From the NCBI RefSeq assembly GCF_900113245.1, contig NZ_FOOQ01000001.1, positions 372,001 through 436,000 of the forward strand: a stretch of 64,000 bases of DNA. The letters run 5' to 3'. Shown one piece after another: positions 1 through 64,000 of this stretch. The stretch comes from Halopelagius inordinatus (GTDB lineage: Archaea > Halobacteriota > Halobacteria > Halobacteriales > Haloferacaceae). Position 1 is the first letter of the stretch. Every line of letters begins with the position of its first letter. The position numbers and the translations under genes were made by a program. Under the pieces are notes generated by a model, which was given only the letters and a program-made list of their open reading frames with translations, did not search any database and was not told the DNA's origin.

Positions 1-7791: not shown

Positions 7792-8997
7792 CTACCCGCC
7801 GAGTACCGCGGCGAGGGCCCTGTAGGCACCGAATCCGATGGCCACCGACGCGACGAGCGTGAGTATCCAGAACGCGAGCGTCACCCCGATTTTCTTTCGA
7901 GAGACGCCCGCGGAGCCTCCCGCGAGTCCGCCGCCGATGACGCCCGAGATGATGATGTTGTTGAACGAGATGGGGATGCCGAGAGCGATGGCCAGTTGCG
8001 CGATGACGAACCCGGGGACGAGGGCGGCGATGGACCGCCGAATACCGAGTTGCGCGTACTCCCGAGAGGTCGCTTGGAGCAGTCGCGGTGCGCCCATCCA
8101 CGCCCCCGCGAGGATGCCGGACGCGCCGAGAGACAAGAGTACGATGCCCGGGAGGCCGAGTTCGACCCGATAGAGGTTCTCCAGCGGTCCGGTCGCCAGC
8201 CCGACCTGACTCCCGCCGCTGGAGAACGCGACGATGCTCCCGAGGACGACGAGAAACGTCCTGACGCCGCCTTCGACCGACGCCTGCGTTCGGCGGCGGA
8301 TGAACTGAAAGCTCGCCGCGGCGGCGAGCACCGACACGGCGACGACGCCGAGTTCGACGCCGGCGACGACCGGCGTCCCGACGAGTCCAGACAGAAACCC
8401 CGCGAGAGAGCCCTGTTCCTCGCCGGCCGGAGCGGGGATGACTGCCAGTTCGACGTTGGCGACGATACCGCCGACGAGAGCCGCGAGCAGGGGGACGCCG
8501 ACGGTTTCGGGGATGTCGTCGCGGCGGAGTATCGTGGCGGTGAGATACGCCAACCCGCCCGAGACGGGGGGGACCAGAACCCAGAACGTCACGATTCTCC
8601 GATACGTGTCGAACGCCGGAGAACCGCCCAGAGAGAGCCCCACACCCACCATCGCACCGGTCGTCGCGAACGCCGCAGGGACCGGGTAGCCGGTGTAGAC
8701 GCCGAACGCCATGAACGCCGTGGCGGTCAAAAGCCCCGTCGTCGCGGCCAGCGAAGTGAACGCGACGCCGTCTATCAGTCCGGACCCGACCGTCTCGGAG
8801 ATGCTCCCGCCCTGCGTGAGTGCGCCGAGGGCGGCGAGGAGGCCGATGAGGAACGCGGCTCGCATCGTCGAGATGGCGTTTGCGCCGATGGCGGGGGCGA
8901 ACGGCGGCGAATTGCTGTTCGCGCCGAGTGCCCACGCCGTCAGCAGGGCGGTGACGGTGGCCAAGCCGACGAGGAGCCAGAAGACGACGGCCGTCAC
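7792..8997 (-). CDS. pitA: Inorganic phosphate transporter, Pit/Pho4 family
   Basis: The 401-residue membrane protein has the inverted-repeat Pit architecture. The first half carries GANSNSPPFAPAIGANAIS (about 25-43), and the second half carries SFNNIIISGVIGGG (about 350-363), the typical paired signature motifs. About ten membrane segments are visible. It probably imports phosphate coupled to a cation. The start is a GTG that overlaps the TGA of the upstream two-domain Usp gene (GTGA, 8994-8997), so translation is probably coupled. The pairing suggests that the Usp senses energy or stress state for the transporter, which is inference. Confidence 0.92.
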   Translation of the reverse strand: MTAVVFWLLVGLATVTALLTAWALGANSNSPPFAPAIGANAISTMRAAFLIGLLAALGALTQGGSISETVGSGLIDGVAFTSLAATTGLLTATAFMAFGVYTGYPVPAAFATTGAMVGVGLSLGGSPAFDTYRRIVTFWVLVPPVSGGLAYLTATILRRDDIPETVGVPLLAALVGGIVANVELAVIPAPAGEEQGSLAGFLSGLVGTPVVAGVELGVVAVSVLAAAASFQFIRRRTQASVEGGVRTFLVVLGSIVAFSSGGSQVGLATGPLENLYRVELGLPGIVLLSLGASGILAGAWMGAPRLLQATSREYAQLGIRRSIAALVPGFVIAQLAIALGIPISFNNIIISGVIGGGLAGGSAGVSRKKIGVTLAFWILTLVASVAIGFGAYRALAAVLGG

Positions 8998-9875
8998 CGC
9001 CGCAACAGCCCTCCGAGACGGTGAAGCGGGCCGCCGACTACCTCGGCGTCCCTCGCGAGGATGACCGTCTCGTCGGTCCGTTTCACGATTCGTCTCGCCA
9101 CCGACCCGACGAGTCGTCGTCGAAGCGCGCCGCGTCGAGTCGCCCCTAACACGACCACGTCGTGGTTCGCCGCCGCGTCGCCGATGGCGTCCGTCGGGTC
9201 AGCGGCCTCTCTGACGACGGTTTCGACCGGCAGGTCGGCGTCGGTGGCGAGGACCATCCGGTGGCCCTCCGCCGCGAACTCTCGTGCCGCCGCCGCGTCC
9301 GTTTCCGCGTCCGCCACCGCGAAGACGACCACCCGGGCGTCGTTCCGAACGGCGATAGCCACCGCCATCACCGCCGCAACCTCGACGTGCGGTCCGCCGG
9401 CGACGGGGAGGAGAACGGAGTCGACGCCGTCGGCCTCGCGTCCGATGCGTTCGACGTACAGGTCGCACTCGGCCCGTTCGACGAGTGCGTCGACGGTCGT
9501 TCCGAGGACGGCCTCGCTCCGCCGCGAACGCCCCCGCCACCCGACGAGGAGCGCCGAGGGGTCGCTCTCTTCGACCGCTTTCAACAGACCGCGAGTCGGC
9601 GACCGCGCGACGACGATGTCGCGTTCGACGGCGACGCCGTCGGGCGCGTCCGCCCGTTCGAGGAGTTCGCGGCTGTCTCCGGCGTACTCGCGGACGATGG
9701 TCTCGTCGTCGAACACGCCGAACGGCGAGTCGTAGGGTTTCACCACGACGGTCACGAGGCGCACCGTTCCGTCGCCGAGGCGCGCGAGGTCACCGGCGGT
9801 TCGAACCAACTGCCGGACGTTCTCGGGGTCTCTGAGTCCGACCAATACCGGTCCACCGGTTCCGTCGTCGGCCAT
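8994..9875 (-). CDS. Two-domain universal stress protein, coupled to pitA
   Basis: Reading from the ATG at 9875 (MADDGTGGPVLVGLRD) gives 293 residues in two Usp-like halves, about 1-145 and 150-280. The first half ends with LLVGWRGRSRRSEAVLGTTVDALV. The second ends with VVLGATRRGALRRRLVGSVARRIV, where the Gly-rich nucleotide motif is only partly kept. The longer frame upstream to 9947 is not conserved-looking. The stop codon overlaps the GTG of the Pit transporter by 4 nt. In haloarchaea Usp domains often accompany transporters, which fits a regulatory partner role. Confidence 0.88.
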   Translation of the reverse strand: MADDGTGGPVLVGLRDPENVRQLVRTAGDLARLGDGTVRLVTVVVKPYDSPFGVFDDETIVREYAGDSRELLERADAPDGVAVERDIVVARSPTRGLLKAVEESDPSALLVGWRGRSRRSEAVLGTTVDALVERAECDLYVERIGREADGVDSVLLPVAGGPHVEVAAVMAVAIAVRNDARVVVFAVADAETDAAAAREFAAEGHRMVLATDADLPVETVVREAADPTDAIGDAAANHDVVVLGATRRGALRRRLVGSVARRIVKRTDETVILARDAEVVGGPLHRLGGLLRR

Positions 9876-10024
9876 GAAGACGGGTTCGGGCTCACCGAGC
9901 AAAAGTGTTGACACGAAACACGGTTCGAGGGCGGAGCGAGGAGCCACCGACGGAGGCGCGACCAGACAGCCACGCGAGTCAGGTATAGGAGATATTTTAG
10001 GCCCGCACCTCCGACGACACAGAC

Positions 10025-12943
10025 ATGGAATACGACCCGCAGGAACTCGAAGACCGGTGGCGAGAGCGGTGGTCCGAGACGGGTCGGTACGAAGCCGACC
10101 CCTCCGAGGCCGACGACGACCCCACCTTCATCACGGTTCCGTACCCCTACCCCAGCGGCGGGATGCACATCGGGCACGCCCGGACGTACACGGTGCCCGA
10201 CGTCTACGCGCGGTACCGGCGCCAACAGGGGGACAACGTCCTCTTTCCCATCGCGTGGCACGTGACGGGAACGCCCATCATCGGCGCGGTAGAGCGCCTG
10301 AAGAAGGGCGAAGAGGAGCAACTGTCCGTCCTCAGAGACACCTACGACGTCCCCGAGGAGACGCTTCACGACCTCGAAACGCCGATGGGGTACGCGCGGT
10401 ACTTCATCGAGGAACACTACAAGAAGGGGATGAAAGACCTCGGGTTGTCCGTCGACTGGCGGCGGGAGTTCACCACGAACGACGAGCGCTACTCGAAGTT
10501 CATCACGTGGCAGTACGAGACGCTGAGAGACCGCGGCCTGTTGGAGAAGGGCCTGCACCCCGTCAAATACTGCACGAACGAGAAACAGCCCGTGACGACC
10601 CACGACCTGTTGGAGGGCGAAGACGCCGAGTTCCAAGAGTACACGCTCGTGCGCTTCACCCGCGGCGACACCGTCGTTCCGATGGCGACGCTCCGACCCG
10701 AGACGGTTCGCGGCGTCACGAACGCCTACATCGACCCGGACGCCGACTACGCCTACGCCGACGTGGACGGCGAGGAGTGGTTCGTCTCCGCCGCCGCCGT
10801 CGAGAAACTCGACCTGCAGGGTCACGACGTGACGGTCGAACGCACCGCCTCCGGCGAGGAACTCGTCGGCGAACGCGTCACGAACCCCATCACGGGCGAC
10901 GACGTGTTGATTCTGCCCGCCTCGTTCGTCGACGCCGAGAACGCGACGGGCGTCGTCATGTCCGTCCCGGCGCACTCGCCGGACGACTACGTCGCCCTCC
11001 GCGAGGCGAAAGCCGACGACGAACGGATGCGCGAATACGGCATCGACCCCGCCGACGTGGACGCAATCGAACCCGTCCCCATCCTCACTGTCGAGGGATA
11101 CGGCGAGATACCCGCCGCGTCCGCCGTCGAAGACGCCGGAATCGAGTCGTCCGACGACCCCGCCTTGGAGACGGCGACGAACGACCTGTACAACAAGGAG
11201 TTCCACGCGGGCCGCCTGAACGACGACTACGGCGAGTTCGCGGGCGAACTCGTCGAGGACGTTCGGACGCGGTTCCGCGACGCCCACCGCGACGATGGGG
11301 CGTTCGGAACGATGCAGGAGTTCTCCGAGGACGTCGTCTGTCGGTGCGGCGGCGACGTCGTCGTCGCAGAACAGGACACGTGGTTCCTGCGCTACAACGA
11401 CGAGGCCTGGAAGCGGAAGGCCCACGAACTCGTCTCGGAGATGGACGCCATCCCGGCGAACACCCGCGACGAGTACGACCACACCATCGACTGGTTGAAC
11501 GAGTGGCCGTGCATCCGAAACTACGGCCTCGGCACGCGCCTGCCGTGGGACGAGGACTTCGTCATCGAACCCCTGTCGGACTCGACGGTGTACATGGCGT
11601 ACTACACCATCGCTCACCGACTGCAGGACGTCCCCGTCGAGGAGATGGACCGCGACTTCTTCGACACGCTGTTTTACGGCGCGGACGCGGTCGAGGACGG
11701 AGAGGTGCCGGGCACCTCGGAACGTTCGGGCGGCGACGAGTCGCGAGAACCCGACGAGACGGCCCTCGAACTGCGCGAGGAGTGGGACTACTGGTACCCG
11801 GTGGACTACCGCTTCTCCGCGAACGACCTCATCTCGAACCACCTCACGTTCTACCTGTTCCACCACGCGGAACTGTTCGACCGCGCGCAGTGGCCGCAGG
11901 GTATCGTCATCATGGGCATGGGTCTACTCGAAGGCCAGAAGATGTCCTCTTCGAAAGGGCACGTCGTCCTCCCCGGCGAAGCCATCGAGAACTACGGCGC
12001 AGACACCGTCCGCTTTTTCCTCTTGAACTCCGCGGAACCGTGGCAGGACTACGACTGGCGGGCCGACCAAGTCGCCTCGGTCGGCGACCAGTTAGAGCGC
12101 TTCTGGAACCGCGCCGACGAGATTATCGAGGGCGAGATTCCCGAGGACCGCCCGGAACTCGCGAGCGAAGACCGCTGGTTGCTGTCGAAACTCCAACGGA
12201 CCGTCCGCGCGGTCACGGAGGCGATGGAGCAGTCGGAGACGCGCGCGGCCAGTCAGGCCGCCTTCTACAACTTCGAGGAGGACCTGCGTTGGTACCGCCG
12301 ACGGACCGACCTCGACCGACCGGCGGCGCGGTGGACTCTCGCGCACGTGTTGGAGACGCGCCTGCGCCTCCTCGCGCCGTTCGTCCCGTTCTTGACGAAC
12401 GAACTCCACGAGCGACTGACCGGCACGCCCGCCGAGGACGCCCCGTGGCCCGAGGCGGACGAGGCGTTCGAGAGTCGCGCCGTCGAAGTGAGAGAAGCGC
12501 AGGTCGAACGCCTCGTCGAGGACATCCAAGGCATTCAGCAGTCGCTGAAAAACGCCGACGACCCGATTCCGGAGGCCGACCCCGACCGGATTCGCGTCAC
12601 CGTCGCCGCCGACTGGAAGCGCGGCGTGTTCGATACCGTCGCCGACGTCGGGGCCGACCAAGGCGCAATCATGGGGGAGGTGATGCAGGACCCCGACCTG
12701 CGGGAACGCGGTAACGAGGTCAACGACTTGGTCCAAGAACTCGTCGAGTTCGCCCGGGGGCGCGACGAAGCGGAACTCGCCGCCCTCGCCGACATCGACG
12801 AAGCCGAGACGTACGAAGACGCCGCGGCGTTCCTCGGCGACGAGTTCGACGCCGACGTCGTCGTCGACGTCGAAGGCGAAGACGCCGAGAAGACGAAGCA
12901 GGCGATTCCCCTCCGACCCGCAATCGACTTGGAAGTCGAGTGA
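10025..12943 (+). CDS. leuS: Leucyl-tRNA synthetase (with in-frame palindromic segment)
   Basis: The 972-residue class I synthetase charges tRNA-Leu. HIGH is at 48-51 and KMSSSKG at about 639-645. The editing domain contains TLRPETVRGVTNAY near 221-235, and a cysteine ribbon (VVCRCGGD) sits near 438. An acidic C-terminal extension is present. Residues about 559-575 (GEVPGTSERSGGDESRE) look like extra material before PDETALELREEWDYW, and their DNA forms two hairpins (see 11702-11754). The frame is unbroken, so the enzyme should work. A TATTTTAGG element about 25-30 bp before the ATG fits a leaderless promoter. Confidence 0.96.
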   Translation: MEYDPQELEDRWRERWSETGRYEADPSEADDDPTFITVPYPYPSGGMHIGHARTYTVPDVYARYRRQQGDNVLFPIAWHVTGTPIIGAVERLKKGEEEQLSVLRDTYDVPEETLHDLETPMGYARYFIEEHYKKGMKDLGLSVDWRREFTTNDERYSKFITWQYETLRDRGLLEKGLHPVKYCTNEKQPVTTHDLLEGEDAEFQEYTLVRFTRGDTVVPMATLRPETVRGVTNAYIDPDADYAYADVDGEEWFVSAAAVEKLDLQGHDVTVERTASGEELVGERVTNPITGDDVLILPASFVDAENATGVVMSVPAHSPDDYVALREAKADDERMREYGIDPADVDAIEPVPILTVEGYGEIPAASAVEDAGIESSDDPALETATNDLYNKEFHAGRLNDDYGEFAGELVEDVRTRFRDAHRDDGAFGTMQEFSEDVVCRCGGDVVVAEQDTWFLRYNDEAWKRKAHELVSEMDAIPANTRDEYDHTIDWLNEWPCIRNYGLGTRLPWDEDFVIEPLSDSTVYMAYYTIAHRLQDVPVEEMDRDFFDTLFYGADAVEDGEVPGTSERSGGDESREPDETALELREEWDYWYPVDYRFSANDLISNHLTFYLFHHAELFDRAQWPQGIVIMGMGLLEGQKMSSSKGHVVLPGEAIENYGADTVRFFLLNSAEPWQDYDWRADQVASVGDQLERFWNRADEIIEGEIPEDRPELASEDRWLLSKLQRTVRAVTEAMEQSETRAASQAAFYNFEEDLRWYRRRTDLDRPAARWTLAHVLETRLRLLAPFVPFLTNELHERLTGTPAEDAPWPEADEAFESRAVEVREAQVERLVEDIQGIQQSLKNADDPIPEADPDRIRVTVAADWKRGVFDTVADVGADQGAIMGEVMQDPDLRERGNEVNDLVQELVEFARGRDEAELAALADIDEAETYEDAAAFLGDEFDADVVVDVEGEDAEKTKQAIPLRPAIDLEVE
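11702..11754 (+). repeat. Double-hairpin segment inside leuS
   Basis: A perfect palindrome GAGGTGCC-G-GGCACCTC occupies 11702-11718. It is followed by a nested stem of TCGGG/CCCGA around GCGAC-GA-GTCGC (about 11725-11754). The segment encodes residues about 559-575, which look dispensable compared with the usual LeuRS sequence as I remember it. No clear flanking duplication was found, so an insertion origin is less certain than in hisH. Confidence 0.5.
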
Positions 12944-13008
12944 GACTCGTCTCGGGGAGTCGCTACCGTCGGGCGGTTTTTTGACGGAACCCCGCGTAGG
13001 TCACTCGT

Positions 13009-13239
13009 ATGAGCGACGAAGACCAGCCCGGACTGCTGAAACGTACGTACAGAACGGTCTCTCCCGGCTACGATTCCCGCCCCGACGCTGGGATGGACTC
13101 GGTCGGATGGACGATTCTCCTCCTCATGGTGGTCATCTTCATCCCGCTTCTCCCGTTTCTCCTCGTCGTCTTGCTCGTGACGAAGGTTCTCGACGCGCTT
13201 TCGAGTCGGGGCGGCGACGACGAAGAAAGCGAGGAGTAA
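13009..13239 (+). CDS. Small haloarchaeal membrane protein
   Basis: A 76-residue protein with a basic N-terminal region (LLKRTYRTVSPGYDSRPDAGMDSVGWT). One long or two short membrane helices follow (ILLLMVVIFIPLLPFLLVVLLVTKVL), and the tail is acidic (DDEESEE). It resembles a conserved haloarchaeal family of unknown function. A GTTTTTTGACGG element at about 12976-12987 precedes the ATG by some 25 bp and fits a promoter. It converges on the ornithine cyclodeaminase-family gene with a 6-bp gap. Confidence 0.75.
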   Translation: MSDEDQPGLLKRTYRTVSPGYDSRPDAGMDSVGWTILLLMVVIFIPLLPFLLVVLLVTKVLDALSSRGGDDEESEE

Positions 13240-13245
13240 GCCGAC

Positions 13246-14247
13246 TCAGCGTTCGGCTTCGGTCGCGAGACCCAACAGGTCGAACGGGTAGCCGTTGTCG
13301 TTCTCGTCCGCGTGTTCGTAGACGACGTGGGCGGCGGCGACGTCCTGAATCGCCAGTCCCGTCGAGTCGAAGACGGTGATGCCGTCGTCGTCGGTGCGGC
13401 CCGGTCTGTCGCCGACGACTATCTCGCCGATAGCGCCGTAGATGTCGTCGTCGGAGAGGACGCCCTCGTTGTAGGGGACGTTAATCTCGCCGGAGTGGGT
13501 CGTCTGTGCGTGGTCGTCGATGACGAGCTTGGCGTCCAAAAGCACCTCGTCCGCGAGTTCGTGTTTCCCTTCCGCGTCCGCGCCCATGGCGTTGATGTGG
13601 GTGTGGTCGCCGACGGCGTCACGCGGAACGACGGGCGACTCGACGGGCGTCACCGTCGAGAGAACGTCGCATCCGGCGGCCTCCGCTATCGACCCCGCAC
13701 GCACGTCGAAGCGGTCCTCGAAGGCGTCGATGAAGTTCGCGACGCGTTCCTCGTCGAGGTCGGAGACGACGACTTCTTCGATGTCTCGAACCGTCGAGAT
13801 TGCCTCCAACTGGGTGTACGACTGGACGCCCGCGCCGACGATACCCATCGAGGTGGCGTCCTCGACGGCGAGGTGGTCGGTGGCGACGGCCGCCGCCGCG
13901 CCCGTCCGCTTCATCGTCAGTTCGGTGCCGTCCATGATGGCGAGGGGGAACGCAGTCTCCGGCGAGGAGTACACCATCGTCCCCATGACGGTGGGTAGGT
14001 CGTGTTCGTCGTTGTCGGTGTGGACGTTGACCCACTTGATGCCCGCCGCGTCCCAGTCGCCGGCGTCCATGTACGCCGGCATCGACCGGAAGTCGCCGTT
14101 GTACTGCGGCAGGTCGATGTAGGACTTCGGCGGCATCTGCGCGTCACCGCGTTCGAAGGCGGCGAACGCCTCCTCTACGGCGGGGATGAGGTCCGCCATG
14201 TTCGCGTTCTCGTGGACGTCGTCGCTGTTTAACAGAAGCGTCTGCAT
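13246..14247 (-). CDS. Ornithine cyclodeaminase / alanine dehydrogenase family enzyme
   Basis: The 333-residue protein belongs to the OCD/mu-crystallin family of NAD(P)-dependent amino-acid-converting enzymes. Visible are the substrate-side block AGIKWVNVHTDN (about 68-79, with the conserved Lys) and a Rossmann motif MGIVGAGVQSYTQLEAI (about 132-148). The tail DSTGLAIQDVAAAHVVY (about 293-309) is the typical family ending. Ornithine cyclodeaminase, archaeal alanine dehydrogenase and lysine-type activities cannot be told apart from sequence alone. The gene stands alone. Confidence 0.9.
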   Translation of the reverse strand: MQTLLLNSDDVHENANMADLIPAVEEAFAAFERGDAQMPPKSYIDLPQYNGDFRSMPAYMDAGDWDAAGIKWVNVHTDNDEHDLPTVMGTMVYSSPETAFPLAIMDGTELTMKRTGAAAAVATDHLAVEDATSMGIVGAGVQSYTQLEAISTVRDIEEVVVSDLDEERVANFIDAFEDRFDVRAGSIAEAAGCDVLSTVTPVESPVVPRDAVGDHTHINAMGADAEGKHELADEVLLDAKLVIDDHAQTTHSGEINVPYNEGVLSDDDIYGAIGEIVVGDRPGRTDDDGITVFDSTGLAIQDVAAAHVVYEHADENDNGYPFDLLGLATEAER

Positions 14248-14564
14248 GGTCGATTCGTTTCTGCGACCGCCACTTAGTTCATACCGAAATCGAACTCACG
14301 GTCCATCTGATCGATTATTCTCGGACTGGATACCCGTTTCTCACTGTATCTCGGATCAGACGCAAATATCGACGTCGGACCGAAATAGCGGCGTCAGCCG
14401 TCGCTGTCGGGCGACGGCGTCGGCGAAAAAAATTCGGGTCGTGCGGTCGGCGCGCGGTGCGAGAGACGACGGGGTCGGGGGTGTGAGGTGTGGCGTCGGC
14501 CTATCTCACATTCGCGTCACTGAACGACGCTCGGTTGCCTATGAAAATCGGGCGCTGCCCGATT
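14248..14564. other. Intergenic region between OCD gene and thermosome
   Basis: The 317-bp gap holds the promoter side of the OCD-family gene (left) and the transcription end of the thermosome gene (right). Apart from the hairpin at 14544-14566 I see no gene or repeat. A run of A residues at about 14417-14432 is the only other compositional feature. Confidence 0.6.
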
Positions 14565-14566
14565 TT
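14544..14566 (-). terminator. Hairpin at the end of the thermosome gene, overlapping its stop codon
   Basis: AAAATCGGGC-GCT-GCCCGATTTT is a perfect 10-bp stem with a 3-nt loop. On the minus strand it ends in TTTT, as a terminator would. The last two bases of the thermosome TAA are part of the stem. Confidence 0.65.
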
Positions 14567-16229
14567 ACATAGCGCCGCCCATACCGCCCATGCCGCCCAT
14601 GCCGCCGGCGGGTGCGCCGCCTTCGTCGTCGTCGCCGCCGGTGCTCAGGTCGCCCGCGGCGATGATGTCGTCGATTTTGAGGACGAGGTTCGCGGCCTCG
14701 GTGGCAGACGAGATGGCCTGCTCTTTCGCGTGGGCGGGTTCGACGATGCCCGCCTCGAAGGTGTCTTCGACGTCGCCGCTGAAGACGTTCAGACCGGCGC
14801 GCTTGTCGCCTTCCTCGTGCGCCGCGCGGAGGTCGACCAGCGTGTCGATGGAGTCGAGACCGGCGTTCTCCGCGAGGACGCGGGGGACGAGTTCGACCGC
14901 GTCCGCGAACGCCTCGACGGCCAACTGTTCGCGGCCGGAGACGGAGTCAGCGTAGTCGCGGAGACGCGAGGCGAGTTCGACCTCGATTGCGCCGCCGCCC
15001 GCGAGGACGCGGCCGTCGGACACGGTCGTCGCGACGACGTTGAGAGCGTCCTCGACGCCGCGTTCGAGTTCGTCGACGACGTGGTCGGTCGAACCGCGGA
15101 GGAGCATCGTGACGCCGTGGAAGTCGTCGCCGATGCCCTCGACGTAGAACAGTTCGTCCTCGCCGTCGCGGCGGACGCTACCGGTGCCGAGGTCCGCGGC
15201 TTCGAGGCTGTCGAGGTCGGAGACGACGTTGCCGCCGACGATGTTCTTCAGGAAGCCGATGTCGGACTTCTTCGTCCGGCGGATCGCGAGGATGCCCTGC
15301 TTTGCGAGGTAGTGCTGGGCGAGGTCGTCGATGCCTTTCTGACAGAAGACGACGTCCGCGCCGGACTCGGCTATCTTGTCGACCTTCTCCTTGAGCTGCT
15401 TTTCCTCTTGGTCGAGGAACTTCTGGAGTTGGTCGGGGTTCTCGATGCTGACCTGCGTGTCCACGTCGGTCTCCTCGACCTCGATGGGTTCGTTGAGGAG
15501 GAGGACGCTGGCCTCGTCGAACGCGACGGGCATGTCGTCGTGGACGGGGTCTTTGTCGATGACCGCGCCGTTGAGCAGTTCGGACTCGCTCGCGGAGCGA
15601 CCGGTCTGCGTCTCGATGGAGACGTTCTCGAGGTCGACCACGTAGGACCCGTCGTCGGCTTCGACGGTGACCTGCTGGACGGCCTGGACGATGATGTCGG
15701 CGAGAAGCTCCTTGTTGAGTTCGGAGCTCTTGCCGGTCATGGAGGTCTCTGCGACCTTTCTGACGATCTCTTCGTCGTCGGGTTCGACGACGTCCGCGAT
15801 GTCGTCTATCTCCTCGCGGGCCTGCTGGCTTGCGAGGTGGAAGCCCTTGATGATCGCCGTCGGGTGGATGTCCTGTTCGAGGAGGTCCTGGGCGTTCTTC
15901 AGGAGTTCGCCCGCGATGGCGACGGCCGTCGTCGTTCCGTCGCCCGCCTCGTCCTCTTGGGTCTCGGCAACCTCGACGATCATCTCGGCCGTCGGGTTGT
16001 CGATGTCCATCTCCTTGAGGATGGTCACGCCGTCGTTCGTGATGGTGACGTCACCCATCGAGTCGACGAGCATCTTGTCCATTCCCTTCGGACCGAGTGT
16101 CGAACGTACGGCCTCCGCCACAGCACGGGCGGCAGTGATGTTGTACTCCTGCGCGTCGCGGTCTTTCACGCGCTGCGCGTCCTCTCCCATGATGATCATG
16201 GGCTGACCCTGCTGCATTCGCTGACTCAT
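14565..16229 (-). CDS. thsA: Thermosome subunit (group II chaperonin)
   Basis: A 554-residue CCT/TRiC-like chaperonin subunit that forms the double-ring ATP-dependent folding machine. The N-terminal ATP-binding block [13 protein letters not shown] and the GDGTTTAV motif (about 96-103) are intact. So is the late [10 protein letters not shown] (about 408-417), and the C-terminus is the typical [11 protein letters not shown] tail. Length is normal. The ATG lies about 28 bp downstream of the CTTATATA element on the minus strand, consistent with a leaderless, heat-inducible transcript. Haloarchaea usually have two or three such subunits; no other is in the window. Confidence 0.96.
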
Positions 16230-16256
16230 AGTTCACCGAGAGATTGTTTGTGATTC

Positions 16257-16264
16257 TATATAAG
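16257..16264 (-). promoter_or_regulatory. TATA box of the thermosome gene
   Basis: The minus strand reads CTTATATA, about 28 bp before the ATG at 16229, which is the spacing expected for a leaderless haloarchaeal mRNA. A second TATA-like stretch (CTTTATATAGG, about 16407-16417) lies about 150 bp further upstream and has no obvious gene. Confidence 0.75.
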
Positions 16265-16514
16265 ATTTTGGATTCAGCGAGGAGCGTGACTTGTCATCAA
16301 TTCACACGAGACGGTGCAGAACTCCTCTCTCGGCGTCGCTTCTCGTCCGATTCGTGCGATTCGTTCGCACACGATACCTGTCCGGTAGAGCCGAAGATAC
16401 GACTATCTTTATATAGGGCTTCGTGGCGGGAACGTCCTCACTCGGACGTAAGCGGGCGGTGACGCGGAAAATATCGAAGGAGGCCGAAGGCGGTAGACGG
16501 CGAACGCCGTGCTC

Positions 16515-16688
16515 TCACTCGTCGTCGGGGATGTCGTCCGTCAACAACGGCGTCTCGGGGGTGGCCTCGAACGGCGGGAGTTCGTCGTCGGACTCCACTG
16601 CCTCTATCTCGTGCGAATAGAGGCGCTCTTGGAGCTGATTCTTCTTGTTGCGGCCCTTGCGCTCCCGGCCATTCTTCGTGTCTGGCAT
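16515..16688 (-). CDS. Small conserved haloarchaeal protein, Lys/Arg-rich N-terminus
   Basis: Reading from the ATG at 16688 gives 57 residues. The start MPDTKNGRERKGRNKKNQLQERLYSHEIEA is basic, and an acidic tail with Pro/Thr follows. The N-terminal block is highly conserved in haloarchaea as I recall it, but no function is known. The split charge suggests a nucleic-acid or ribosome-associated small protein, which is speculation. The frame is open further upstream to 16811, but that part overlaps non-conserved sequence. Confidence 0.7.
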   Translation of the reverse strand: MPDTKNGRERKGRNKKNQLQERLYSHEIEAVESDDELPPFEATPETPLLTDDIPDDE

Positions 16689-16814
16689 TGTCGTGCGTGT
16701 CAACGACACCCATGGTGATGAATGTTTGGGTCCGGCCGTGACGCGTCGGGGTTCGGACGACGGTACCGGCCGTGAGACGCCGGACGAGACGCCTCTGGTG
16801 GGGTGAGACACGGT

Positions 16815-16849
16815 AGAAGCGCCGGACGGGGACCGAACCTCGGTCGCTC
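16815..16849 (-). repeat. Degenerate second copy of the tRNA-Ser 3' end
   Basis: AGAAGCGCCGG (16815-16825) repeats the 3' end of the tRNA-Ser gene (16950-16960) 135 bp downstream of it on the tRNA strand. A damaged T-arm (ACGGGGACCGAACC) follows, and then CTCGGTCGCTC. The same GAACCTCGGTCGCTC 15-mer follows the duplicated tRNA-Val end at 55.8 kb. Confidence 0.65.
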
Positions 16850-16954
16850 CTTTCAGTCGCTTTCTGGTTCACATCCCGTCGTAACCGTTCACAGATTTCC
16901 AACCGCGTGGCTCGGCGATGAAACGCCTCGCTGGAGGGCTAGAAATCAGAGAAG

Positions 16955-17035
16955 CGCCGGGACAGGGATTTGAACCCTGGATCCCAAAGGGAACACGCTT
17001 TCCAGGCGTGCGCCTTACCACTCGGCCATCCCGGC
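16955..17035 (-). tRNA. tRNA-Ser (GGA)
   Basis: On the minus strand the sequence starts GCCGGGATGGCCGAGTGG and folds into a type II tRNA. The acceptor is GCCGGGA/TCCCGGC and the anticodon stem CACGC/GCGTG has loop CTGGAAA (anticodon GGA). The variable arm is long, TCCC-TTT-GGGA, and the T-arm is CAGGG/CCCTG. The long variable arm and anticodon identify a serine acceptor. CCA is not encoded. A degenerate duplicate of its 3' end lies at 16815-16849. Confidence 0.96.
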
Positions 17036-17064
17036 TTACGTCTCAACGTATCCCGTTGATTCGT

Positions 17065-17277
17065 TTAAGTCCTTCCTTTCGCGGTGAGACGGCCCTCGGT
17101 GGCGTACGTCACGGCGGCGACGACGACGCCGACTGCGAGTGCGGTTCCGAGAGCGCCGCCGACGCCGAACGTCAACGGGGAGACGAGGAGACGGTACCCC
17201 TGCAGGGCGACGAGAAAGCTGAACCCGCCGATTGCGCCCCACAGGAGCGCGGACTTCGCTCGCGGCCGCACGCTCAC
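17065..17277 (-). CDS. Small haloarchaeal membrane protein
   Basis: The 70-residue product starts with GTG and has two predicted membrane helices (about residues 9-32 and 37-58), with a short basic end (EGRLTAKGRT). Its GTG overlaps the TGA of the RidA gene (GTGA at 17274-17277), so it is probably translated by coupling to RidA. No function can be assigned; it may belong to a haloarchaeal DUF of two-helix proteins. Confidence 0.7.
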   Translation of the reverse strand: MSVRPRAKSALLWGAIGGFSFLVALQGYRLLVSPLTFGVGGALGTALAVGVVVAAVTYATEGRLTAKGRT

Positions 17278-17657
17278 TCGGATGCGTCGGCGATTGCCTC
17301 TATCTCGACGCCGACGCCTTTCGGGAGGTTCGCCACTTCGAGGGCGCTTCGGGCCGGGGGTTCCGACTCGAAGTAGCCCGCGTACGTCTCGTTCATCTCG
17401 TCGAAGTCCTCGATGTCGTCGAGGAAGACGCTCACCTTCAACACGTCCTCGGCAGTCGCGCCCTCGGCGTCGAGAATCGCCACGACGTTGTCGAGTGCTT
17501 GCTCGGTCTGCGTGGCGATGTCTTCGTCGTCCAGCAGTTCGCCGTCGGGCGTGAGCGGAATCTGTCCGGCCGTGAAGACCAACGACTCGTTCGTCGTCGC
17601 CTGACTGTACGCGCCTACCGCGGCGGGTGCCTCGTCCGTGCTGATGATTCGCTTCAT
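17274..17657 (-). CDS. ridA: RidA family enamine/imine deaminase
   Basis: Reading from the ATG at 17657 (MKRIISTDEAPAAVGAYSQA) gives 127 residues, the usual RidA length. Conserved features are GAYSQA near the N-terminus, FTAGQIPLTPDGEL (about 29-42), and the late ARSALEVANLPKGVGVEIEAIA with the catalytic Arg. RidA hydrolyses reactive 2-aminoacrylate-type imines produced by PLP enzymes such as threonine dehydratase. An ilvA gene lies 4 kb away, so this is functionally sensible though not an operon. The upstream extension to 17726 is not conserved. Confidence 0.93.
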   Translation of the reverse strand: MKRIISTDEAPAAVGAYSQATTNESLVFTAGQIPLTPDGELLDDEDIATQTEQALDNVVAILDAEGATAEDVLKVSVFLDDIEDFDEMNETYAGYFESEPPARSALEVANLPKGVGVEIEAIADASE

Positions 17658-17729
17658 GCGCGAGGCGTCGGCGGCCGACGACTTAAAACCGAGAGAGACG
17701 GCGCGGTTTCCTCGGTCCGTCCGCAACGC

Positions 17730-18755
17730 TCAGTCGCCGCCGTACGCCTCGCCCGCCTCTACCGGCCCCCGGAACACCGAGTAGAGAACGCCGAAGTAGA
17801 CGAACACGAGGGGAAGAAGCGCCGCCGCCGCGATAGTCATGAGATTCAACGGAAGCGTCGAGACGATGGCCGACTCCACCGTCAGCCCGGCGGCGGGGTC
17901 CGCCATCGGGTACATGAGGAGAGCGACGAGAGCCGCCAGTCCGTACGTCATCCCGGCGGCGGCGGCCATCGCCGGGAGGAACGTCTCCCGACGGATGGCG
18001 GCGACGTAGGCGACGGCCAGCGCCACCGTGAGCGTCACCAGTCCGACCGAGGCGGGCGCGAGAAGCGAATCGCTCACCGCGGGGTCGAAGACGTAGAGAT
18101 AGCCGAGAGCCGCGACGACGAGTCCGAGATACGCCGTCACCGCTTTCGGCCCGTAGGCGACCATCTCTCGCTGGAGCGACCCGCGGGTCTTCAGTCCGAG
18201 GTAGGCCGCCCCGTTGACGACGGTGAGGGCGACAACGGCCGCGCCCACGACGATAGCCGGGACGGATGCCAGACCAGCGCCGCCGAGGAGCCAGTTCGCG
18301 GCGAACGCGCCGAGAAAGAACGGCGCCGCGACGCTCCCGGCGACGAACGCGCGACCCCACCACCGTTGCCACCTCGCGTCGTGTCGCTGTTCGTACATCT
18401 CCGGCGCGAGTCCGCGACAGATGAGCGCGGCGAGGATGGCGAACATGAGCAGGTAGTTCCGACTGAACAGGTTCGCGTACACCGCGGGAAACGCCGCGAA
18501 CATCGCCCCGCCGAAGACGACGAGCCACACCTCGTTGCCGTCCCAGACCGGTCCGATGGCCGAGAGCAGTTGCTCTCTCTCGTCGTCGTCGTCGAGAGTA
18601 GCGAACAACGCTCCGACGCCGAAGTCGAAGCCGTCGAGAAACAGGAACGTCCCCAACAGGAAGAACACGAGACCGAACCACAGTTCGGGTAGCGGAAGCC
18701 CGAACAGGGGTCCGTCCGCGAGCGTCCCCGACTGCAGAACCGTCGGGTCAGTCAT
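17730..18755 (-). CDS. cydB: Cytochrome bd-type quinol oxidase subunit II
   Basis: A 341-residue protein with about eight to nine membrane helices. It has the subunit II features WFGLVFFLLGTFLFLDGFDFGVGAL (about 26-50) and GPVWDGNEVWLVVFGGAMFAAFP (about 68-90). Its partner CydA starts upstream and overlaps it by 8 bp, so the pair is cotranscribed and translated together. The complex reduces O2 to water in the membrane, typically with high oxygen affinity. No CydX-like small subunit is seen next to it. Confidence 0.94.
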   Translation of the reverse strand: MTDPTVLQSGTLADGPLFGLPLPELWFGLVFFLLGTFLFLDGFDFGVGALFATLDDDDEREQLLSAIGPVWDGNEVWLVVFGGAMFAAFPAVYANLFSRNYLLMFAILAALICRGLAPEMYEQRHDARWQRWWGRAFVAGSVAAPFFLGAFAANWLLGGAGLASVPAIVVGAAVVALTVVNGAAYLGLKTRGSLQREMVAYGPKAVTAYLGLVVAALGYLYVFDPAVSDSLLAPASVGLVTLTVALAVAYVAAIRRETFLPAMAAAAGMTYGLAALVALLMYPMADPAAGLTVESAIVSTLPLNLMTIAAAALLPLVFVYFGVLYSVFRGPVEAGEAYGGD

Positions 18756-20184
18756 CGTCGGTCCCCTCCGTGACCGTCCCGGGCGTCACGGGAACGTCGC
18801 GTTCGGCGCTCGGGATACCCTCTACGGTGGGCGGACCGCTTCGGACGATGCGAGCGACGATGTACCCGTACAGCGTCAACAGCGCGAGGTAGACGAGAGC
18901 GAACCCCGCGAGCGTCGCAGTCGCCTCTCCGCCGGTCAGCCCCGGAGAGACGCCGTCTTCGGTTCGCATCACGCCCTGTATCACCCACGGCTGTCGACCC
19001 ACCTCGGTGACTATCCACCCGACTTCGACCGCCAAGATTCCCAGAAGCGACGAGGCCATGAGCGACTTGTGGAGCAAGTCGTCGTCCCGGAGTTCACCGC
19101 GCCACCAGCGGTAGCCCGCCCAGAAGGCGAGCAGCACGAACCAAAAGCCGAGGCCGACCATGAGGCGGAACGCCCAGAACACGATGGCGACTGGCGGCGC
19201 CTCCGTCTCGAACTCGTTTAACCCCTTGATAGTCGCCGACGGGTCGCCACCGCTCGCCAACCACGACGCCCCGCCGGGGATACCGATTCCGAACAGTTCT
19301 CTCGCTCTCGGGTCGGTCAGGTCCTGTAGGTTCGTCGGGACGGCGATGATGTACTCGGGGACGTACGATTCCGTCTCCCAGACGGCCTCCATCGCGGCGA
19401 ACTTCTGCGGTTGCGTCTCCGCGACGTGACGGCCGTACGCGTCGCCGTGGAGCACCTGAAACGGCGCGGTGAGGAGGAGGACGACGATAGCTATCTTCAG
19501 CGTCTTCTCCCAGAAGGCGACGTTCTCGACGGGATACTTCCACTGGTAGTGCCGGAAGACGTAGTAGGACGCGACGCCCGCCATGAACAACGCCACCGAG
19601 AGGACGGCGGCGTTCTGCATGTGGACGAACATCCACGGGAAGCGGGGGTTCGCGTATGCGGCGATGGGGTCAGAGAGGTGAACGATGGTCTGTCCGCCCT
19701 CCGTGGCGAGTTCGTATCCGCGAGGCGTCTGCATCCACGAGTTGGCCACGAGAATCCAGACCGCAGAGAGCCACGTCCCGAGACCGACCGCGACGGCAGA
19801 GACCATATAGAGGGCGTCAGATACCTTCTCGCGGCCGAATACGAATACGCCGAGGAACGTGGCTTCGAGCATGAACGCCATCATGCCCTCCGTCGCCAAC
19901 GGCCCGCCGAACAGTTCACCCGCAGTCGTCGAGAACGCGGCGAAGTTCGTCCCGAATTCGAACTCCAAGACGATGCCCGTCACCGTTCCGACGACGAACG
20001 AGACGGCGAATATCTTCGTCCAGAACCGCCGCAACTGCTCGTAGACGGGGTCGTCCGAGCGGATGTCCTTCCACGTGAAGTAGACGAGAAAGGGCGCGAG
20101 GCCCATGCTCATCACGGGGAAGATGATGTGGACGATGGTCGTGAGTGCGAACTGGAGCCTGCTTGCGAGTACTGGGTCTACCAT
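18748..20184 (-). CDS. cydA: Cytochrome bd-type quinol oxidase subunit I
   Basis: A 478-residue subunit I. The N-terminal helix RLQFALTTIVHIIFPVMSMG carries the haem-ligand His near residue 18. The diagnostic VGWIVTEVGRQPWVIQGVMRTEDGVSP block (about 385-411) is intact. The quinol-binding Q-loop is short, so it is the short-loop type. Nine or so membrane helices are evident. It is the first gene of the cydAB operon and overlaps cydB by 8 bp. It faces away from the SDR gene. Confidence 0.95.
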   Translation of the reverse strand: MVDPVLASRLQFALTTIVHIIFPVMSMGLAPFLVYFTWKDIRSDDPVYEQLRRFWTKIFAVSFVVGTVTGIVLEFEFGTNFAAFSTTAGELFGGPLATEGMMAFMLEATFLGVFVFGREKVSDALYMVSAVAVGLGTWLSAVWILVANSWMQTPRGYELATEGGQTIVHLSDPIAAYANPRFPWMFVHMQNAAVLSVALFMAGVASYYVFRHYQWKYPVENVAFWEKTLKIAIVVLLLTAPFQVLHGDAYGRHVAETQPQKFAAMEAVWETESYVPEYIIAVPTNLQDLTDPRARELFGIGIPGGASWLASGGDPSATIKGLNEFETEAPPVAIVFWAFRLMVGLGFWFVLLAFWAGYRWWRGELRDDDLLHKSLMASSLLGILAVEVGWIVTEVGRQPWVIQGVMRTEDGVSPGLTGGEATATLAGFALVYLALLTLYGYIVARIVRSGPPTVEGIPSAERDVPVTPGTVTEGTDDD

Positions 20185-20362
20185 AGGTGGCGGTTGAAGT
20201 CGGCCACCGTCGGCGGGCGGTGGCCCGAGTCGGTAATCGGTCGTACGGTTCCGGCGAGATTAGACTCCGAACCCGCTTCCCGAAGACTGGGAACGACCGA
20301 AACCGATTCTATTCCCGGCGGCGCACGCAGATTAATACTCCCGTCGCCCGTGTCAGTTCCAC

Positions 20363-21217
20363 ATGGCGGACCCCGCTACGGTAGATTTCGGCGCGGACGA
20401 CGTACTGGTGATAGGCGACGACCACTTCGACGCAGAGAGCGTCTGCGTCGTGACGGGTGCGGCCTCCGGCATCGGGCGAGCGACGGCCGCCGCGATGGCG
20501 ACGAACGGCCTCACCGTCGTCGGAACCGACGTGGACGCAGACGGACTCGCCTCGACGAAAGCGCTCGTCGAAGACGAGATGGACGCGCCGGGCGACGTGG
20601 TCACCGTAGAGGCCGACCTCACCGACGACGACGACCTGAGAGCGGTCGTCGAGGAGGCGGCGACGCACGGAGACGTGCGTTACCTCGCGAACGTCGCCGG
20701 GATGCAGCACATCTCACCGCTCGAAGAGTTCCCGATGGACGTCTACGACGCGATGCACGACGTGATGCTCCGTGCGCCCTTCCTGCTCTCGAAACTCGTG
20801 GTGCCCCACATCCGCGACACCGACGACGGCGTCGGGGCCATCGGGAACATGTGCTCGATTCACGGCCACGTCGCGACGCAGGACAAGGCGGGCTACGTCA
20901 CCTCGAAGTTCGGTCTGCGCGGCCTCACGAAGTCAATCGCCGCCGAGGGAGGGGGAACGCTCCGCGCGTTTACCATCTCGACGAGTTACGTCTCGACGCC
21001 GCTCGTCGAAGAGCAGATTCCCGACACGGCCGACGAACGCGGCATCTCCGAGGCGGAAGTCGTCGAAGACGTGATGCTCGGCGGGTCGCGCGTCAAAGAG
21101 ATGATGCGCCCGATTCAGGTGGCGAACCTCTTTGCCTTCGGGTTCTCGAAGCACGGCCAACATCTGAACGGCGACGACATGACGTGGGACGGCGGCCACC
21201 TCGGCACGTACGAGTAA
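20363..21217 (+). CDS. Short-chain dehydrogenase/reductase
   Basis: A 284-residue NAD(P)-dependent SDR. The cofactor motif is TGAASGIG (about 31-38), followed by NVAG, and the catalytic pair is Y-V-T-S-K in KAGYVTSKFGLRGL (about 175-188) with a preceding Ser. A 25-residue N-terminal extension precedes the Rossmann fold. The overall pattern resembles 3-hydroxybutyrate dehydrogenase-like SDRs, but substrate is not readable. A GATTAATAC element about 25-30 bp before the ATG suggests a leaderless promoter. It converges on ilvA with a 6-bp gap. Confidence 0.88.
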   Translation: MADPATVDFGADDVLVIGDDHFDAESVCVVTGAASGIGRATAAAMATNGLTVVGTDVDADGLASTKALVEDEMDAPGDVVTVEADLTDDDDLRAVVEEAATHGDVRYLANVAGMQHISPLEEFPMDVYDAMHDVMLRAPFLLSKLVVPHIRDTDDGVGAIGNMCSIHGHVATQDKAGYVTSKFGLRGLTKSIAAEGGGTLRAFTISTSYVSTPLVEEQIPDTADERGISEAEVVEDVMLGGSRVKEMMRPIQVANLFAFGFSKHGQHLNGDDMTWDGGHLGTYE

Positions 21218-21223
21218 CCCGGT

Positions 21224-22435
21224 TCAAGCGAGAACCTCGACCTCGTACCCCCGTTCTCGGAGGGCCGCTAGCAGTTCGTCGACGTGTTCGAACCCCTTGG
21301 TCTCTAAGTCCAGTTCCACGTCCGCCTCGTTCATCGAGATATTACGCGACGTCCGGTCGTGCTGGATGGCGTAGATGTTCGCTTGGGCGTCCGCGAGGAC
21401 GGCGATGAGGTCCTGTAACGCGCCCGGGCGGTCCTTCAGGACGGTCCGAATCTTCAGATACCGCCCCGTCTCGACGAGTCCGCGCATGACGACGGTCGTG
21501 AGTTGGTTGAGGTCGATGTTACCGCCGCAGAGCGCCGGAACGACGACTTCGCCCTCCTCGTAGTCGAACGCCTCGAAGAGCAGGGCCGCGAGGGCGACTG
21601 CCCCCGCGCCCTCGACGAGCGTCTTCGACCGTTCGAGGAGGTAGGTCAGCGTGACGGCTATCTCCTCGTCGGAGACGGTCACCACCTCGTCCACCCGTTC
21701 TCGGATGACGTCGAACGGTTCGTCGCCCACCCGCCGCGTGGCGATGCCGTCGGCGATGGTGTCGACGTGGTCGAGTTCGTGAATCGACCCCTTCCGAAGC
21801 GAGTCCGCCACGGAGGAGGCCCCTTCCGCCTGGACGCCGATGACGCGCGCGTCGGGGTTGTGAGCTTTGACCGCGGTTGCGATGCCGGAGATGAGGCCGC
21901 CGCCGCCGATGGGGACGACGACGGTGTCGAGTTCGGGGCAGTCTTGGACGATTTCGAGGCCGATAGTTCCCTGTCCGGCCATCACGGACGGGTCGTCGAA
22001 GGCGTGGACGTACGTCCGACCCTCCCGTTGTTCTATCTCGTGGGCCTTCGCTTGCGCCTCGTCGTAGTCCGCGCCGTGGAGGATGGTCTCGCCGCCGTAC
22101 CGTTCTGTCGCTTTCACCTTCGAAATCGGCGCGTGCTTCGGCATCACTATCTTCGAGTTCGCGCCGGCGCGAGTCGCCGCGAGTGCGACGCCCTGCGCGT
22201 GGTTTCCGGCACTCGCGGTCACCACGCCCGCCGCCTTCTCTTCGTCCGAGAGCGTGGCGATGCAGTTCATCGCGCCGCGAATCTTGAACGACCCGGTCCG
22301 CTGGAAGTTCTCCAGTTTCAGATACACCTCCGCGCCGGTCATCTCCGAGAAGGTGTGCGAGTAATCCAGCGGTGTCCGCTTCACCACGTCTTCGATTCGG
22401 CCCCGCGCCGCGGTGACGTCCGACAGAGAGAGCAT
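21224..22435 (-). CDS. ilvA: Threonine ammonia-lyase (threonine dehydratase)
   Basis: This 403-residue PLP enzyme deaminates threonine to 2-oxobutanoate, feeding isoleucine synthesis or catabolism. The PLP lysine is Lys51 in GSFKIRGA. The phosphate-binding SAGNHAQGVA loop is at about 75-84, and IGGGGLISG follows near 176. A C-terminal ACT domain (about 325-400, KDRPGALQDLIAVLADAQANI) indicates amino-acid feedback. On the minus strand GATTAACC lies about 27 bp before the ATG, a plausible TATA element. Confidence 0.94.
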   Translation of the reverse strand: MLSLSDVTAARGRIEDVVKRTPLDYSHTFSEMTGAEVYLKLENFQRTGSFKIRGAMNCIATLSDEEKAAGVVTASAGNHAQGVALAATRAGANSKIVMPKHAPISKVKATERYGGETILHGADYDEAQAKAHEIEQREGRTYVHAFDDPSVMAGQGTIGLEIVQDCPELDTVVVPIGGGGLISGIATAVKAHNPDARVIGVQAEGASSVADSLRKGSIHELDHVDTIADGIATRRVGDEPFDVIRERVDEVVTVSDEEIAVTLTYLLERSKTLVEGAGAVALAALLFEAFDYEEGEVVVPALCGGNIDLNQLTTVVMRGLVETGRYLKIRTVLKDRPGALQDLIAVLADAQANIYAIQHDRTSRNISMNEADVELDLETKGFEHVDELLAALRERGYEVEVLA

Positions 22436-22683
22436 GCTCGCGGTTCTCCGTCGCCTCGGTTAATCGTTTTGGGGTCGCCGGGCGACCGCTCTCTCGGAGG
22501 CGACGACCGCTCTCGGGCCGGGGCGTGGCGGTCGCTCTCGAACTGTGAAAGGGAAAGGGGGAATGCACGCGTGTGACGTGCGTCTGTGTTTCGGACCGCG
22601 TAGTATATAAACGTCATGTACCCGGACCGGAAGTGAAATCGCAAGACAGCGACGAGATGATCGCGCCGTCTGACGAACGTCAT

Positions 22684-23130
22684 TCACGCGTCGGATACAT
22701 TCTCCCCCCGACTCACGACGACGCGTTCGTCGGCCACGTATCGCCGAACGCCGCCGCCGAAATCGTCGCTCTCGGGCCACCGAGCCTCGGTATCGACGGC
22801 CAGTCGGTCGGGGTCGCCGACGTACACCGCCGCGCCCTCGCGCCCGTCGTCGTCCGTCGCGTCGCCTGCGTCGTCGAACCCGTCCGCGTACGGGACGTTC
22901 ACGCGGACGTAGATCCCCGACGAGACGCCTTCGTACCGGTCGAGCGTCGTCACGTCGTCGGTCTGCAGGATGCGCCCCTCGACGGACCCACCCGGGACGA
23001 GTGTCGGGTACCGCCCCTCGACGCGGCGCAGGCCGACGAGTCGGGCGTCGGGTCCGAACGACCACTCCTCTAAGAGCGAGTCGGCTCTGTCGGGGTCGGT
23101 CAGCGTCCCGTAGACGAAGATATCGGTCAC
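22684..23130 (-). CDS. Gamma-glutamylcyclotransferase-like (AIG2 family) protein
   Basis: The GTG at 23130 gives 148 residues beginning with the family's FVYGTLTD motif. It contains the LDRYEGVSSGIYVRV block, whose Glu is the usual catalytic residue. A longer frame to 23190 would need a TTG start and adds a non-conserved leader, so the GTG is preferred. The family covers gamma-glutamyl cyclotransferases and gamma-glutamylamine cyclotransferases; substrate is unknown. An acidic loop (DDAGDATDDDGREG) is inserted in the middle. It diverges from the MATE gene. Confidence 0.85.
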   Translation of the reverse strand: MTDIFVYGTLTDPDRADSLLEEWSFGPDARLVGLRRVEGRYPTLVPGGSVEGRILQTDDVTTLDRYEGVSSGIYVRVNVPYADGFDDAGDATDDDGREGAAVYVGDPDRLAVDTEARWPESDDFGGGVRRYVADERVVVSRGENVSDA

Positions 23131-23216
23131 GCGAGAGGCGTCGGCGCGAACCGGCAAAGGTTCTCGGTGTTCACCTTCCGGTAGGGTCAAGCGTTCGACG
23201 CGGTAGACGTCTCTAC

Positions 23217-24665
23217 ATGGACTTCGGGCGACTCCGCGGCGTCTGGCGTCGCGTGTTCTCGCTCGCGTGGCCGGTGATGGCCGAACAGACCACGCGGACG
23301 CTGATGCGGACGGTGGATATCCTCGTCACCGCCGCCCTCTCTCCCGCCGCCGTCGTCGCAATCGGCCTCGCGGACCTGTTCGCGCGCTTCCCGCTCAGAA
23401 TCGGCCTCGGACTCGGCGGGGCCGCCATCGCGCTTTCGAGTCAGGACACCGGAAGCGGTGCCGACGCGAACCGGGACGAGGCGGTGACGCAGGGACTCCT
23501 CGTCGCGTTCGTCACCGGCCTCCCGTTCGTCGCCTTCGGTCTCTTCTTTTCGGAGTGGGCGGTCGGTCTGTTCCCCGCCAGCGACGACGCGGTGCGCCTC
23601 GGCGGGACGTACCTCGCCGTCGTCTTCGCGACGGCACCGGCGCGCCACGTCGCTCTCGTCGGTGCCCGCGCCCTGCAGGGCCTCGGCGACACCCGCACGC
23701 CGATGTACGTCAACGTCGTCGCCAACGTTCTCAACGTCGCCCTCTCGGTGGGCCTCGGCTTCGGCGTCTTGTTTCTCCCGCGGTTGGGCGTCTTCGGCGT
23801 CGGACTCGCCACGTCGGCGGCGAACGTCCTCTCGGCCGGACTGCTCGTCGCGGCGACGTACCGCCCCGCCTCGCCCGTGACGTTCGCGCGCCCGACGGAC
23901 CGGACGGTGGCGGCCCAACTCGTCCGCGTCGCGACGCCCCGGGCCGCGGAGGGGTTCGCTACCGAACTCGCGGAGTTCCCGTTCAACGCGTTGCTCCTCT
24001 CCGTCGGCGGCACGGGCGGCCGACCGTCCGGCGACGTCGCAGAGCTCGGCTCTGCGGCCCACCAGACTGTGTCTGGTGACGTTATCAACGCCGGATTTCA
24101 GGTCGGCCGCCGGGTGTACCAACAGGTGACGAGTCCGCTCTCTCGCGGGTACAACGTCGCCGGGAGCATCCTCGTCGGACAGGCGCTCGGACGCGGCGAG
24201 GAGTCCGTCGCGCGGTACGAGGGGTGGGCCACCGCCGCGCTTTCGCTCCTCTCGGTCGGTGGCATCGGCGTCGTCCTCGCCGCCTTCGCGGACCCCGTCG
24301 TCGCCGTCCTCGGATTCGGCGGGTCGCCCGAAGCGCTCACGTACGCGGCGGAGTTCGCCGTCGTCTACGGTCTCTCCGCGCCGATGCTCGCGGTGTTCGT
24401 CGCTCTCTCTGGCGCGTTACAGGGTGCCGGTGCGACTCGGCTCCCGTTTCTCGCCCGCGTCACCGGCATGTTCGGCTTCTTCGTCGGCGTCTCCTACCTC
24501 GCCGTCGAGTGGTTGGAACTCGGCCTGTTCGGCGTCTACGTCGGCGTCTTCCTCGCGTATCTCTGGATGGGACTGTTCGCCGTCGCGGCCTTCGCGCGCG
24601 CCGATTGGGCGGGGCGGGCGGCGGGACTCCTGCACGAACGCGGGAGCGTCGACGCCGACGACTGA
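23217..24665 (+). CDS. MATE family efflux transporter (with in-frame 48-nt element)
   Basis: A 482-residue, 12-helix MATE/DinF exporter that pumps out small compounds using a cation gradient. Twin-domain structure is visible: AWPVMAEQTTRTLMRTVDILV at the start of the first half, VGRRVYQQVTSPLSRGYNVAGS in the second. Residues 274-289 (VAELGSAAHQTVSGDV) are encoded by a double-hairpin element at 24036-24083. They fall in the loop between the halves, just before INAGFQVGRR, and SGDV occurs at both ends of the insert. The frame is kept, so the exporter may still function. The ATG at 23217 is chosen over upstream codons that lie in the divergent gene. Confidence 0.92.
   Translation: MDFGRLRGVWRRVFSLAWPVMAEQTTRTLMRTVDILVTAALSPAAVVAIGLADLFARFPLRIGLGLGGAAIALSSQDTGSGADANRDEAVTQGLLVAFVTGLPFVAFGLFFSEWAVGLFPASDDAVRLGGTYLAVVFATAPARHVALVGARALQGLGDTRTPMYVNVVANVLNVALSVGLGFGVLFLPRLGVFGVGLATSAANVLSAGLLVAATYRPASPVTFARPTDRTVAAQLVRVATPRAAEGFATELAEFPFNALLLSVGGTGGRPSGDVAELGSAAHQTVSGDVINAGFQVGRRVYQQVTSPLSRGYNVAGSILVGQALGRGEESVARYEGWATAALSLLSVGGIGVVLAAFADPVVAVLGFGGSPEALTYAAEFAVVYGLSAPMLAVFVALSGALQGAGATRLPFLARVTGMFGFFVGVSYLAVEWLELGLFGVYVGVFLAYLWMGLFAVAAFARADWAGRAAGLLHERGSVDADD
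24036..24083 (+). repeat. 48-nt double-hairpin element, copy A (in MATE gene)
   Basis: Hairpin 1 is GCAGAGC-TCG-GCTCTGC and hairpin 2 is CACCAGAC-TGT-GTCTGGTG, separated by a few bases. The element is exactly 16 codons and reads VAELGSAAHQTVSGDV. It aligns codon for codon with copy B (38421-38468) and copy C (33673-33720, minus strand). TCCGGCGACGTC before and TCTGGTGACGTT at its end may be a decayed duplication. Confidence 0.8.
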
Positions 24666-24718
24666 CCGAAACCCGACGGCGGACGACCGACAGACGGCAG
24701 AAAGCGGAGACGGCCGGA

Positions 24719-25858
24719 CTACCGTTCGTCGACGTCGGGGAACGTCTGGTCCGTCGGGCCGACGTACCGCGCGCGCGGTCGGATGAGGCGGTTGTCTTCG
24801 TACTGTTCGAGGACGTGTGCGGTCCATCCGGCGACGCGGGACATCGCGAAGATTGGGGTGTAGATATCGACGGGGATGCCCATCTGGTAGTACGTCGAAG
24901 CGGAGTAGAAATCGACGTTCGGAGCGAGACCCTTCTCGTCTGCGATGTACTCTTCGATTGCGACGGAGTAGTCGTACCACTTCATGTCGCCCGCCGCCTC
25001 GCCGAGCGTCTCGGACTTCTCGCCGAGAATCTTCGCGCGCGGATCTTTGACGTTGTAGACGCGGTGTCCGAACCCGGGGACGCGACGACCCGAATCGAGG
25101 GCGTCCGTGACCCACTTTGTGGGGTCTTTGTCGCTTTCGTCTATCTCTTCGAGCATCTTCATCACGTTCGCGTTCGCCCCGCCGTGGAGCGACCCCGCGA
25201 GCGTGCCGATGGCGCTCGTGATGGCGCTGTGCATGTCCGAGAGCGTCGAAGCGGTGACCATCGCGGAGAACGTCGAGGCGTTCAGACCGTGGTCGGCGTG
25301 GAGGACGAGAGCCATGTCGAACGTCTCGGCCAACACGTCGTCGGGTTCCTCGTCGTTGAGCATGTAGAGGAAGTTCGCGGCGTGGTCCAGGTCCTCGCGC
25401 GGTTCGACCGGTTCCTCGCCCTTACGGAGGCGGTCGAACGCCGCCAGCGCCGTCGGAATCTTCGACGTGATGCGTCGGGACTTGCGGACGTTCGCCTCGT
25501 GGTCCGTGACGTCCTCGAAGGTGGCGTCGTCGTCGTGCGCGGACAGCGACGAGACGATGCTCCGAAGCGCGGCCATCGGCACCTCGTCGGCCGCCGCGAG
25601 CGACCGGATGTGGGCGAGTACGTCCTCGTCGAGCGCTCGTTCGGCCGCCATCTGCTCTTTGAACGTCTGGAGTTCCGAGCGCGCGGGAAGCTCTCCGTGC
25701 CAGAGGAGGTAGACGACTTCCTCGTACGACGCGTCGCGGGCGAGGTCCTCGATGGTATAGCCCCGGTAGACGAGTTTACCGGCGTCGCCGTCGATGTAGC
25801 TGAGTTCCGACTCGGCGACAAGAACGCCTTCTAGCCCCCGCTTTAGGTCGTCTGACAT
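24719..25858 (-). CDS. citZ: Citrate synthase
   Basis: The 379-residue protein condenses acetyl-CoA with oxaloacetate. The three catalytic regions are present: LHADHGLNAST, PGFGHRVYNVKDPR, and the Asp in NVDFYSAS. Length matches archaeal and type II-like short citrate synthases. On the minus strand a GCTTTTTTGAG stretch lies about 25 bp upstream of the ATG and may be its TATA element. It is a single gene, convergent with the MATE gene. Confidence 0.95.
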   Translation of the reverse strand: MSDDLKRGLEGVLVAESELSYIDGDAGKLVYRGYTIEDLARDASYEEVVYLLWHGELPARSELQTFKEQMAAERALDEDVLAHIRSLAAADEVPMAALRSIVSSLSAHDDDATFEDVTDHEANVRKSRRITSKIPTALAAFDRLRKGEEPVEPREDLDHAANFLYMLNDEEPDDVLAETFDMALVLHADHGLNASTFSAMVTASTLSDMHSAITSAIGTLAGSLHGGANANVMKMLEEIDESDKDPTKWVTDALDSGRRVPGFGHRVYNVKDPRAKILGEKSETLGEAAGDMKWYDYSVAIEEYIADEKGLAPNVDFYSASTYYQMGIPVDIYTPIFAMSRVAGWTAHVLEQYEDNRLIRPRARYVGPTDQTFPDVDER

Positions 25859-26047
25859 ACCAAAACGGTACCCGTCCCTCTCAAAAAAGCGTTATCGTTC
25901 ACCCCAAACTATTTTTCGCCCCGAGAAGCCGTCGTACGATGGCTCTCTCTGCTGATTCCCGTCTCGTCCTCGCGTCCGGAGGACGCGGGGAGGGCGACGA
26001 ACGCGGCGCTACCAAGCCTTTTCACGGTCCGACGCGCATCCCGACAC

Positions 26048-27304
26048 ATGGACCCAGTGGACGTGGAGTACGAACCGGTCAGCGTGAAGGAGGTTCTGTC
26101 GGAGATGAAAGACACCGCAGAACTCCTCATCGACCTCTCGTACTCCGCCGTCCTCAACGGGAGCGACGAGATAGCGCGGGAGGTTCTCGAACTCGAAGAG
26201 CGGATGGACATCCTCCAACTGCAGGGCCGGATGAGTCTCCTCATGGCCGCGCGCAACCCCGAAGACGCAGAGCAACTCGCGCCCGTCCTCGGCGTCATCG
26301 AATCGGCGGAGAAGATATCCAACGCGGCGGGAGACATCGCGAAAGTGGTGTTAGAGGACATCGGCCTCCCGGACGCCATCCGCACGGCCCTCCCGGAGGC
26401 GGCCGAGATGCTGGTCCGCGCGACAGTCGCCGTGAACTCGCCGTACGACGGCCGCACCCTCGGCGACATCAACATGGAGACGGAGACGGGCGTCCGCGTC
26501 ATCGCCATCCGTCGCCGGTCCGTGACCGGCAAGCGCCGGTGGATACAGAACCCGGACCAAGAGACGGAGGTTCGCGAGAACGACGTGCTCCTCCTCCGCG
26601 GCGCGCAGACGGGCATCGCGGACGTGTACGAGACGGTCGCGGGCGTCCCGTACGAACCCCCCGCGGCGGCCGACCCGCCGATAGAGGACCTCGAACGCGC
26701 GGTCGACTCCATCATCTTGATGAAGGATATGAGCGAACTCGCCGTCGACCTCGCGTACGGGGCGATTCTGTTCGACAGCGAGGGGGTCGCAGAGGAGGTA
26801 AACGAGTTGGAGGCGGAGGTGGACGCGCTGAAATCCCGCTTCGAGGCGTGGGTGCTTCGGGCGGCGAGTCGCGTCGAAGACCCGGTTCAACTCCGCGGCC
26901 TCGTCCACCTGGCCTCCGCGACGGAGGTCATCTCCGACGCCGCACTCGAAATTAGCGAGGGCGTCCTCAGGGGACTCAACGCCCACCCGGTCGTCGCCGT
27001 CGCGGTAGAGGAGTCAGACGAGGTCATCGTCCGATTCACCGTCCGCGAGGGGAGCGCTCTCGCGCGCACGACGTTGGGAGGCAAGCGGGTGAAGACGGAG
27101 ACGGGGATGCGCGTCATCGCCGTCCGCCGCGAGAGTCACCGTCCCGAGGGCGACGACGCGGGGGACGGCGGCGACGAGTGGGTGATCCAACCCGGCCCGG
27201 ATACCGAACTGCGCCCCGGCGACGTGGTCATCGCGAAGGGGACTCGCGCGGGCGCGGAACGACTCGGCGAGGCCACCGGCGACCCCCGAGAGTTCGACGA
27301 GTAG
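26048..27304 (+). CDS. PhoU / TrkA-C domain protein, tandemly duplicated
   Basis: The 418-residue soluble protein has the order PhoU-like helices (about 8-105), RCK_C/TrkA-C domain (about 110-205), PhoU-like (about 215-300), RCK_C (about 310-405). The repeat is clear: LGDINMETETGVRVIAIRRRS in the first half and LGGKRVKTETGMRVIAVRRES in the second. RCK_C domains bind nucleotides or ions and regulate K+ channels and transporters. PhoU-like helices scaffold such regulators. No channel gene is adjacent, so its target is unknown. Confidence 0.87.
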   Translation: MDPVDVEYEPVSVKEVLSEMKDTAELLIDLSYSAVLNGSDEIAREVLELEERMDILQLQGRMSLLMAARNPEDAEQLAPVLGVIESAEKISNAAGDIAKVVLEDIGLPDAIRTALPEAAEMLVRATVAVNSPYDGRTLGDINMETETGVRVIAIRRRSVTGKRRWIQNPDQETEVRENDVLLLRGAQTGIADVYETVAGVPYEPPAAADPPIEDLERAVDSIILMKDMSELAVDLAYGAILFDSEGVAEEVNELEAEVDALKSRFEAWVLRAASRVEDPVQLRGLVHLASATEVISDAALEISEGVLRGLNAHPVVAVAVEESDEVIVRFTVREGSALARTTLGGKRVKTETGMRVIAVRRESHRPEGDDAGDGGDEWVIQPGPDTELRPGDVVIAKGTRAGAERLGEATGDPREFDE

Positions 27305-27424
27305 TTCTCCCGTCGCCGACGTCACCGCTGCGAACGACGCCCTCTCGGAGTCACCGGCGGTCATATAACTGCTTGGACAGAGAAACGGCCACCTTCTTGT
27401 GATGCGTCTGCTTGGTCGGTAACT

Positions 27425-27526
27425 ATGGGTCTGGTGGATTCTCTCACCGACTGGGATGGTACCGAACTGGGGCACGTCGACCGGACGGCGCGTTGGAGAC
27501 GCCGACTGGGAGGGCGAGGCCCGTGA
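27425..27526 (+). CDS. Possible 33-residue leader ORF overlapping the HalOD1 gene
   Basis: ATG at 27425 opens a 33-codon frame (MGLVDSLTDWDGTELGHVDR...) that stops at TGA 27524-27526, overlapping the GTG of the next gene as GTGA. A GGGAGGG motif at 27508-27514 lies inside this ORF, 8 nt before the GTG, as a Shine-Dalgarno for the second gene. The nearest clear TATA-like run (CATATAAC, 27362-27369) is about 57 bp before the ATG. Two other loci show the same arrangement (39.2 and 62.3 kb). Confidence 0.45.
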   Translation: MGLVDSLTDWDGTELGHVDRTARWRRRLGGRGP

Positions 27527-27780
27527 ACGAATCAGATACGTCTCCGGGTCCGAACGGCGGAGACGACATCGGCATGCGAATCGTCAACGAAGTCGCCGCC
27601 GCACTCGAACGGGACCCGATGGACCTCGAACCCCTCGCGGGACTCGTCGACGTCGACGCTCTCTCTTCGCTCGCTTCGACGCAGTCTGTCGACGTCTCCT
27701 TCGAGTACGAGGGACTCCGCGTGTCGGTGCGCACGGACGGTTCCGTCGGCGTCGAACGTCTCGACGGGCGGAGACCGTAG
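27523..27780 (+). CDS. HalOD1 output-domain protein
   Basis: Starting at the GTG, the protein has 85 residues. Most of it is one HalOD1 domain: IVNEVAAALERDPMDLEPLAGLVDVDALSSL, then a beta-hairpin VSFEYEGLRVSVRTDGSVGVE. HalOD1 is a haloarchaeal domain often attached to sensor systems; its biochemical role is unknown. The GTG start is supported by the 4-nt overlap with the upstream small ORF and the GGAGGG motif 8 nt before it. A second HalOD1 protein is encoded at 55.2 kb. Confidence 0.82.
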   Translation: MNESDTSPGPNGGDDIGMRIVNEVAAALERDPMDLEPLAGLVDVDALSSLASTQSVDVSFEYEGLRVSVRTDGSVGVERLDGRRP

Positions 27781-27781
27781 C

Positions 27782-28078
27782 TCAGACGTCCTCTGCTCTC
27801 GCGAGGCGGTAGACGGAGGCGACGGTCAGAAGCGTCGCTACGAAAAGCGCCGTCGACGCCGCGAGGACGAACGCGAGGACGCCGAACCATCCCTCCGGTC
27901 CGAGAACCGGGTACGCTCGCGTCCCCGCGAACGGGCCGAACAGTTCCAACACTCGAAACAGGTACGCGGTAACCGCGACTGCGACGCCGACTGCGACGCC
28001 GACGGTGACGTTTCGCGACACGTCTAACGCCTCGACGAGTCCGCCGGACGGCGGACGCTCCGGAACCTCGTCACTCAC
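27782..28078 (-). CDS. Small haloarchaeal membrane protein
   Basis: A GTG at 28078 gives 98 residues. A hydrophilic N-terminus (SDEVPERPPSGGLVEALDVSRN) is followed by a helix (about 23-45) and a second helix (about 62-90), ending RLARAEDV. I prefer this short frame to the very long 27782-29518 frame on the same strand. The rest of that frame is antisense-like, Arg-rich and overlaps the MFS gene in another phase. No family function is recognised. It lies 41 bp downstream of the MFS stop on the same strand. Confidence 0.65.
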   Translation of the reverse strand: MSDEVPERPPSGGLVEALDVSRNVTVGVAVGVAVAVTAYLFRVLELFGPFAGTRAYPVLGPEGWFGVLAFVLAASTALFVATLLTVASVYRLARAEDV

Positions 28079-28119
28079 GTCTCCGAATTGCGCTCGAGAG
28101 ACCAAATCTCCATCGTTCG

Positions 28120-29448
28120 CTACGCGTACGCGGGGAACTCCCGACCGAAGGCGAGAAAGTACCCCGTTCCGAGGAGACCGACCACCGTCGCCGCGGCGAA
28201 GGCCAGTTCCGGCGAGGCGGCGTACAACCACCCGCCGACGGCGGCGGAGGGGACGACGACGACGTTGCGAACGAGGTAGTACGACCCGACGACGCGCCCG
28301 CCCGCGTTCTTCTCTGCGGGACCGACGATGAGCGCTTTGTGCGCCGGGAGTCCGGCGAACCGCAGGCCGGAGAACGCAAAGAGGAGAGCGACGACGGCGG
28401 CGTTTTCGGGCGCGTTGATGATGAGGACGGGAAACACCGCGTAGACGACGAAGCCGACGGCGACGACGGGTTTCAGCCCGACGCGGCGCGCGAGTTTCGC
28501 GACGGGCACCATCGTCAGGAGGGCGACGGCCATCTCGACGGCCAAGAGGACGCCGAAGAACGCGTCCGGCGAGAGCGACCCGACGACGGGCAGGGTGACG
28601 CCGACGGCGAGGAACTCGGTGACCACGATGACGAAAAACACGTACACCATCCCGTTTCCGAAGCGGACGAGGGTGTCGCCGACGAGCAGGGGTCTGAGTT
28701 CCGGCGGCATCGCTCGCAGGTCCGAGAGCACCGACGCGACGCCCTCGAACGACTTGCCGAACGAGTCCTTCGAGGCGTCGTAGAGGAGATACTGCGTCGC
28801 CGTCGCGACGAGTCCGAACAGGGCGGCGACGGCGAGGACGACGCGGAACCCCGACTCGAACGGGTAGAGAGTCAACACCCCCGCCGCGAGCAACGGACCC
28901 AAGAGGAAGGCCGTCCGGCGGAACGTCTCCGTGCTCGCAAACCCCGTCGCCAGGCGGTCCGGGGGGACGCTCTGTTTCACTATCGCGAACGTCGCGCCGA
29001 GTCCGAACGACTTCCACGCCTGCGAGAGGAGGAGTCCGAGGAAGATGCCCACCGGGAGGACGACGGAATCGACGGCGAACGGACCGACGGAGGCGGCCGG
29101 TATCGTGAGGACGCCGAACGCGTCGGCGAACAACCAGACGACGAACCCGAGCGTCGAGGCGAGGCCGAACCCGGTGAGTGCCGTCCGCGACCCGACGCGG
29201 TCCGAGAGAGCGCCGCCGGGGTACGGGTAGACGGCGCTTATGAGATTGCCGAAACTCCCGTAGAGACCGATTGCGAGGCTCCCCGCGCCGAGGACGCTCA
29301 TATAGCGCGGCATGTATCGTCCGGTCATCTGGAAGCCGAGGCTGAACGCGAACATCGCCGCCGAGAGAACCAACACGTCCCCGTCGAGAGCGAAGAACTG
29401 CCGGAACGACGAGAACGCGTCCGGGTCGTCCGTCTCCTCGTGGGCCAT
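28120..29448 (-). CDS. MFS transporter
   Basis: Reading from the ATG at 29448 (MAHEETDDPDAFSSFRQFFALDGD) gives 442 residues and about twelve membrane helices. The MFS loop 2-3 motif appears as GGALSDRVGSRTAL (about 78-91), and a second-half counterpart LARRVGLKPVVAVG is present. Substrate is unknown; many related proteins are annotated as drug or sugar exporters. Upstream codons to 29598 give a low-complexity leader and are rejected. It diverges from the AstE-like gene and may be cotranscribed with the small membrane protein downstream. Confidence 0.88.
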   Translation of the reverse strand: MAHEETDDPDAFSSFRQFFALDGDVLVLSAAMFAFSLGFQMTGRYMPRYMSVLGAGSLAIGLYGSFGNLISAVYPYPGGALSDRVGSRTALTGFGLASTLGFVVWLFADAFGVLTIPAASVGPFAVDSVVLPVGIFLGLLLSQAWKSFGLGATFAIVKQSVPPDRLATGFASTETFRRTAFLLGPLLAAGVLTLYPFESGFRVVLAVAALFGLVATATQYLLYDASKDSFGKSFEGVASVLSDLRAMPPELRPLLVGDTLVRFGNGMVYVFFVIVVTEFLAVGVTLPVVGSLSPDAFFGVLLAVEMAVALLTMVPVAKLARRVGLKPVVAVGFVVYAVFPVLIINAPENAAVVALLFAFSGLRFAGLPAHKALIVGPAEKNAGGRVVGSYYLVRNVVVVPSAAVGGWLYAASPELAFAAATVVGLLGTGYFLAFGREFPAYA

Positions 29449-29590
29449 ACGTGACCGTTCGGGCACGCGGGTAAAACCGCTCCCGGTCGGTCGCCCGTCG
29501 CCCGCCGAGTCGCGCCAACGGGCACCTACGTCGTCGCTCGCGGTGTCACAGACCGAATCTCTAAAGGGTGGGGGTACCGACAGACGAGTA

Positions 29591-30547
29591 ATGACCACGC
29601 TCGGAAGCGCGAGCGCGGCCCCCGGAGAGACGGATACGGGTCGCCTCGAGGTGGGAGAGGCCCGAGACGGAAGCCCAGTCGCTCTCCCGGTCGCCGTGAT
29701 AAACGGCGCCCGCGACGGGAAGACGCTCTACGTGCAGGCGGCGTCGGACGGCGACGAACTCAACGGCGTCGGAGTGATCCAACGCGTCGTCCCGCAGTTG
29801 GACCCGGCGGACGTCGTCGGCGAGATTCTCGTCGTCGGCATCGTCAACTACCACGCGTTCCAGGTCGCCGAACACAGAAACCCCATCGACGACACGAAGA
29901 TGAATCGGGCGTACCCGGGCGACGAGAACGGGACCTCCTCCGAGCGAATCGCCGCGGCGACGTACGGCGTCGCCTCTCGCGCGGACCTCATCGTCGATCT
30001 CCATCAGGGCTCTACGAGTCGGATGATAGACGAGGTTCGCGTCCGGTGCGGCCGCCACCACCGCCTCCACAACGAGTGTCTCCGCCTCGCGAAGACGTTC
30101 GGATGCGGCTACATCCTCGACCAGAAGGGGCCGGACGGGCAACTCGCCCGCGCCGGACCGGACGACGGCATCCCCACCGTAGACCCCGAACTCGGCGGAG
30201 CGGTCGGGTGGGACGAAGAGAGCATCCGGAAGGGCGTAGACGGCATCTACAACGTCCTCTACGGCTACGGCTTTCTCGACGGCACGTGCGAGACGTCGTC
30301 TCAGACCCGCGCGAAGGGGTTCGACCAGTACGGGTCGCCCGCGGGCGGTCTGGTCCGGTTCAAGAAGGACCTCGGCGACTCCGTCTCGGTCGGCGACGTG
30401 TTGTTCGAGGTGACGGACGTCTTCGGCGGCCTGAAGGCCCGCGTCACCGCCGACGGCCCCGGACTCTTCTGGCGTTCGCGCCGCCTCCCGCAGGTGGCGA
30501 GCGGCGAGTACGTCTGCTCTGTCGGAACCGACATCGACACCGTCTGA
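29591..30547 (+). CDS. Succinylglutamate desuccinylase/aspartoacylase-family hydrolase
   Basis: The 318-residue protein has the M14-like AstE/AspA fold. Visible are DGDELNGVGV (about 52-61, where the usual HGDE motif reads DGDE), NPIDDTKMNRAYPG and the zinc-ligand segment LIVDLHQGS. Members remove acyl groups from amino-acid derivatives using Zn2+. The change of the first ligand His to Asp is noteworthy and could alter metal binding. The C-terminal part (residues about 230-318) forms a lipoyl-like beta-sheet. Threonine synthase starts 2 bp after its stop, so the two are one operon. Confidence 0.85.
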   Translation: MTTLGSASAAPGETDTGRLEVGEARDGSPVALPVAVINGARDGKTLYVQAASDGDELNGVGVIQRVVPQLDPADVVGEILVVGIVNYHAFQVAEHRNPIDDTKMNRAYPGDENGTSSERIAAATYGVASRADLIVDLHQGSTSRMIDEVRVRCGRHHRLHNECLRLAKTFGCGYILDQKGPDGQLARAGPDDGIPTVDPELGGAVGWDEESIRKGVDGIYNVLYGYGFLDGTCETSSQTRAKGFDQYGSPAGGLVRFKKDLGDSVSVGDVLFEVTDVFGGLKARVTADGPGLFWRSRRLPQVASGEYVCSVGTDIDTV

Positions 30548-30549
30548 CC

Positions 30550-31638
30550 ATGGCGGAACTCACGCTTCGCTGTTCGTCCTGCGGCCGAACACCCGCGGAG
30601 TGGGCGTGGCGGTGCGACTGCGGCGCGCCGTTGGATTTCGCGACCGACTTCGGACCCGACGGCCCCGCCCCCGACCCGGCCGATTTCGACGCCCGAGACG
30701 GCCTCTTTTCGTTCGAGGACTGTCTCCCGGTCGGTCCGAACGTCACCCTCGGCGAAGGGATGACTCCGCTCGTGGACGCGCCCGAGTGGGACGCGTCGTT
30801 CAAACTGGAGTACGTCTTCCCGACGGGGTCGTTCAAGGACCGCGGCGCGGCGGTGACGCTTTCGGTCGCCGACGAACTCGGCGTCGAACGGGTGGTCGAA
30901 GACTCCTCCGGTAACGCGGGCGCGGCCATCGCCACCTACGCCGCCCGCGCCGGAATCGACGCGGACATCTACGTGCCCGCGGCGGTCAAACCGACCAAAC
31001 TCCGCGCCATCGAACGCGCGGGCGCGACGCCGGTTCGCGTCGAGGGGTCCCGCGAGGACGTGACCGACGCCTGCCTCGACGCCGTGCGCGCGGGCGAGGG
31101 GTGGTACGCCTCCCACGCGTGGAACCCCGCGTTCTTCGCCGGGACGGCGACGTTCGCCTACGAGGTGGCGCTTCAACGAGACTGGACCGCCCCGGACGCC
31201 GTCGTCTCCCCTCTCGGCCACGGGACGCTGTTTCTCGGCGCGTACCGCGGCTTCCGCGCCCTCTACGAGGCGGGGTGGATAGACGAGATGCCGCGCCTCC
31301 TGGGCGCGCAGGCGGCCGGATACGCGCCGATAGCGGAGGCGATGCACGGACGAGAGGCCGCGGCGGGCGACAACGACGCGGCCGACGGCATCCAGATACG
31401 CGAACCGACGAGACGCGAGCAGATTCTCGCCGCGATAGCAGAGACCGACGGCGACGCGATAGCGCTCTCGGAGGAGGCGGTCGAACGCGAACTCGACGCC
31501 CTGCACGCCCGCGGGTTCTACACCGAACCGACGTGCGCCGTCGCGCCCGCGGCCCTGCGGGAGTACCGCAGTCGGGGCGTCCTCTCTGCGGACGACGACG
31601 TGGTCGTTCCGTTAACGGGTAGCGGGATGAAGACGTAA
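30550..31638 (+). CDS. thrC: Threonine synthase
   Basis: The 362-residue PLP enzyme converts O-phosphohomoserine to threonine. It has an N-terminal zinc-ribbon-like cluster (Cys8, Cys11, Cys22, Cys24) and the PLP lysine Lys96 in PTGSFKDRGA. The SSGNAGAAIATYAARAG cofactor loop is near 118-134, and the protein ends in VVPLTGSGMKT, typical of the family. The ATG is 2 bp after the stop of the AstE-like gene. It is unlinked to other threonine genes in the window, although ilvA, which consumes threonine, is 8 kb away. Confidence 0.92.
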   Translation: MAELTLRCSSCGRTPAEWAWRCDCGAPLDFATDFGPDGPAPDPADFDARDGLFSFEDCLPVGPNVTLGEGMTPLVDAPEWDASFKLEYVFPTGSFKDRGAAVTLSVADELGVERVVEDSSGNAGAAIATYAARAGIDADIYVPAAVKPTKLRAIERAGATPVRVEGSREDVTDACLDAVRAGEGWYASHAWNPAFFAGTATFAYEVALQRDWTAPDAVVSPLGHGTLFLGAYRGFRALYEAGWIDEMPRLLGAQAAGYAPIAEAMHGREAAAGDNDAADGIQIREPTRREQILAAIAETDGDAIALSEEAVERELDALHARGFYTEPTCAVAPAALREYRSRGVLSADDDVVVPLTGSGMKT

Positions 31639-31733
31639 TCTACGGTCCGCCTCGCGAGGAGGCGAAAAGACGGCCCGACGCGCATATCGCGGGTCGCGTC
31701 CGTCCAAGAACGTCTCCGTGACAGTACAAAAAG

Positions 31734-32015
31734 TCAGTTCGGACGGCCCGCCATCCGGTCGGCCGTCTCTTTCTGCTCGGTGTCCTCGTCGCGGTGCGTG
31801 TTCAGACCGAGCGCCCGGTTGAGGGGGCATTTCTGCGTCATCCCCGTGACGACGAACACTGCCCCGACGAGGAGGGCACCTCCCGCGAGGACCGTTCCGA
31901 GGATTCCGGTCGCGACTGTGACGAGTCCCGCCACCATCGCGGCACCGACGATTACGAGGACGGGGCCGACGACGAGCCGAGCGATTCGGTCGTATCCGCC
32001 GACGTTCTTTTGCAT
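31734..32015 (-). CDS. DUF2892 (YgaP-like transmembrane) protein
   Basis: A 93-residue protein beginning MQKNVGGYDRIARLVVGPVLVIVG, the hallmark start of DUF2892/YgaP-like membrane proteins. Two helices (about 14-32 and 36-60) are followed by TQKCPLNRALGLNT, whose CPLN motif is conserved. Function is unknown; the family often accompanies rhodanese-type sulfur enzymes, none of which is adjacent. The ATG at 32015 is chosen because the conserved N-terminus starts there. Confidence 0.88.
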   Translation of the reverse strand: MQKNVGGYDRIARLVVGPVLVIVGAAMVAGLVTVATGILGTVLAGGALLVGAVFVVTGMTQKCPLNRALGLNTHRDEDTEQKETADRMAGRPN

Positions 32016-32148
32016 ATGTACTTCACCGCTCAGTAGTACGCCTCCCTGAGAGATAAGCTGCGTAGACGTTTCTCGTCGCAAAAGAACCTGATACGTCGGA
32101 CATCCGGATACGAGCCTCTCTATCTGGGACCCTCTGTCGGAGGCTCGG

Positions 32149-32901
32149 CTATCGACGCCGCCGTCCGCTGAGTCGTTCGTCCCAGTCTATCCACTCCTGT
32201 TCCCACCCGCTGGGCGCGAAGTACCCCGAGTCGGGTTCGGCGTGTTCGGCGTCCTCCCGTTCGGTGCGGTTTCGCACCGGACCGGTGTGCTGTTCGCCCT
32301 CCACGAGGAGGGGTCGGAAGGCGACGGGGCCGTGTTTCTCCACGACGTCGCCCTCTCGGTCCACGGAGACGAGCGTCTGTTCGGGCCCGCCCATCGGCAT
32401 GACGAGGTGGCCGTCGTCGGACAACTGCCCGACGAGAGTCCGCGGGGGACTGATGGCGGCCGCTTCGACGAGGATGCGGTCGAACGGCGCGTACTCGGGG
32501 AGGCCGTCGGCCCCGTCGCGGCGGTCAACGAGGACGGCTCCGTACCCCGCGTCTTCGAGATTCGACCGCGCGGCGTAGACGAGTTGGCGGTCGATGTCTA
32601 TCGCGTGGACTCGCTTTGCGTCCGCGAGTTCGGCCACGACGGCGGCGGTGTATCCGACGCCCGCGCCGACGACCAACACCTCGTCGTCTTCTCTCACGTC
32701 GAGCGCAGACAGCAGTCGCGCGGCCAAATCGGGGGCGAGTACCGTCGTCCCCTCGTAGTCGGAGGCTCGGTTGTTGTACGGCGTCTCCTCGACGAACGAG
32801 TGTCGGGGGACGGTTCGCATCGCGAGGCTGACGGACTCGTCGACGTCCATCGAGTGCTCGATGCTATCGACCATGTCCTCGCGTAATGCGGCGGTATCCA
32901 T
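32149..32901 (-). CDS. pcm: Protein-L-isoaspartate O-methyltransferase-like protein, copy 1
   Basis: A 250-residue SAM-dependent methyltransferase related to PCMT. It has TVPRHSFVEE (about 30-39), the SAM loop VLVVGAGVGYTAAV (about 79-92), HAIDIDRQL, and FDRILVEAAA. A C-terminal extension of about 50 residues (EHAEPDSGYFAPSGWEQEWIDWDERL) is not part of the classic enzyme. The SAM loop reads VGAGVGYT rather than IGTGCGYH of the second copy at 34 kb, so this paralogue may have diverged in role. It ends a three-gene same-strand cluster of methyltransferases. Confidence 0.85.
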   Translation of the reverse strand: MDTAALREDMVDSIEHSMDVDESVSLAMRTVPRHSFVEETPYNNRASDYEGTTVLAPDLAARLLSALDVREDDEVLVVGAGVGYTAAVVAELADAKRVHAIDIDRQLVYAARSNLEDAGYGAVLVDRRDGADGLPEYAPFDRILVEAAAISPPRTLVGQLSDDGHLVMPMGGPEQTLVSVDREGDVVEKHGPVAFRPLLVEGEQHTGPVRNRTEREDAEHAEPDSGYFAPSGWEQEWIDWDERLSGRRRR

Positions 32902-32922
32902 ACTCGCTCTCGGAGATGCGTC

Positions 32923-33918
32923 CTAATCAACCGCACGCTCCGGCCGGTGGGCGACCACCGCCGTCCTGCGGTCTCCCGGCACGGATTTACAAGCAACATC
33001 CGCGAATCCGGCGTCGGTCAACCACTCGCGGTAGGTCGCCTCCGGGTAGGCGTCGCCCCGTCCGACGCCGAGGGCGCGCATCCGCGCGGCGACGGCCTCC
33101 GGCGACCCGTCGCGGAGAGCGTCCACGATGACGAAGACCCCGCCCGATTCGAGGGCATCGAACGCCGCGGCGCAGAGCGCGCGGTTCTCCGCGGGGTCGA
33201 GTGCGCTCGTCGCGTCCGCGGCGAACGCGAGTCCGAACGCCTCGTCGTCGAGGCCGAACTCTTCGGGCACCTCTGCGGCGACGGTTCGGACGCCGCGGTG
33301 ACGCACCATCTGTTCGACGGCGTCCACGCAGGCGTCGTCGTCTACGAGCGTCGTCTCGAACCCCCGCGCGGCGAACTCCGTCGCGTACGCCCCCGACGCG
33401 CCGAGGAGGTCGACCACTCGCTCCGCGTCGGGGCGTTCGCGGACCGCGGCGGTGACGCGGGCGCGAACCACCGCGTCCTCCGTCGCGGCGTGCGCCCCGA
33501 GGCGGTTCCGGGTCCAGTCTGCGGGCAGGTCGGGGGCGTCGCCCGTCGCCATCGTCTCCGGTAGGGCGGTCCAACAGTCCAGCAGGTCCAACGCGTGCGG
33601 CAGGCGGCCGATGGACCGAACGTCTCGCTTCGCGAGAAATCCGAGCGCGCGGTTCGTAATCTCGTACTCGCCGCCGTCGCCAGACTGCGTCTGGCGGGCT
33701 GACGAGCGTTGCTCGTAAACAACGTCGCGGACGAACCCGAGGTCGGCGAGCGATTCGACGACGACGACCGCCGCCTCTTCGGTCACGCCCGCCTCCGCGG
33801 CCGCCTCGCGTGGCGTCCCGGCGGTGTCGAGAATCGCCTCGAGGAGGCCGCTCCGGCGGGCGGCCCACAGTAAGAGGAGTTCCTCCACGTCGTGCGACGA
33901 ACTGTCTCGGGTCGGCAT
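32923..33918 (-). CDS. SAM-dependent methyltransferase (with in-frame 48-nt element)
   Basis: A 331-residue protein with an N-terminal winged-helix-like dimerisation region (about 5-90) and a class I methyltransferase domain (about 155-320, VVDLLGASGAYATEFAARG). It resembles O-methyltransferases of small molecules. Residues 67-82 (VYEQRSSARQTQSGDG) come from the inserted double-hairpin element at 33673-33720. Removing them joins GFVRDV to GEYEITNRALGF, as expected for the family. The start is the ATG at 33918. It lies between two pcm paralogues on the same strand, 21 bp and 43 bp away. Confidence 0.85.
   Translation of the reverse strand: MPTRDSSSHDVEELLLLWAARRSGLLEAILDTAGTPREAAAEAGVTEEAAVVVVESLADLGFVRDVVYEQRSSARQTQSGDGGEYEITNRALGFLAKRDVRSIGRLPHALDLLDCWTALPETMATGDAPDLPADWTRNRLGAHAATEDAVVRARVTAAVRERPDAERVVDLLGASGAYATEFAARGFETTLVDDDACVDAVEQMVRHRGVRTVAAEVPEEFGLDDEAFGLAFAADATSALDPAENRALCAAAFDALESGGVFVIVDALRDGSPEAVAARMRALGVGRGDAYPEATYREWLTDAGFADVACKSVPGDRRTAVVAHRPERAVD
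33673..33720 (-). repeat. 48-nt double-hairpin element, copy C (in methyltransferase gene)
   Basis: On the minus strand, hairpin 1 is ACGAGC-AAC-GCTCGT and hairpin 2 is CGCCAGAC-GCA-GTCTGGCG. The element reads VYEQRSSARQTQSGDG in the frame of the host gene. Hairpin 2 is identical to that of copy B at 38.4 kb except in the loop. It is inserted in frame and does not break the gene. Confidence 0.8.
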
Positions 33919-33961
33919 GGTGTCGAAGAGGCCCCCGACGGGCAAAGTCCGCCCGGTTTCC

Positions 33962-34600
33962 CTACCCGCCGCTCATCGTGACGAACCTGACGCCGCCGTG
34001 GTCCGTTCTGTCCACCGTTCCGTCGGACCGCTTTTCGATGGTGACGAGTCGCTGACGACCCGTCCCGACGGGCGCGACGACGACGCCGCCGGGTTCGACC
34101 TGTTCGATGACGGCGTCGGGCACCGAGGGCGGCGCGCACGTCAGGTACGCGCCGTCGTACGGCGCGTGCTCGGACCACCCGTCGTGTCCGTCGCCGGTTC
34201 GGACCGAGACGTCGTCGTACCCCAACTCCGCGAGCGTTTCGCGGGCGCGTTCGGCCAGTTCCGGTTCGTACTCGACGCTGTAGAGGTGGCCCTCAGAGAG
34301 GAGTTCGGCGGTCACCGCCGCGTGGTAGCCGCACCCGGTCCCGATTTCGAGGACGCGGTCCGTCGGGTCGGGGTCCAAGCGGTCGGCCATCACGCCGACC
34401 ATGTGCGGGGCGCTGATGGTCTGTCCCCGCCCGATGGAGAGCGGTCGGTCCGCGTACGCGGAGCGTCGGGACCCCTCCGGGACGAACTCGTGGCGCGGCA
34501 CCACCCGCAGGGCGTCGAGCGTCCTCGGATTCTCGACGTGGCCGCGCCGTTCGAGTCGTTCGACGAGTTCCAGTCGCTCGTCGGTTCTGTCGTCTGCCAT
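33962..34600 (-). CDS. pcm: Protein-L-isoaspartate O-methyltransferase, copy 2
   Basis: A standard 212-residue PCMT, which repairs isoaspartyl residues in aged proteins. Conserved blocks are VPRHEFVPEG, IGRGQTISAPHMVGVM (about 57-72), the SAM loop VLEIGTGCGYHAAV (about 82-95), VRTGDGHDGW and a late APVG. It is the first gene of the pcm-methyltransferase-pcm row. Compared with copy 1 at 32 kb it matches the canonical enzyme much better and is probably the true repair enzyme. Confidence 0.93.
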   Translation of the reverse strand: MADDRTDERLELVERLERRGHVENPRTLDALRVVPRHEFVPEGSRRSAYADRPLSIGRGQTISAPHMVGVMADRLDPDPTDRVLEIGTGCGYHAAVTAELLSEGHLYSVEYEPELAERARETLAELGYDDVSVRTGDGHDGWSEHAPYDGAYLTCAPPSVPDAVIEQVEPGGVVVAPVGTGRQRLVTIEKRSDGTVDRTDHGGVRFVTMSGG

Positions 34601-34750
34601 GCGGTATCGTAGGGCTCAGACGCAGTCGAATGTTGCGCCCGTTCTGAAGGCGGCGCTCTCTCGCTCAGTTCACGGCGCGAATCCACCGCATCTACGGGCT
34701 GTTACAGGCCACGTAACTGCAAGAGACAGATCGTATCGCGGTCGAGAAAA

Positions 34751-35167
34751 TCAGTCTCTCAACCATCTCGGTGCGCTCGTTATCTCTTGTGGAGAGTTGT
34801 AATGGAGCTGTTTCAGACACTCCGTGATGAACCCGACAATATTTCGACCCGCTTCCGGTTCGAGGGTGATCACCGTCCCGATTTCGTCCCCCTGCGTGAA
34901 GTGGAACAGAATCGCGTCGTCGTAAAAGCTCACCGTACAGTGTTTGTTTCCGAGGTCGAACGGCTCTTTGACGGTTTGATCGTGGTTCTCCTGTCGGTAA
35001 TGCGCGACCAACTCGCTCATCTTCTCGGGCGGATACAGAGCGTCTACGTCGTCTCGCATGTAGAGCGAGACGTACTCGTCTCCGGAGTAGTGAATCGCAC
35101 CGCGAAGATGTTCGCCCGCTTGTTCTTCGAGAAAATCCACCAGACGGTTCGCAGATTCTCGTGGCAT
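34751..35167 (-). CDS. Haloarchaeal protein of unknown function (DUF7522-like)
   Basis: The 138-residue protein starts with ATG and has an alpha/beta pattern without membrane segments or signal peptide. Segments such as GDEYVSLYMRDDVDALYPPEKMSELVAHYR, and HFTQGDEIGTVITLEPEAGRNIVGFI near the C-terminus, recall a small family found in haloarchaea (DUF7522, from memory). Codon use is less GC-rich than its neighbours. No partner genes give a hint of function. Confidence 0.7.
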   Translation of the reverse strand: MPRESANRLVDFLEEQAGEHLRGAIHYSGDEYVSLYMRDDVDALYPPEKMSELVAHYRQENHDQTVKEPFDLGNKHCTVSFYDDAILFHFTQGDEIGTVITLEPEAGRNIVGFITECLKQLHYNSPQEITSAPRWLRD

Positions 35168-35286
35168 AGCGTCCTAATCGCCGTCAGAGAATATCACTCT
35201 TCAGAAATCGAATCCCCGTAAGAGGGTGTTCGCACCCACCTACCGGCCGTTCCGTCGCGAGCGAACCGAACGAACGATTGCGCGTG

Positions 35287-35937
35287 TTACCAGACCGACC
35301 ACGCGGTGGACGTCTGGTCGCGACCGTACAGTCGGTTCACGTCTTTCGCGTACACCATGTCGCCGGTGTGGTCGAGTTTCCCGTGGCGGTACTCGGGCGC
35401 GTCCTCGCGGACGTGGAGAGCCTTGACGGTGAACTCCTCGTCGCCGAACTTCTCGGTGTCGCCGACGACGAACTCGTAGTCGCCGGGGACGTGAATCTTG
35501 AAACTCCGCGTCTCGTCGTGTTTGCCGTCCTTCGGGTTGACGGTGACGTTGACGGAGACGTTGTCGACGGCGCGGGTCCAGATGGTCGTCACGTCCTCGA
35601 CTGTCGCGGACTCTTTCCGCTGTTCGGGGCCGACTTCGAGGCCGGTGATGCGGACGAGCATGATGGCCTCTTCGGTGTCCACGATGAACTCCTCGCCGAC
35701 GGCTATCGTCTCCTCTGCGGGGGCGTCCGCGGTGGTCTTGAACGACTCTTGGTCCTGCGAGACGATGACGTCCCGTTGGACCTCTCTTTCCTCTTCGATT
35801 CGGACTTTGTGGACGTGGCTGCACTCCGTACAGCGAACGGTGGCGTGGCCGCCCGGCTTCAACACCTCGTGGACGGTCGGTTCCTCGGGCGAACAGGATG
35901 GACACGCGACTGCGACGCGGTCCTGTGGCGTACTCAT
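35287..35937 (-). CDS. HVO_0476 family zinc-finger protein
   Basis: Reading from the ATG at 35937 (MSTPQDRVAVACPSCS) gives 216 residues. A zinc finger of the form CPSC...CTEC lies in the first 45 residues. A conserved beta-rich domain follows (EEEREVQRDVIVSQDQESFKT...VKALHVRED...YAKDVNRLYGR). The family is named after Haloferax volcanii HVO_0476 and is conserved in archaea, function unknown. Its position beside the aminopeptidase and gapII matches the Haloferax order. Confidence 0.85.
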   Translation of the reverse strand: MSTPQDRVAVACPSCSPEEPTVHEVLKPGGHATVRCTECSHVHKVRIEEEREVQRDVIVSQDQESFKTTADAPAEETIAVGEEFIVDTEEAIMLVRITGLEVGPEQRKESATVEDVTTIWTRAVDNVSVNVTVNPKDGKHDETRSFKIHVPGDYEFVVGDTEKFGDEEFTVKALHVREDAPEYRHGKLDHTGDMVYAKDVNRLYGRDQTSTAWSVW

Positions 35938-35996
35938 ACACCCGTCTAACCGACCGCGCCGTAAAAAGTCGCCCTTCCGCCACCGGGCGCGTGACA

Positions 35997-36105
35997 CCGC
36001 CCCGTGGGTCGCGGTGACGCGACGGCGGGGCGGGTTCTCGGACGAGGTGGCTACGCCTGCGGCAGGTCTGGGACCTCTCCCGACTCACGGGCTTCGCCCG
36101 TTCGT
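35997..36105 (-). repeat. Cluster of hairpins between aminopeptidase and HVO_0476-like genes
   Basis: A nested hairpin CCGCCCCG...CGGGGCGG encloses GTCGCG-GTGA-CGCGAC (35997-36033). Further stems are CCTGC-GG-CAGG (about 36055-36065) and ACGGGC-TTC-GCCCGT (about 36087-36101). Part may be the terminator of the aminopeptidase gene. The double-stem layout recalls the mini-elements elsewhere in the window. Confidence 0.55.
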
Positions 36106-37056
36106 CTATCGGGGAAGCTCCACTTCCTCGCCGTCGGCGTACACGGTCGGGTCTCTGATGATACCGTCCAGATGCAGAGGCGCGTCCGTGTCGCCGCCGA
36201 TGCCCGCGTCGTCGCCGATGGCGACGTGGACGGTACCCGCCGCCTTCTCGTCTAAGAGGACAGAGCCCACGAGGTCGGTCACGCCGACGTTCGTCCCGAT
36301 GCCGAGTTCCGCGAGGTTGTACGCGTCCCGGCCGACGTCCTCCGCGCCCGCCTCGACCTGTTCGCGCACGCCGTCGTCCGAGATGTCGGTCACGTAGCCG
36401 TCCTCTACCTCGAAGCGGAGTTCCTCGCCGTCGTCGAGGAGTCCGTGCGGCATCATCGTCCCGTCCACCACGTACGTGCCGTTTGCGCTCTCCGGGCTGA
36501 CGAACACCTCGCCCGCGGGGAGGTTCGAGAATCCGCCCGCGTCGTGGACGATGCCGGTGTCCGAGAGCCAGTCCCTGTCGCCGGGTTCGAAGACGATATC
36601 GGTGCCTCGGTTCGTGGTGACGCGAACCTCCGTCGCGTCGTTGACCTGCTCTAACACCGAAAGCGAGTGCGAGGCGATGGACTGGTAGTCGGCGTCGAGT
36701 CCGGTCAGAAACACCTCTTCCGTGATGCCCGGAAGCGTCGCGCCGCGCGCACCCGCATCGCAGGCGTCGCCGCGGGCGCGAGTGTGACTGAGGCTCTTCG
36801 TCGTCGGCGCGAGAAAGACGTCCGCTTCGGCCATCGCGGCGGCGACGGGCGCGGGCGGTTCCTCGCCGTGTTGGGTCCCCGGCGGGTACCGGAGCAACGT
36901 CGCGTCCTCCGTCACCGACCGCGCCGCCTCGTAGAGTGCGTCCCCGATGGGGAGTCGTTCGTCGTCGGTGACGACGACGCAGGACTCCTCGCCGTCGAGT
37001 GCCATACACTGACGCACCGCCGTCTCCGCGGCGGCCCGCATCTCGTTGTCGCTCAT
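36106..37056 (-). CDS. Aminopeptidase (M29-type metallopeptidase)
   Basis: A 316-residue protein of the archaeal leucyl-aminopeptidase/M29 group. Its C-terminal half contains the metal-site residues in FSNLPAGEVFVSPESANGTYVVDGTM, NLAELGIGTNVGVTDLVGSVLLDEKAAGTVHVAIGDD and LHLDGIIRDPTVY. It releases N-terminal amino acids using two metal ions. The ATG at 37056 is chosen because MSDNEMRAAAETAVRQCM begins the conserved domain. Upstream codons to 37233 lie in the gapII promoter region. It diverges from gapII. Confidence 0.88.
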   Translation of the reverse strand: MSDNEMRAAAETAVRQCMALDGEESCVVVTDDERLPIGDALYEAARSVTEDATLLRYPPGTQHGEEPPAPVAAAMAEADVFLAPTTKSLSHTRARGDACDAGARGATLPGITEEVFLTGLDADYQSIASHSLSVLEQVNDATEVRVTTNRGTDIVFEPGDRDWLSDTGIVHDAGGFSNLPAGEVFVSPESANGTYVVDGTMMPHGLLDDGEELRFEVEDGYVTDISDDGVREQVEAGAEDVGRDAYNLAELGIGTNVGVTDLVGSVLLDEKAAGTVHVAIGDDAGIGGDTDAPLHLDGIIRDPTVYADGEEVELPR

Positions 37057-37247
37057 AGCTCTCGTTTGCACCGCCCGCGAGGTTAGGCGTTCCCATCGCC
37101 GCCCGGTCGGTCGGAACGGACGACTGTATGATAGTCCTGAATACTTACTCGTGGTCGCGAAAATCGGCCTCGTTACTCGCGCCGGAGTTAATTTCTCCTC
37201 CGTATGCGCCGAAATAACTATTGCTCTCCCCAATCGAGTCAGTCGTA

Positions 37248-38324
37248 ATGATAGAAGTCGGAGTCAACGGCTACGGAACTATCGGCAAGCGCGTCGCTGA
37301 CGCGGTCGATTCTCAGCCCGACATGGAACTCGTCGGCGTGGCGAAGACCAAGCCGAACTTCGAGGCCCACACCGCCGTCGAGCGCGGATACGACATGTAC
37401 GCCGCCATCCCCGAACGCGCCCCGTTGTTCTCGGAGGACGGCATCGAAATCGCCGGTGTCGTGGACGAACTCGTCGCCGCCGCGGACGTAGTCGTCGACT
37501 GCACGCCCTCCGGTATCGGCGCGGAGAACAAATCGCTGTACGAATCGCACGACACGCCCGCCATCTTCCAAGGCGGCGAGTCGGCGGACATCGCAGACGT
37601 GAGCTTCAACGCTCGCGCGAACTTCGACGAAGCGGTCGGCGCGAGATACACCCGCGTCGTCTCCTGTAACACGACAGGCCTCTCGCGCATCGTCGCGCCC
37701 CTCCAAGAGGAGTACGGCGTCGAGAAGGTGCGCGCGACGCTGGTCCGCCGCGGAGGCGACCCGGCGCAGAACTCCCGCGGTCCGATAAACGACATCCTCC
37801 CGAACCCGATAGGGATTCCGAGCCACCACGGCCCCGACGTGCAGACTATCTTCCCGGACCTCTCTATCGACACGCTCGGACTCAAGGTACCGGCGACGCT
37901 GATGCACGTCCACAGCCTCAACGTCACCCTCGAATCCGACGTGACCGCCGCGCACGTCCGGCAACTCCTCGAAGACGAGAATCGCGTCTACGTCATCCCC
38001 GAGGGCCTCGGCATCGACGGCGCGGGGAAACTGAAGGACTTCGCACTCGACGCGGGCCGCCCGCGCGGCGACCTCTGGGAGAACTGCGTCTGGGGCGAGT
38101 CCATCGCCGTCGAAGGTCGCGACATGTACCTGTTTCAAGCCATCCACCAGGAGTCGGACGTCATCCCCGAAAACGTGGACGCCATCCGCGCGATGCTCGA
38201 CGTGGCGGACAAAAGAGAGAGCATGCGCCGGACCGACAAACACGTCGGCATCGGCGTTCCGAGCGACCCCTCGGGGGCCGGCCGCGAGGACGACCAAGTG
38301 GAGGCGGAACCGGCCGACGACTGA
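37248..38324 (+). CDS. gapII: Type II glyceraldehyde-3-phosphate dehydrogenase (archaeal)
   Basis: The 358-residue enzyme belongs to the archaeal type II GAPDH class. It has the nucleotide-binding start [20 protein letters not shown] and the catalytic Cys140 in [11 protein letters not shown], followed by [19 protein letters not shown]. In Haloferax volcanii the type II enzyme serves gluconeogenesis while the type I enzyme serves glycolysis. Both are in this window, separated by pgk, in the same order as in that species. The ATG at 37248 is chosen because the conserved fold starts there. Confidence 0.94.
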
Positions 38325-38354
38325 CCGACGAGCCGTTTTCGTTTCGCCGTCGGG

Positions 38355-38645
38355 ATGGTTGTCGGCATCCTCTACGTCGCCGACATCCAAGACGTCCGCG
38401 TCAGTAACCCCATCTTCGGCGTCGCCGAACTCCGTTCGGCGGCCCGCCAGACGTAGTCTGGCGACGTCGTTCCCCGTCGACTCGTCGGCGTGTTGGGGGT
38501 CTCGTTCGTCACCGCGGCGGCGCTTATGACCGGGTTGGGGCGCGTCGAGTGGGCGACGCCGGGACTCGCGATAGCGGACGTCGTCGTCGCGTTCGTCCCG
38601 ATGAGCATCGGTGCGGCACTCGGCGACATCCTCCCCGGGACCTGA
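38355..38645 (+). pseudogene. Small membrane-protein gene broken by a 48-nt element carrying TAG
   Basis: From the ATG at 38355 the frame reads MVVGILYVADIQDVRVSNPIFG, enters the element at 38421, and hits TAG at 38454-38456. After the TAG the same frame continues to a TGA at 38643-38645 with membrane-like sequence (VGVLGVSFVTAAALMTG, AIADVVVAFVPMSIGAALGD). Deleting the 48 nt would give one continuous frame of 80 residues with NPIFG joined to VPRRLVGVLGV. The gene is therefore probably inactivated by the element. The host family is not recognised. An alternative is that only the downstream part is translated from an internal start. Confidence 0.7.
38421..38468 (+). repeat. 48-nt double-hairpin element, copy B (with in-frame TAG)
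   Basis: Hairpin 1 is CGCCGAAC-TCC-GTTCGGCG and hairpin 2 is CGCCAGAC-GTA-GTCTGGCG. In the frame of the host gene it reads VAELRSAARQT-stop-SGDV, aligning without gaps to copies A and C. The stop arises in the loop of hairpin 2, the most variable triplet of the family (GTG in A, CAG in C). Confidence 0.8.
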
Positions 38646-38652
38646 CTCTGTT

Positions 38653-39141
38653 CTACACCTCGTGGAACGTCAGGTCGTCCGCGTCGGTGTCCAGCGTGGC
38701 GACGTGGTACGCGTCGTCGGCCCCCGGAATCGGGAGGCCGCCGGGGTTGACGTGGACCGTCCCCTCTCGCTCTTTTTCGACCCGTTCGTGGGTGTGGCCG
38801 CGGAACACGTAGTCGTACGCGTCGCGTTCGAGTAACCCCTCGACTAACGCCTCGTTCGTCCCGTGGTAGACGGCGACGTCGGTCCCCCCGAACGAGAGTT
38901 CCGCCGCCTCCCCGTGGTAGGTGCCGAACGACGAGACGGCGTTCTGGAGGCTCCACTCGCCGTCGTTGTTGCCGCGGACGGCGTGGAAGTCGAAGTCGGC
39001 GTCGAAGACGCTCGCGGTGAACGGCGAGACGATGTCGCCGCAGTGAATCACGGCGTCAACGCCGTCTCCCTCGAACAGTTCGACCGCGCCGCGCGCGAGG
39101 TCCAAGTTGTCGTGCGTGTCGGAGCAGATGCCGAGTCTCAT
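38653..39141 (-). CDS. YfcE-type metallophosphoesterase
   Basis: The 162-residue phosphodiesterase has the calcineurin-like metal motifs in order: SDTHDN (7-12), HCGDIV (33-38), RGNND (56-60), and GHTHE with a late HVNPG. The short YfcE/MJ0936 type hydrolyses phosphodiesters in vitro; its physiological substrate is unknown. On the minus strand CTAAATTTG lies about 25-30 bp before the ATG and may be its TATA box. It converges on the broken gene at 38.4 kb. Confidence 0.9.
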   Translation of the reverse strand: MRLGICSDTHDNLDLARGAVELFEGDGVDAVIHCGDIVSPFTASVFDADFDFHAVRGNNDGEWSLQNAVSSFGTYHGEAAELSFGGTDVAVYHGTNEALVEGLLERDAYDYVFRGHTHERVEKEREGTVHVNPGGLPIPGADDAYHVATLDTDADDLTFHEV

Positions 39142-39212
39142 ATCCGTGCTTCGGCGGCTTCACGTATCAAATTTAGCGGACACTTATGTGATGGGAACTC
39201 ACTGTCGGCACT

Positions 39213-39251
39213 ATGTCCCTCTCGGACGGCAACACGGAGGTACGTCCGTGA
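39213..39251 (+). CDS. Possible 12-residue leader ORF overlapping the next gene
   Basis: ATG at 39213 opens MSLSDGNTEVRP and stops at TGA 39249-39251, overlapping the next GTG as GTGA. A CACTTATGTG element at 39181-39190 is about 30 bp upstream, right for a leaderless start at 39213. GGAGGT at 39236-39241 sits 6 nt before the second start. Confidence 0.45.
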   Translation: MSLSDGNTEVRP

Positions 39252-39526
39252 CCGACGACGGTGGCACCGACACCCCGACGAACCCGTCGAAGTCCAGTAT
39301 CCTCGTGGTCGCGAGCGGTGACCGCGGAAGCGTCTTCTTCGGTGCCGTCCTCGTCGGAATCTCGTCGTTCAGCGCGATTCAGACGCTCGCGGTCAGGGCC
39401 TCGGGGAACTTTCCGCCCGGCGACGCTCTGGGCGCACTCTTCACGCTCGCAGTTTTCGCGTTCGGCACGACGCTGTTGCTCGACGGGGCCGCCGGAGTAT
39501 TCGCCGAAAAGAGCGCGTCCGCGTAG
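39248..39526 (+). CDS. Small haloarchaeal membrane protein
   Basis: Reading from the GTG at 39248 gives 92 residues: a polar N-terminus (VTDDGGTDTPTNPSKSS), a helix at about 27-50 and a second at about 62-84, ending VFAEKSASA. The GTG is supported by GGAGGT 6 nt upstream and the 4-nt overlap with a small ORF. An ATG at 39191 in the same frame would add a His/Cys-rich leader that looks non-coding. No function is recognised. It converges on pgk. Confidence 0.65.
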   Translation: MTDDGGTDTPTNPSKSSILVVASGDRGSVFFGAVLVGISSFSAIQTLAVRASGNFPPGDALGALFTLAVFAFGTTLLLDGAAGVFAEKSASA

Positions 39527-39535
39527 TCCCGTCTC

Positions 39536-40747
39536 TCAGTCCCGCGAGAGCACTTCGACGCCGACGAGGGGTTCGCCCGTCAGCGCGCGGATGTACGCCC
39601 CGCCCGCGATGGAGACGTGGCCGAAGTCGTCCTCGCTCATGCCGTACATCTCGATGGCGCGGGAGGTGTCGCCGCCGCCGACGACGGAGAAACAGTCAGT
39701 CTCGGCGATGGCTTCGAGGACGCCCACGGTGCCCTTCGAGAAGCGTTCGTCCTCGAACAGGCCGAGCGCACCCTTCACGAAGACGGCCTCGGAGTCGCGG
39801 ATGACCGAGTCGTACTCCGAGACGGTGTCGGACCCGACGTCGAGGTAGCCGCGGTCTTTCTCGTCGATGTCGGAGACGGCTATCTCGGCGCGTTCGTCGT
39901 CCTCGCCCTCGTACGCGAGGTCGGAGGCGAGCGTTATCTGGTCGCCGCGGTCGTCTAAGAGCGACTCGATGGTCCCGTGGTTCGCCTCCCACTGGTCGTC
40001 GAAGAGGTCCATCCCCGCCACGTCGAAGCCCACGTCGTGGCCCGCGGCGCGGAGGAACAGTTCGCCCGCGATACCGCCCAGAAGGAACCTATCGACGGTG
40101 TCGCCGAGGTTGTTCATCACGTCGATGACGTCCGTCGCCTTCGTCCCGCCGACGACCATCGTCACCCGCCCGTCGAACTCGCGGGAGGCGATGGCGGTGT
40201 TGGCCTCGTACTCCGTCTCCATCACCCGACCGGCGTAGGCGGGGAGTTCGAGGGGGAAGCCGACCAGAGAGGCGTGCGACCGGTGGGCCGCGGAGTACGC
40301 GTCGTTGACGTACGCGTCGAAAAGCGGCGCGAGCGTCCCGACGAACTCCGTCTCCGCTTTCGCCTCCGGCGACTCCTCGGGCAGTTCGTCGTCGGTCATC
40401 CGCGTGTTCTCCAACAGAAGCGCCTCGCCCTCCTCGAGCGACTCTATGGCTTCGACCGCGGACTCGCCGTACGTGGAGTCGACGAAGCCGACGTCGCGGC
40501 CGACGTGTTCGGCGAGGATATCCGCGTGCTGTTCGAGGGAGACGAAGTCGTCGTCGCCGGGGCGGCCCTGGTGGGCCATCAGGACGACGCGGTGGCCCGC
40601 CTCCATCAGTTCTCGGACCGTCGTCGCGTGACGGTCGAAACGGCGATTGTCCTGCACTCGTCCGTCTTCGACCGGGGAGTTCAGGTCGAGGCGAACGAGG
40701 ACTCGCTGTCCGGATTCGAGGTCGTCGAGCGTCTTGAACGTGGACAT
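39536..40747 (-). CDS. pgk: Phosphoglycerate kinase
   Basis: The 403-residue protein interconverts 1,3-bisphosphoglycerate and 3-phosphoglycerate with ADP/ATP. The substrate motif VLVRLDLNSPVEDGRVQDNRR (about 15-35) and MAHQGRPG are present. The C-terminal GGGDTSRAIEMYGM nucleotide region (about 360-373) is intact. It lies next to gapI on the same strand (130-bp gap) and near gapII, giving a GAPDH-PGK module for the lower sugar pathway. Confidence 0.95.
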   Translation of the reverse strand: MSTFKTLDDLESGQRVLVRLDLNSPVEDGRVQDNRRFDRHATTVRELMEAGHRVVLMAHQGRPGDDDFVSLEQHADILAEHVGRDVGFVDSTYGESAVEAIESLEEGEALLLENTRMTDDELPEESPEAKAETEFVGTLAPLFDAYVNDAYSAAHRSHASLVGFPLELPAYAGRVMETEYEANTAIASREFDGRVTMVVGGTKATDVIDVMNNLGDTVDRFLLGGIAGELFLRAAGHDVGFDVAGMDLFDDQWEANHGTIESLLDDRGDQITLASDLAYEGEDDERAEIAVSDIDEKDRGYLDVGSDTVSEYDSVIRDSEAVFVKGALGLFEDERFSKGTVGVLEAIAETDCFSVVGGGDTSRAIEMYGMSEDDFGHVSIAGGAYIRALTGEPLVGVEVLSRD

Positions 40748-40876
40748 CTGTCTAGTGAGTTGGATATCGAAGAGCGGCTACTTCATACTCTCGTCTGCAC
40801 GCTGAACGTCGGTCGGTCGCACGCCGTCGTGCGGTCCGATGAGTGAATCGGCGCAGACGAGGGTGCGGGAGTCGCC

Positions 40877-41929
40877 TCAGTCGTTCGTGACGTAGTCCGC
40901 GACGTCGAGCATCCGGTTCGCGAAGCCGAACTCGTTGTCGTACCACGTCAGGACCTTGTAGAGGCCGCCGTCGTTGACCGAATCCGTCGACTGGAGGTCG
41001 ACCGTAGAGGAGAACGGCAGGCCGACGATGTCCGAGGAGACGACTTCGTCGTCCGTGTAGCCGAGAACGCCCGCGAGGGGGCCCGAGTCGGCGGCGTCGC
41101 GGAAGGCCTGGTTGACCTCTTCGACCGACGGCGACGCGTCGAGCGAGAAGGTAAAGTCCGTGATAGAGCCGTTCGGGACCGGAACGCGCACCGCCATCCC
41201 GTCGAGTTTGCCGTCGAGTTGGGGCAGAATCTCGGTGGTGGCCTGCGCCGCGCCCGTCGAGGTGGGGACGATGTTCTCCGCGGCCGCGCGGCCGCGGCGT
41301 TTCTTGGCCTTCGGGCCGTCGATGAGGTTCTGGCTGCCGGTGTAGGCGTGAATCGTCGTCAGGAGACCGTTCTCGATGCCGAACTCGTCGTCGAGAACCT
41401 TCGCGACCGGAGAGATGGAGTTCGTGGTACAGGAGGCGTTCGAGACGATGTCCTCGCCGTCGTACTCGTCGTGGTTGACGCCGTAGACGATCTGTTTGAC
41501 GGGTTCGTCACCTTTCGGCGGCGCGGAGATCGCGACCTTGTCCGCTCCGGCGTCGAGGTGCGCGGAGGCGTCCTCCTTCGTCCGGAAGATGCCCGTACAT
41601 TCGAGAGCGACGTCCACGTCGAGTTCGTCCCACGGGAGTTCGGCGGGACTCTGGACGTTGAACACCGGGACGGACGATTCGCCCGCGACGAGTTTCTCGC
41701 CGTCGAGAGACACCTCGTCGAGGCGGCCGTGAACGGTGTCGTACTTCGCGAGGTACTCCATATCCTCGAACGCCATCACGTCGTTGATACCGACGAGTTC
41801 CACGTTCGGGTGGTCCATCACCGCGCGGAACACGTTGCGACCGATGCGACCGAAGCCGTTCAGTCCGACTCGCACGACGTCCGACTCGTCCACGTCGGTC
41901 CCCGCGCCGAGATACGACTTTTCACTCAT
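40877..41929 (-). CDS. gapI: Type I glyceraldehyde-3-phosphate dehydrogenase
   Basis: A 350-residue bacterial-like type I GAPDH. It has the NAD motif VGLNGFGRIGRNVFRAV (about 21-37), catalytic Cys167 in SNASCTTN, and WYDNEFGFANRM near the end. The ATG at 41929 gives a short N-terminal extension (MSEKSYLGAGTDVDESD) before the fold; longer frames to 42109 are not conserved. In Haloferax the type I enzyme is glycolytic and induced on sugars. Having both types around pgk suggests separate control of the two directions. Confidence 0.95.
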   Translation of the reverse strand: MSEKSYLGAGTDVDESDVVRVGLNGFGRIGRNVFRAVMDHPNVELVGINDVMAFEDMEYLAKYDTVHGRLDEVSLDGEKLVAGESSVPVFNVQSPAELPWDELDVDVALECTGIFRTKEDASAHLDAGADKVAISAPPKGDEPVKQIVYGVNHDEYDGEDIVSNASCTTNSISPVAKVLDDEFGIENGLLTTIHAYTGSQNLIDGPKAKKRRGRAAAENIVPTSTGAAQATTEILPQLDGKLDGMAVRVPVPNGSITDFTFSLDASPSVEEVNQAFRDAADSGPLAGVLGYTDDEVVSSDIVGLPFSSTVDLQSTDSVNDGGLYKVLTWYDNEFGFANRMLDVADYVTND

Positions 41930-42273
41930 GTTCGAGTAGTGGTGGTGCGGATACTTGAAACCCTGTGTAACGATTTCACCCCCGAACGTCCGAATTATCG
42001 CTTCTCGTGGAGGTTCTACCGCAACTGCGTCAAACGATGATGGAGAATTCGACGCTCGCGGAGGCCGAACGACGCTCGAACTCGACCGTGACTGTTCGTG
42101 TCCGATCACATTCGGTCACGGCATCAGTCACAACTGAACAACGCACCGGCCCGCACGGGAGAGTCGCCGTTCGTCTCGCGACCGGTGTCGCGGCGGTTCT
42201 CGCCGGGAGGTTCGGTCGGTCTCTCGTAACGGGGGAGAAGGCTTTTGAGCTAAAACGCCCAATGGACCGATGC
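41930..42273. other. Divergent promoter region between gapI and hsp20
   Basis: This 344-bp region must hold both promoters. GGCTTTTGAGC (about 42239-42249) lies some 25 bp before the Hsp20 start and may be its TATA element. No conserved open frame or repeat was found in the rest. Confidence 0.55.
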
Positions 42274-42636
42274 ATGAGAGATGAACGCGACGATCCGTTC
42301 GACAATATCTTCGACGAGATCGAACGGATGATGAACGAGATGACCGGTGGTGACTCCACCGGGTTCGCCTCGGAGACCCACGTCGACGTCTTCGACGAGG
42401 GCGAGGCTATCCGACTCGTCGCGGACCTACCGGGCGTAGAGAAGGACGCTGTCGATCTGAAGTGCGACGGCGAGATGCTCACTATCAGCGCTGCGAGCGA
42501 CCGCCGCGAGTTCGACGAACGGATTCGACTCCCGGTCCGAGTGGACGAACACTCCGCGAACGCGTCCTTCAACAACGGCGTCCTCCAAGTGACGTTCCAG
42601 AAGACCGAAGACTCCGCGCCCATCGACGTCGAGTAA
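42274..42636 (+). CDS. hsp20B: Hsp20/alpha-crystallin family small heat-shock protein, short
   Basis: The 120-residue protein has a short N-terminal arm (MRDERDDPFDNIFDEIERMMNEM). The alpha-crystallin domain (about 38-115) includes EAIRLVADLPGVEKDAVDLKC and the closing ANASFNNGVLQVTFQK motif. It ends in IDVE, like the first Hsp20 at 6.7 kb, and shares the ADLPGVEK block with it. The ATG at 42274 is used; an ATG 12 bp upstream is also possible. It diverges from gapI. Confidence 0.92.
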   Translation: MRDERDDPFDNIFDEIERMMNEMTGGDSTGFASETHVDVFDEGEAIRLVADLPGVEKDAVDLKCDGEMLTISAASDRREFDERIRLPVRVDEHSANASFNNGVLQVTFQKTEDSAPIDVE

Positions 42637-42686
42637 CCGACGCCGTTCGAGGCGTCTTCCCGTTCGATTCTTCTTCCCCTCACCCG

Positions 42687-43565
42687 TCAGTCTCGACAGT
42701 CTTCGACGCCCGCAGTCTCCCGTATCGTCGCCGCCAGCCGATCCCAGAACCCGTCTTCGTACTTTGCGGCGTCGTCGATGGTCGGGCGGGCGTTCGTCTC
42801 CGAGACGACTGTCCGCGCTCCCGTCTCCAACAGGTCGACGCCGAGATAGGAGATATCGAGCGTCTCCGCGACGGACGCCGCCAGTCTCCGGTGTTCGGGT
42901 CGCACGTCGATACCGACCGCACTCGCGCCGCGGTGGACGTTGTGCTTCCAGCGCCCCTCCTCTAGGGCCGCCGCCGACAGTCGGCGTTCGACGCCGCCGA
43001 CGACGGTTCCGTCGACGACCATGACGCGGTAGTCGCGCGCGTCGGGGAGGAACTCCTGGACGAGATACGACTTGTCGCCCGTCGCGCGGTAGTCGTGGAC
43101 GAGATTCAGGTAGTCGACGACGCCGAGAAGCGAGTCCACGTCGGACGCCTTCGCGACGCCGACGCCGCGCGTCGTCGAGTTCGGTTTCACGACGACGGGA
43201 AACTCCAGTCCGTCCACGGCGTCGTACACGTCGCTCTCGTCGGCCGGGTTCGACACCATGCGCGTCTCGGGCACCGGGATTCCGGCCCGCGAAAGCGCGG
43301 CGACGACGCCCGCTTTGTTCCGCGAGGTGAGCACCGCGCGACGGCCGTTCACCCACGGGATGTCGTAGAGAGCGTCGAGTGCGCCGCCCTCCATCAGTCG
43401 CGGCGGGTAGACGAAACCCGCGTCGAACTCCCGCGTCGGCGGTTCGGTGAGCCGAATCGACCGCTCTCTCGACGGGAGGTGGGCCACCTCGATACCGCGC
43501 TCTCCCAACGGGCCGCGCATGCGCTCGAACGTCTGCCGTTCCGTGGCCACCGCGAGTCGAAGCAT
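42687..43565 (-). CDS. RimK-like ATP-grasp ligase
   Basis: The 292-residue protein is an ATP-grasp enzyme of the RimK type, which joins an amino acid (often glutamate) to a protein or cofactor. Seen: SRNKAGVVAALSRAGIPVPET (about 80-100), FPVVVKPNSTTRGVGV (about 122-137), YLVQEFLPDARDYRVMVV, and the metal-binding end VVSETNARPTIDD. The substrate could be ribosomal protein S6, F420 or another cofactor. It lies between hsp20B and L10e, and the direction matches rpl10e. Confidence 0.85.
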   Translation of the reverse strand: MLRLAVATERQTFERMRGPLGERGIEVAHLPSRERSIRLTEPPTREFDAGFVYPPRLMEGGALDALYDIPWVNGRRAVLTSRNKAGVVAALSRAGIPVPETRMVSNPADESDVYDAVDGLEFPVVVKPNSTTRGVGVAKASDVDSLLGVVDYLNLVHDYRATGDKSYLVQEFLPDARDYRVMVVDGTVVGGVERRLSAAALEEGRWKHNVHRGASAVGIDVRPEHRRLAASVAETLDISYLGVDLLETGARTVVSETNARPTIDDAAKYEDGFWDRLAATIRETAGVEDCRD

Positions 43566-43676
43566 CTGCCGAGGAGAGGGACCGCCGGACGAAAAGTCAC
43601 CCGCCTCCGGAACCCGGCCGACGGCGTCGCTCCGGAACTGAGCCTGCGGAAAAGCGACGGGAGAAGAGTCGCGCGA

Positions 43677-44207
43677 TTACGCGACGAGCAGTTCTTCGCC
43701 CTTCTCGACGTCGATGCGGCACGGCGGCGAGATCTTGTTGTAGGAGCGACGAAGCGCGTCCTTCGCGATGGCCGCGTCCTCGGGGTTGCAGTAGATGGTG
43801 AACACGCGGTCGTTGCGCGGGATGCGCGCGGCGGTGCCGACGGGCTTCCCGAACGCCTGACGCATTCCGTCGGAGACGCGGTCCGCACCCGCGCCGGTCG
43901 CCTGCTTGTTCTCCCGGATGACGTGGTGGGGGAACTTGCGGAGGACCATCTTGTAGTTCTCCTGTCCGACCTGCTTCAGCATCACGCGGTTCGCGGAGAG
44001 ACGTGCGGATTCGAGCGCACCGTGGCGAATCTGGCACTCCTCTTCGACGCGGAGGCTGATCTGGACCTCGTAGTCCTGCGGGCCGGTCTGCAGGTTGCCC
44101 ATATTGTGCTGTGCGATCTTCGAGCCAGGAATCCCCGTGATGTACTCCCGTCGGGTGTACGCCGCCTTGGAGATCTCCCGGTACATGGAGGCCGGTTTGT
44201 CTGCCAT
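43677..44207 (-). CDS. rpl10e: 50S ribosomal protein L10e (L16 family)
   Basis: A 176-residue archaeal L10e/uL16 homologue, starting [31 protein letters not shown] and ending [12 protein letters not shown]. It sits at the A-site tRNA entry of the large subunit. Length and the internal [23 protein letters not shown] block match the family. A GCTTTTACC stretch at about 44243-44251 lies some 40 bp before the ATG and may be the promoter. Confidence 0.96.
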
Positions 44208-44471
44208 AGTTACTTGTGGAGATTAACGCCCATCCGGGGTAAAAGCGCTTCGAAGCCATCTCCGACCGCGCCTGAGACCCCCTCGCACGATCTTGCGCCC
44301 GATTCGATCGATTTTGATCTGTCCGAAGAGCGCGACTCGACTCTCCTCTCGTCGTGAACGTACGCGCTTGCCATCCGATCTTCCGTGACATCCAAAATTA
44401 TGACACCCTACCAACACCTATGTGAGGTTCGTCCTAAAGAACGGTAGCCGAACCGGATTTCGGCCACCACA

Positions 44472-45545
44472 ATGAACGAGAACTACGATACCGAGACGCG
44501 ACGTAGCGATGCATCGACCGGCGGAGACGGTACGGAGACGTCCCGCCGAACGTTCCTGTCCGCGTCGGCGGTCGGACTGGCGGGGGTCGGCCTCGCCGCG
44601 TCGAGTACGGGCGTCGCCGCCGACGGCGGAGACGATAACGACGGGGACGCCGAACCGTTCGCCACCGTCGAGTTCGGCAATCAGATGGCAGGCGAACACA
44701 CCGTCGTCGTCGACGCGACAGTACTCTCCGCGGGCGGGTTCGTCGCTGTTCACGACGGCAGACTGTTCGAAGGACAAGCCGCAGAGAGCGTCGTCGGCGT
44801 CTCGGAGTACCTCTCTCCGGGTGCCCACTACTCGGTCGAAGTCGACCTGTTCTCCGGCGTCCCGGGGACGGAGTTCGACGAGGAGACGAGTCTGAGCGAG
44901 GGACAACCCCTCGTCGCGATGCCGCACCTCGACACGAACGGAAACGAGACGTACGATTTCGTCACGTCGGGCGGTTCCGAGGACGGCCCGTACGTCGACG
45001 ACGGTTCGCCCGTCGTCGACCTGGCCCTCGCCGGGACGGAAGACGACGAAGGGTCGTTCGCCCTCGTCGACTTCGAGAACCAGTACACGGAGGGCGAGGA
45101 GATAGTCGTCGACGAAGTCACACTCTCCGAGAGCGGGTACGTGGCCGTTCACGACGCCCGACTACTCGACGGCGAGGCCGCGGAGAGCGTCGTCGGCGTC
45201 TCGGAGTACCTCGAAGCGGGCGAACACTATCGGGTCGAAATCGAACTGTTCGACGTCGAGGGCGCGGACTTCGAGAAACACAGACTCCAGTCGGACCAAC
45301 CGCTCATCCCGATGCCGCACCGCGAAACCGACGGCGACGAGACGTACGACTTCGTCGCCTCGGGCGGCGGGGACGACGGACCGTTCGTCGAAAACGGACA
45401 GGCCGTCGTCGACCTCGGATTCGTGGCCGTCGTCGACGACAAAGACGAGTACGAAGACGGCAACAAGGGCAAAGGCAACGGAAACGACGAAAACGACGAT
45501 AACGGAGACGGCGACGATAACGGAAACGGCGACGACGACCGCTGA
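44472..45545 (+). CDS. Exported protein with two DUF7282 domains
   Basis: The 357-residue protein begins with a twin-arginine signal (SRRTFLSASAVGLAGVGLAA, RR at about 25-26), so it is exported folded by Tat. Two homologous domains follow, about 60-200 and 205-325. Both contain VAVHD, GxAAESVVGVSEYL, and PMPH...YDFV...DGPxV. Such DUF7282 domains are common on haloarchaeal cell-surface proteins of unknown function. The C-terminus is a Gly/Asn/Asp-rich low-complexity tail with no lipobox or clear PGF anchor. Confidence 0.85.
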   Translation: MNENYDTETRRSDASTGGDGTETSRRTFLSASAVGLAGVGLAASSTGVAADGGDDNDGDAEPFATVEFGNQMAGEHTVVVDATVLSAGGFVAVHDGRLFEGQAAESVVGVSEYLSPGAHYSVEVDLFSGVPGTEFDEETSLSEGQPLVAMPHLDTNGNETYDFVTSGGSEDGPYVDDGSPVVDLALAGTEDDEGSFALVDFENQYTEGEEIVVDEVTLSESGYVAVHDARLLDGEAAESVVGVSEYLEAGEHYRVEIELFDVEGADFEKHRLQSDQPLIPMPHRETDGDETYDFVASGGGDDGPFVENGQAVVDLGFVAVVDDKDEYEDGNKGKGNGNDENDDNGDGDDNGNGDDDR

Positions 45546-45584
45546 CGACTCTGTCGTCCGTCTCTTCGACCGAGACGCTCGCGG

Positions 45585-46361
45585 CTAGCGGCTATCGTCC
45601 TCTGCTGTTCGGTCGCTTCCATCCTCTTTGCCGGCGGCCGCGTCCTCCGCGGTGGGTTCGAGGGAAACGAAGCCCAGTCCGTTCTCGGCGAGCAACTCGC
45701 TCGTTCGGTCGGTGACGGAGGGCGCGACCAGCACGCCGCGGACGTCCTCGTCGGCGAACTCCGTCCGGAGGGCGTCGACGTACCGCTTCAGTTGACTCGC
45801 GGCGGACGGCCCCACTCGCCTGCGTTTCAACTCCACCGCGACGGGTCGTCCCGCGGCGTCCTCGCCGAAGATGTCCACCGGTCCCGCCGTCGTCTCCCGT
45901 TCCGTCGCCGACGGTTCGAACCCCTCCTCGACGAGTGCCGGCTCTTCGAGGATGCGCTGTCTCAGGTCCTCTTCGCTCCCGTGGAGGGTCAGGTCGCTCC
46001 GGTCGTTCACCTCGTACGCCGTCAGTTGGTCGAGCCGTTCGAATCGCACGTCGAGCGTCTCGTCGGGCGTCGTGCGCGAACTCCGGATGCGGAGGCGTCC
46101 GTCGCGGACGCTCGCGCGGTGCGTGCAGCCCGGCGGTTGCCAGTTCACCGGCTTCCGCTTTTCGTCGGTGTGGACGAGAATCGTCCCGTCGGGTTTACAG
46201 ACGACGAGTCTGTCACCGGCCCCGAGCGTCGACGACGCGCGCCCGTCGTACTCCACCGTGCATCGACCGAACACCGTGACGAGGCGCCCGTCGCCGAACG
46301 CCGATTCGAGGAGAGCTAACGCGTCGCGGTGCGTCGGGCGGTGGAGCGTGGTAGCCGTCAT
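45585..46361 (-). CDS. nucS: Endonuclease NucS
   Basis: A 258-residue NucS, the archaeal/actinobacterial mismatch endonuclease that acts on branched or mismatched DNA and works with the PCNA clamp. The RecB-like catalytic triad is seen in PVDIFGED and VAVELKRRR (about 166-190). The N-terminal DNA-binding domain has DRLVVCKPDGTILVHT. An acidic tail replaces the usual PCNA-binding C-terminus, so a PIP motif is not evident. It is a single gene. Confidence 0.92.
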   Translation of the reverse strand: MTATTLHRPTHRDALALLESAFGDGRLVTVFGRCTVEYDGRASSTLGAGDRLVVCKPDGTILVHTDEKRKPVNWQPPGCTHRASVRDGRLRIRSSRTTPDETLDVRFERLDQLTAYEVNDRSDLTLHGSEEDLRQRILEEPALVEEGFEPSATERETTAGPVDIFGEDAAGRPVAVELKRRRVGPSAASQLKRYVDALRTEFADEDVRGVLVAPSVTDRTSELLAENGLGFVSLEPTAEDAAAGKEDGSDRTAEDDSR

Positions 46362-46476
46362 GGGACTCCGAATCGGACGACGATTGGGCGTCGTCGGATA
46401 AAAAGGACGCGTCGGCGGGGCTCTCCCGCGTCGGCGGAGACGCTCGAACGCTTATCCCGGTCACCGCCGTATCTAC

Positions 46477-46489
46477 GGTAGGTGCTACC
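46477..46489 (+). promoter_or_regulatory. Short hairpin directly before the PNPOx-like gene
   Basis: GGTAG-GTG-CTACC (5-bp stem, 3-nt loop) ends 1 nt before the ATG at 46491. It could fold at the very 5' end of the mRNA. Role unknown. Confidence 0.4.
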
Positions 46490-46490
46490 T

Positions 46491-46940
46491 ATGACCACAA
46501 ACGAGTTCGCCCACGTCCGAGGCACCGAGATGACCACCGAGGAGGTAGACGAGTTTCTCCGCGAACGCGGCATCGGAGTGCTCTCGTTGGCCGCCGGCGA
46601 CGACGCCTACGGCGTCCCCCTCTCGTTCGGGTACGACGGTGACCGCCTCTACTTCATCTATCTCCGCACCGCAGAGACGAGCGAGAAGGAGCGATTCACA
46701 GAGCAGACCAAGCGTGCGAGTTTCACCGCGTTCGAGGTCAGCGGCAAACACCGTTGGCGGAGCGTCGTCGTGCAGGGAGAGATTCGACGGGTGACCGACG
46801 ACGAGTGGGACGCCCTCGTCGCGGCCATGGACGACAACGCCTGGTTCCCGAGCGCGTTCTCGGAGGCCGAACCGATGCAGGACCTCGTCGGGTGGACGCT
46901 GGAGAAAGCGTCCGCGACGGGGCGACGGGGCGACGACTGA
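46491..46940 (+). CDS. Pyridoxamine 5'-phosphate oxidase-like flavin/F420-binding protein
   Basis: A 149-residue split-barrel protein. MTTEEVDEFLRERGIGVLSLAAGDDAYGVPLSFGYDGDRLYFI is the classic start of PNPOx-like FMN- or F420-binding proteins. EVSGKHRWRSVVVQGEIRRVTDDE matches the family centre. The real activity is not predictable; many haloarchaeal members bind flavin, F420 or haem. The ATG at 46491 is preferred over one 9 bp upstream. Confidence 0.85.
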   Translation: MTTNEFAHVRGTEMTTEEVDEFLRERGIGVLSLAAGDDAYGVPLSFGYDGDRLYFIYLRTAETSEKERFTEQTKRASFTAFEVSGKHRWRSVVVQGEIRRVTDDEWDALVAAMDDNAWFPSAFSEAEPMQDLVGWTLEKASATGRRGDD

Positions 46941-46956
46941 GACGCCTCCCGCTCGA

Positions 46957-47370
46957 TTACTCGGACGTTCGTCGGCGTCGGTCCCGGGCGTCTGCGATTC
47001 GCCGTCCGAGCGCGTACGTCGCCGCCCCGAGGAGGGCCCCGACACCGTTGACGAATGCGTCCGCCGCGTCGAGCGACCGGGCGGGGAGCGTCCCCTGCAC
47101 GAGTTCGAGACTGACGCCGAGGGCGACGCCGACAGTGACCGCGGCGGCGAACGCTCGCCGTCCTCGCGCCCGAAGGGCGACGGCGGCGAGGAGCGCGACG
47201 CCCCAGTACGCGCCGAGGTGAAGCCACTTATCGACGCCGACGCCGAACGGCCCCGCGGTCGAGAGACCGCCGGACGGCGGCGACACTACCGACGCGACGA
47301 CGACGGCGACGCTCCAACAGAGTACCGGCGCGACGCGGCGGAGACGCGTTCGGTCGATTCCGTCGGTCAT
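46957..47370 (-). CDS. VanZ family membrane protein
   Basis: A 137-residue protein with four or so membrane helices and the VanZ-like pattern: DKWLHLGAYWGVALLAAVAL (about 47-66) and LEVV-type SLELVQGTLPARSLDAADAFVNGVGALLGA (about 88-117). VanZ-like proteins are named after a teicoplanin-resistance gene, but their molecular role is not established. It is convergent with the PNPOx-like gene. Confidence 0.85.
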   Translation of the reverse strand: MTDGIDRTRLRRVAPVLCWSVAVVVASVVSPPSGGLSTAGPFGVGVDKWLHLGAYWGVALLAAVALRARGRRAFAAAVTVGVALGVSLELVQGTLPARSLDAADAFVNGVGALLGAATYALGRRIADARDRRRRTSE

Positions 47371-47611
47371 CGTGGTCGTCGCTCTCGCGCCTCGAAGGTG
47401 AGCGTTCGCCTTCGTCTCACGGGGCGTCCGCTGTTCGTTTCGATAGACCGAAAAACGAGCGACCGGCCCGACGAACGCCGTTCGTCGTCGTGGCCGCCGC
47501 TGTATAAGTTGTGAGTAGTTTGGAGAACTGCCGCATCCGGACCGAACTCAATCGTGCCGCGGCGCCGCAAGCCTCCGTTCGCTACCGTAGTTCGCGTCTC
47601 AGAAGTCCGAT

Positions 47612-47806
47612 TTACAGACGGGTGACGTTCTTCGCGCGGGGGCCCTTGGGGGCGTCTTCGATCTCGAACTCGATCTCCGTGCCCTCTTCGAGGTCCGGTC
47701 CGCCAACGTCTTCCATGTGGAAGAACACGTCGTCGTCCGCATCCTCAGTCTCGATGAAGCCGTAGCCGCCCGTGTCGTTGAAGAAGTCAACCTTACCAGT
47801 TGCCAT
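47612..47806 (-). CDS. cspA1: Cold-shock domain protein, copy 1
   Basis: A 64-residue CSD protein ([36 protein letters not shown]...). RNP1 is GYGFIET and RNP2 is DVFFHM. It binds single-stranded RNA or DNA as an RNA chaperone. Near identity to copy 2 (48118-48312) indicates recent duplication; the main difference near the start is MATGK versus MAKGK. The upstream region shares a conserved promoter-like block with the other two copies. Confidence 0.95.
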   Translation of the reverse strand: MATGKVDFFNDTGGYGFIETEDADDDVFFHMEDVGGPDLEEGTEIEFEIEDAPKGPRAKNVTRL

Positions 47807-48117
47807 TGCCTTTGATTAGAGTAGCCCCCCACAGATAATGCTTGCGAGAGTCGTGGTACCATACTTCGGCGCGACTCGCTTCTCCGAGGCGTCGTCGCGG
47901 TGCAGTTCGCTCGAAGACCGTCGAAACCGGTTCCCAGAGGTCCGTCTCGACTCGGAGAGCAAATCGTGGTCGCTGCCGCGAGGTGCGCAGACAGCGGTCG
48001 AACGTGCGCCGACCGCCTGTGCCCTCGGTCTCCGTTCTCGGGACGGACCCATCGGTCGCGGCATCGAACTCGTCGAAAAATATGGTGTTCCGTCGGTACT
48101 CGGTTCGAGCGGTTACC
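47807..48117. other. Intergenic region between cold-shock copies 1 and 2
   Basis: The 311-bp gap contains the copy-1 promoter block at 47829-47860. The remaining 250 bp shows no convincing gene or repeat. It is too long to be only a terminator, so each csp copy is probably its own transcription unit. Confidence 0.6.
47829..47860 (-). promoter_or_regulatory. Conserved promoter block of csp copy 1
   Basis: Minus strand: GGTACCACGACTCTCGC, then AAGCATTATCTGTGG; the TTATC lies 32 nt before the ATG. The same pattern precedes copy 3 and, in weaker form, copy 2. Confidence 0.65.
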
Positions 48118-48312
48118 TTACAGTCGGGTAACGTTCTTCGCGCGGGGGCCCTTGGGGGCGTCCTCGATCTCGAACTCGACCTCCGTACCCTCTTCGAGGT
48201 CCGGGCCGCCGATGTCTTCCATGTGGAAGAACACGTCGTCGTCCGCATCCTCAGTCTCGATGAAACCGTAACCGCCTGTGTCGTTGAAGAAGTCAACCTT
48301 GCCTTTCGCCAT
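48118..48312 (-). CDS. cspA2: Cold-shock domain protein, copy 2
   Basis: A 64-residue CSD protein that differs from copy 1 at only a few residues (MAKGK, MEDIGG, GTEVEFE). RNP1 and RNP2 are unchanged. The nucleotide sequences of copies 1 and 2 remain very close through the 3' end (RAKNVTRL), which points to recent duplication or gene conversion. It probably binds mRNA as an RNA chaperone. Confidence 0.95.
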
Positions 48313-48331
48313 TACAGTCGTATCTGGGTCG

Positions 48332-48358
48332 CGCCACGGTTAACCCTTCCGAGAGAGA
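48332..48358 (-). promoter_or_regulatory. Conserved promoter block of csp copy 2
   Basis: Minus strand: CTCTCGGAAGGGTTAACCGTGG, with TTAAC 31 nt before the ATG at 48312. It aligns to the CTCGCAATCCTTATCCGTGG of copy 3, including the trailing CCGTGG. Confidence 0.55.
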
Positions 48359-48525
48359 GACGGGCCTCGACCGGTTCTCGACACGTCGCTGTCGCTCGGC
48401 GCTCGGGTCTCAGAAAATCCAGAGATGTCCCGCCGCCGGTGTAATCCGGATGCGGCCGCGTCCGCTCTGTCGGAACGCGGTGAATCGGTTAGATGCCGTC
48501 GTCGAAGACGGCGGTTAGCCGGTAG

Positions 48526-48720
48526 TTAGAGTCGGGTGACGTTCGCCGCGCGGGGGCCCTTGGGGGAGGACTCGATACTGAATTCGAGTTCCTGCCCCTC
48601 TTCGAGGTCGTCGCCGCCGATGTCGTCCATGTGGAAGAACACGTCGTCGTCCGAGTCGTCCGTCGAGATGAAACCGTAGCCGCCTGTGTCGTTGAAGAAA
48701 TCAACGTTTCCTTTCGCCAT
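48526..48720 (-). CDS. cspA3: Cold-shock domain protein, copy 3
   Basis: A 64-residue CSD protein more diverged from copies 1 and 2: [47 protein letters not shown]... and the end RAANVTRL. RNP motifs are intact. It is the outermost of three same-strand copies over 1.1 kb, each with its own promoter-like block. The divergence suggests that this duplication is older or the copy is specialised. Confidence 0.95.
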   Translation of the reverse strand: MAKGNVDFFNDTGGYGFISTDDSDDDVFFHMDDIGGDDLEEGQELEFSIESSPKGPRAANVTRL

Positions 48721-49109
48721 TGCAAATTAACGTATGACCACTCCACGGATAAGGATTGCGAGTGTCCTAGTACCATGGCCCGCTTCGAGTGGACGTGCGG
48801 TTGTCAAACGGAGGTACTAGTTGAATTTTCTGCCGAGTCCGTCGATTCCGGGTGGATACGCCGACGCATTCGGCGTCGATTTCGTTCCCCTCTGTCGAGA
48901 CGAGCGTTTCTCCTGCTGGGAGGGGACGGAGCGCGCGTGTCGGACGCGGATTCGGTTCGGCGACTCGGGATTCGACCGGAAACTCCGCTCGCGAGGCGGG
49001 GCGACGCGGCCGTCGCGGACGAGAGTCGGCGTCGTCTCGAAGACGCCGTCCGGTGACGAGAAAACGCCGAAACGCGACAACCGGACTCCTATCGGACGGC
49101 GGAACGGAA
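48721..49109. other. Intergenic region upstream of csp copy 3
   Basis: The 389-bp gap carries the copy-3 promoter block at 48743-48776. A plus-strand frame begins at 48774 (MARFEWTCGCQTEV) but soon becomes Arg-rich and lacks family features, so I do not call it. Nothing else is recognised. Confidence 0.55.
48743..48776 (-). promoter_or_regulatory. Conserved promoter block of csp copy 3
   Basis: Minus strand: ATGGTACTAGGACACTCGC, then AATCCTTATCCGTGG; the TTATC lies 32 nt before the ATG at 48720. It matches the copy-1 block at most positions over about 34 bp. Confidence 0.65.
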
Positions 49110-49373
49110 TTAGTTGAAGGACAGGCCGCTATCGAACTTCTGTGCGATATCCTTCTGCTGGACGTAGTTCGCGGCCGCGAGCAACGTCGGCGCCCACAGG
49201 CCCACGAAGATTCCGCTCTCTTTGTTCCCTTTGACGTAGAACTGATACCACGAGAGCAGCACCGACCCCGCGGCCAGCGTCGCGATGGGGTCGCCAGCCG
49301 ACATCGGCGCTTCCTCTGCTATCTCTTCGCCCTTCTCTTCGAGATCCGAGCTGTCCTGTTGGAATAGTGCCAT
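49110..49373 (-). CDS. Small haloarchaeal membrane protein
   Basis: The 87-residue protein has a polar, acidic N-terminus (MALFQQDSSDLEEKGEEIAEEAPMSAGDP), a helix LAAGSVLLSWYQFYV (about 33-47) and a second hydrophobic stretch GIFVGLWAPTLLAAANYV (about 54-71). It ends FDSGLSFN. It looks like a conserved haloarchaeal protein but I cannot name a function. It stands alone, with its promoter in the 261-bp gap before the amylase-family gene. Confidence 0.75.
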   Translation of the reverse strand: MALFQQDSSDLEEKGEEIAEEAPMSAGDPIATLAAGSVLLSWYQFYVKGNKESGIFVGLWAPTLLAAANYVQQKDIAQKFDSGLSFN

Positions 49374-49634
49374 TGCGCTTAGACGTTAGTGCATATCCAC
49401 TTCCGTATTCTGCTGTCGTGTGCAGGCACTGTCGTTCGTTCACGTGTCATTCATGTCGGCATTCGTATGATTGCTCTCGGAATCCCCTTCCCCTCGATAG
49501 AACGGAGACGGACGTCACCCCCGGTGGACATCCTCCGCCGCGCGTTCGGTCGGTGTCTCTTTGTCCCGGCGGGGCGGTTCGGCCGGTATCTCCGCGCGCG
49601 GGTCAGGCGACGCCTTCGACCCTTCTCGCGGGCG

Positions 49635-51599
49635 TCAGGTCGTGAACACTCGCACTTGGAAAGGAGACAGAGAGAGCGTCGCCCCCTCCTCGTCGGGCGA
49701 GAACTCCGGCGGCGTCCCGCGAACGGGGTCGCCGCGTTCTTCGACCCGGTCGGTGTCCGTCCACGGCCACGGGATGTCGAAAGCCTCGAACCCGTCGGGG
49801 CCGCAGTTGGCGACGACGACGACCTGTCCTTCGCTTCCCAGTTCCCGTCCGCCGGTTCGACAGTAAGCGAACGCGGGCACGCCGTCGTCTTCGTCTATCG
49901 TCGGGTGGGCGTAGAAGAACTCGACTTCGTTTCGCTGTAGCGCCTCCGCCTCCGTCCGCAGGTGGATCAGATCCCGAACGCCCGACTGGAGAGCGTCGTG
50001 ACCCGGGTAGTCGCGGCGACTCCACTCTACCGGGTCTTCCATCTTCAGTTGCCAGTCCGTGTAATCGAGGTCGTGTACGTCGCCGAACTCCTCGCCCGTG
50101 AGAAACATCGGGATGCCGACGGCGGTCAAAAGCAGGGCGAAGGAGCCTCGAACCCGGTCGACCGCCTCCCCGTGGGCGTCTATCTGGACGCCCGGCGCGG
50201 CGGTGACGAGTTCGTCGAGCAGATACCGAACGTTGTCTATGGACCCGTCTCCTATCCCCCGTTCGCGGACGAGTTCGCCGAAGATGTAGTTCATCAACCG
50301 CTGTTCGCCTCGCTCTCCCATGTCGTGAGACGTCATGTAGTTGACCGCCTGCGAGAGGTCGGTAAAGCCCTCCTCGAACGCTCGGTCCCTGTCGTCCCAC
50401 GTCCGCCGGCCCGAAATCAGCGCTCGAATGCGCTCGCTCCGGGACGGTTCTCCCGGTTCCGTCTCGATTTCGTCCCGGAGCAACCGCCGAGACTCGTCTC
50501 GGAAGTCGAAGTTCCACATGGCGTCTACCACCTTGCGACCGTCGGGGTTTCCGTCCTCCTCGCGGACGATTTCGGTGCGCCCCCACGAGTCTTCCGCGAC
50601 GACCAGAAACGGCCGGTCGGAGAACTCGTCTCGGTGCGCCGCCCACGCTCTGTCCCGGAACTTTTGGACGAACTCCCAGTGATCCATTCCTTTGAACTCG
50701 TCGATGCGGAAGCCGTCGACGTGGTACTCTCGAATCCAAAAGTCGGCCATCGAGTAGAGAAACTCCCGGGCGGGGTGGTAGCCGTCGACGGCGTTCTCGA
50801 AGTCGAAGCGACGCCCGCCCCAGTCGGGCCGGTCGGGTTTCTCTTCGGGGTCGAGAAAGAACCGGTCGCCCGCGAGCGTCTCCAACGGGCACTCTCTCGC
50901 GTGGTTCATCACGATGTCCATCAGGACGCGAATCCCGCGCTTGTGGCACTCTTTCACGAGGAACTTCGCGTCAACCGGGCCGCCGAAATCGAGGTCCGGC
51001 GCGAAGAAAAAGCGCGTCCCGTAGCCCCAATCGAGCGTCACCGCGGCGTCTTGGATGGGCAGCAGTTCGATGGCGTTGACGCCGAGCGATTCGAGTTCGT
51101 CGAGGTGTTCGCTCAGCAGGCTTTCGAAGTCGCCGTCGGGGACGTTCCGGTCGTCGTTCGACGAGGCGGGCGACGCCCACCGGAGCGGTAGTTCGTAGAC
51201 GACGAGTTCGTTGTTCTCCGGTAGCCCCGCATCCGGGAGTTCGTCCTCCCACGAGAACGCCGGCCGGAACCGCTCTCCGTCTCTGATGCGGAACGTGCCG
51301 CGGCGACCGCGGAACCGGGTAATCTCCTCTGCGAACGGGTCGGCGGCGACGACGGGTTCGTCGTCCCCGCGGTGGACCACGTACTCGTACTCGTATCTGC
51401 CGTCAGAGAGGTCGAGACCGTCTACGTCGAGTTGGTACCAGTCCGTGGCGTCCGGGACGGGGTCGAGCGCCTCGGTTCGCCAGCTTTTGGGGTCGAATCT
51501 GTCGCGCGAGAGCAACGGCGCGAACCGAACCTCGACGCGGTCGGCATCCGTCACCGGAACGCGGAGTACTCCGTCTTCTCGAACGTCGGGAAAGTCCAT
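49635..51599 (-). CDS. Alpha-amylase family (GH13) glycosidase
   Basis: A 654-residue GH13 enzyme. An N-terminal beta-sandwich (about 1-115, CBM48-like, YEYEYVVHRGDDEPVVAADPFAEE) precedes the barrel. The four conserved regions are visible: LMDIVMNHA, DGFRIDEFKG (Asp nucleophile), FLVVAEDSWG (Glu acid/base) and MTSHDMGE (Asp stabiliser). No signal peptide is present, so it is likely cytoplasmic and acts on glycogen- or maltodextrin-like glucans. The arrangement is close to glycogen-branching or trehalohydrolase-type enzymes; specificity is unknown. It is a single gene. Confidence 0.9.
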   Translation of the reverse strand: MDFPDVREDGVLRVPVTDADRVEVRFAPLLSRDRFDPKSWRTEALDPVPDATDWYQLDVDGLDLSDGRYEYEYVVHRGDDEPVVAADPFAEEITRFRGRRGTFRIRDGERFRPAFSWEDELPDAGLPENNELVVYELPLRWASPASSNDDRNVPDGDFESLLSEHLDELESLGVNAIELLPIQDAAVTLDWGYGTRFFFAPDLDFGGPVDAKFLVKECHKRGIRVLMDIVMNHARECPLETLAGDRFFLDPEEKPDRPDWGGRRFDFENAVDGYHPAREFLYSMADFWIREYHVDGFRIDEFKGMDHWEFVQKFRDRAWAAHRDEFSDRPFLVVAEDSWGRTEIVREEDGNPDGRKVVDAMWNFDFRDESRRLLRDEIETEPGEPSRSERIRALISGRRTWDDRDRAFEEGFTDLSQAVNYMTSHDMGERGEQRLMNYIFGELVRERGIGDGSIDNVRYLLDELVTAAPGVQIDAHGEAVDRVRGSFALLLTAVGIPMFLTGEEFGDVHDLDYTDWQLKMEDPVEWSRRDYPGHDALQSGVRDLIHLRTEAEALQRNEVEFFYAHPTIDEDDGVPAFAYCRTGGRELGSEGQVVVVANCGPDGFEAFDIPWPWTDTDRVEERGDPVRGTPPEFSPDEEGATLSLSPFQVRVFTT

Positions 51600-51697
51600 G
51601 GATGGAAGTACAGTCTCGTGTGCGGGTGGACGCGAAAAGGCTCACGGCCGATGGGACCGAGGAGTTTAGCCCCCGACGGCCGAACCGACGACAAGTC

Positions 51698-52147
51698 GTG
51701 GTCGCGCCCTCGCACCTAGCTTACCTCGTCGTCGCAGTCGCCACGCACGCGCTAGTCGGGTACACTCTCGGTTCGGTCGCGTTCGACGCGCCGCGCGCCG
51801 GGTTACTCGGCGGTGTGGTCGCCGATATCGACCTCATCCTGCCGTTAGCGTGGACTTTCCCGCTCACACATCGCGGCATCACGCACACCGCACTCGCCGC
51901 CTGTGTCGCAGTCGCCGTCGCGGCGACTCTGAGTCGGGCCGCGGCGAAGGGCGTCGCCGTCGGCTACGTCTCGCACGTACTGGTCGATAGTACGACCCCC
52001 ATGGGCGTTCCCGTCGCATATCCGGTCTCTGCGACGTACGTCGGGTTCGATACTCCGTTCGGCGGGCACTCCGACCCGGTGACGGTGGTTCTGTGGGGGT
52101 GCTGTCTCGCGGTGCTTTGGCACCGACGGCGGGCGCGTCCGGCGTAG
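51698..52147 (+). CDS. YdjM-like membrane-bound metal-dependent hydrolase
   Basis: Reading from the GTG at 51698 (VVAPSHLAYLVVAVATHALVG) gives 149 residues. Metal-binding motifs typical of the YdjM/DUF457 family are present: the His in TH near the start, DIDLILP, HRGITHTAL and SHVLVDSTTPMG. Three or so membrane helices are evident. GAGTTTAGC about 30 bp upstream is a possible TATA element. The frame extends back to 51602, but that part is Arg-rich and not conserved. Confidence 0.82.
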   Translation: MVAPSHLAYLVVAVATHALVGYTLGSVAFDAPRAGLLGGVVADIDLILPLAWTFPLTHRGITHTALAACVAVAVAATLSRAAAKGVAVGYVSHVLVDSTTPMGVPVAYPVSATYVGFDTPFGGHSDPVTVVLWGCCLAVLWHRRRARPA

Positions 52148-52349
52148 ACCGGATGTCTCGTCCCGCGAGTCCGGGCGCTTCGACGAACCCGTAGAGCGCC
52201 CGCGCGTCGCTCTCGACCCCCGTCTCCGAGCACCGCTATCGCCCCCGAGAAAGTCATGTTGCGAACGCGGAACTGACAGTCACGACGGACTCAACGTCAG
52301 CAAACAGATAAGTTGATGTAATACCGGACCCTTCCGATCGAACGTCCGA

Positions 52350-53198
52350 ATGTCTGGTTCTGACTCGTCCGACTACTCTCCCGCATCGGCGAAGGAAGCT
52401 GGCGAATCTCTCTACGAGAGTACAGCCGACGTGTTGCTGACGGGCGTCGGGATCATCATTCCGTTCATCGTCACGCTGTACATCTTGAACGTCGCGTTGG
52501 ACTTCGTCAGGTCCGCGCTCCGCCCGGTGATCGACCTCTTGCAGTGGATCGGTCTCATCGAACTGATCGAGAGCGCGGGCTTCGTTCTGTTCCTCATCGA
52601 ACTGAACGTCTACTCGATGGTGATCAGCTTCCTCGGCGAACTCATCGCAGTCGCCGTCTTGCTCGGCGTCGTCGTCGTCGTCGGCTCCGTCGGCCAGAAC
52701 CGCCACGGCGAACGGGTCATCGACTTCGTCGATCTGGCGATCACGTCGATTCCCGGCATCGGCACCGTCTACAAGAGTTTCCGCCGGATGGGCGACGTCA
52801 TGTTGGACCAAGAGGCCGAGAACTTCCAAGAGATAAAACTCGTCGAACTGCTGGGCGACGACGTCTACGTCATCGGGTTCGAGACGAGTCGCTCGCCGGA
52901 CACGGTGACTGCGGCGACGGGTCACGACGAGATGGTGACGATGTTCATCCCTCTCGCCCCGAACCCGGTGACAGGCGGCTTTCTGACACACGTCCCGAGA
53001 GACAACGTGTACGACGTGGACATGACCATAGAGGAGGGCGTCCGCAGCATCCTCACGAGCGGCGTCGCCACCGGCGAGAGCGCGGGCGAGACGACCGAAC
53101 TCACGATGGGCGACCTAGAGAAGATTACAGATATCGACCGGTTGCAGGACGCGATTTCCACGGACGAGACCGACGACGATGACGACTCCTCGCGGTAA
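52350..53198 (+). CDS. DUF502 family membrane protein
   Basis: The 282-residue protein has two membrane helices (about 28-50 and 75-112). A conserved DUF502 domain follows: IPGIGTVYKSFRRMGDVML, VELLGDDVYVIGFETSRS, MVTMFIPLAPNPVTGGFLTHVPRDNVYDVDMTIEEGVRSILTSG. The family is widespread and of unknown function, sometimes linked to membrane or envelope homeostasis. The C-terminus is acidic. It is followed by acylphosphatase after 175 bp. Confidence 0.9.
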   Translation: MSGSDSSDYSPASAKEAGESLYESTADVLLTGVGIIIPFIVTLYILNVALDFVRSALRPVIDLLQWIGLIELIESAGFVLFLIELNVYSMVISFLGELIAVAVLLGVVVVVGSVGQNRHGERVIDFVDLAITSIPGIGTVYKSFRRMGDVMLDQEAENFQEIKLVELLGDDVYVIGFETSRSPDTVTAATGHDEMVTMFIPLAPNPVTGGFLTHVPRDNVYDVDMTIEEGVRSILTSGVATGESAGETTELTMGDLEKITDIDRLQDAISTDETDDDDDSSR

Positions 53199-53373
53199 CC
53201 GCGTCCGTTCTGCCTCCCTCGGAGACGTCCTCCGTCCGAAGCGCATCTCTCCGTTCTATCGCTCCAACACGATAGGTTCGGAGTCGTTCGTCCGCACCCG
53301 ACTTCGGCCCGTATCTGACTTTCCGGAACGGACGAGCCAGCCGTTTTCAGCGTCGAACACCGACGTCCGTGCG

Positions 53374-53649
53374 ATGACCGAGTCACGCGCGCACGTCTTC
53401 ATCTCGGGCGACGTTCAGGAGGTTCACTTCCGCGACAACACCCACGAAACCGCTCGTGCACACGATATCGAGGGATGGGTCCGGAATCTCGACGACGGCC
53501 GGGTCGAAGCACTCTTCGAGGGGGACCGAGAGGACGTCGAAACGATGACCGAGTGGTGCAAACGAGGGCCGGTCAAAGCCGACGTGACCGACGTCGAAAT
53601 CGAGATGGGAAAGCCGCAGGGCGACCTCGAAGACTTCGAAAAGCACTGA
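53374..53649 (+). CDS. acyP: Acylphosphatase
   Basis: A 91-residue enzyme hydrolysing acyl-phosphates. The usual GRVQGVxFR motif reads GDVQEVHFR here, with the catalytic Arg kept, and the catalytic Asn is in GWVRNLDDGRVEALFEG. The changes around the phosphate loop are worth noting, but similar haloarchaeal sequences exist. The ATG at 53374 starts MTESRAHVFISGDV and is chosen over the upstream frame. Confidence 0.9.
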   Translation: MTESRAHVFISGDVQEVHFRDNTHETARAHDIEGWVRNLDDGRVEALFEGDREDVETMTEWCKRGPVKADVTDVEIEMGKPQGDLEDFEKH

Positions 53650-53719
53650 CCGCCACGCGGAGAACGGCCTCTCCCTCGTCGGCGGTGACTTACAAGGGCC
53701 CGTAGCCCGACTCACCCGT

Positions 53720-54094
53720 ATGGACCTACGCAAAGCAGTCCGTGATCGGGAGCGACTCGCCCGCACACTCCTCGCGTTCGGCCTCTCGGTCGTCGCGATT
53801 CGCTCGCTTCGGAACGGGAAACGGCTGAGCGGACTTTTGGCCGGTGGGGGCGCACTCGCGGCCGGATACGCCGCGGTGACCCCGTCCGGAGAACTGGAGG
53901 ACCTTGACGAACTGACGGAGACGCTCGACGTCGGGACGACCGACGAGGACGCTGACGACGAGGATTCGAGCGGTCGAGAGACGACCGAAGACGCGGGGAA
54001 ACTCCGCTGTGCGGCCTGCGGCGAACCGATATCCACGGGCCAGACGCGCGGGCCGAACGAGAACGACGAAATCGTTCACCTGGACTGCAAGTAA
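53720..54094 (+). CDS. Haloarchaeal protein with two helices and a C-terminal zinc ribbon
   Basis: The 124-residue protein has hydrophobic segments at about 15-29 and 38-54 (LLAFGLSVVAIRSL, LLAGGGALAAGYAAV). A polar acidic linker leads to a C-x2-C...H-x2-C end (RCAACGEPISTGQT...IVHLDCK), which looks like a zinc ribbon. The second half resembles a small zinc-ribbon module found in haloarchaea. Function unknown. Confidence 0.72.
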   Translation: MDLRKAVRDRERLARTLLAFGLSVVAIRSLRNGKRLSGLLAGGGALAAGYAAVTPSGELEDLDELTETLDVGTTDEDADDEDSSGRETTEDAGKLRCAACGEPISTGQTRGPNENDEIVHLDCK

Positions 54095-54239
54095 TCGTCC
54101 GCGGGTAGTCTGCGAATCCACTTTTCGGCCCCAGTTCGACCGGTAGTCGGGTGTCGCCCACAGAATCAGGAGCGTTCGCGTCGCTCGGCGGTCGGATTCG
54201 AAACCTCGGTCGCTTCGCTCCCTCGGTAGTTCGCAGGAA

Positions 54240-54357
54240 AATGCCGCCTCCCGGATTTGAACTTCCGAAAGACTCGCTCTGCTCGTCTTTCGACTTCCCG
54301 CTCGCTGCGCTCGCAGGAACGGGGACTGCTCGATATTCAGCCGAGTTCGGACTGTTT
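54240..54357 (-). pseudogene. Degenerate tRNA-Phe copy split by a 54-nt double-hairpin insert
   Basis: ATGCCGCCTCCCGGATTTGAAC (54241-54262) repeats the 3' end of the real tRNA-Phe (54383-54404) exactly. It breaks off in the T-loop. A 54-nt stretch with stems CGAAAGAC/GTCTTTCG and CTGCG/CGCAG follows, then GAAC is repeated. GGGGACTGCTCGATATTCAG then resumes a diverged tRNA-Phe anticodon arm. It is a pseudo-tRNA with an insert between GAAC repeats. Confidence 0.7.
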
Positions 54358-54383
54358 CGATGGGGAATCGAGTAGAATCGGGA

Positions 54384-54457
54384 TGCCGCCTCCCGGATTT
54401 GAACCGGGGACAGCTCGATCTTCAGTCGAGTGCTCTCCCAGTCTGAGCTAAGGCGGC
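54384..54457 (-). tRNA. tRNA-Phe (GAA)
   Basis: The minus strand begins GCCGCCTTAGCTCAGACTGG and folds into a 74-nt tRNA. The acceptor is GCCGCCT/AGGCGGC, the anticodon stem CTCGA/TCGAG has loop CTGAAGA (anticodon GAA), and the T-arm is intact. A pseudo-copy lies 142 bp away on its 3' side. Confidence 0.96.
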
Positions 54458-54511
54458 GCGCATTCTGTGGGATGCTGGTTACACAAAAAAGGATTTCGAA
54501 GTGGCCGCGCC

Positions 54512-55027
54512 TTACGTCACTTTTCTGCGCTCCGTGAACGATTCGGAGCCCGAGTCCCACGTCACGGTCGTCTCCGCGGTGAGGTAACCGCCGTTCTGTC
54601 TGACCTTCACCGCGTCGAAGAAACCGAGGCTCACGCGCTTTGTCGCCGTCTTCGTCTCGCCCGGTTCGATTTTCCGGAACGTCTCGTTGCCGGTCCAGAC
54701 GACGTCGTCGCCGGCGGACATCTGCGTCACGAACTCGACGTTCCGCGCGGTGGTACGCTGCGTGTTCGTCGCGGCGACGGTGACGTCGCGACACGTCAGC
54801 CCGCAGTGTTCTATCGTCCGAATCTCGAAGTCGAACCGGAGGTTCTCGTTTTGATTTACGGTCCCGACTTGGGCGGGGTTCGTCCCGCTTCGTTCCGCGG
54901 CCGCGGCCTGTGCGGACCCGGTCGATTCGCCCGCGGACGGCGGGTTGGCGGCGTCGGCCGCGACGATTCCGCTCGCTCCCGAGACGAGGACGAGAAAGAC
55001 TGCTCCGAGCGCGAGTACGCGTGTCAT
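54512..55027 (-). CDS. Predicted secreted haloarchaeal protein
   Basis: The 171-residue protein has a Sec-type signal peptide (MTRVLALGAVFLVLVSGASGIVAADA). A mature part follows that resembles beta-rich domains: LRFDFEIRTIEHCGLTCRDVTVAATNTQ...YLTAETTVTWDSGSESF. One cysteine pair (HCGLTC) is present. It may be a small exported or cell-surface protein; no family is recognised with confidence. Confidence 0.75.
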   Translation of the reverse strand: MTRVLALGAVFLVLVSGASGIVAADAANPPSAGESTGSAQAAAAERSGTNPAQVGTVNQNENLRFDFEIRTIEHCGLTCRDVTVAATNTQRTTARNVEFVTQMSAGDDVVWTGNETFRKIEPGETKTATKRVSLGFFDAVKVRQNGGYLTAETTVTWDSGSESFTERRKVT

Positions 55028-55156
55028 GTACTCGACATCGGGTCGAAACGACCCTGGGGTTGATGCCTTCGTGTGCGGGGTGGCTTCCGTTCCCGTTCGA
55101 GCGGTAGACGAGTCCCAGAGACTGTTCGACGACGAGACAGAGAGACCGTCTGCGGC

Positions 55157-55573
55157 CTACTGCCCGCGAGGCCGTTCGACCGGTCGAATCGCGACGACGC
55201 CGTAACTGTGGAGAGTAATCTCGTACCCCTGGTAACCGAACGTAATCTTCCCGTCGCCGACGTGTCGTCCGTTGATCATCGGAGCGAACAGTTGGTCGAG
55301 CGCGTCGGGGTCGATTACGGTGTAGAGCGGGTCGAGTTCGATGGGGGACCTCTCTTCGAGTGCGGCCACGGAGTGGACGACGACTTCCTGCGGTGCGTCC
55401 ACCCGTTGGTCGTACTCCGTCCGATAGGTCTTCGTCTCGTCGTGGTACGTCAACGCCCCGGCCGAGTCGAGCGAGTCGAGAGAGACGGAGGTTCTCGGAT
55501 GTCCGGCCGTACGGTCCTCCGAAACTTCTCCATAGTCTGCTGAATCGTGCGGCGAACTTCCCCCAGAGGTCAT
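55157..55573 (-). CDS. HalOD1 output-domain protein
   Basis: A 138-residue protein. A polar, Ser/Asp-rich N-terminus (about 1-30) precedes a HalOD1 domain (about 40-130): ALTYHDETKTYRTEYD, VVHSVAALEERSPIELDPLYTVIDPDALDQLF, ITFGYQGYEITLHSYGVVAIRPV. This domain is restricted to haloarchaea and of unknown function. It is the second HalOD1 protein in the window (other at 27.5 kb). It lies beside an AT-rich stretch and tRNA-Val. Confidence 0.85.
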   Translation of the reverse strand: MTSGGSSPHDSADYGEVSEDRTAGHPRTSVSLDSLDSAGALTYHDETKTYRTEYDQRVDAPQEVVVHSVAALEERSPIELDPLYTVIDPDALDQLFAPMINGRHVGDGKITFGYQGYEITLHSYGVVAIRPVERPRGQ

Positions 55574-55827
55574 AGAGTGTGTACGTTACGACTACGGCTG
55601 GGCTTACAGTTATCCCTTACTAAGTAGGGCATTTAAGTCAGATGCGCTCGCGGGGCCGCACGCGTGTTCTCAAAAACAGTCTCTCCTTCAGTTCCCCCTG
55701 AACTAACGATAACTGATTGAGTTACCGATAATCGCTTAATATTATGGGTATAAACGAATATATAGTTTAGTGAATGACAATCTGAAATACCCAGAGCCCT
55801 CTGTCGATTATTTCCCGGCAGGAAGTG
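55574..55827. other. AT-rich intergenic region before the tRNA-Val duplication
   Basis: The region 55690-55800 is strikingly AT-rich for this genome, with TTAATATTATGGGTATAAAC and ATATATAG among others and short repeats of the type AACGATAACT/ACCGATAAT. It could hold the HalOD1 promoter or be foreign DNA. No gene is seen. Confidence 0.6.
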
Positions 55828-55862
55828 AGTGGGCTCGGGCGGATGTCGAACCTCGGTCGCTC
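55828..55862 (-). repeat. Second copy of the tRNA-Val 3' end
   Basis: AGTGGGCTCGGGCGGA (55828-55843) is identical to the tRNA-Val 3' end at 55949-55964, 121 bp away. It is followed by a damaged TGTCGAACC and then CTCGGTCGCTC, the same 15-mer (GAACCTCGGTCGCTC) as in the tRNA-Ser region. Between copy and gene lies GACGACACA...TGTGTCGTC, a long stem. Confidence 0.75.
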
Positions 55863-55950
55863 ACTCCGTTCGCTCCCTGCTTCGAATCCCCGTCGCCCAC
55901 TCAGACGACACAGACTCCTCGCTACGCTCGTCGTTTTGTGTCGTCAGAAG

Positions 55951-56023
55951 TGGGCTCGGGCGGATTCGAACCACCGACCTCGTCCTTGTAAGGGACGCGT
56001 CATAACCCCTAGACTACGAGCCC
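55951..56023 (-). tRNA. tRNA-Val (TAC)
   Basis: The minus strand starts GGGCTCGTAGTCTAGGGG and folds into a 73-nt tRNA. The acceptor is GGGCTCG/CGAGCCC and the anticodon stem CGTCC/GGACG has loop CTTACAA (anticodon TAC). T-arm and discriminator A are normal. A partial duplicate of its 3' end lies 121 bp downstream. Confidence 0.96.
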
Positions 56024-56109
56024 GCATCTCGATTCTACTTCCACGGCGGCATAACGGTTTCCAATTCGCTCGCCGGAATCCTTACGCGCGTCCCGTTCTA
56101 TCTCCGTGT

Positions 56110-56613
56110 ATGGTCTCGCGGTCGACACTCGCCACGTTCGCACTCGCGGTGGTCGTCCTCGCCGCCGCGACCGGTGCCGTCTACGCGTTCAACCCCGCCG
56201 CGTTCCCGACCGGCGACTACGAACGCGCGACGGTGACCGTCGCAGACGAGGCGGACAACCGGACGCTCGCGACGGTCGACGCCCGAATCGCGGACACTCA
56301 TCAGAAGCGCTACACCGGTCTCAGCGAAACCGAATCGCTCGGCGAAGACGAGGGAATGCTGTTCGTCCACGACGAAGAAGACGAGTACGCCTACGTGATG
56401 CGCGAGATGGCCTTCCCCATCGACATCGTCTTCGTCGGCGAGAACGGCACGATAACGCAGATTCACCACGCCGACCGTCCGCCCGAGGGCACCTCCGGAG
56501 AGGAGTTGACGAGGTACAACGGAACCGGGAAGTACGTCCTCGAACTCCCCTACGGCTACACGAACCGGACGTGTATCGACGAGGGAGACCGGATTCGAAT
56601 CGGCGACTACTGA
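56110..56613 (+). CDS. DUF192 family exported protein
   Basis: The 167-residue protein has an N-terminal hydrophobic signal/anchor (STLATFALAVVVLAAATGAVYAF). The DUF192 fold follows: VDARIADTHQKRYTGLSETESLGEDEGMLFVHDEE, MREMAFPIDIVFVGENGTITQI, and GKYVLELPYGYTNRTCIDEGDRI. The family is of unknown function; some members bind metals or lipids. The ATG at 56110 begins the signal peptide. Confidence 0.88.
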   Translation: MVSRSTLATFALAVVVLAAATGAVYAFNPAAFPTGDYERATVTVADEADNRTLATVDARIADTHQKRYTGLSETESLGEDEGMLFVHDEEDEYAYVMREMAFPIDIVFVGENGTITQIHHADRPPEGTSGEELTRYNGTGKYVLELPYGYTNRTCIDEGDRIRIGDY

Positions 56614-56658
56614 CCGGAAGGCGAAACACCGACGTGAGCCGGTTCCGAACCTGCCGAC

Positions 56659-56928
56659 ATGGGCGAACACGTCGAGGCACTCGCCGAGTTAGAGGGGTGG
56701 CGCACAGAGGGGTTCGCGGCGAGAGTCCACTACCGCGGCGCCGATGACCGCTACAGCATCGAGTTCTACGAACCCTCGGAGTGCGTCCTCTACTGGAAGG
56801 TGAAAGACGACGGCGAAACGGCGGTTCCCGTCGGCAGAGATACGGTCCCCGACCCGTTGCGGACGCGCATCCGCGAGGACCTCTCGGAGGCGTCTATCGA
56901 CCCCGACGTAGAGCGACGCGTGCTGTAG
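56659..56928 (+). CDS. Small haloarchaeal protein (DUF7538-like)
   Basis: The 89-residue soluble protein has MGEHVEALAELEGWRTEGFAARVHYRGADDRYSIEFYEPSECVLYWKVKDDGE. It recalls a short haloarchaeal family (DUF7538, from memory). It probably has a mixed alpha/beta fold and no catalytic motif. It is between the DUF192 gene and the ABC exporter on the same strand. Confidence 0.75.
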   Translation: MGEHVEALAELEGWRTEGFAARVHYRGADDRYSIEFYEPSECVLYWKVKDDGETAVPVGRDTVPDPLRTRIREDLSEASIDPDVERRVL

Positions 56929-57015
56929 GGGTCCACCGGTGACGGGTCTCTCTCGGCCCCGACCGTTTCGGTTCGTATCAAACGGTTTAGTGTGCTGGGC
57001 CCCCGAAGACCAGTA

Positions 57016-58944
57016 ATGGCTACCTCCCCGGACGACGACGACCCGTTCGAGGAACAACGGGAGAACGCCGAGAATCCGATGCGACGCCTGTTCGCGGCGT
57101 ACGGGTTCCAAAACTCCATGCAGTTCTCTGTCGGTGTCCTCGCCAGCGTCGGCGCCCGACTGTTGGACCTCCTGCCTCCCTTACTCCTCGGTATCGCCGT
57201 CGACGCTATCTTCCTCGACGAACGCGCGTTCGACCTGCCACTCGTCCCGCAGGCGTGGCTTCCCGCGGCGCGAGACGCGCAACTGTGGTTCACTATCGGC
57301 GTCATCGCGTTCGCCTTCTTCGGCGGTGCCGCCTTCCACTGGACGCGAAACTGGGGGTGGAACTCCTTCGCGCAGAACATCCAACACTCCGTCCGGACGG
57401 ACACGTACGACAAGATGCAACGGCTGAACATGGAGTTTTTCGCCGACAAGCAGACGGGCGAGATGATGTCCATCCTCTCGAACGACGTGAACCGCCTCGA
57501 ACGGTTCCTCAACGACGGGATGAACTCGGCGTTCCGACTCGGCGTGATGGTCGTCGGCATCGCGGGCATCCTCTTTTGGCTGAACTGGCAACTCGCCATC
57601 GTCGCTCTCCTCCCGATGCCGCTCATCGCTCTGTTCACCTACTTCTTCATAAAGACGATTCAGCCGAAGTACGCCGAAGTCCGCTCTTCTGTCGGTCGGG
57701 TGAACTCCCGGTTGGAGAACAACCTCGGCGGAATCTCCGTCATCAAGACGTCGAACACCGAGAGCTACGAGTCCGAACGGGTGGAGGACGTCTCGATGGA
57801 CTACTTCGACGCGAACTGGGACGCTATCGACACCCGCATCAAGTTCTTCCCGGGCCTGCGCATCCTCGCGGGCATCGGCTTCGTCCTCACCTTCACCGTC
57901 GGCGGTCTCTGGGTGTTGAACGACGCGGGGCCGTGGTTCTTCACGGGAACGCTCGACCCCGGAGAGTTCGTCACGTTCATCCTCTTCACCCAGCGGTTCA
58001 TCTGGCCGATGGCGCAGTTCGGGCAGATAATCAACATGTATCAGCGGGCGCACGCCTCCAGTGCGCGGATGTTCGGCCTGATGGACGAACCGTCGCGCAT
58101 CGAGGAGAACCCCGACGCGGAGGAGTTGGTCGTCCGCGACGGACGCGTCGAGTACGACGACGTGACGTTCGGCTACGACGACGAAGAGACCATCGTCGAA
58201 GACGTCTCTTTCGACGTGGCAGGCGGCGATACCCTCGCACTCGTTGGTCCGACCGGCGCGGGCAAATCGACGGTTCTGAAACTGCTCATGCGGATGTACG
58301 ACGTAGACGAAGGCGCGATTCGCATCGACGGTACCGACGTGCGCGACGTGACGATTCCGAGTCTCAGACGGGCCATCGGCTACGTCGGACAGGACACGTT
58401 CATGTTCTACGGGACGGTCGAAGAGAACATCCGGTACGGGTCGTTCGACGCCTCTCACGACGACGTGGTGGCGGCCGCGAAAGCCGCAGAAGCCCACGAG
58501 TTCATCCGGAACCTCCCCGAGGGGTACGACACCGAAATCGGCGAACGCGGTGTGAAACTCTCCGGCGGTCAGCGCCAGCGTCTCTCCATCGCCCGCGCCG
58601 TCCTCAGAGACCCCGACATCCTCGTCTTAGACGAGGCCACATCCGACGTGGACACCGAGACGGAGATGCTCATCCAGCGCTCTTTGGACCGCCTCACGGA
58701 GAATCGCACGACGTTCAGCATCGCCCACCGCCTCTCGACTATCAAGGACGCAGACCAGATTGTCGTCCTCGAAGACGGGCGCATCGCCGAACGCGGGACG
58801 CACGACGAACTCATCGACGACGACGGCCTGTACGCTCACCTCTGGGGCGTCCAAGCGGGCGAGATAGACGAACTCCCCGACGAGTTCGTCGAACGCGCGA
58901 GTCGCCGCGCCTCCCGAACCGGCGTCGAGAACGACGACGACTGA
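57016..58944 (+). CDS. ABC transporter, fused membrane and ATPase domains
   Basis: A 642-residue half-transporter. Six membrane helices (about 35-330) include the coupling region KIMQRLNMEFFADKQTGEMMSILSNDVNRLERFLNDG. The ATPase domain (about 365-620) has Walker A GPTGAGKST, signature LSGGQRQR, Walker B ILVLDEATSD and the H-loop AHRLST. It probably forms a homodimeric exporter of a lipid, drug or peptide. The ATG at 57016 is chosen after a GTAAT stretch. It is a single gene. Confidence 0.93.
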   Translation: MATSPDDDDPFEEQRENAENPMRRLFAAYGFQNSMQFSVGVLASVGARLLDLLPPLLLGIAVDAIFLDERAFDLPLVPQAWLPAARDAQLWFTIGVIAFAFFGGAAFHWTRNWGWNSFAQNIQHSVRTDTYDKMQRLNMEFFADKQTGEMMSILSNDVNRLERFLNDGMNSAFRLGVMVVGIAGILFWLNWQLAIVALLPMPLIALFTYFFIKTIQPKYAEVRSSVGRVNSRLENNLGGISVIKTSNTESYESERVEDVSMDYFDANWDAIDTRIKFFPGLRILAGIGFVLTFTVGGLWVLNDAGPWFFTGTLDPGEFVTFILFTQRFIWPMAQFGQIINMYQRAHASSARMFGLMDEPSRIEENPDAEELVVRDGRVEYDDVTFGYDDEETIVEDVSFDVAGGDTLALVGPTGAGKSTVLKLLMRMYDVDEGAIRIDGTDVRDVTIPSLRRAIGYVGQDTFMFYGTVEENIRYGSFDASHDDVVAAAKAAEAHEFIRNLPEGYDTEIGERGVKLSGGQRQRLSIARAVLRDPDILVLDEATSDVDTETEMLIQRSLDRLTENRTTFSIAHRLSTIKDADQIVVLEDGRIAERGTHDELIDDDGLYAHLWGVQAGEIDELPDEFVERASRRASRTGVENDDD

Positions 58945-59005
58945 GGCGCGAAACGCGACTCTCATCCGGCGATTATACAAGCGGTCGGACCCCACGTCGC
59001 CGTGT

Positions 59006-59752
59006 ATGCGACTCTCGGAGGCGACGTGGACCGACGTGTCAGAACTCGTCGCGGAGACGGACGTCGCGTTGGTTCCCGTCGGTAGCACCGAACAGCACGG
59101 CCCGCACGCACCCCTCGGGACCGACGCGTTCACGGCCGAGGCGGTGGCCGAGGCGGGCGCGGAAGCGTACGACGGAGACGTGGTCGTCGCTCCGACGCTT
59201 CCCGTCGGCGTCGCCGCCGAACACCGCCAGTTCCCCGGCACGCTCTGGTTCTCGCCGGAGACGTTTCGGTCGTGCGTCCGCGAGACGGTGGCGAGTCTCG
59301 CCGAACACGGGTTCGACCGCGTCGTCGTCGTCAACGGACACGGCGGTAACGTGGGCGCCCTCGACGAGGTGACCGGGACGATAACCCGCGAAGACGACGC
59401 CTACGCGGTGGCGTTCACGTGGTTCGAAGCCGTCGGCGAACACGCCGCGAAGATGGGTCACGGCGGGCCTCTGGAGACGGCCTTGCTCCGCCACCTCCGA
59501 CCCGAACTCGTCCGCGAGGAGCGAATAGCGGACGCCGCAGAAGGGGGAAGCGACCGGTGGGGCGAGTGGGTCTCCGGCGTGAACCTCGCGCACGACTCCG
59601 CGGAGTTCACCGAGAACGGCGTGGTCGGCGACCCGGCGGAGGGAGACGCGTCGCTGGGAGAGGTGTTACTCGACCTCTCGGCCGAGTCGTTGGCGGACCT
59701 ACTCTCCGCCGTGGCCGAACGAGATGTGGACCGACCGCCTCGGCGCGACTGA
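59006..59752 (+). CDS. Creatininase-family amidohydrolase (ArfB-like)
   Basis: A 248-residue protein with the creatininase metal motifs GSTEQHGPHAPLGTD (about 28-42) and VVNGHGGNVGAL (about 111-122), and GHGGPLETALLRHL. In archaea one branch (ArfB) removes a formyl group in F420/riboflavin precursor synthesis; others act on amides. I call it ArfB-like. F420 use in this organism is supported by npdG at the left edge. It converges on the DUF5790 gene. Confidence 0.82.
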   Translation: MRLSEATWTDVSELVAETDVALVPVGSTEQHGPHAPLGTDAFTAEAVAEAGAEAYDGDVVVAPTLPVGVAAEHRQFPGTLWFSPETFRSCVRETVASLAEHGFDRVVVVNGHGGNVGALDEVTGTITREDDAYAVAFTWFEAVGEHAAKMGHGGPLETALLRHLRPELVREERIADAAEGGSDRWGEWVSGVNLAHDSAEFTENGVVGDPAEGDASLGEVLLDLSAESLADLLSAVAERDVDRPPRRD

Positions 59753-59753
59753 G

Positions 59754-60257
59754 TTACTCCTCGTCCTCTTCGTCGGCCTCGGATTCGTCCGCGTCGTCGT
59801 CCGCGTCGGCCTCGGATTCGTCCGCCTCGTCGGTTTCGTCCGCGTCGGCGTCCTCGCTCGCCGCGTCTGCGGCCTCCTGTAACTCGCTTCGTAGTTGCGG
59901 CATGGTACTCGTCAACTCGCCAACGAGGTCACCGGCCTCCGTGACGGTCACGAACAGTTCCTGCAGGGACTCTATCTCCGCTTCCAGGTCGTCGGGGTCG
60001 TCGAACGCGTCCGCACGCTGACCGACGATGAACGTCTTTTTCGCCTGCCGGAGGTGTTCTTCGGCCTCCTCCGCGTTCAGCGCGGATTTGAGACCGTTGA
60101 GGACGCCGAGGACGTTCTCGGCCTCCGTGCTCCAGATGGCGTCGGCGTCGGGGAGAGACCCCCGCGCGGCGTCGAGATGTTCCTCGACCTCAGAACGCAT
60201 CTCCTCTGCGGCCTCTCCGAACAGGTCGTCGTCACCGAGTGTGCGTTGACTACTCAT
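59754..60257 (-). CDS. DUF5790 family protein
   Basis: The 167-residue protein is predicted helical: MSSQRTLGDDDLFGEAAEEMRSEVEEHLDAARGSLPDADAIWSTEAENVLGVLNGLKSAL. A very acidic C-terminus (runs of D/E/A) follows. This pattern defines the haloarchaeal DUF5790 family, no known function. It may be a small coiled-coil regulator. It converges on the creatininase-like gene. Confidence 0.85.
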   Translation of the reverse strand: MSSQRTLGDDDLFGEAAEEMRSEVEEHLDAARGSLPDADAIWSTEAENVLGVLNGLKSALNAEEAEEHLRQAKKTFIVGQRADAFDDPDDLEAEIESLQELFVTVTEAGDLVGELTSTMPQLRSELQEAADAASEDADADETDEADESEADADDDADESEADEEDEE

Positions 60258-60341
60258 ACTCGTCTCTTCGGCTCGGGGTCGTTTAAATACATGCCCGAAA
60301 GTGAAAGTGAAATCACTCCTCGGACGGGTTCTCTCGCCCGT

Positions 60342-60686
60342 TCAGTCCTCGACCGAGACGAGGCGCATCGCGGGATAGTCGCCTTCCATCTCCATCCGCG
60401 TTCGGACGCGCGTCCCCTCGTACTCCACGGTCATCTCGACTTCCATGAACCGCCCCGTCAGTTCCGCGTAGTCCGCCGTCGAGTCGGCGAGTTCCGACGC
60501 GAGGTCGTCGACGAGAATATCGACGTCGACGCTCTCGCAGTGGGGTTGATTCTCTATGGCGTCTTCCATCGCGCGGGCGAGGGAGTCGGCGCTGACCGGA
60601 CTGACGGGCGTTCCGGCGAACTGGTGGTACAGCGACCCGAACTTGATTCCGGCCTCGAAACAGGCTGTCTCTGCTGTACTCGGCAT
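60342..60686 (-). CDS. mptD: Archaeal dihydroneopterin aldolase (MptD-like)
   Basis: The 114-residue protein matches the archaeal DHNA (DUF381) pattern: CFEAGIKFGSLYHQFAGTPVSP, DVDILVDDLA, TGRFMEVEMTVEYEGTRVRTRMEMEGDYPAMRLV. MptD cleaves 7,8-dihydroneopterin in methanopterin/tetrahydrofolate-type pterin synthesis. In haloarchaea it would feed folate-like cofactor synthesis. It diverges from azf. Confidence 0.75.
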   Translation of the reverse strand: MPSTAETACFEAGIKFGSLYHQFAGTPVSPVSADSLARAMEDAIENQPHCESVDVDILVDDLASELADSTADYAELTGRFMEVEMTVEYEGTRVRTRMEMEGDYPAMRLVSVED

Positions 60687-60786
60687 AGAGTTGCCTCCCG
60701 TCCGACCGAAGATAGGCGTATCGGCTCGAAACGTCGCAGGCGCGAATCGGGTCTTTCTTAGCCATCCTTCGCCCAGTAACGACCGA

Positions 60787-61563
60787 ATGGACGACCCGGT
60801 TCTCTTGACAGGGGCGGGTGGGCGCGTCGGTCAGGCTATTCTCCGCCACATCGGGGCCGACTACGACTGGCGACTGCTCGACCGCGAACCGCTGTCTAAC
60901 GACAAGATTCCCGAGGGAGTCGACGAAGCGTCGGTGCACGCCGTCGACATCACCGACGAGGAGGCGGTCGAAGAGGCGGTCTCCGGCGTCCGCGCCGTCA
61001 TCCATCTGGCGGGTGACCCACGCCCGGAAGCGCCGTGGAGCAGCGTTCTACGGAACAACATCGACGGGACGCACACCGTCGTTCGGGCCGCCGCGGAGGC
61101 GGGCGTCGAGAAGTTCGCCTTCGCCTCCTCGAACCACGCCGTCGGCAACTACGAGACGCCCGACCGCACGCCCGACATGTACCGACCGGAAGACGAGTTC
61201 CGACTGGACGGGACGGAACTCCCTCGACCGAGCAACCTCTACGGCGCGAGCAAGGCCACGGGGGAGGTTCTCACTCGGTACTACCACGACGAGTACGGCA
61301 TGTCGGTCGTCAACGTCCGAATCGGGAACCTGACCGAAGGCCACCCGCCCATCGACTACGAACGCGGACAGGCGATGTGGCTGTCGTACAAGGACTGCGC
61401 GCACCTCTTCGAGTGCTGTCTCACCGCGGACTACGACTTCGAGATAGTGTACGGCATAAGCGACAACGATCGAAAGTACTACTCTATCGACCGCGCCCGA
61501 GACGTGCTGGGTTTCTCGCCCGTCGACAACTCCGCGGAGTTCGAAGACGAAGACGACGAGTGA
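60787..61563 (+). CDS. azf: NAD-dependent glucose-6-phosphate dehydrogenase (Azf)
   Basis: A 258-residue SDR of the extended (epimerase-like) type: MDDPVLLTGAGGRVGQAIL at the start, ASSNHAVGNYETPDRTPDMYRPEDEF, catalytic YGASK, VVNVRIGNLTEG. The sequence fits archaeal zwischenferment (Azf), which oxidises glucose-6-phosphate in the haloarchaeal oxidative pentose phosphate branch. Together with the GAPDH/PGK module it marks the region as sugar-metabolic. The ATG at 60787 is chosen over a longer frame because the Rossmann motif starts right after it. Confidence 0.86.
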   Translation: MDDPVLLTGAGGRVGQAILRHIGADYDWRLLDREPLSNDKIPEGVDEASVHAVDITDEEAVEEAVSGVRAVIHLAGDPRPEAPWSSVLRNNIDGTHTVVRAAAEAGVEKFAFASSNHAVGNYETPDRTPDMYRPEDEFRLDGTELPRPSNLYGASKATGEVLTRYYHDEYGMSVVNVRIGNLTEGHPPIDYERGQAMWLSYKDCAHLFECCLTADYDFEIVYGISDNDRKYYSIDRARDVLGFSPVDNSAEFEDEDDE

Positions 61564-61564
61564 C

Positions 61565-62206
61565 TCAGTCGAACAGTCCGGACACGTCCCGTTCGCGCGC
61601 ACGTTCGCGTTCGACGTGCGCGAACAGTCTGTCGTAGAGGATATCTCGGTTCTCCCTGTCGCCGACGAAATCGAAGAGGAACGCGACGTACCGCGTCCCC
61701 GCCCGCCCGCCTCCGACGCCCGGTTCGTCTTCTCGCACCTCTTCCGTCGCGTACTCCACCGCGCGTTCGAGGACGCTCTCGTCGTAGGCGTCGTACTCCT
61801 CGGCGACGAGTCTCGCCGCGTCGGCGACGTCTTCGAACGACAGGTCGTCCGCTCGGACGACTCGCCCGTCGATGCGCAACGGACGCGGACGCGCGCGTTC
61901 GGCGAACTCCGGGTCCCCGGCGAGGCGTTCGAGGTACCTCCGAACCGCGTCGACGTTCACGCCCCGGTAGCCCGCGTCGAGAGCGTCGAGATACTCGCGT
62001 GCGCTCGTCGCCAGTCCGGTCGCACCGCTCCAGTTTCGGTTTCGCGCGTGGTGGACGGCGGCCGTGTACTGGATGAGTCCGTGAAGCAGTCGTTCGTCCG
62101 GCGTTCCGTCGTCCAATTCGAGCCACCGCGACTCCCACGCGTCGTGTGCGGCGTGGTGGTCGCCCGCGTTGAACACCGCCGCGCCGACCCGGAGCGCTCC
62201 GTCCAT
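61565..62206 (-). CDS. DUF309 family protein
   Basis: The 213-residue protein has the DUF309 core in its first 75 residues: AAVFNAGDHHAAHDAWESRWLELDDGTPDERLLHGLIQYTAAVHHARNRNWSGA. The HHAAHDAWE and GLIQ motifs could line a metal or substrate site. The remainder is a less conserved helical region. Function unknown. It converges on azf, separated by one base. Confidence 0.85.
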   Translation of the reverse strand: MDGALRVGAAVFNAGDHHAAHDAWESRWLELDDGTPDERLLHGLIQYTAAVHHARNRNWSGATGLATSAREYLDALDAGYRGVNVDAVRRYLERLAGDPEFAERARPRPLRIDGRVVRADDLSFEDVADAARLVAEEYDAYDESVLERAVEYATEEVREDEPGVGGGRAGTRYVAFLFDFVGDRENRDILYDRLFAHVERERARERDVSGLFD

Positions 62207-62262
62207 ATCTTCGACACGTCGTCCGCCTCGTAAATAGCCGACGCTCGTCCCAACGCATCGGT

Positions 62263-62280
62263 GATACGCTTATACGTATC
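62263..62280 (+). promoter_or_regulatory. Dyad around a TATA element before the 62.3-kb gene
   Basis: GATACG-CTTATA-CGTATC is a perfect 6-bp inverted repeat with the TATA-like core in its spacer, about 32 bp before the first ATG (62306). A repressor bound here would block TBP/TFB. Confidence 0.5.
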
Positions 62281-62305
62281 GGATTCATAAGGCCCGTGAT
62301 AGCAC

Positions 62306-62350
62306 ATGACTATAGTCGGAACCCCAACCGTCTCGGAGGGTGACAGATGA
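62306..62350 (+). CDS. Possible 14-residue leader ORF overlapping the next gene
   Basis: ATG at 62306 opens MTIVGTPTVSEGDR and ends at TGA 62348-62350, overlapping the next ATG as ATGA. GGAGGGTGA (62335-62343) is a near-perfect Shine-Dalgarno 7 nt before the second start. The TATA element at 62269 is 32-37 bp upstream of the first ATG, right for a leaderless mRNA. Confidence 0.5.
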   Translation: MTIVGTPTVSEGDR

Positions 62351-62583
62351 ACCGGACGCGAGAACCCGTCTGCGTCACGTGCGGTTCTCAGTATTCGTTC
62401 ACGAGTACGTACAAGGGTAACTACTGCCCGGACTGTCACGAGAAGTGGGTCGACTCGCCGACGGACGAGTCCCCCCGCGACCCGTCGCCGCGGCCACTCC
62501 GAACGCGTCGCACTCCGTCTGTCCGCCCCATAGCGGAGAGCGACGACGAGACGGACGTCCCTTCGAGGTACGACGAGGAGTAG
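62347..62583 (+). CDS. Small haloarchaeal zinc-ribbon protein
   Basis: The 78-residue protein has a four-cysteine ribbon (VCVTCGSQYSFTSTYKGNYCPDCHEKW). A disordered acidic C-terminus is rich in Pro, Ser, Arg and Asp. Such short ribbons are common in haloarchaea and probably bind zinc and a partner protein or nucleic acid. The ATG overlaps a small upstream ORF by 4 nt and has GGAGGG just before it. Confidence 0.78.
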   Translation: MNRTREPVCVTCGSQYSFTSTYKGNYCPDCHEKWVDSPTDESPRDPSPRPLRTRRTPSVRPIAESDDETDVPSRYDEE

Positions 62584-62717
62584 CCCCGGATACGGACCGG
62601 TTCGATGCCCTCAGGGACGAAAACTCGCTGTCGGTGGTTTCTGTGGCCTTCGCTTCGTTCGGCAACGCTGAAACGACTCGTCGCTTCGCTCCTCACGTAA
62701 CGTCTCGCAGAAACGTC

Positions 62718-62800
62718 CTGACGGAGTCCCACGCGAGCGAACGCGAGCGTGGGGCAAGTCAGGTCGCGAACGAAGTGAGCGTCCTGACGGAGATTTGAAC
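62718..62800 (-). repeat. tRNA-Arg 3'-end repeat unit, first copy
   Basis: An 83-bp unit almost identical (one change, at 62766) to those at 62892 and 63299. It begins with the last 9 bases of a tRNA-Arg 3' end and contains a hairpin CCCACGC...GCGTGGG. A second stem GTCAGG...CCTGAC with inner TCAC/GTGA in the other copies follows. It ends in a second, longer tRNA fragment that turns into non-tRNA sequence (GAACCCAGTCGCTCCCTG). Confidence 0.75.
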
Positions 62801-62891
62801 CCAGTCGCTCCCTGTTCAAATCTCCTTGGAGGAGTTTCGCGAGGCGCAGGCTCTTGGCTTCGCTCGTCGTGTAGCGCCTCGCAGAAACGTT

Positions 62892-63031
62892 CTGACGGAG
62901 TCCCACGCGAGCGAACGCGAGCGTGGGGCAAGTCAGGTCACGAACGAAGTGAGCGTCCTGACGGAGATTTGAACTCCGGTCCCTGGCTCCGCAAGCCAAG
63001 AGGATAGTCCACTACCCTACCAGGACTCACT
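62892..63031 (-). repeat. 140-bp repeat containing tRNA-Arg copy 1
   Basis: Identical over 140 bp to 63299-63438 (offset 407). It consists of a 3'-end fragment of tRNA-Arg, the 54-nt double-hairpin insert, and the complete tRNA gene. Confidence 0.8.
62954..63026 (-). tRNA. tRNA-Arg (GCG), copy 1
   Basis: The minus strand starts GTCCTGGTAGGGTAGTGGAC and folds into a 73-nt tRNA. The acceptor is GTCCTGG/TCAGGAC with a final G-T pair, anticodon stem TTGGC/GCCAG, loop TTGCGGA (anticodon GCG). The T-arm CCGGAGTTCAAATCTCCG is intact. It is identical to copy 2. Confidence 0.95.
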
Positions 63032-63150
63032 TCCGGATACTCCTCGTTTACTTAAGACGGTTACGATGTATGCGCAGAGAGCGACCACCCGCCGTCGATG
63101 GTGTCTCTGCTACTCGAACGTATCTCTGATTCCACTCGTCGCATAACCCC

Positions 63151-63180
63151 TCGTAGAAATGTCCCGACCGATGTTTGAAC
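63151..63180 (-). repeat. Diverged tRNA-Arg 3'-end copy without the hairpin insert
   Basis: TCGTAGAAATGTCCCGACCGATGTTTGAAC aligns to TCGCAGAAACGTCCTGACGGAG joined directly to ATTTGAAC. It lacks the 54-nt insert and the second tRNA-end copy present in the other units, so it resembles an empty site (shown here in pieces because of length). Confidence 0.6.
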
Positions 63181-63298
63181 TCACCGAGACTCGCGTTACT
63201 CGTCTCGTCTGCCCAACTCTTCTCGGATGAGTCAACCTCCTCGGCAGAGGCGAGAGACACAGAGGTCTCTCGCCGTCTTGCCTCGGTAAAATAACGTC

Positions 63299-63438
63299 CT
63301 GACGGAGTCCCACGCGAGCGAACGCGAGCGTGGGGCAAGTCAGGTCACGAACGAAGTGAGCGTCCTGACGGAGATTTGAACTCCGGTCCCTGGCTCCGCA
63401 AGCCAAGAGGATAGTCCACTACCCTACCAGGACTCACT
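63299..63438 (-). repeat. 140-bp repeat containing tRNA-Arg copy 2
   Basis: Exact duplicate of 62892-63031. The flanks differ, so duplication or gene conversion was limited to this block. Confidence 0.8.
63361..63433 (-). tRNA. tRNA-Arg (GCG), copy 2
   Basis: Identical to copy 1 in all 73 positions and in about 60 bp downstream. Both copies have all stems intact, so both may be functional. Redundant tRNA-Arg(GCG) is unusual in a haloarchaeon with otherwise single tRNA genes. Confidence 0.95.
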
Positions 63439-63574
63439 CGTGGATTGGCTGTTCCCCTTGAAATGGCTTGCGATGCGGTCGGTCCCACGCGGTGTGACAC
63501 CTCGGTGCGCGGAAGGCGTCAACGACCGTTTGTGCTTACGGTACCGCTATCTCCTGATGGCGCGTCCGTGGTGT

Positions 63575-64000
63575 ATGAACCGCCGAACGATCCTCACCGG
63601 AACCGCCGCGCTCCTCCCACTCGCCCTCGCCGGGTGTGTCGGAGGCTCCGGAGGCTCCGGAGGGTCCGACGGAGAGACGGAGACGGAAACGGAAACCGGG
63701 GGACTGGGAACCGACGCGGCCGGCGGGACGGGAACGCACCCCCGCTTCACCGAGACGTCGCTCACCCGCCGCGACGAGTGTCCGTCGCCGGGCGAAGCGA
63801 GCGTCACGTTCGACGACGAGGGTGTGACGGCCACCGGCTGCATCGTCGGGAAGAACGGCTGTACGGTCCCGTCCTTAGAGGACGTCTCCTACGTCGGCGA
63901 AAAGGACTTGGTGACTCTCGTCGTCGCCGCGGTGGAGGAACGCGACGAGGACGAAGCGTGTACCGAGGCGCTGGTGAACCTCGGCTACGAGGCGCGCGTC
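63575..64000 (+). CDS. Predicted lipoprotein, truncated by the window edge
   Basis: The frame runs from ATG 63575 to the right edge (142 codons). It begins MNRRTILTGTAALLPLALAGCVGG, with twin arginines and a lipobox LAGC, so it is a Tat-exported lipoprotein. A Gly/Ser linker and a Glu/Thr-rich stretch follow, and then a domain with CPSPGEASVTFDD and GCIVGKNGC. An ATG 18 bp upstream (63557) is an alternative start. Function unknown; the C-terminus is missing. Confidence 0.8.
   Translation, partial: MNRRTILTGTAALLPLALAGCVGGSGGSGGSDGETETETETGGLGTDAAGGTGTHPRFTETSLTRRDECPSPGEASVTFDDEGVTATGCIVGKNGCTVPSLEDVSYVGEKDLVTLVVAAVEERDEDEACTEALVNLGYEARV

Follow-up and report, generated by a model that had tools for sequence, protein, structure and literature searches.

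A candidate mobile 45-nucleotide double-hairpin element, apparently undescribed, inserted in frame in protein genes of haloarchaea

The window analyzed here, a stretch of 64,000 nucleotides from Halopelagius inordinatus, carries three copies of a short double-hairpin element, each within a gene. The genes and features are the following.

23217-24665, plus strand: gene of a MATE family efflux transporter, host of copy 1, start inferred (Pfam PF01554, 6e-35; TIGR00797 above cut-off)
24033-24077, plus strand: copy 1, a 45-nt insert in the MATE gene that adds DVAELGSAAHQTVSG (sequence; orthologue comparison)
24036-24083, plus strand: 48-mer originally delimited at copy 1 (RNAfold: two hairpins, -29.8 kcal/mol)
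24038-24056 and 24060-24078, plus strand: hairpins 1 and 2 of copy 1 (RNAfold)
32923-33915, minus strand: methyltransferase-like gene, host of copy 2, start uncertain (weak Methyltransf_23 match, 4.5e-5, below the curated cut-off)
33676-33720, minus strand: copy 2, a 45-nt insert that adds VYEQRSSARQTQSGD (empty-site comparison)
38355-38645, plus strand: conserved small membrane-protein-like gene, host of copy 3, start uncertain (translation; homologues)
38421-38465, plus strand: copy 3, a 45-nt insert (uninterrupted relatives)
38454-38456, plus strand: in-frame TAG of copy 3, at the loop of hairpin 2 (sequence)

An earlier note, made from the sequence alone, had described three elements of 48 nt with their peptides and two adjacent hairpins in each. 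All three are where it placed them and encode the peptides it gave, with a pairwise identity of 31-37 over 48 nt, and RNAfold agrees that each 48-mer folds as two adjacent hairpins, with 3-nt loops. The identity of second-hairpin stems in two copies holds for those at 33.7 and 38.4 kb (CGCCAGAC/GTCTGGCG), whereas the 24.0-kb copy differs (CACCAGAC/GTCTGGTG). The common length stood only in part: three 48-mers are present, but the unit that repeats and is inserted measures 45 nt, because empty sites differ by 45 nt and tandem copies are spaced by 45 nt. The sequence CCAGACNNNGTCTGG has exactly three mismatch-free occurrences in the window, each within one of the elements. A matrix built independently, by training with 62 copies of other genomes, assigned copies 1, 2, and 3 scores of 40.2, 38.9, and 36.8, the best score of the same matrix on 60 dinucleotide shuffles of the window being 13.0.

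The MATE protein of the window has its best named match in H. pallidum, at 81% identity. Among 42 named Halobacteria orthologues, 40 are without its insert (in H. limi the sequence is LLSFGGDVANAGFQ); in H. pallidum the same site is filled by a copy of different sequence, and Halobellus rufus has a different insertion. In an AlphaFold2 model the insert is the low-confidence loop 266-284 between two helices and the sole internal stretch with pLDDT under 50, so that the predicted location in loops is borne out in the one structure modelled. Another short insertion, rich in Gly (24009-24032), lies immediately 5' of copy 1, and most relatives are without it; an insertion rich in Gly/Ala occupies this same site in Halobellus rufus. 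At the site of copy 2, four genomes have no insert: it reads FVRDV/GGEYE (the slash marks the insertion point) in the congener and similarly in H. limi, H. pallidum, and a same-family genome. The gene of copy 3 is uninterrupted in 15 relatives (NPIFGV/VPRRLVG), the congener being 90% identical across the joined flanks; given the TAG at the loop of hairpin 2 and the intact gene in relatives, copy 3 probably disrupts its host gene.

The unit of 45 nt consists of GAC-GT, hairpin 1 (8 bp, 3-nt loop), GSC, and hairpin 2 (8 bp, 3-nt loop), followed by the next GAC. The consensus feet are CGTC on the 5' side and GACG on the 3' side, with variants, and support is weak for an outer GACGT/ACGTC stem, in which pairing reaches 80%. 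The blocks CRGAC/GTCYG of hairpin 2 are kept across families of Halobacteriales. In the genome of H. inordinatus a pattern for hairpin 2 only gave 19 matches per strand, against 1-2 for a reversed control. Of 17 hits selected solely by hairpin 2, 12 had hairpin 1 paired at 7-8 of 8 positions, compared with 2.7 of 8 for a shifted-partner control. A chance origin was rejected on the counts of the pattern against its reversed control and on the matrix scores against shuffles.

A covariance model built from 21 copies, its seed partly selected for pairing, found at least 125 matches at E<=1 in this genome. Since the element is almost symmetric, the model finds it on either strand, and the model's E-values look optimistic in G+C-rich DNA, with many weak matches; therefore we count strong matches only, at least about 50 at E<=1e-6. 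At E<=1e-3 there are at least 67 distinct candidate places, all copy numbers being lower bounds, and the prediction of many further copies in the genome is thus confirmed. A tandem pair at C1:50487-50588 lies outside any clear gene and has four consecutive hairpins sharing GACGTC. At C2:123381 and C1:63785 hairpin 2 occurs without hairpin 1, as half elements or remnants.

By a codon model trained on the window, used rather than curated annotation, 41 copies of the genome are clearly coding, and 31 of them lie on the same strand in phase 0. The same holds for 49 of the 54 coding copies in other genomes, the rest being on the reverse strand in phase 0, and the anticipated enrichment in one frame is therefore found. 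The favored frame adds 15 residues, D-V-x-E-x-x-S-[AS]-x-R-x-T-x-S-G. The remaining frames encode more basic peptides, which may be poorly tolerated in the acidic proteins of haloarchaea, and selection would remove insertions that carry stops or lie in other frames. The idea that the element survives through its open frame needs an amendment for the 38.4-kb copy, which carries a stop and probably inactivates its gene. The host proteins are unrelated and include MATE, GH13, GH32, PurF, a thioredoxin-reductase-like protein, a phosphoesterase, and histidine kinases. The family illustrates a recurrent route for 15-residue segments into conserved proteins.

The comparison of filled and empty sites demonstrates how precise the insertion is. 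Five Haloferax sites, in TrpA-, ValS-, DapB-, and PurH-like genes (names inferred from peptides) and in one histidine kinase, carry the insert in a single species and lack it in four more, the DNA sequences differing by exactly 45 nt, with a flank identity of 91-100%; at a sixth site, in another kinase, a second species was found to be filled as well. The insert is 45 nt in every clean filled/empty pair, and about ten filled/empty comparisons at the protein level within the genus support a 45-nt insertion. Copies of H. inordinatus have empty counterparts in the congener, H. pallidum, H. limi, or a same-family genome (for example, FEFE/DGSVRQ in four genomes), and nearly all tested sites are empty even in the congener. 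One copy, at C2:422629, has an orthologous copy in the congener with a paired stem change. Absence at orthologous sites had been predicted, and it is seen in the congener, other relatives, and Haloferax; distant orthologues are without the peptide. The likeness to Rickettsia palindromic elements (RPE) drawn by the earlier note is confirmed with respect to in-frame insertion in unrelated protein genes, and its reading of the elements is supported, with the corrections given here. These comparisons of sequences make it very probable that the element is a mobile in-frame palindromic one.

The preferred targets resemble the 5' arm of the element itself, about GACGTCGNCGAA. Its first nine bases resemble the downstream host flank above shuffles (z 3.9 at position 4 and 4.5 at position 7), and the left end compared with the downstream flank over positions 3-14 gives z 4.8 above shuffled flanks. 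The insertions are flanked by imperfect direct repeats that vary from ~3 to 17 nt. The repeat in the DapB-like gene matches at 16 of 17 nt, and at some sites, such as C1:913416, only GAC(G) is duplicated, with little homology; direct repeats like the 17-nt one of the DapB-like gene could also have arisen by target duplication, instead of reflecting similarity that was there before. The right-hand bases of the ValS-like gene, GACAGC, are element-like, the four empty species having GAGTCC or GATTCC, and at the N-box of histidine kinases the right copy (GACGCC versus AACGCG) is element-like, unlike the host. Such junctions, which mix host and element bases, are easier to reconcile with homology-guided copying than with a fixed staggered cut. 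The proposition that the whole left arm and loop are always a host duplication was rejected as a general rule: the loop positions have no excess over shuffles, although the DapB-like site does fit.

Several sites were used repeatedly. The histidine-kinase N-box NAVEHG is a shared target of several genera, where as many as five 45-nt units form an array, and the TnpB tail AKRV/VEAGSP is reused in a Haloquadratum-like genome, Natrinema, and Haloterrigena. The PurH-like gene is filled at the same site in H. inordinatus and Haloferax marisrubri, and the copies at the MATE site of H. inordinatus and H. pallidum are different. Tandem N-box arrays of 2-5 units occur at Haloferax loci and in H. pallidum; in one Haloferax array two nucleotide types alternate that encode nearly the same peptide.

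We propose that the element encodes no protein and that its copies constitute a mobile palindromic repeat. In the least certain step, new copies would arise where the hairpins stall replication or expose single-stranded DNA: an existing copy would act as the template or partner wherever a site matches its 5' arm, and homology-guided template switching or recombination would then require no dedicated transposase. The N-box arrays of histidine kinases would subsequently spread among paralogues through conversion and unequal exchange. The explanation as a whole, a protein-less mobile palindromic repeat of haloarchaea whose frame is selected, whose hairpins are conserved and which spreads without a transposase, seems moderately probable to us; the transposase-free step, taken by itself, is a good deal more doubtful. 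The absence of Y1 domains in element-bearing genomes, together with the mixed junctions, favors copying from existing copies at matches to the 5' arm, and a transposase of another family, or a recombinase, may possibly act in trans. A more ambitious account can be given only tentatively: in a class-wide repeat, the 5' arm would address matching host sites, template switching provoked by the hairpins would insert the copy, the arm would restore the interrupted motif (as in the N-box), and conserved genes would tolerate the insert.

The main competing mechanism is a non-autonomous element moved in trans by a hairpin-recognizing Y1 TnpA (IS200/IS605-type) or RAYT, in the manner of REPINs and PATEs. 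Two hairpins with outer CGTC/GACG do look like REP dimers, haloarchaea are rich in IS605-type elements, with PATEs down to 52 bp, and eight copies of one genome sit in the tails of TnpB elements. However, the Y1_Tnp domain (PF01797) is absent from the genome of H. inordinatus, as well as from the congener and two other element-bearing genomes (G013 and G030), and conversely genome G066 has four Y1_Tnp matches and no element at E<=1e-6. The TnpB loci of H. inordinatus are also without a strong element match, and an origin from TnpB elements was rejected since the element model found weak matches only on these loci. The TnpB tail runs unbroken in an intact relative and is split by the element, which is therefore a passenger there. 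In the light of these data, movement by a Y1 transposase or RAYT appears unlikely. The copies in TnpB tails travel with a TnpB-derived repeat; seven of them are identical in the Haloquadratum-like genome G006, and reading these as IS ends was rejected, as they represent insertion in TnpB-element tails and were carried along.

Both stems covary in the covariance analysis, whose seed was partly chosen for pairing. The cleanest test is provided by 39 histidine-kinase units (24 unique sequences) that were found only through the codons of the peptide AVEHGSTG. In these, the third bases are complementary for Val/Ser in 34 of 39 units (17.8 expected), for Glu/Gly in 35 of 39 (19.1 expected), and for Ala/Thr in 30 of 39 (18.2 expected), and five control pairings of third bases in the same units have no significant excess. 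For the two inner pairs, p is ~5e-5 with all units and ~5e-4 with the 24 unique sequences. Third-base changes are silent, and therefore selection on the peptide is no explanation for the covariation, which indicates that the hairpins are conserved beyond the needs of the peptide, at the nucleic-acid level (as DNA or RNA, by selection or by palindrome correction).

Mutational palindrome correction could indeed maintain the complementarity of the stems in place of selection. Taken to its end, this would mean that the hairpins are unselected, intrastrand template switching perfecting imperfect palindromes in an element that is otherwise an immobile relic. The paired changes between orthologous copies (C2:422629), the single MATE site with different stems in two species, and the freedom of stem sequences to vary while pairing is kept are all in line with this, but the persistence of the CRGAC/GTCYG blocks of hairpin 2 across Halobacteriales families is not, and passive correction leaves unexplained the 45-nt insertions between species with 97-100% identical flanks; we consider it rather improbable. 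The weakest candidate is a domesticated module, a 15-residue linker kept for its benefit to the host protein, as the strong bias to a single frame and the N-box units that hold the peptide VEHGST while their codons vary might suggest, and this is highly improbable, given unrelated host proteins, nearly all tested sites empty even in the congener, silent covariation without a peptide reason, and one copy with a stop. Thus, of the selfish or domesticated in-frame element initially suggested, the insertion element stands, and the conservation of hairpins independently of the peptide argues against domestication.

The element is widespread in haloarchaea, as at least 39 of 40 relatives have matches. 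Among 247 genomes sampled across the phylum Halobacteriota, matches at E<=1e-6 were found in at least 34 of 43 Halobacteriales, whereas none of the ~204 other genomes is among the matches listed at this threshold, a natural but imperfect control since the base composition of the two groups differs. Named carriers include Halogeometricum, Haloferax, Halorubrum, Halolamina, Halomarina, Halogranum, and Halovivax; no element of Haloparvum sedimenti is among the matches listed. A viral vector was considered and rejected, as two pattern scans gave one weak match only (22 bits to the element model, at 9329-9379 of a viral contig). A literature search, mostly outside subscription journals, yielded no description of this haloarchaeal 45-nt family of double-hairpin inserts, which is apparently undescribed.

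According to a review, RPE are 105-146 bp long, with one long stem and terminal inverted repeats (PMC2229807; Ogata et al. 2000 as reviewed there). In that description they are palindromic repeats found in frame in unrelated protein genes, to which they add a peptide, and also in intergenic regions, as is the haloarchaeal element, which differs by its length of 45 nt and by two 8-bp hairpins in place of the long stem (PMC2229807). The same review cites a 2005 study of archaeal repeats that lie within protein genes and have open frames; these are likewise coding but come from another order of archaea, the comparison being one of descriptions (PMC2229807). The haloarchaeal element further differs from RPE by its unrelated lineage, its 5'-arm-like targets, and its tandem arrays; judged by sequence, it works as RPE do, yet forms a separate, smaller family. 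The archaeal coding repeats just mentioned are presumably the palindromic elements of Methanocaldococcus jannaschii.

The CGTC-tagged REPs, which include some RPE and dRS3, share with the element CGTC at the stem foot, 8-bp stems, paired hairpins, and no dedicated transposase, and the survey that describes them names no haloarchaea (PMC3733652). They have a loop of 4-5 nt, A-T pairs first in the stem, and a CCA tail (PMC3733652), whereas the haloarchaeal element has 3-nt loops, a C-G first pair, a GSC linker, and no CCA tail, and is mostly intragenic. Unlike REPINs and other RAYT-mobilized REPs, its consensus is without the GTAG tag, and PF01797 is absent in H. inordinatus. The PATEs and the terminal-only 52-bp IS605 remnants of Haloquadratum derive from IS605 ends, and PATEs are likewise haloarchaeal, transposase-free, palindromic, and ~50 bp at shortest (PMC3119063); in contrast to PATEs as described, the 45-nt element sits in ordinary genes and interrupts the TnpB tail as an insertion. 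The Yersinia YPAL/RU-2 repeats resemble it in duplications of variable length (3-26 bp) and in-frame fusions but are 168 bp long, mainly intergenic, and enterobacterial (PMC2229807). MITEs have terminal inverted repeats that match a transposon and a fixed target duplication; the direct repeats observed here vary from ~3 to 17 nt, and among the IS families screened no partner transposon was found.

To our knowledge, the spread of in-frame palindromic elements such as RPE is still an open question, in part because Rickettsia are hard to manipulate. Here a family similar to RPE is described in free-living haloarchaea, including the genetically tractable Haloferax. This tractability and the precise empty sites between close species allow direct tests of whether the element moves, how it chooses its targets, and what its hairpins do. 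At the gathering threshold, an Rfam 15 scan of the window retrieved tRNAs only, the element matching no known RNA family. Two tRNA genes on the minus strand, at 62954-63026 and 63361-63433, have equal scores and lie 407 nt apart, perhaps as a result of duplication.

Follow-up and report, generated by a model that had tools for sequence, protein, structure and literature searches.

Why should the same 15-mer follow two different tRNA genes? In the window analysed here, a 64,000-nucleotide stretch of the Halopelagius inordinatus genome, GAACCTCGGTCGCTC occurs on the plus strand at 16835-16849, next to tRNA-Ser, and again at 55848-55862, next to tRNA-Val. The first-pass annotation reported this identity, together with variants near tRNA-Phe (AACCTCGGTCGCT, 54202-54214) and tRNA-Arg (GAACCCAGTCGCTC, 62797-62810), and all four are exactly where it placed them. 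It took the 15-mer for one end of a mini-element that targets the T-loop. Within the window, near-matches with up to three mismatches are no more frequent than expected by chance (8, vs 9.8 in shuffled sequences). The weight therefore rests on the exact copies and their positions, and we moved the test to the whole genome.

The whole genome (G000; 3.53 Mb in 14 contigs) contains seven exact and two one-mismatch copies of the 15-mer, while the reversed control has none. Each of the seven exact copies follows a tRNA gene at a distance of 69-251 bp (the genes are those for Asp, Ser, Val, Met, Arg, Trp and Leu) and reads GAGCGACCGAGGTTC on the tRNA strand, the 15-mer itself being on the strand opposite to the tRNA. 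Both one-mismatch copies are more than 33 kb from the nearest tRNA gene. Under a uniform model, the probability of seven of nine copies falling within 400 bp of a tRNA gene in the same sense is about 3e-17. These counts and positions rule out chance or GC bias, and the enrichment just 3' of tRNA genes that had been anticipated is borne out, rather than a scatter unrelated to them. The tRNA-Trp gene contains an intron; it was missed by the Rfam search and found by ARAGORN. A further motif, CGAGCGNAGCGAG, has 30 copies in this genome (14 in the reversed control), eight of which are just 3' of tRNA genes by comparison with the tRNA list. As the exact 15-mer is present in just five of 40 relatives, it underestimates the family and was rejected as its marker; we instead used a covariance model (R1), built from the hairpin sequences of this genome and its sister species (G001).

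Anatomy of the repeated unit

On the tRNA strand, the 3' end of the tRNA is followed by a variable hairpin (H1) and a second hairpin (H2); next come a direct repeat of the tRNA's own sequence, T-arm (GGTTC) through acceptor, and finally the flank. The relevant features of the window are listed below, with bit scores from R1.

55950..56023, minus strand: tRNA-Val (TAC) (ARAGORN; Rfam RF00005)
55891..55949, minus strand: H1, the variable hairpin segment directly 3' of tRNA-Val, tip GAGCGTAGCGA (sequence reading, tip scan)
55840..55890, minus strand: H2 of tRNA-Val, inverted T-arm + cap CAGGGAGCGAACGGAGTGAGCGACCGAG + T-arm, containing the 15-mer (59.8 bits)
55848..55862, plus strand: the 15-mer, the 3' arm of the Val H2 on the antisense strand (sequence search)
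55829..55852, minus strand: direct duplicate of the tRNA-Val 3' end, T-loop to acceptor (alignment)
16954..17035, minus strand: tRNA-Ser (GGA) (ARAGORN; Rfam)
16829..16877, minus strand: H2 of tRNA-Ser, with the 15-mer at 16835-16849 (43.4 bits)
16819..16839, minus strand: diverged duplicate of the tRNA-Ser 3' end (sequence reading; score 8, under the alignment threshold)
54384..54457, minus strand: tRNA-Phe (GAA) (ARAGORN; Rfam)
54321..54350, minus strand: partial tRNA-Phe copy, anticodon-to-T-stem part (sequence reading)
54263..54320, minus strand: two-hairpin insert exactly 5' of GTTC in the partial tRNA-Phe copy (sequence reading)
54242..54262, minus strand: partial tRNA-Phe copy, T-loop-to-acceptor part (alignment score 21)
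54193..54245, minus strand: degenerate H2 at tRNA-Phe, with the AACCTCGGTCGCT variant (19.6 bits, E 0.021)
62953..63026, minus strand: tRNA-Arg (GCG), copy 1 (ARAGORN; Rfam)
63360..63433, minus strand: tRNA-Arg (GCG), copy 2 (ARAGORN; Rfam)
62790..62824, minus strand: short H2 at tRNA-Arg, a near-perfect T-arm palindrome (GAGATTTGAAC...GTTCAAATCTC) (34.4 bits; 11/11 inverted match)
62779..62800, minus strand: duplicate of the tRNA-Arg 3' end (alignment score 22)
62714..62726, minus strand: acceptor-only duplicate of tRNA-Arg (alignment score 13)
63295..63307, minus strand: acceptor-only duplicate of tRNA-Arg, between both Arg genes (alignment score 13)

H2 consists of an inverted T-arm, a cap (CAGGGA...GACCGNG) and a T-arm, with the consensus GGGATTYGAA-N-CAGGGA-(inner stem)-GACCGNG-GTTCRAATCCC; the 15-mer is its right arm, made up of the end of the cap and the start of the T-loop. 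The 15-mer had been described as following a duplicated T-loop. The T-loop is indeed duplicated, but the 15-mer is antisense, running from the duplicated T-loop back toward the tRNA; sequence beyond GAACC is, as proposed, not derived from the tRNA. The units are ~80-135 bp long, non-coding and bounded by 22-24-bp direct core repeats (T-arm/acceptor), and occur singly or in tandem arrays 3' of tRNA genes, with even spacing in some (111 bp in G073, 102 bp in G157). In 27 of 53 units, no fewer than 9 of 11 positions of the inverted T-arm match, vs 0.46% of shuffles.

A downstream duplicate of the 3' end (score at least 12) follows 21 of the 46 tRNA genes in G000 and 25 of the 44 in its sister. 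Just one tRNA in G000 has an upstream duplicate; judging from the alignment scores, we take this tRNA for a member of the tandem tRNA-Arg pair. Across both genomes, 13 duplicates lack TTC and mostly comprise the acceptor part only. In units of a second type (loci L129, L133, L137, L139 and L009), the duplicate is confined to the acceptor end (TCCC...), often with a near-perfect hairpin such as GTCCCGTTCACTACGTTCACGGGAC ahead of it. We consider the unit anatomy and its linkage to tRNA genes close to certain.

Two further arrangements were seen. The tRNA-Phe copy, which extends from the anticodon arm to the 3' end (54242-54350), is split right before the GTTC of the T-loop, and a comparable split tRNA-Met copy lies ~8.3 kb behind tRNA-Met in the same genome (L123:8300-8387). 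The two tRNA-Arg (GCG) genes (62953-63433) are 407 bp apart, and their nearly identical trailers suggest a tandem duplication that included the trailer.

Distribution among haloarchaea

In G000, R1 gives 27 matches with E values up to 1, of which 20 are behind a same-strand tRNA; this holds for all 19 matches with E<0.02, at 27-321 bp 3' of the tRNA. Since the model was trained on G000 and its sister, only the remaining genomes are independent. Among 145 sampled genomes of the class Halobacteria, 137 have an H2 match (E<=0.001). Inspecting 30 loci, one per genome, revealed a same-strand tRNA 31-249 bp upstream in 29, the exception being one (L197) with no tRNA within 1.5 kb. A phylum-wide sample gave matches in 19 of 119 genomes, all in the same order; 80 of the 119 are known solely as match-free.

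Searching 84,980 species genomes independently for an exact pattern turned up 46 matches, located in 45 stretches. Five of these were rejected as family members, being inside real bacterial tRNA-Trp genes of the Nomurabacteria type (L081, L087, L098, L104 and L108), where GAGCGACCGAGGTTCRAATC is a coincidence of the anticodon-to-T-arm sequence. All others have haloarchaeal names or are euryarchaeal MAGs, and 38 of these 41 lie 35-333 bp downstream of a same-strand tRNA. In a closer set of nine genomes, from which the 18 lowest of 96 matches (<=28.9 bits, many of them opposite-strand palindrome readings) and one duplicate locus of 47 matches were omitted, 119 of 124 H2 are within 400 bp of a tRNA. 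Without G000 and its sister, the figure is 75 of 78 among the matches listed; as some were skipped, for example six partial (11-40) matches in G053, it holds for the better matches.

Structure of the H2 hairpin

Across 26 aligned H2 sequences, 89.4% of the cells pair, and 11 of the 17 pairs have changed on both sides. Such changes occur in 43 cells, vs 11.8 in shuffles (none of 500 reached 43), and sliding the partner abolishes the signal. Because a well-matching inverted T-arm was the basis for picking the alignment rows (A1), the choice favours the outer helix. The innermost pairs played no part in it, and all four of these cap pairs have changed on both sides. The 15-mer is thus one arm of a covarying hairpin rather than the sequence-fixed end of an element that the first-pass annotation had supposed; the cap varies freely while its pairing is kept.

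The caps have two Watson-Crick pairs alternating with G-A/G-A positions and mostly end in GNA triloop tips. A three-base loop is found in 68 of 95 scored stems (GNA in 48 of the 68), and GNNA in nine of 17 four-base loops. GNA and GNNA loops on G-C pairs form very stable DNA mini-hairpins, according to the accessible text of work by Hirao and co-workers (PMC4686876, PMC6479982). Most H2 caps are in the same tip class as these d(GCGAAGC)-type mini-hairpins, although the available part of PMC4686876 presents them as an aptamer DNA motif and not a genomic family.

Under RNA energy rules, all 12 H2 sequences folded have z values of -3.7 to -6.6, compared with -2.2 to -6.1 under DNA rules, and the RNA value is the more extreme in 10 of the 12. 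The window's Val H2 has z values of -3.16 (RNA), -1.61 (DNA, tRNA strand) and -0.49 (DNA, other strand). Its H1 (DNA fold of 55891-55952) is not significant, with a z value of -0.98. The tRNA strand also has 73 G-T pairs vs 43 A-C pairs, tallied over the first 78 rows of alignment A2 together with alignment A3. From the fold values and the G-T excess, the tRNA strand is likelier to be the one that would fold, whether as DNA or as RNA.

This brings in the main rival to a mobile unit, namely that H2 acts as RNA in the pre-tRNA 3' trailer, where it would sequester the duplicated T-arm and acceptor, and so keep them from misfolding with the tRNA, or serve in processing, termination or protein binding, the duplications having arisen by ordinary recombination. 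The covarying fold on the tRNA strand, the RNA folds that reproduce the drawn structure (z -3.2 to -6.6) and the preference for G-T over A-C pairs would all fit such a role. However, the tips are mostly GNA triloops, which belong to a stable DNA mini-hairpin class in the text available to us (PMC4686876), and about half of the tRNA genes in G000 and its sister have no unit. Nor does any Rfam family match: with Rfam 15 at gathering score, only five tRNAs match within the window, and a permissive scan of 55700-56100 gave nothing credible for H2. Taken with the loci discussed below, we find an RNA role rather unlikely.

Differences in the presence and order of units

The two tRNA-Tyr genes can be compared between the sister genomes, which are two species of one genus: neither has a unit in G000, and both have one in G001. 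The alignments extend through the tRNA, break off one base past it and pick up again at GTTC, the extra DNA in between measuring exactly 103 bp in one pair and 118 bp in the other; in G001 the old trailer has been pushed behind the second core. As the new DNA sits between the intact tRNA 3' end and a second copy of that end, the tRNA-Tyr gene is not broken. The idea of a T-loop-targeting mini-element holds to this extent: empty and occupied sites differ by exact insertions with a breakpoint at the GTTC of the T-loop. From the sequences, the difference could be either a gain in G001 or a loss in G000. The T-loop itself reads TTCAATT in both unit-free genes (L019, L021) and TTCAAAT in the sister genes with units (L150, L151).

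Units also differ in order and content elsewhere. The order at tRNA-Leu differs between G000 and its sister, and at tRNA-Val in Haloferax the H1 types are swapped between related species (loci L174 and L176). Among seven Haloferax genomes, H2 at tRNA-Val is kept in six and missing in one. In four of the Haloferax Val loci H2 is nearly constant while its flanks have diverged, a further point in favour of an RNA role; the exact insertion point in the T-loop is left unexplained by such a role.

Local arms and recurring caps

The arms of H2 follow the tRNA that they stand behind. The 3' arm matches the T-arm of its own tRNA at 10.7 of 11 positions, compared with 9.1 for other tRNAs of the same genome; the corresponding values for the 5' arm are 7.9 of nine and 6.9. 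This tells against part of the mini-element reading, since the flanking stem copies the T-arm of whichever tRNA it stands behind.

The caps, by contrast, recur at different tRNAs. In one genome (G049), the cap GGAGCTTTGCTCC occurs at five (Arg-CCG, Lys-TTT, Leu-TAG, Trp and Arg-TCT); at three of these the H1 is similar as well, and the cap is absent from the examined loci of other genomes. Across nine genomes, there are nine pairs in which two different tRNAs of a single genome share an identical cap, vs 2.9 when permuted (12 of 2000 permutations as high), and caps from the same genome have a mean identity of 0.670 vs 0.638 (0/1000). Between genomes, caps behind the same tRNA likewise show a slight excess of similarity over chance (0.660 vs 0.635; 7/1000), so vertical descent contributes. 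The spread of arbitrary caps such as GGAGCTTTGCTCC is again left unexplained by an RNA role in the trailer.

Recurring caps also bear on a passive origin, in which slippage during replication or repair, promoted by the quasi-palindromic T-arm and the mini-hairpins, would duplicate the tRNA 3' end and trailer in tandem with no dedicated enzyme. Such slippage would fit the even tandem spacing of 111 bp and 102 bp, as well as the frequent reappearance of trailer sequence beyond the final duplicate (Ser, Trp, Pro, Met and Arg). We nevertheless consider it quite unlikely: the H1 inserted at the tRNA-Tyr loci is unrelated to the old trailer, different tRNAs have caps in common, and copying from the adjacent strand would not yield a conserved cap frame with its G-A positions.

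Relation to larger elements and known systems

The accessible text of PMC8371274, from which we also took the archaeal recombinase families and att sites, describes tRNA 3' ends as a usual integration target. The units could accordingly be relics, that is, att copies left after integrative elements inserted at a tRNA and were then deleted. Five large elements with such bounding repeats are indeed found in the two sister genomes: four of ~4.7-10.8 kb in G000, at tRNA-Glu, Ala and two Thr, with clear attR repeats (L123-L127), and one of ~10.4 kb at tRNA-Leu in G001. However, none of the five has an H2 beside its attR, and old units lie beyond the attR at Ala (G000) and Leu (G001). A plain attR with old units beyond it indicates that the units are separate from the large elements, and we rejected the units as att ends of these. 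The unit size and cap frame are moreover conserved class-wide, leaving the already weakened relic explanation improbable.

The resemblance to tyrosine-integrase elements at tRNA genes (SSV, pNOB8, SNJ2) lies in the insertion into the 3' part of the tRNA, the restored tRNA and the downstream repeat of its 3' end. The units differ in being ~100 bp long, too short to hold an integrase gene, and in having a hairpin that mirrors the T-arm, which is absent from the large elements here. A search for Phage_integrase (PF00589) gave nine match rows in G000, two of which are one 391-aa frame; no recombinase was linked to the units. Genes with an integrase domain adjoin the tRNA-Met, Glu and Ala genes of G000.

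Integron attC arrays are similar in that short units with one structured site apiece stand in tandem at a primary site whose position is fixed, and in that one strand folds. In contrast to integrons, the units are gene-free, no linked integrase was found and the core differs; H2 is a putative recombination site. The core boxes of integron attC sites are GTTRRRY and RYYYAAC, and the unit core GTTCRAAT departs from GTTRRRY by a C at the first R position.

Another comparison is with the PATEs and SMR-A described in Haloquadratum (PMC3119063). In the accessible part of that paper, these are haloarchaeal, non-coding, palindrome-related and about 50-110 bp in their short forms, similar in size to our units, and the mobilisation of SMR-A is unclear. 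The same text has SMR-A targeting the palindromes of IS605-type elements and PATEs, whereas the units here flank tRNAs; it also ties partial tRNA copies to prophages. The units might then be single-strand transposons of the PATE or IS200-IS605 kind, moved by a Y1 transposase. Two hairpins per ~100-bp unit, a non-coding sequence and a fixed folded strand would all agree with this, as would the occurrence of PATEs in a haloarchaeon. Yet PATEs and SMR-A cause no target duplication in the text available (PMC3119063), while the tRNA-flanking units have 22-24-bp direct core repeats. Y1_Tnp has no match in six of 14 hairpin-rich genomes (G000, G001, G009, G105, G053 and G066) and is present in six of eight genomes without a model match. 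Dependence on a Y1 transposase is unsupported by this distribution, and we regard such a transposon as very improbable.

Viruses and plasmids offered no source either. A viral origin was rejected, as the three viral-contig matches are all coding sequence without H2 or tRNA, and phages and plasmids gave no credible full-length H2 match. Our literature searches, whose scope excluded most subscription papers, returned no description of this family, and tRNA-trailing hairpin cassettes appear to be previously undescribed.

A possible mechanism

Our preferred, though tentative, explanation is that the units are non-autonomous cassettes of ~100 bp that enter and leave by recombination at the T-arm, the folded H2 being the putative site. 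We favour it because of the linkage to tRNAs, the covariation, the class-wide spread, the stems matching the local tRNA, the insertion or loss at GTTC, the arrays and the recurring caps. Recombination between the 22-24-bp T-arm/acceptor core copies would add, remove or reorder units. By analogy with the folded attC of integrons or the attP of CTX phage, the folded H2 on the tRNA-sense strand may mimic the T-arm duplex and so form the recognised site. A recombinase of the host or of a resident element might act in trans, leaving the tRNA intact, and after a move to another tRNA the arms would be brought into line with the new one. If a cassette from a foreign tRNA were inserted by a strict Campbell mechanism, the acceptor stem would be exchanged; spread between tRNAs would therefore take an extra step, either conversion or target copying.

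Several points count against this cassette model: no recombinase is linked to the units, RNA rules outdo DNA rules in 10 of 12 H2, no virus or plasmid copy was found, the tRNA-Tyr difference may be a loss, and changes of order can also result from unequal crossover in an A-B-A array. The units are putative mobile elements, and the first-pass interpretation as a mini-element is partly supported. A stronger version, in which a class of cassettes defined by its structural cap is near-universal in Halobacteria, moves between tRNAs and rewrites its arms and repeat to match the target T-arm, seems doubtful to us.

If the units are indeed such cassettes, a frequent cause of turnover downstream of tRNA genes has been overlooked in a model archaeal class. 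They would account for many of the partial tRNA copies in Halobacteria, and would offer a manageable system for testing site-specific recombination based on hairpins in Archaea. Even if the units prove to be RNA-based or passive, these covarying structured elements of nearly all sampled Halobacteria form a new class for annotation, complete with a covariance model, and stand behind roughly half of the tRNA genes in G000 and G001.
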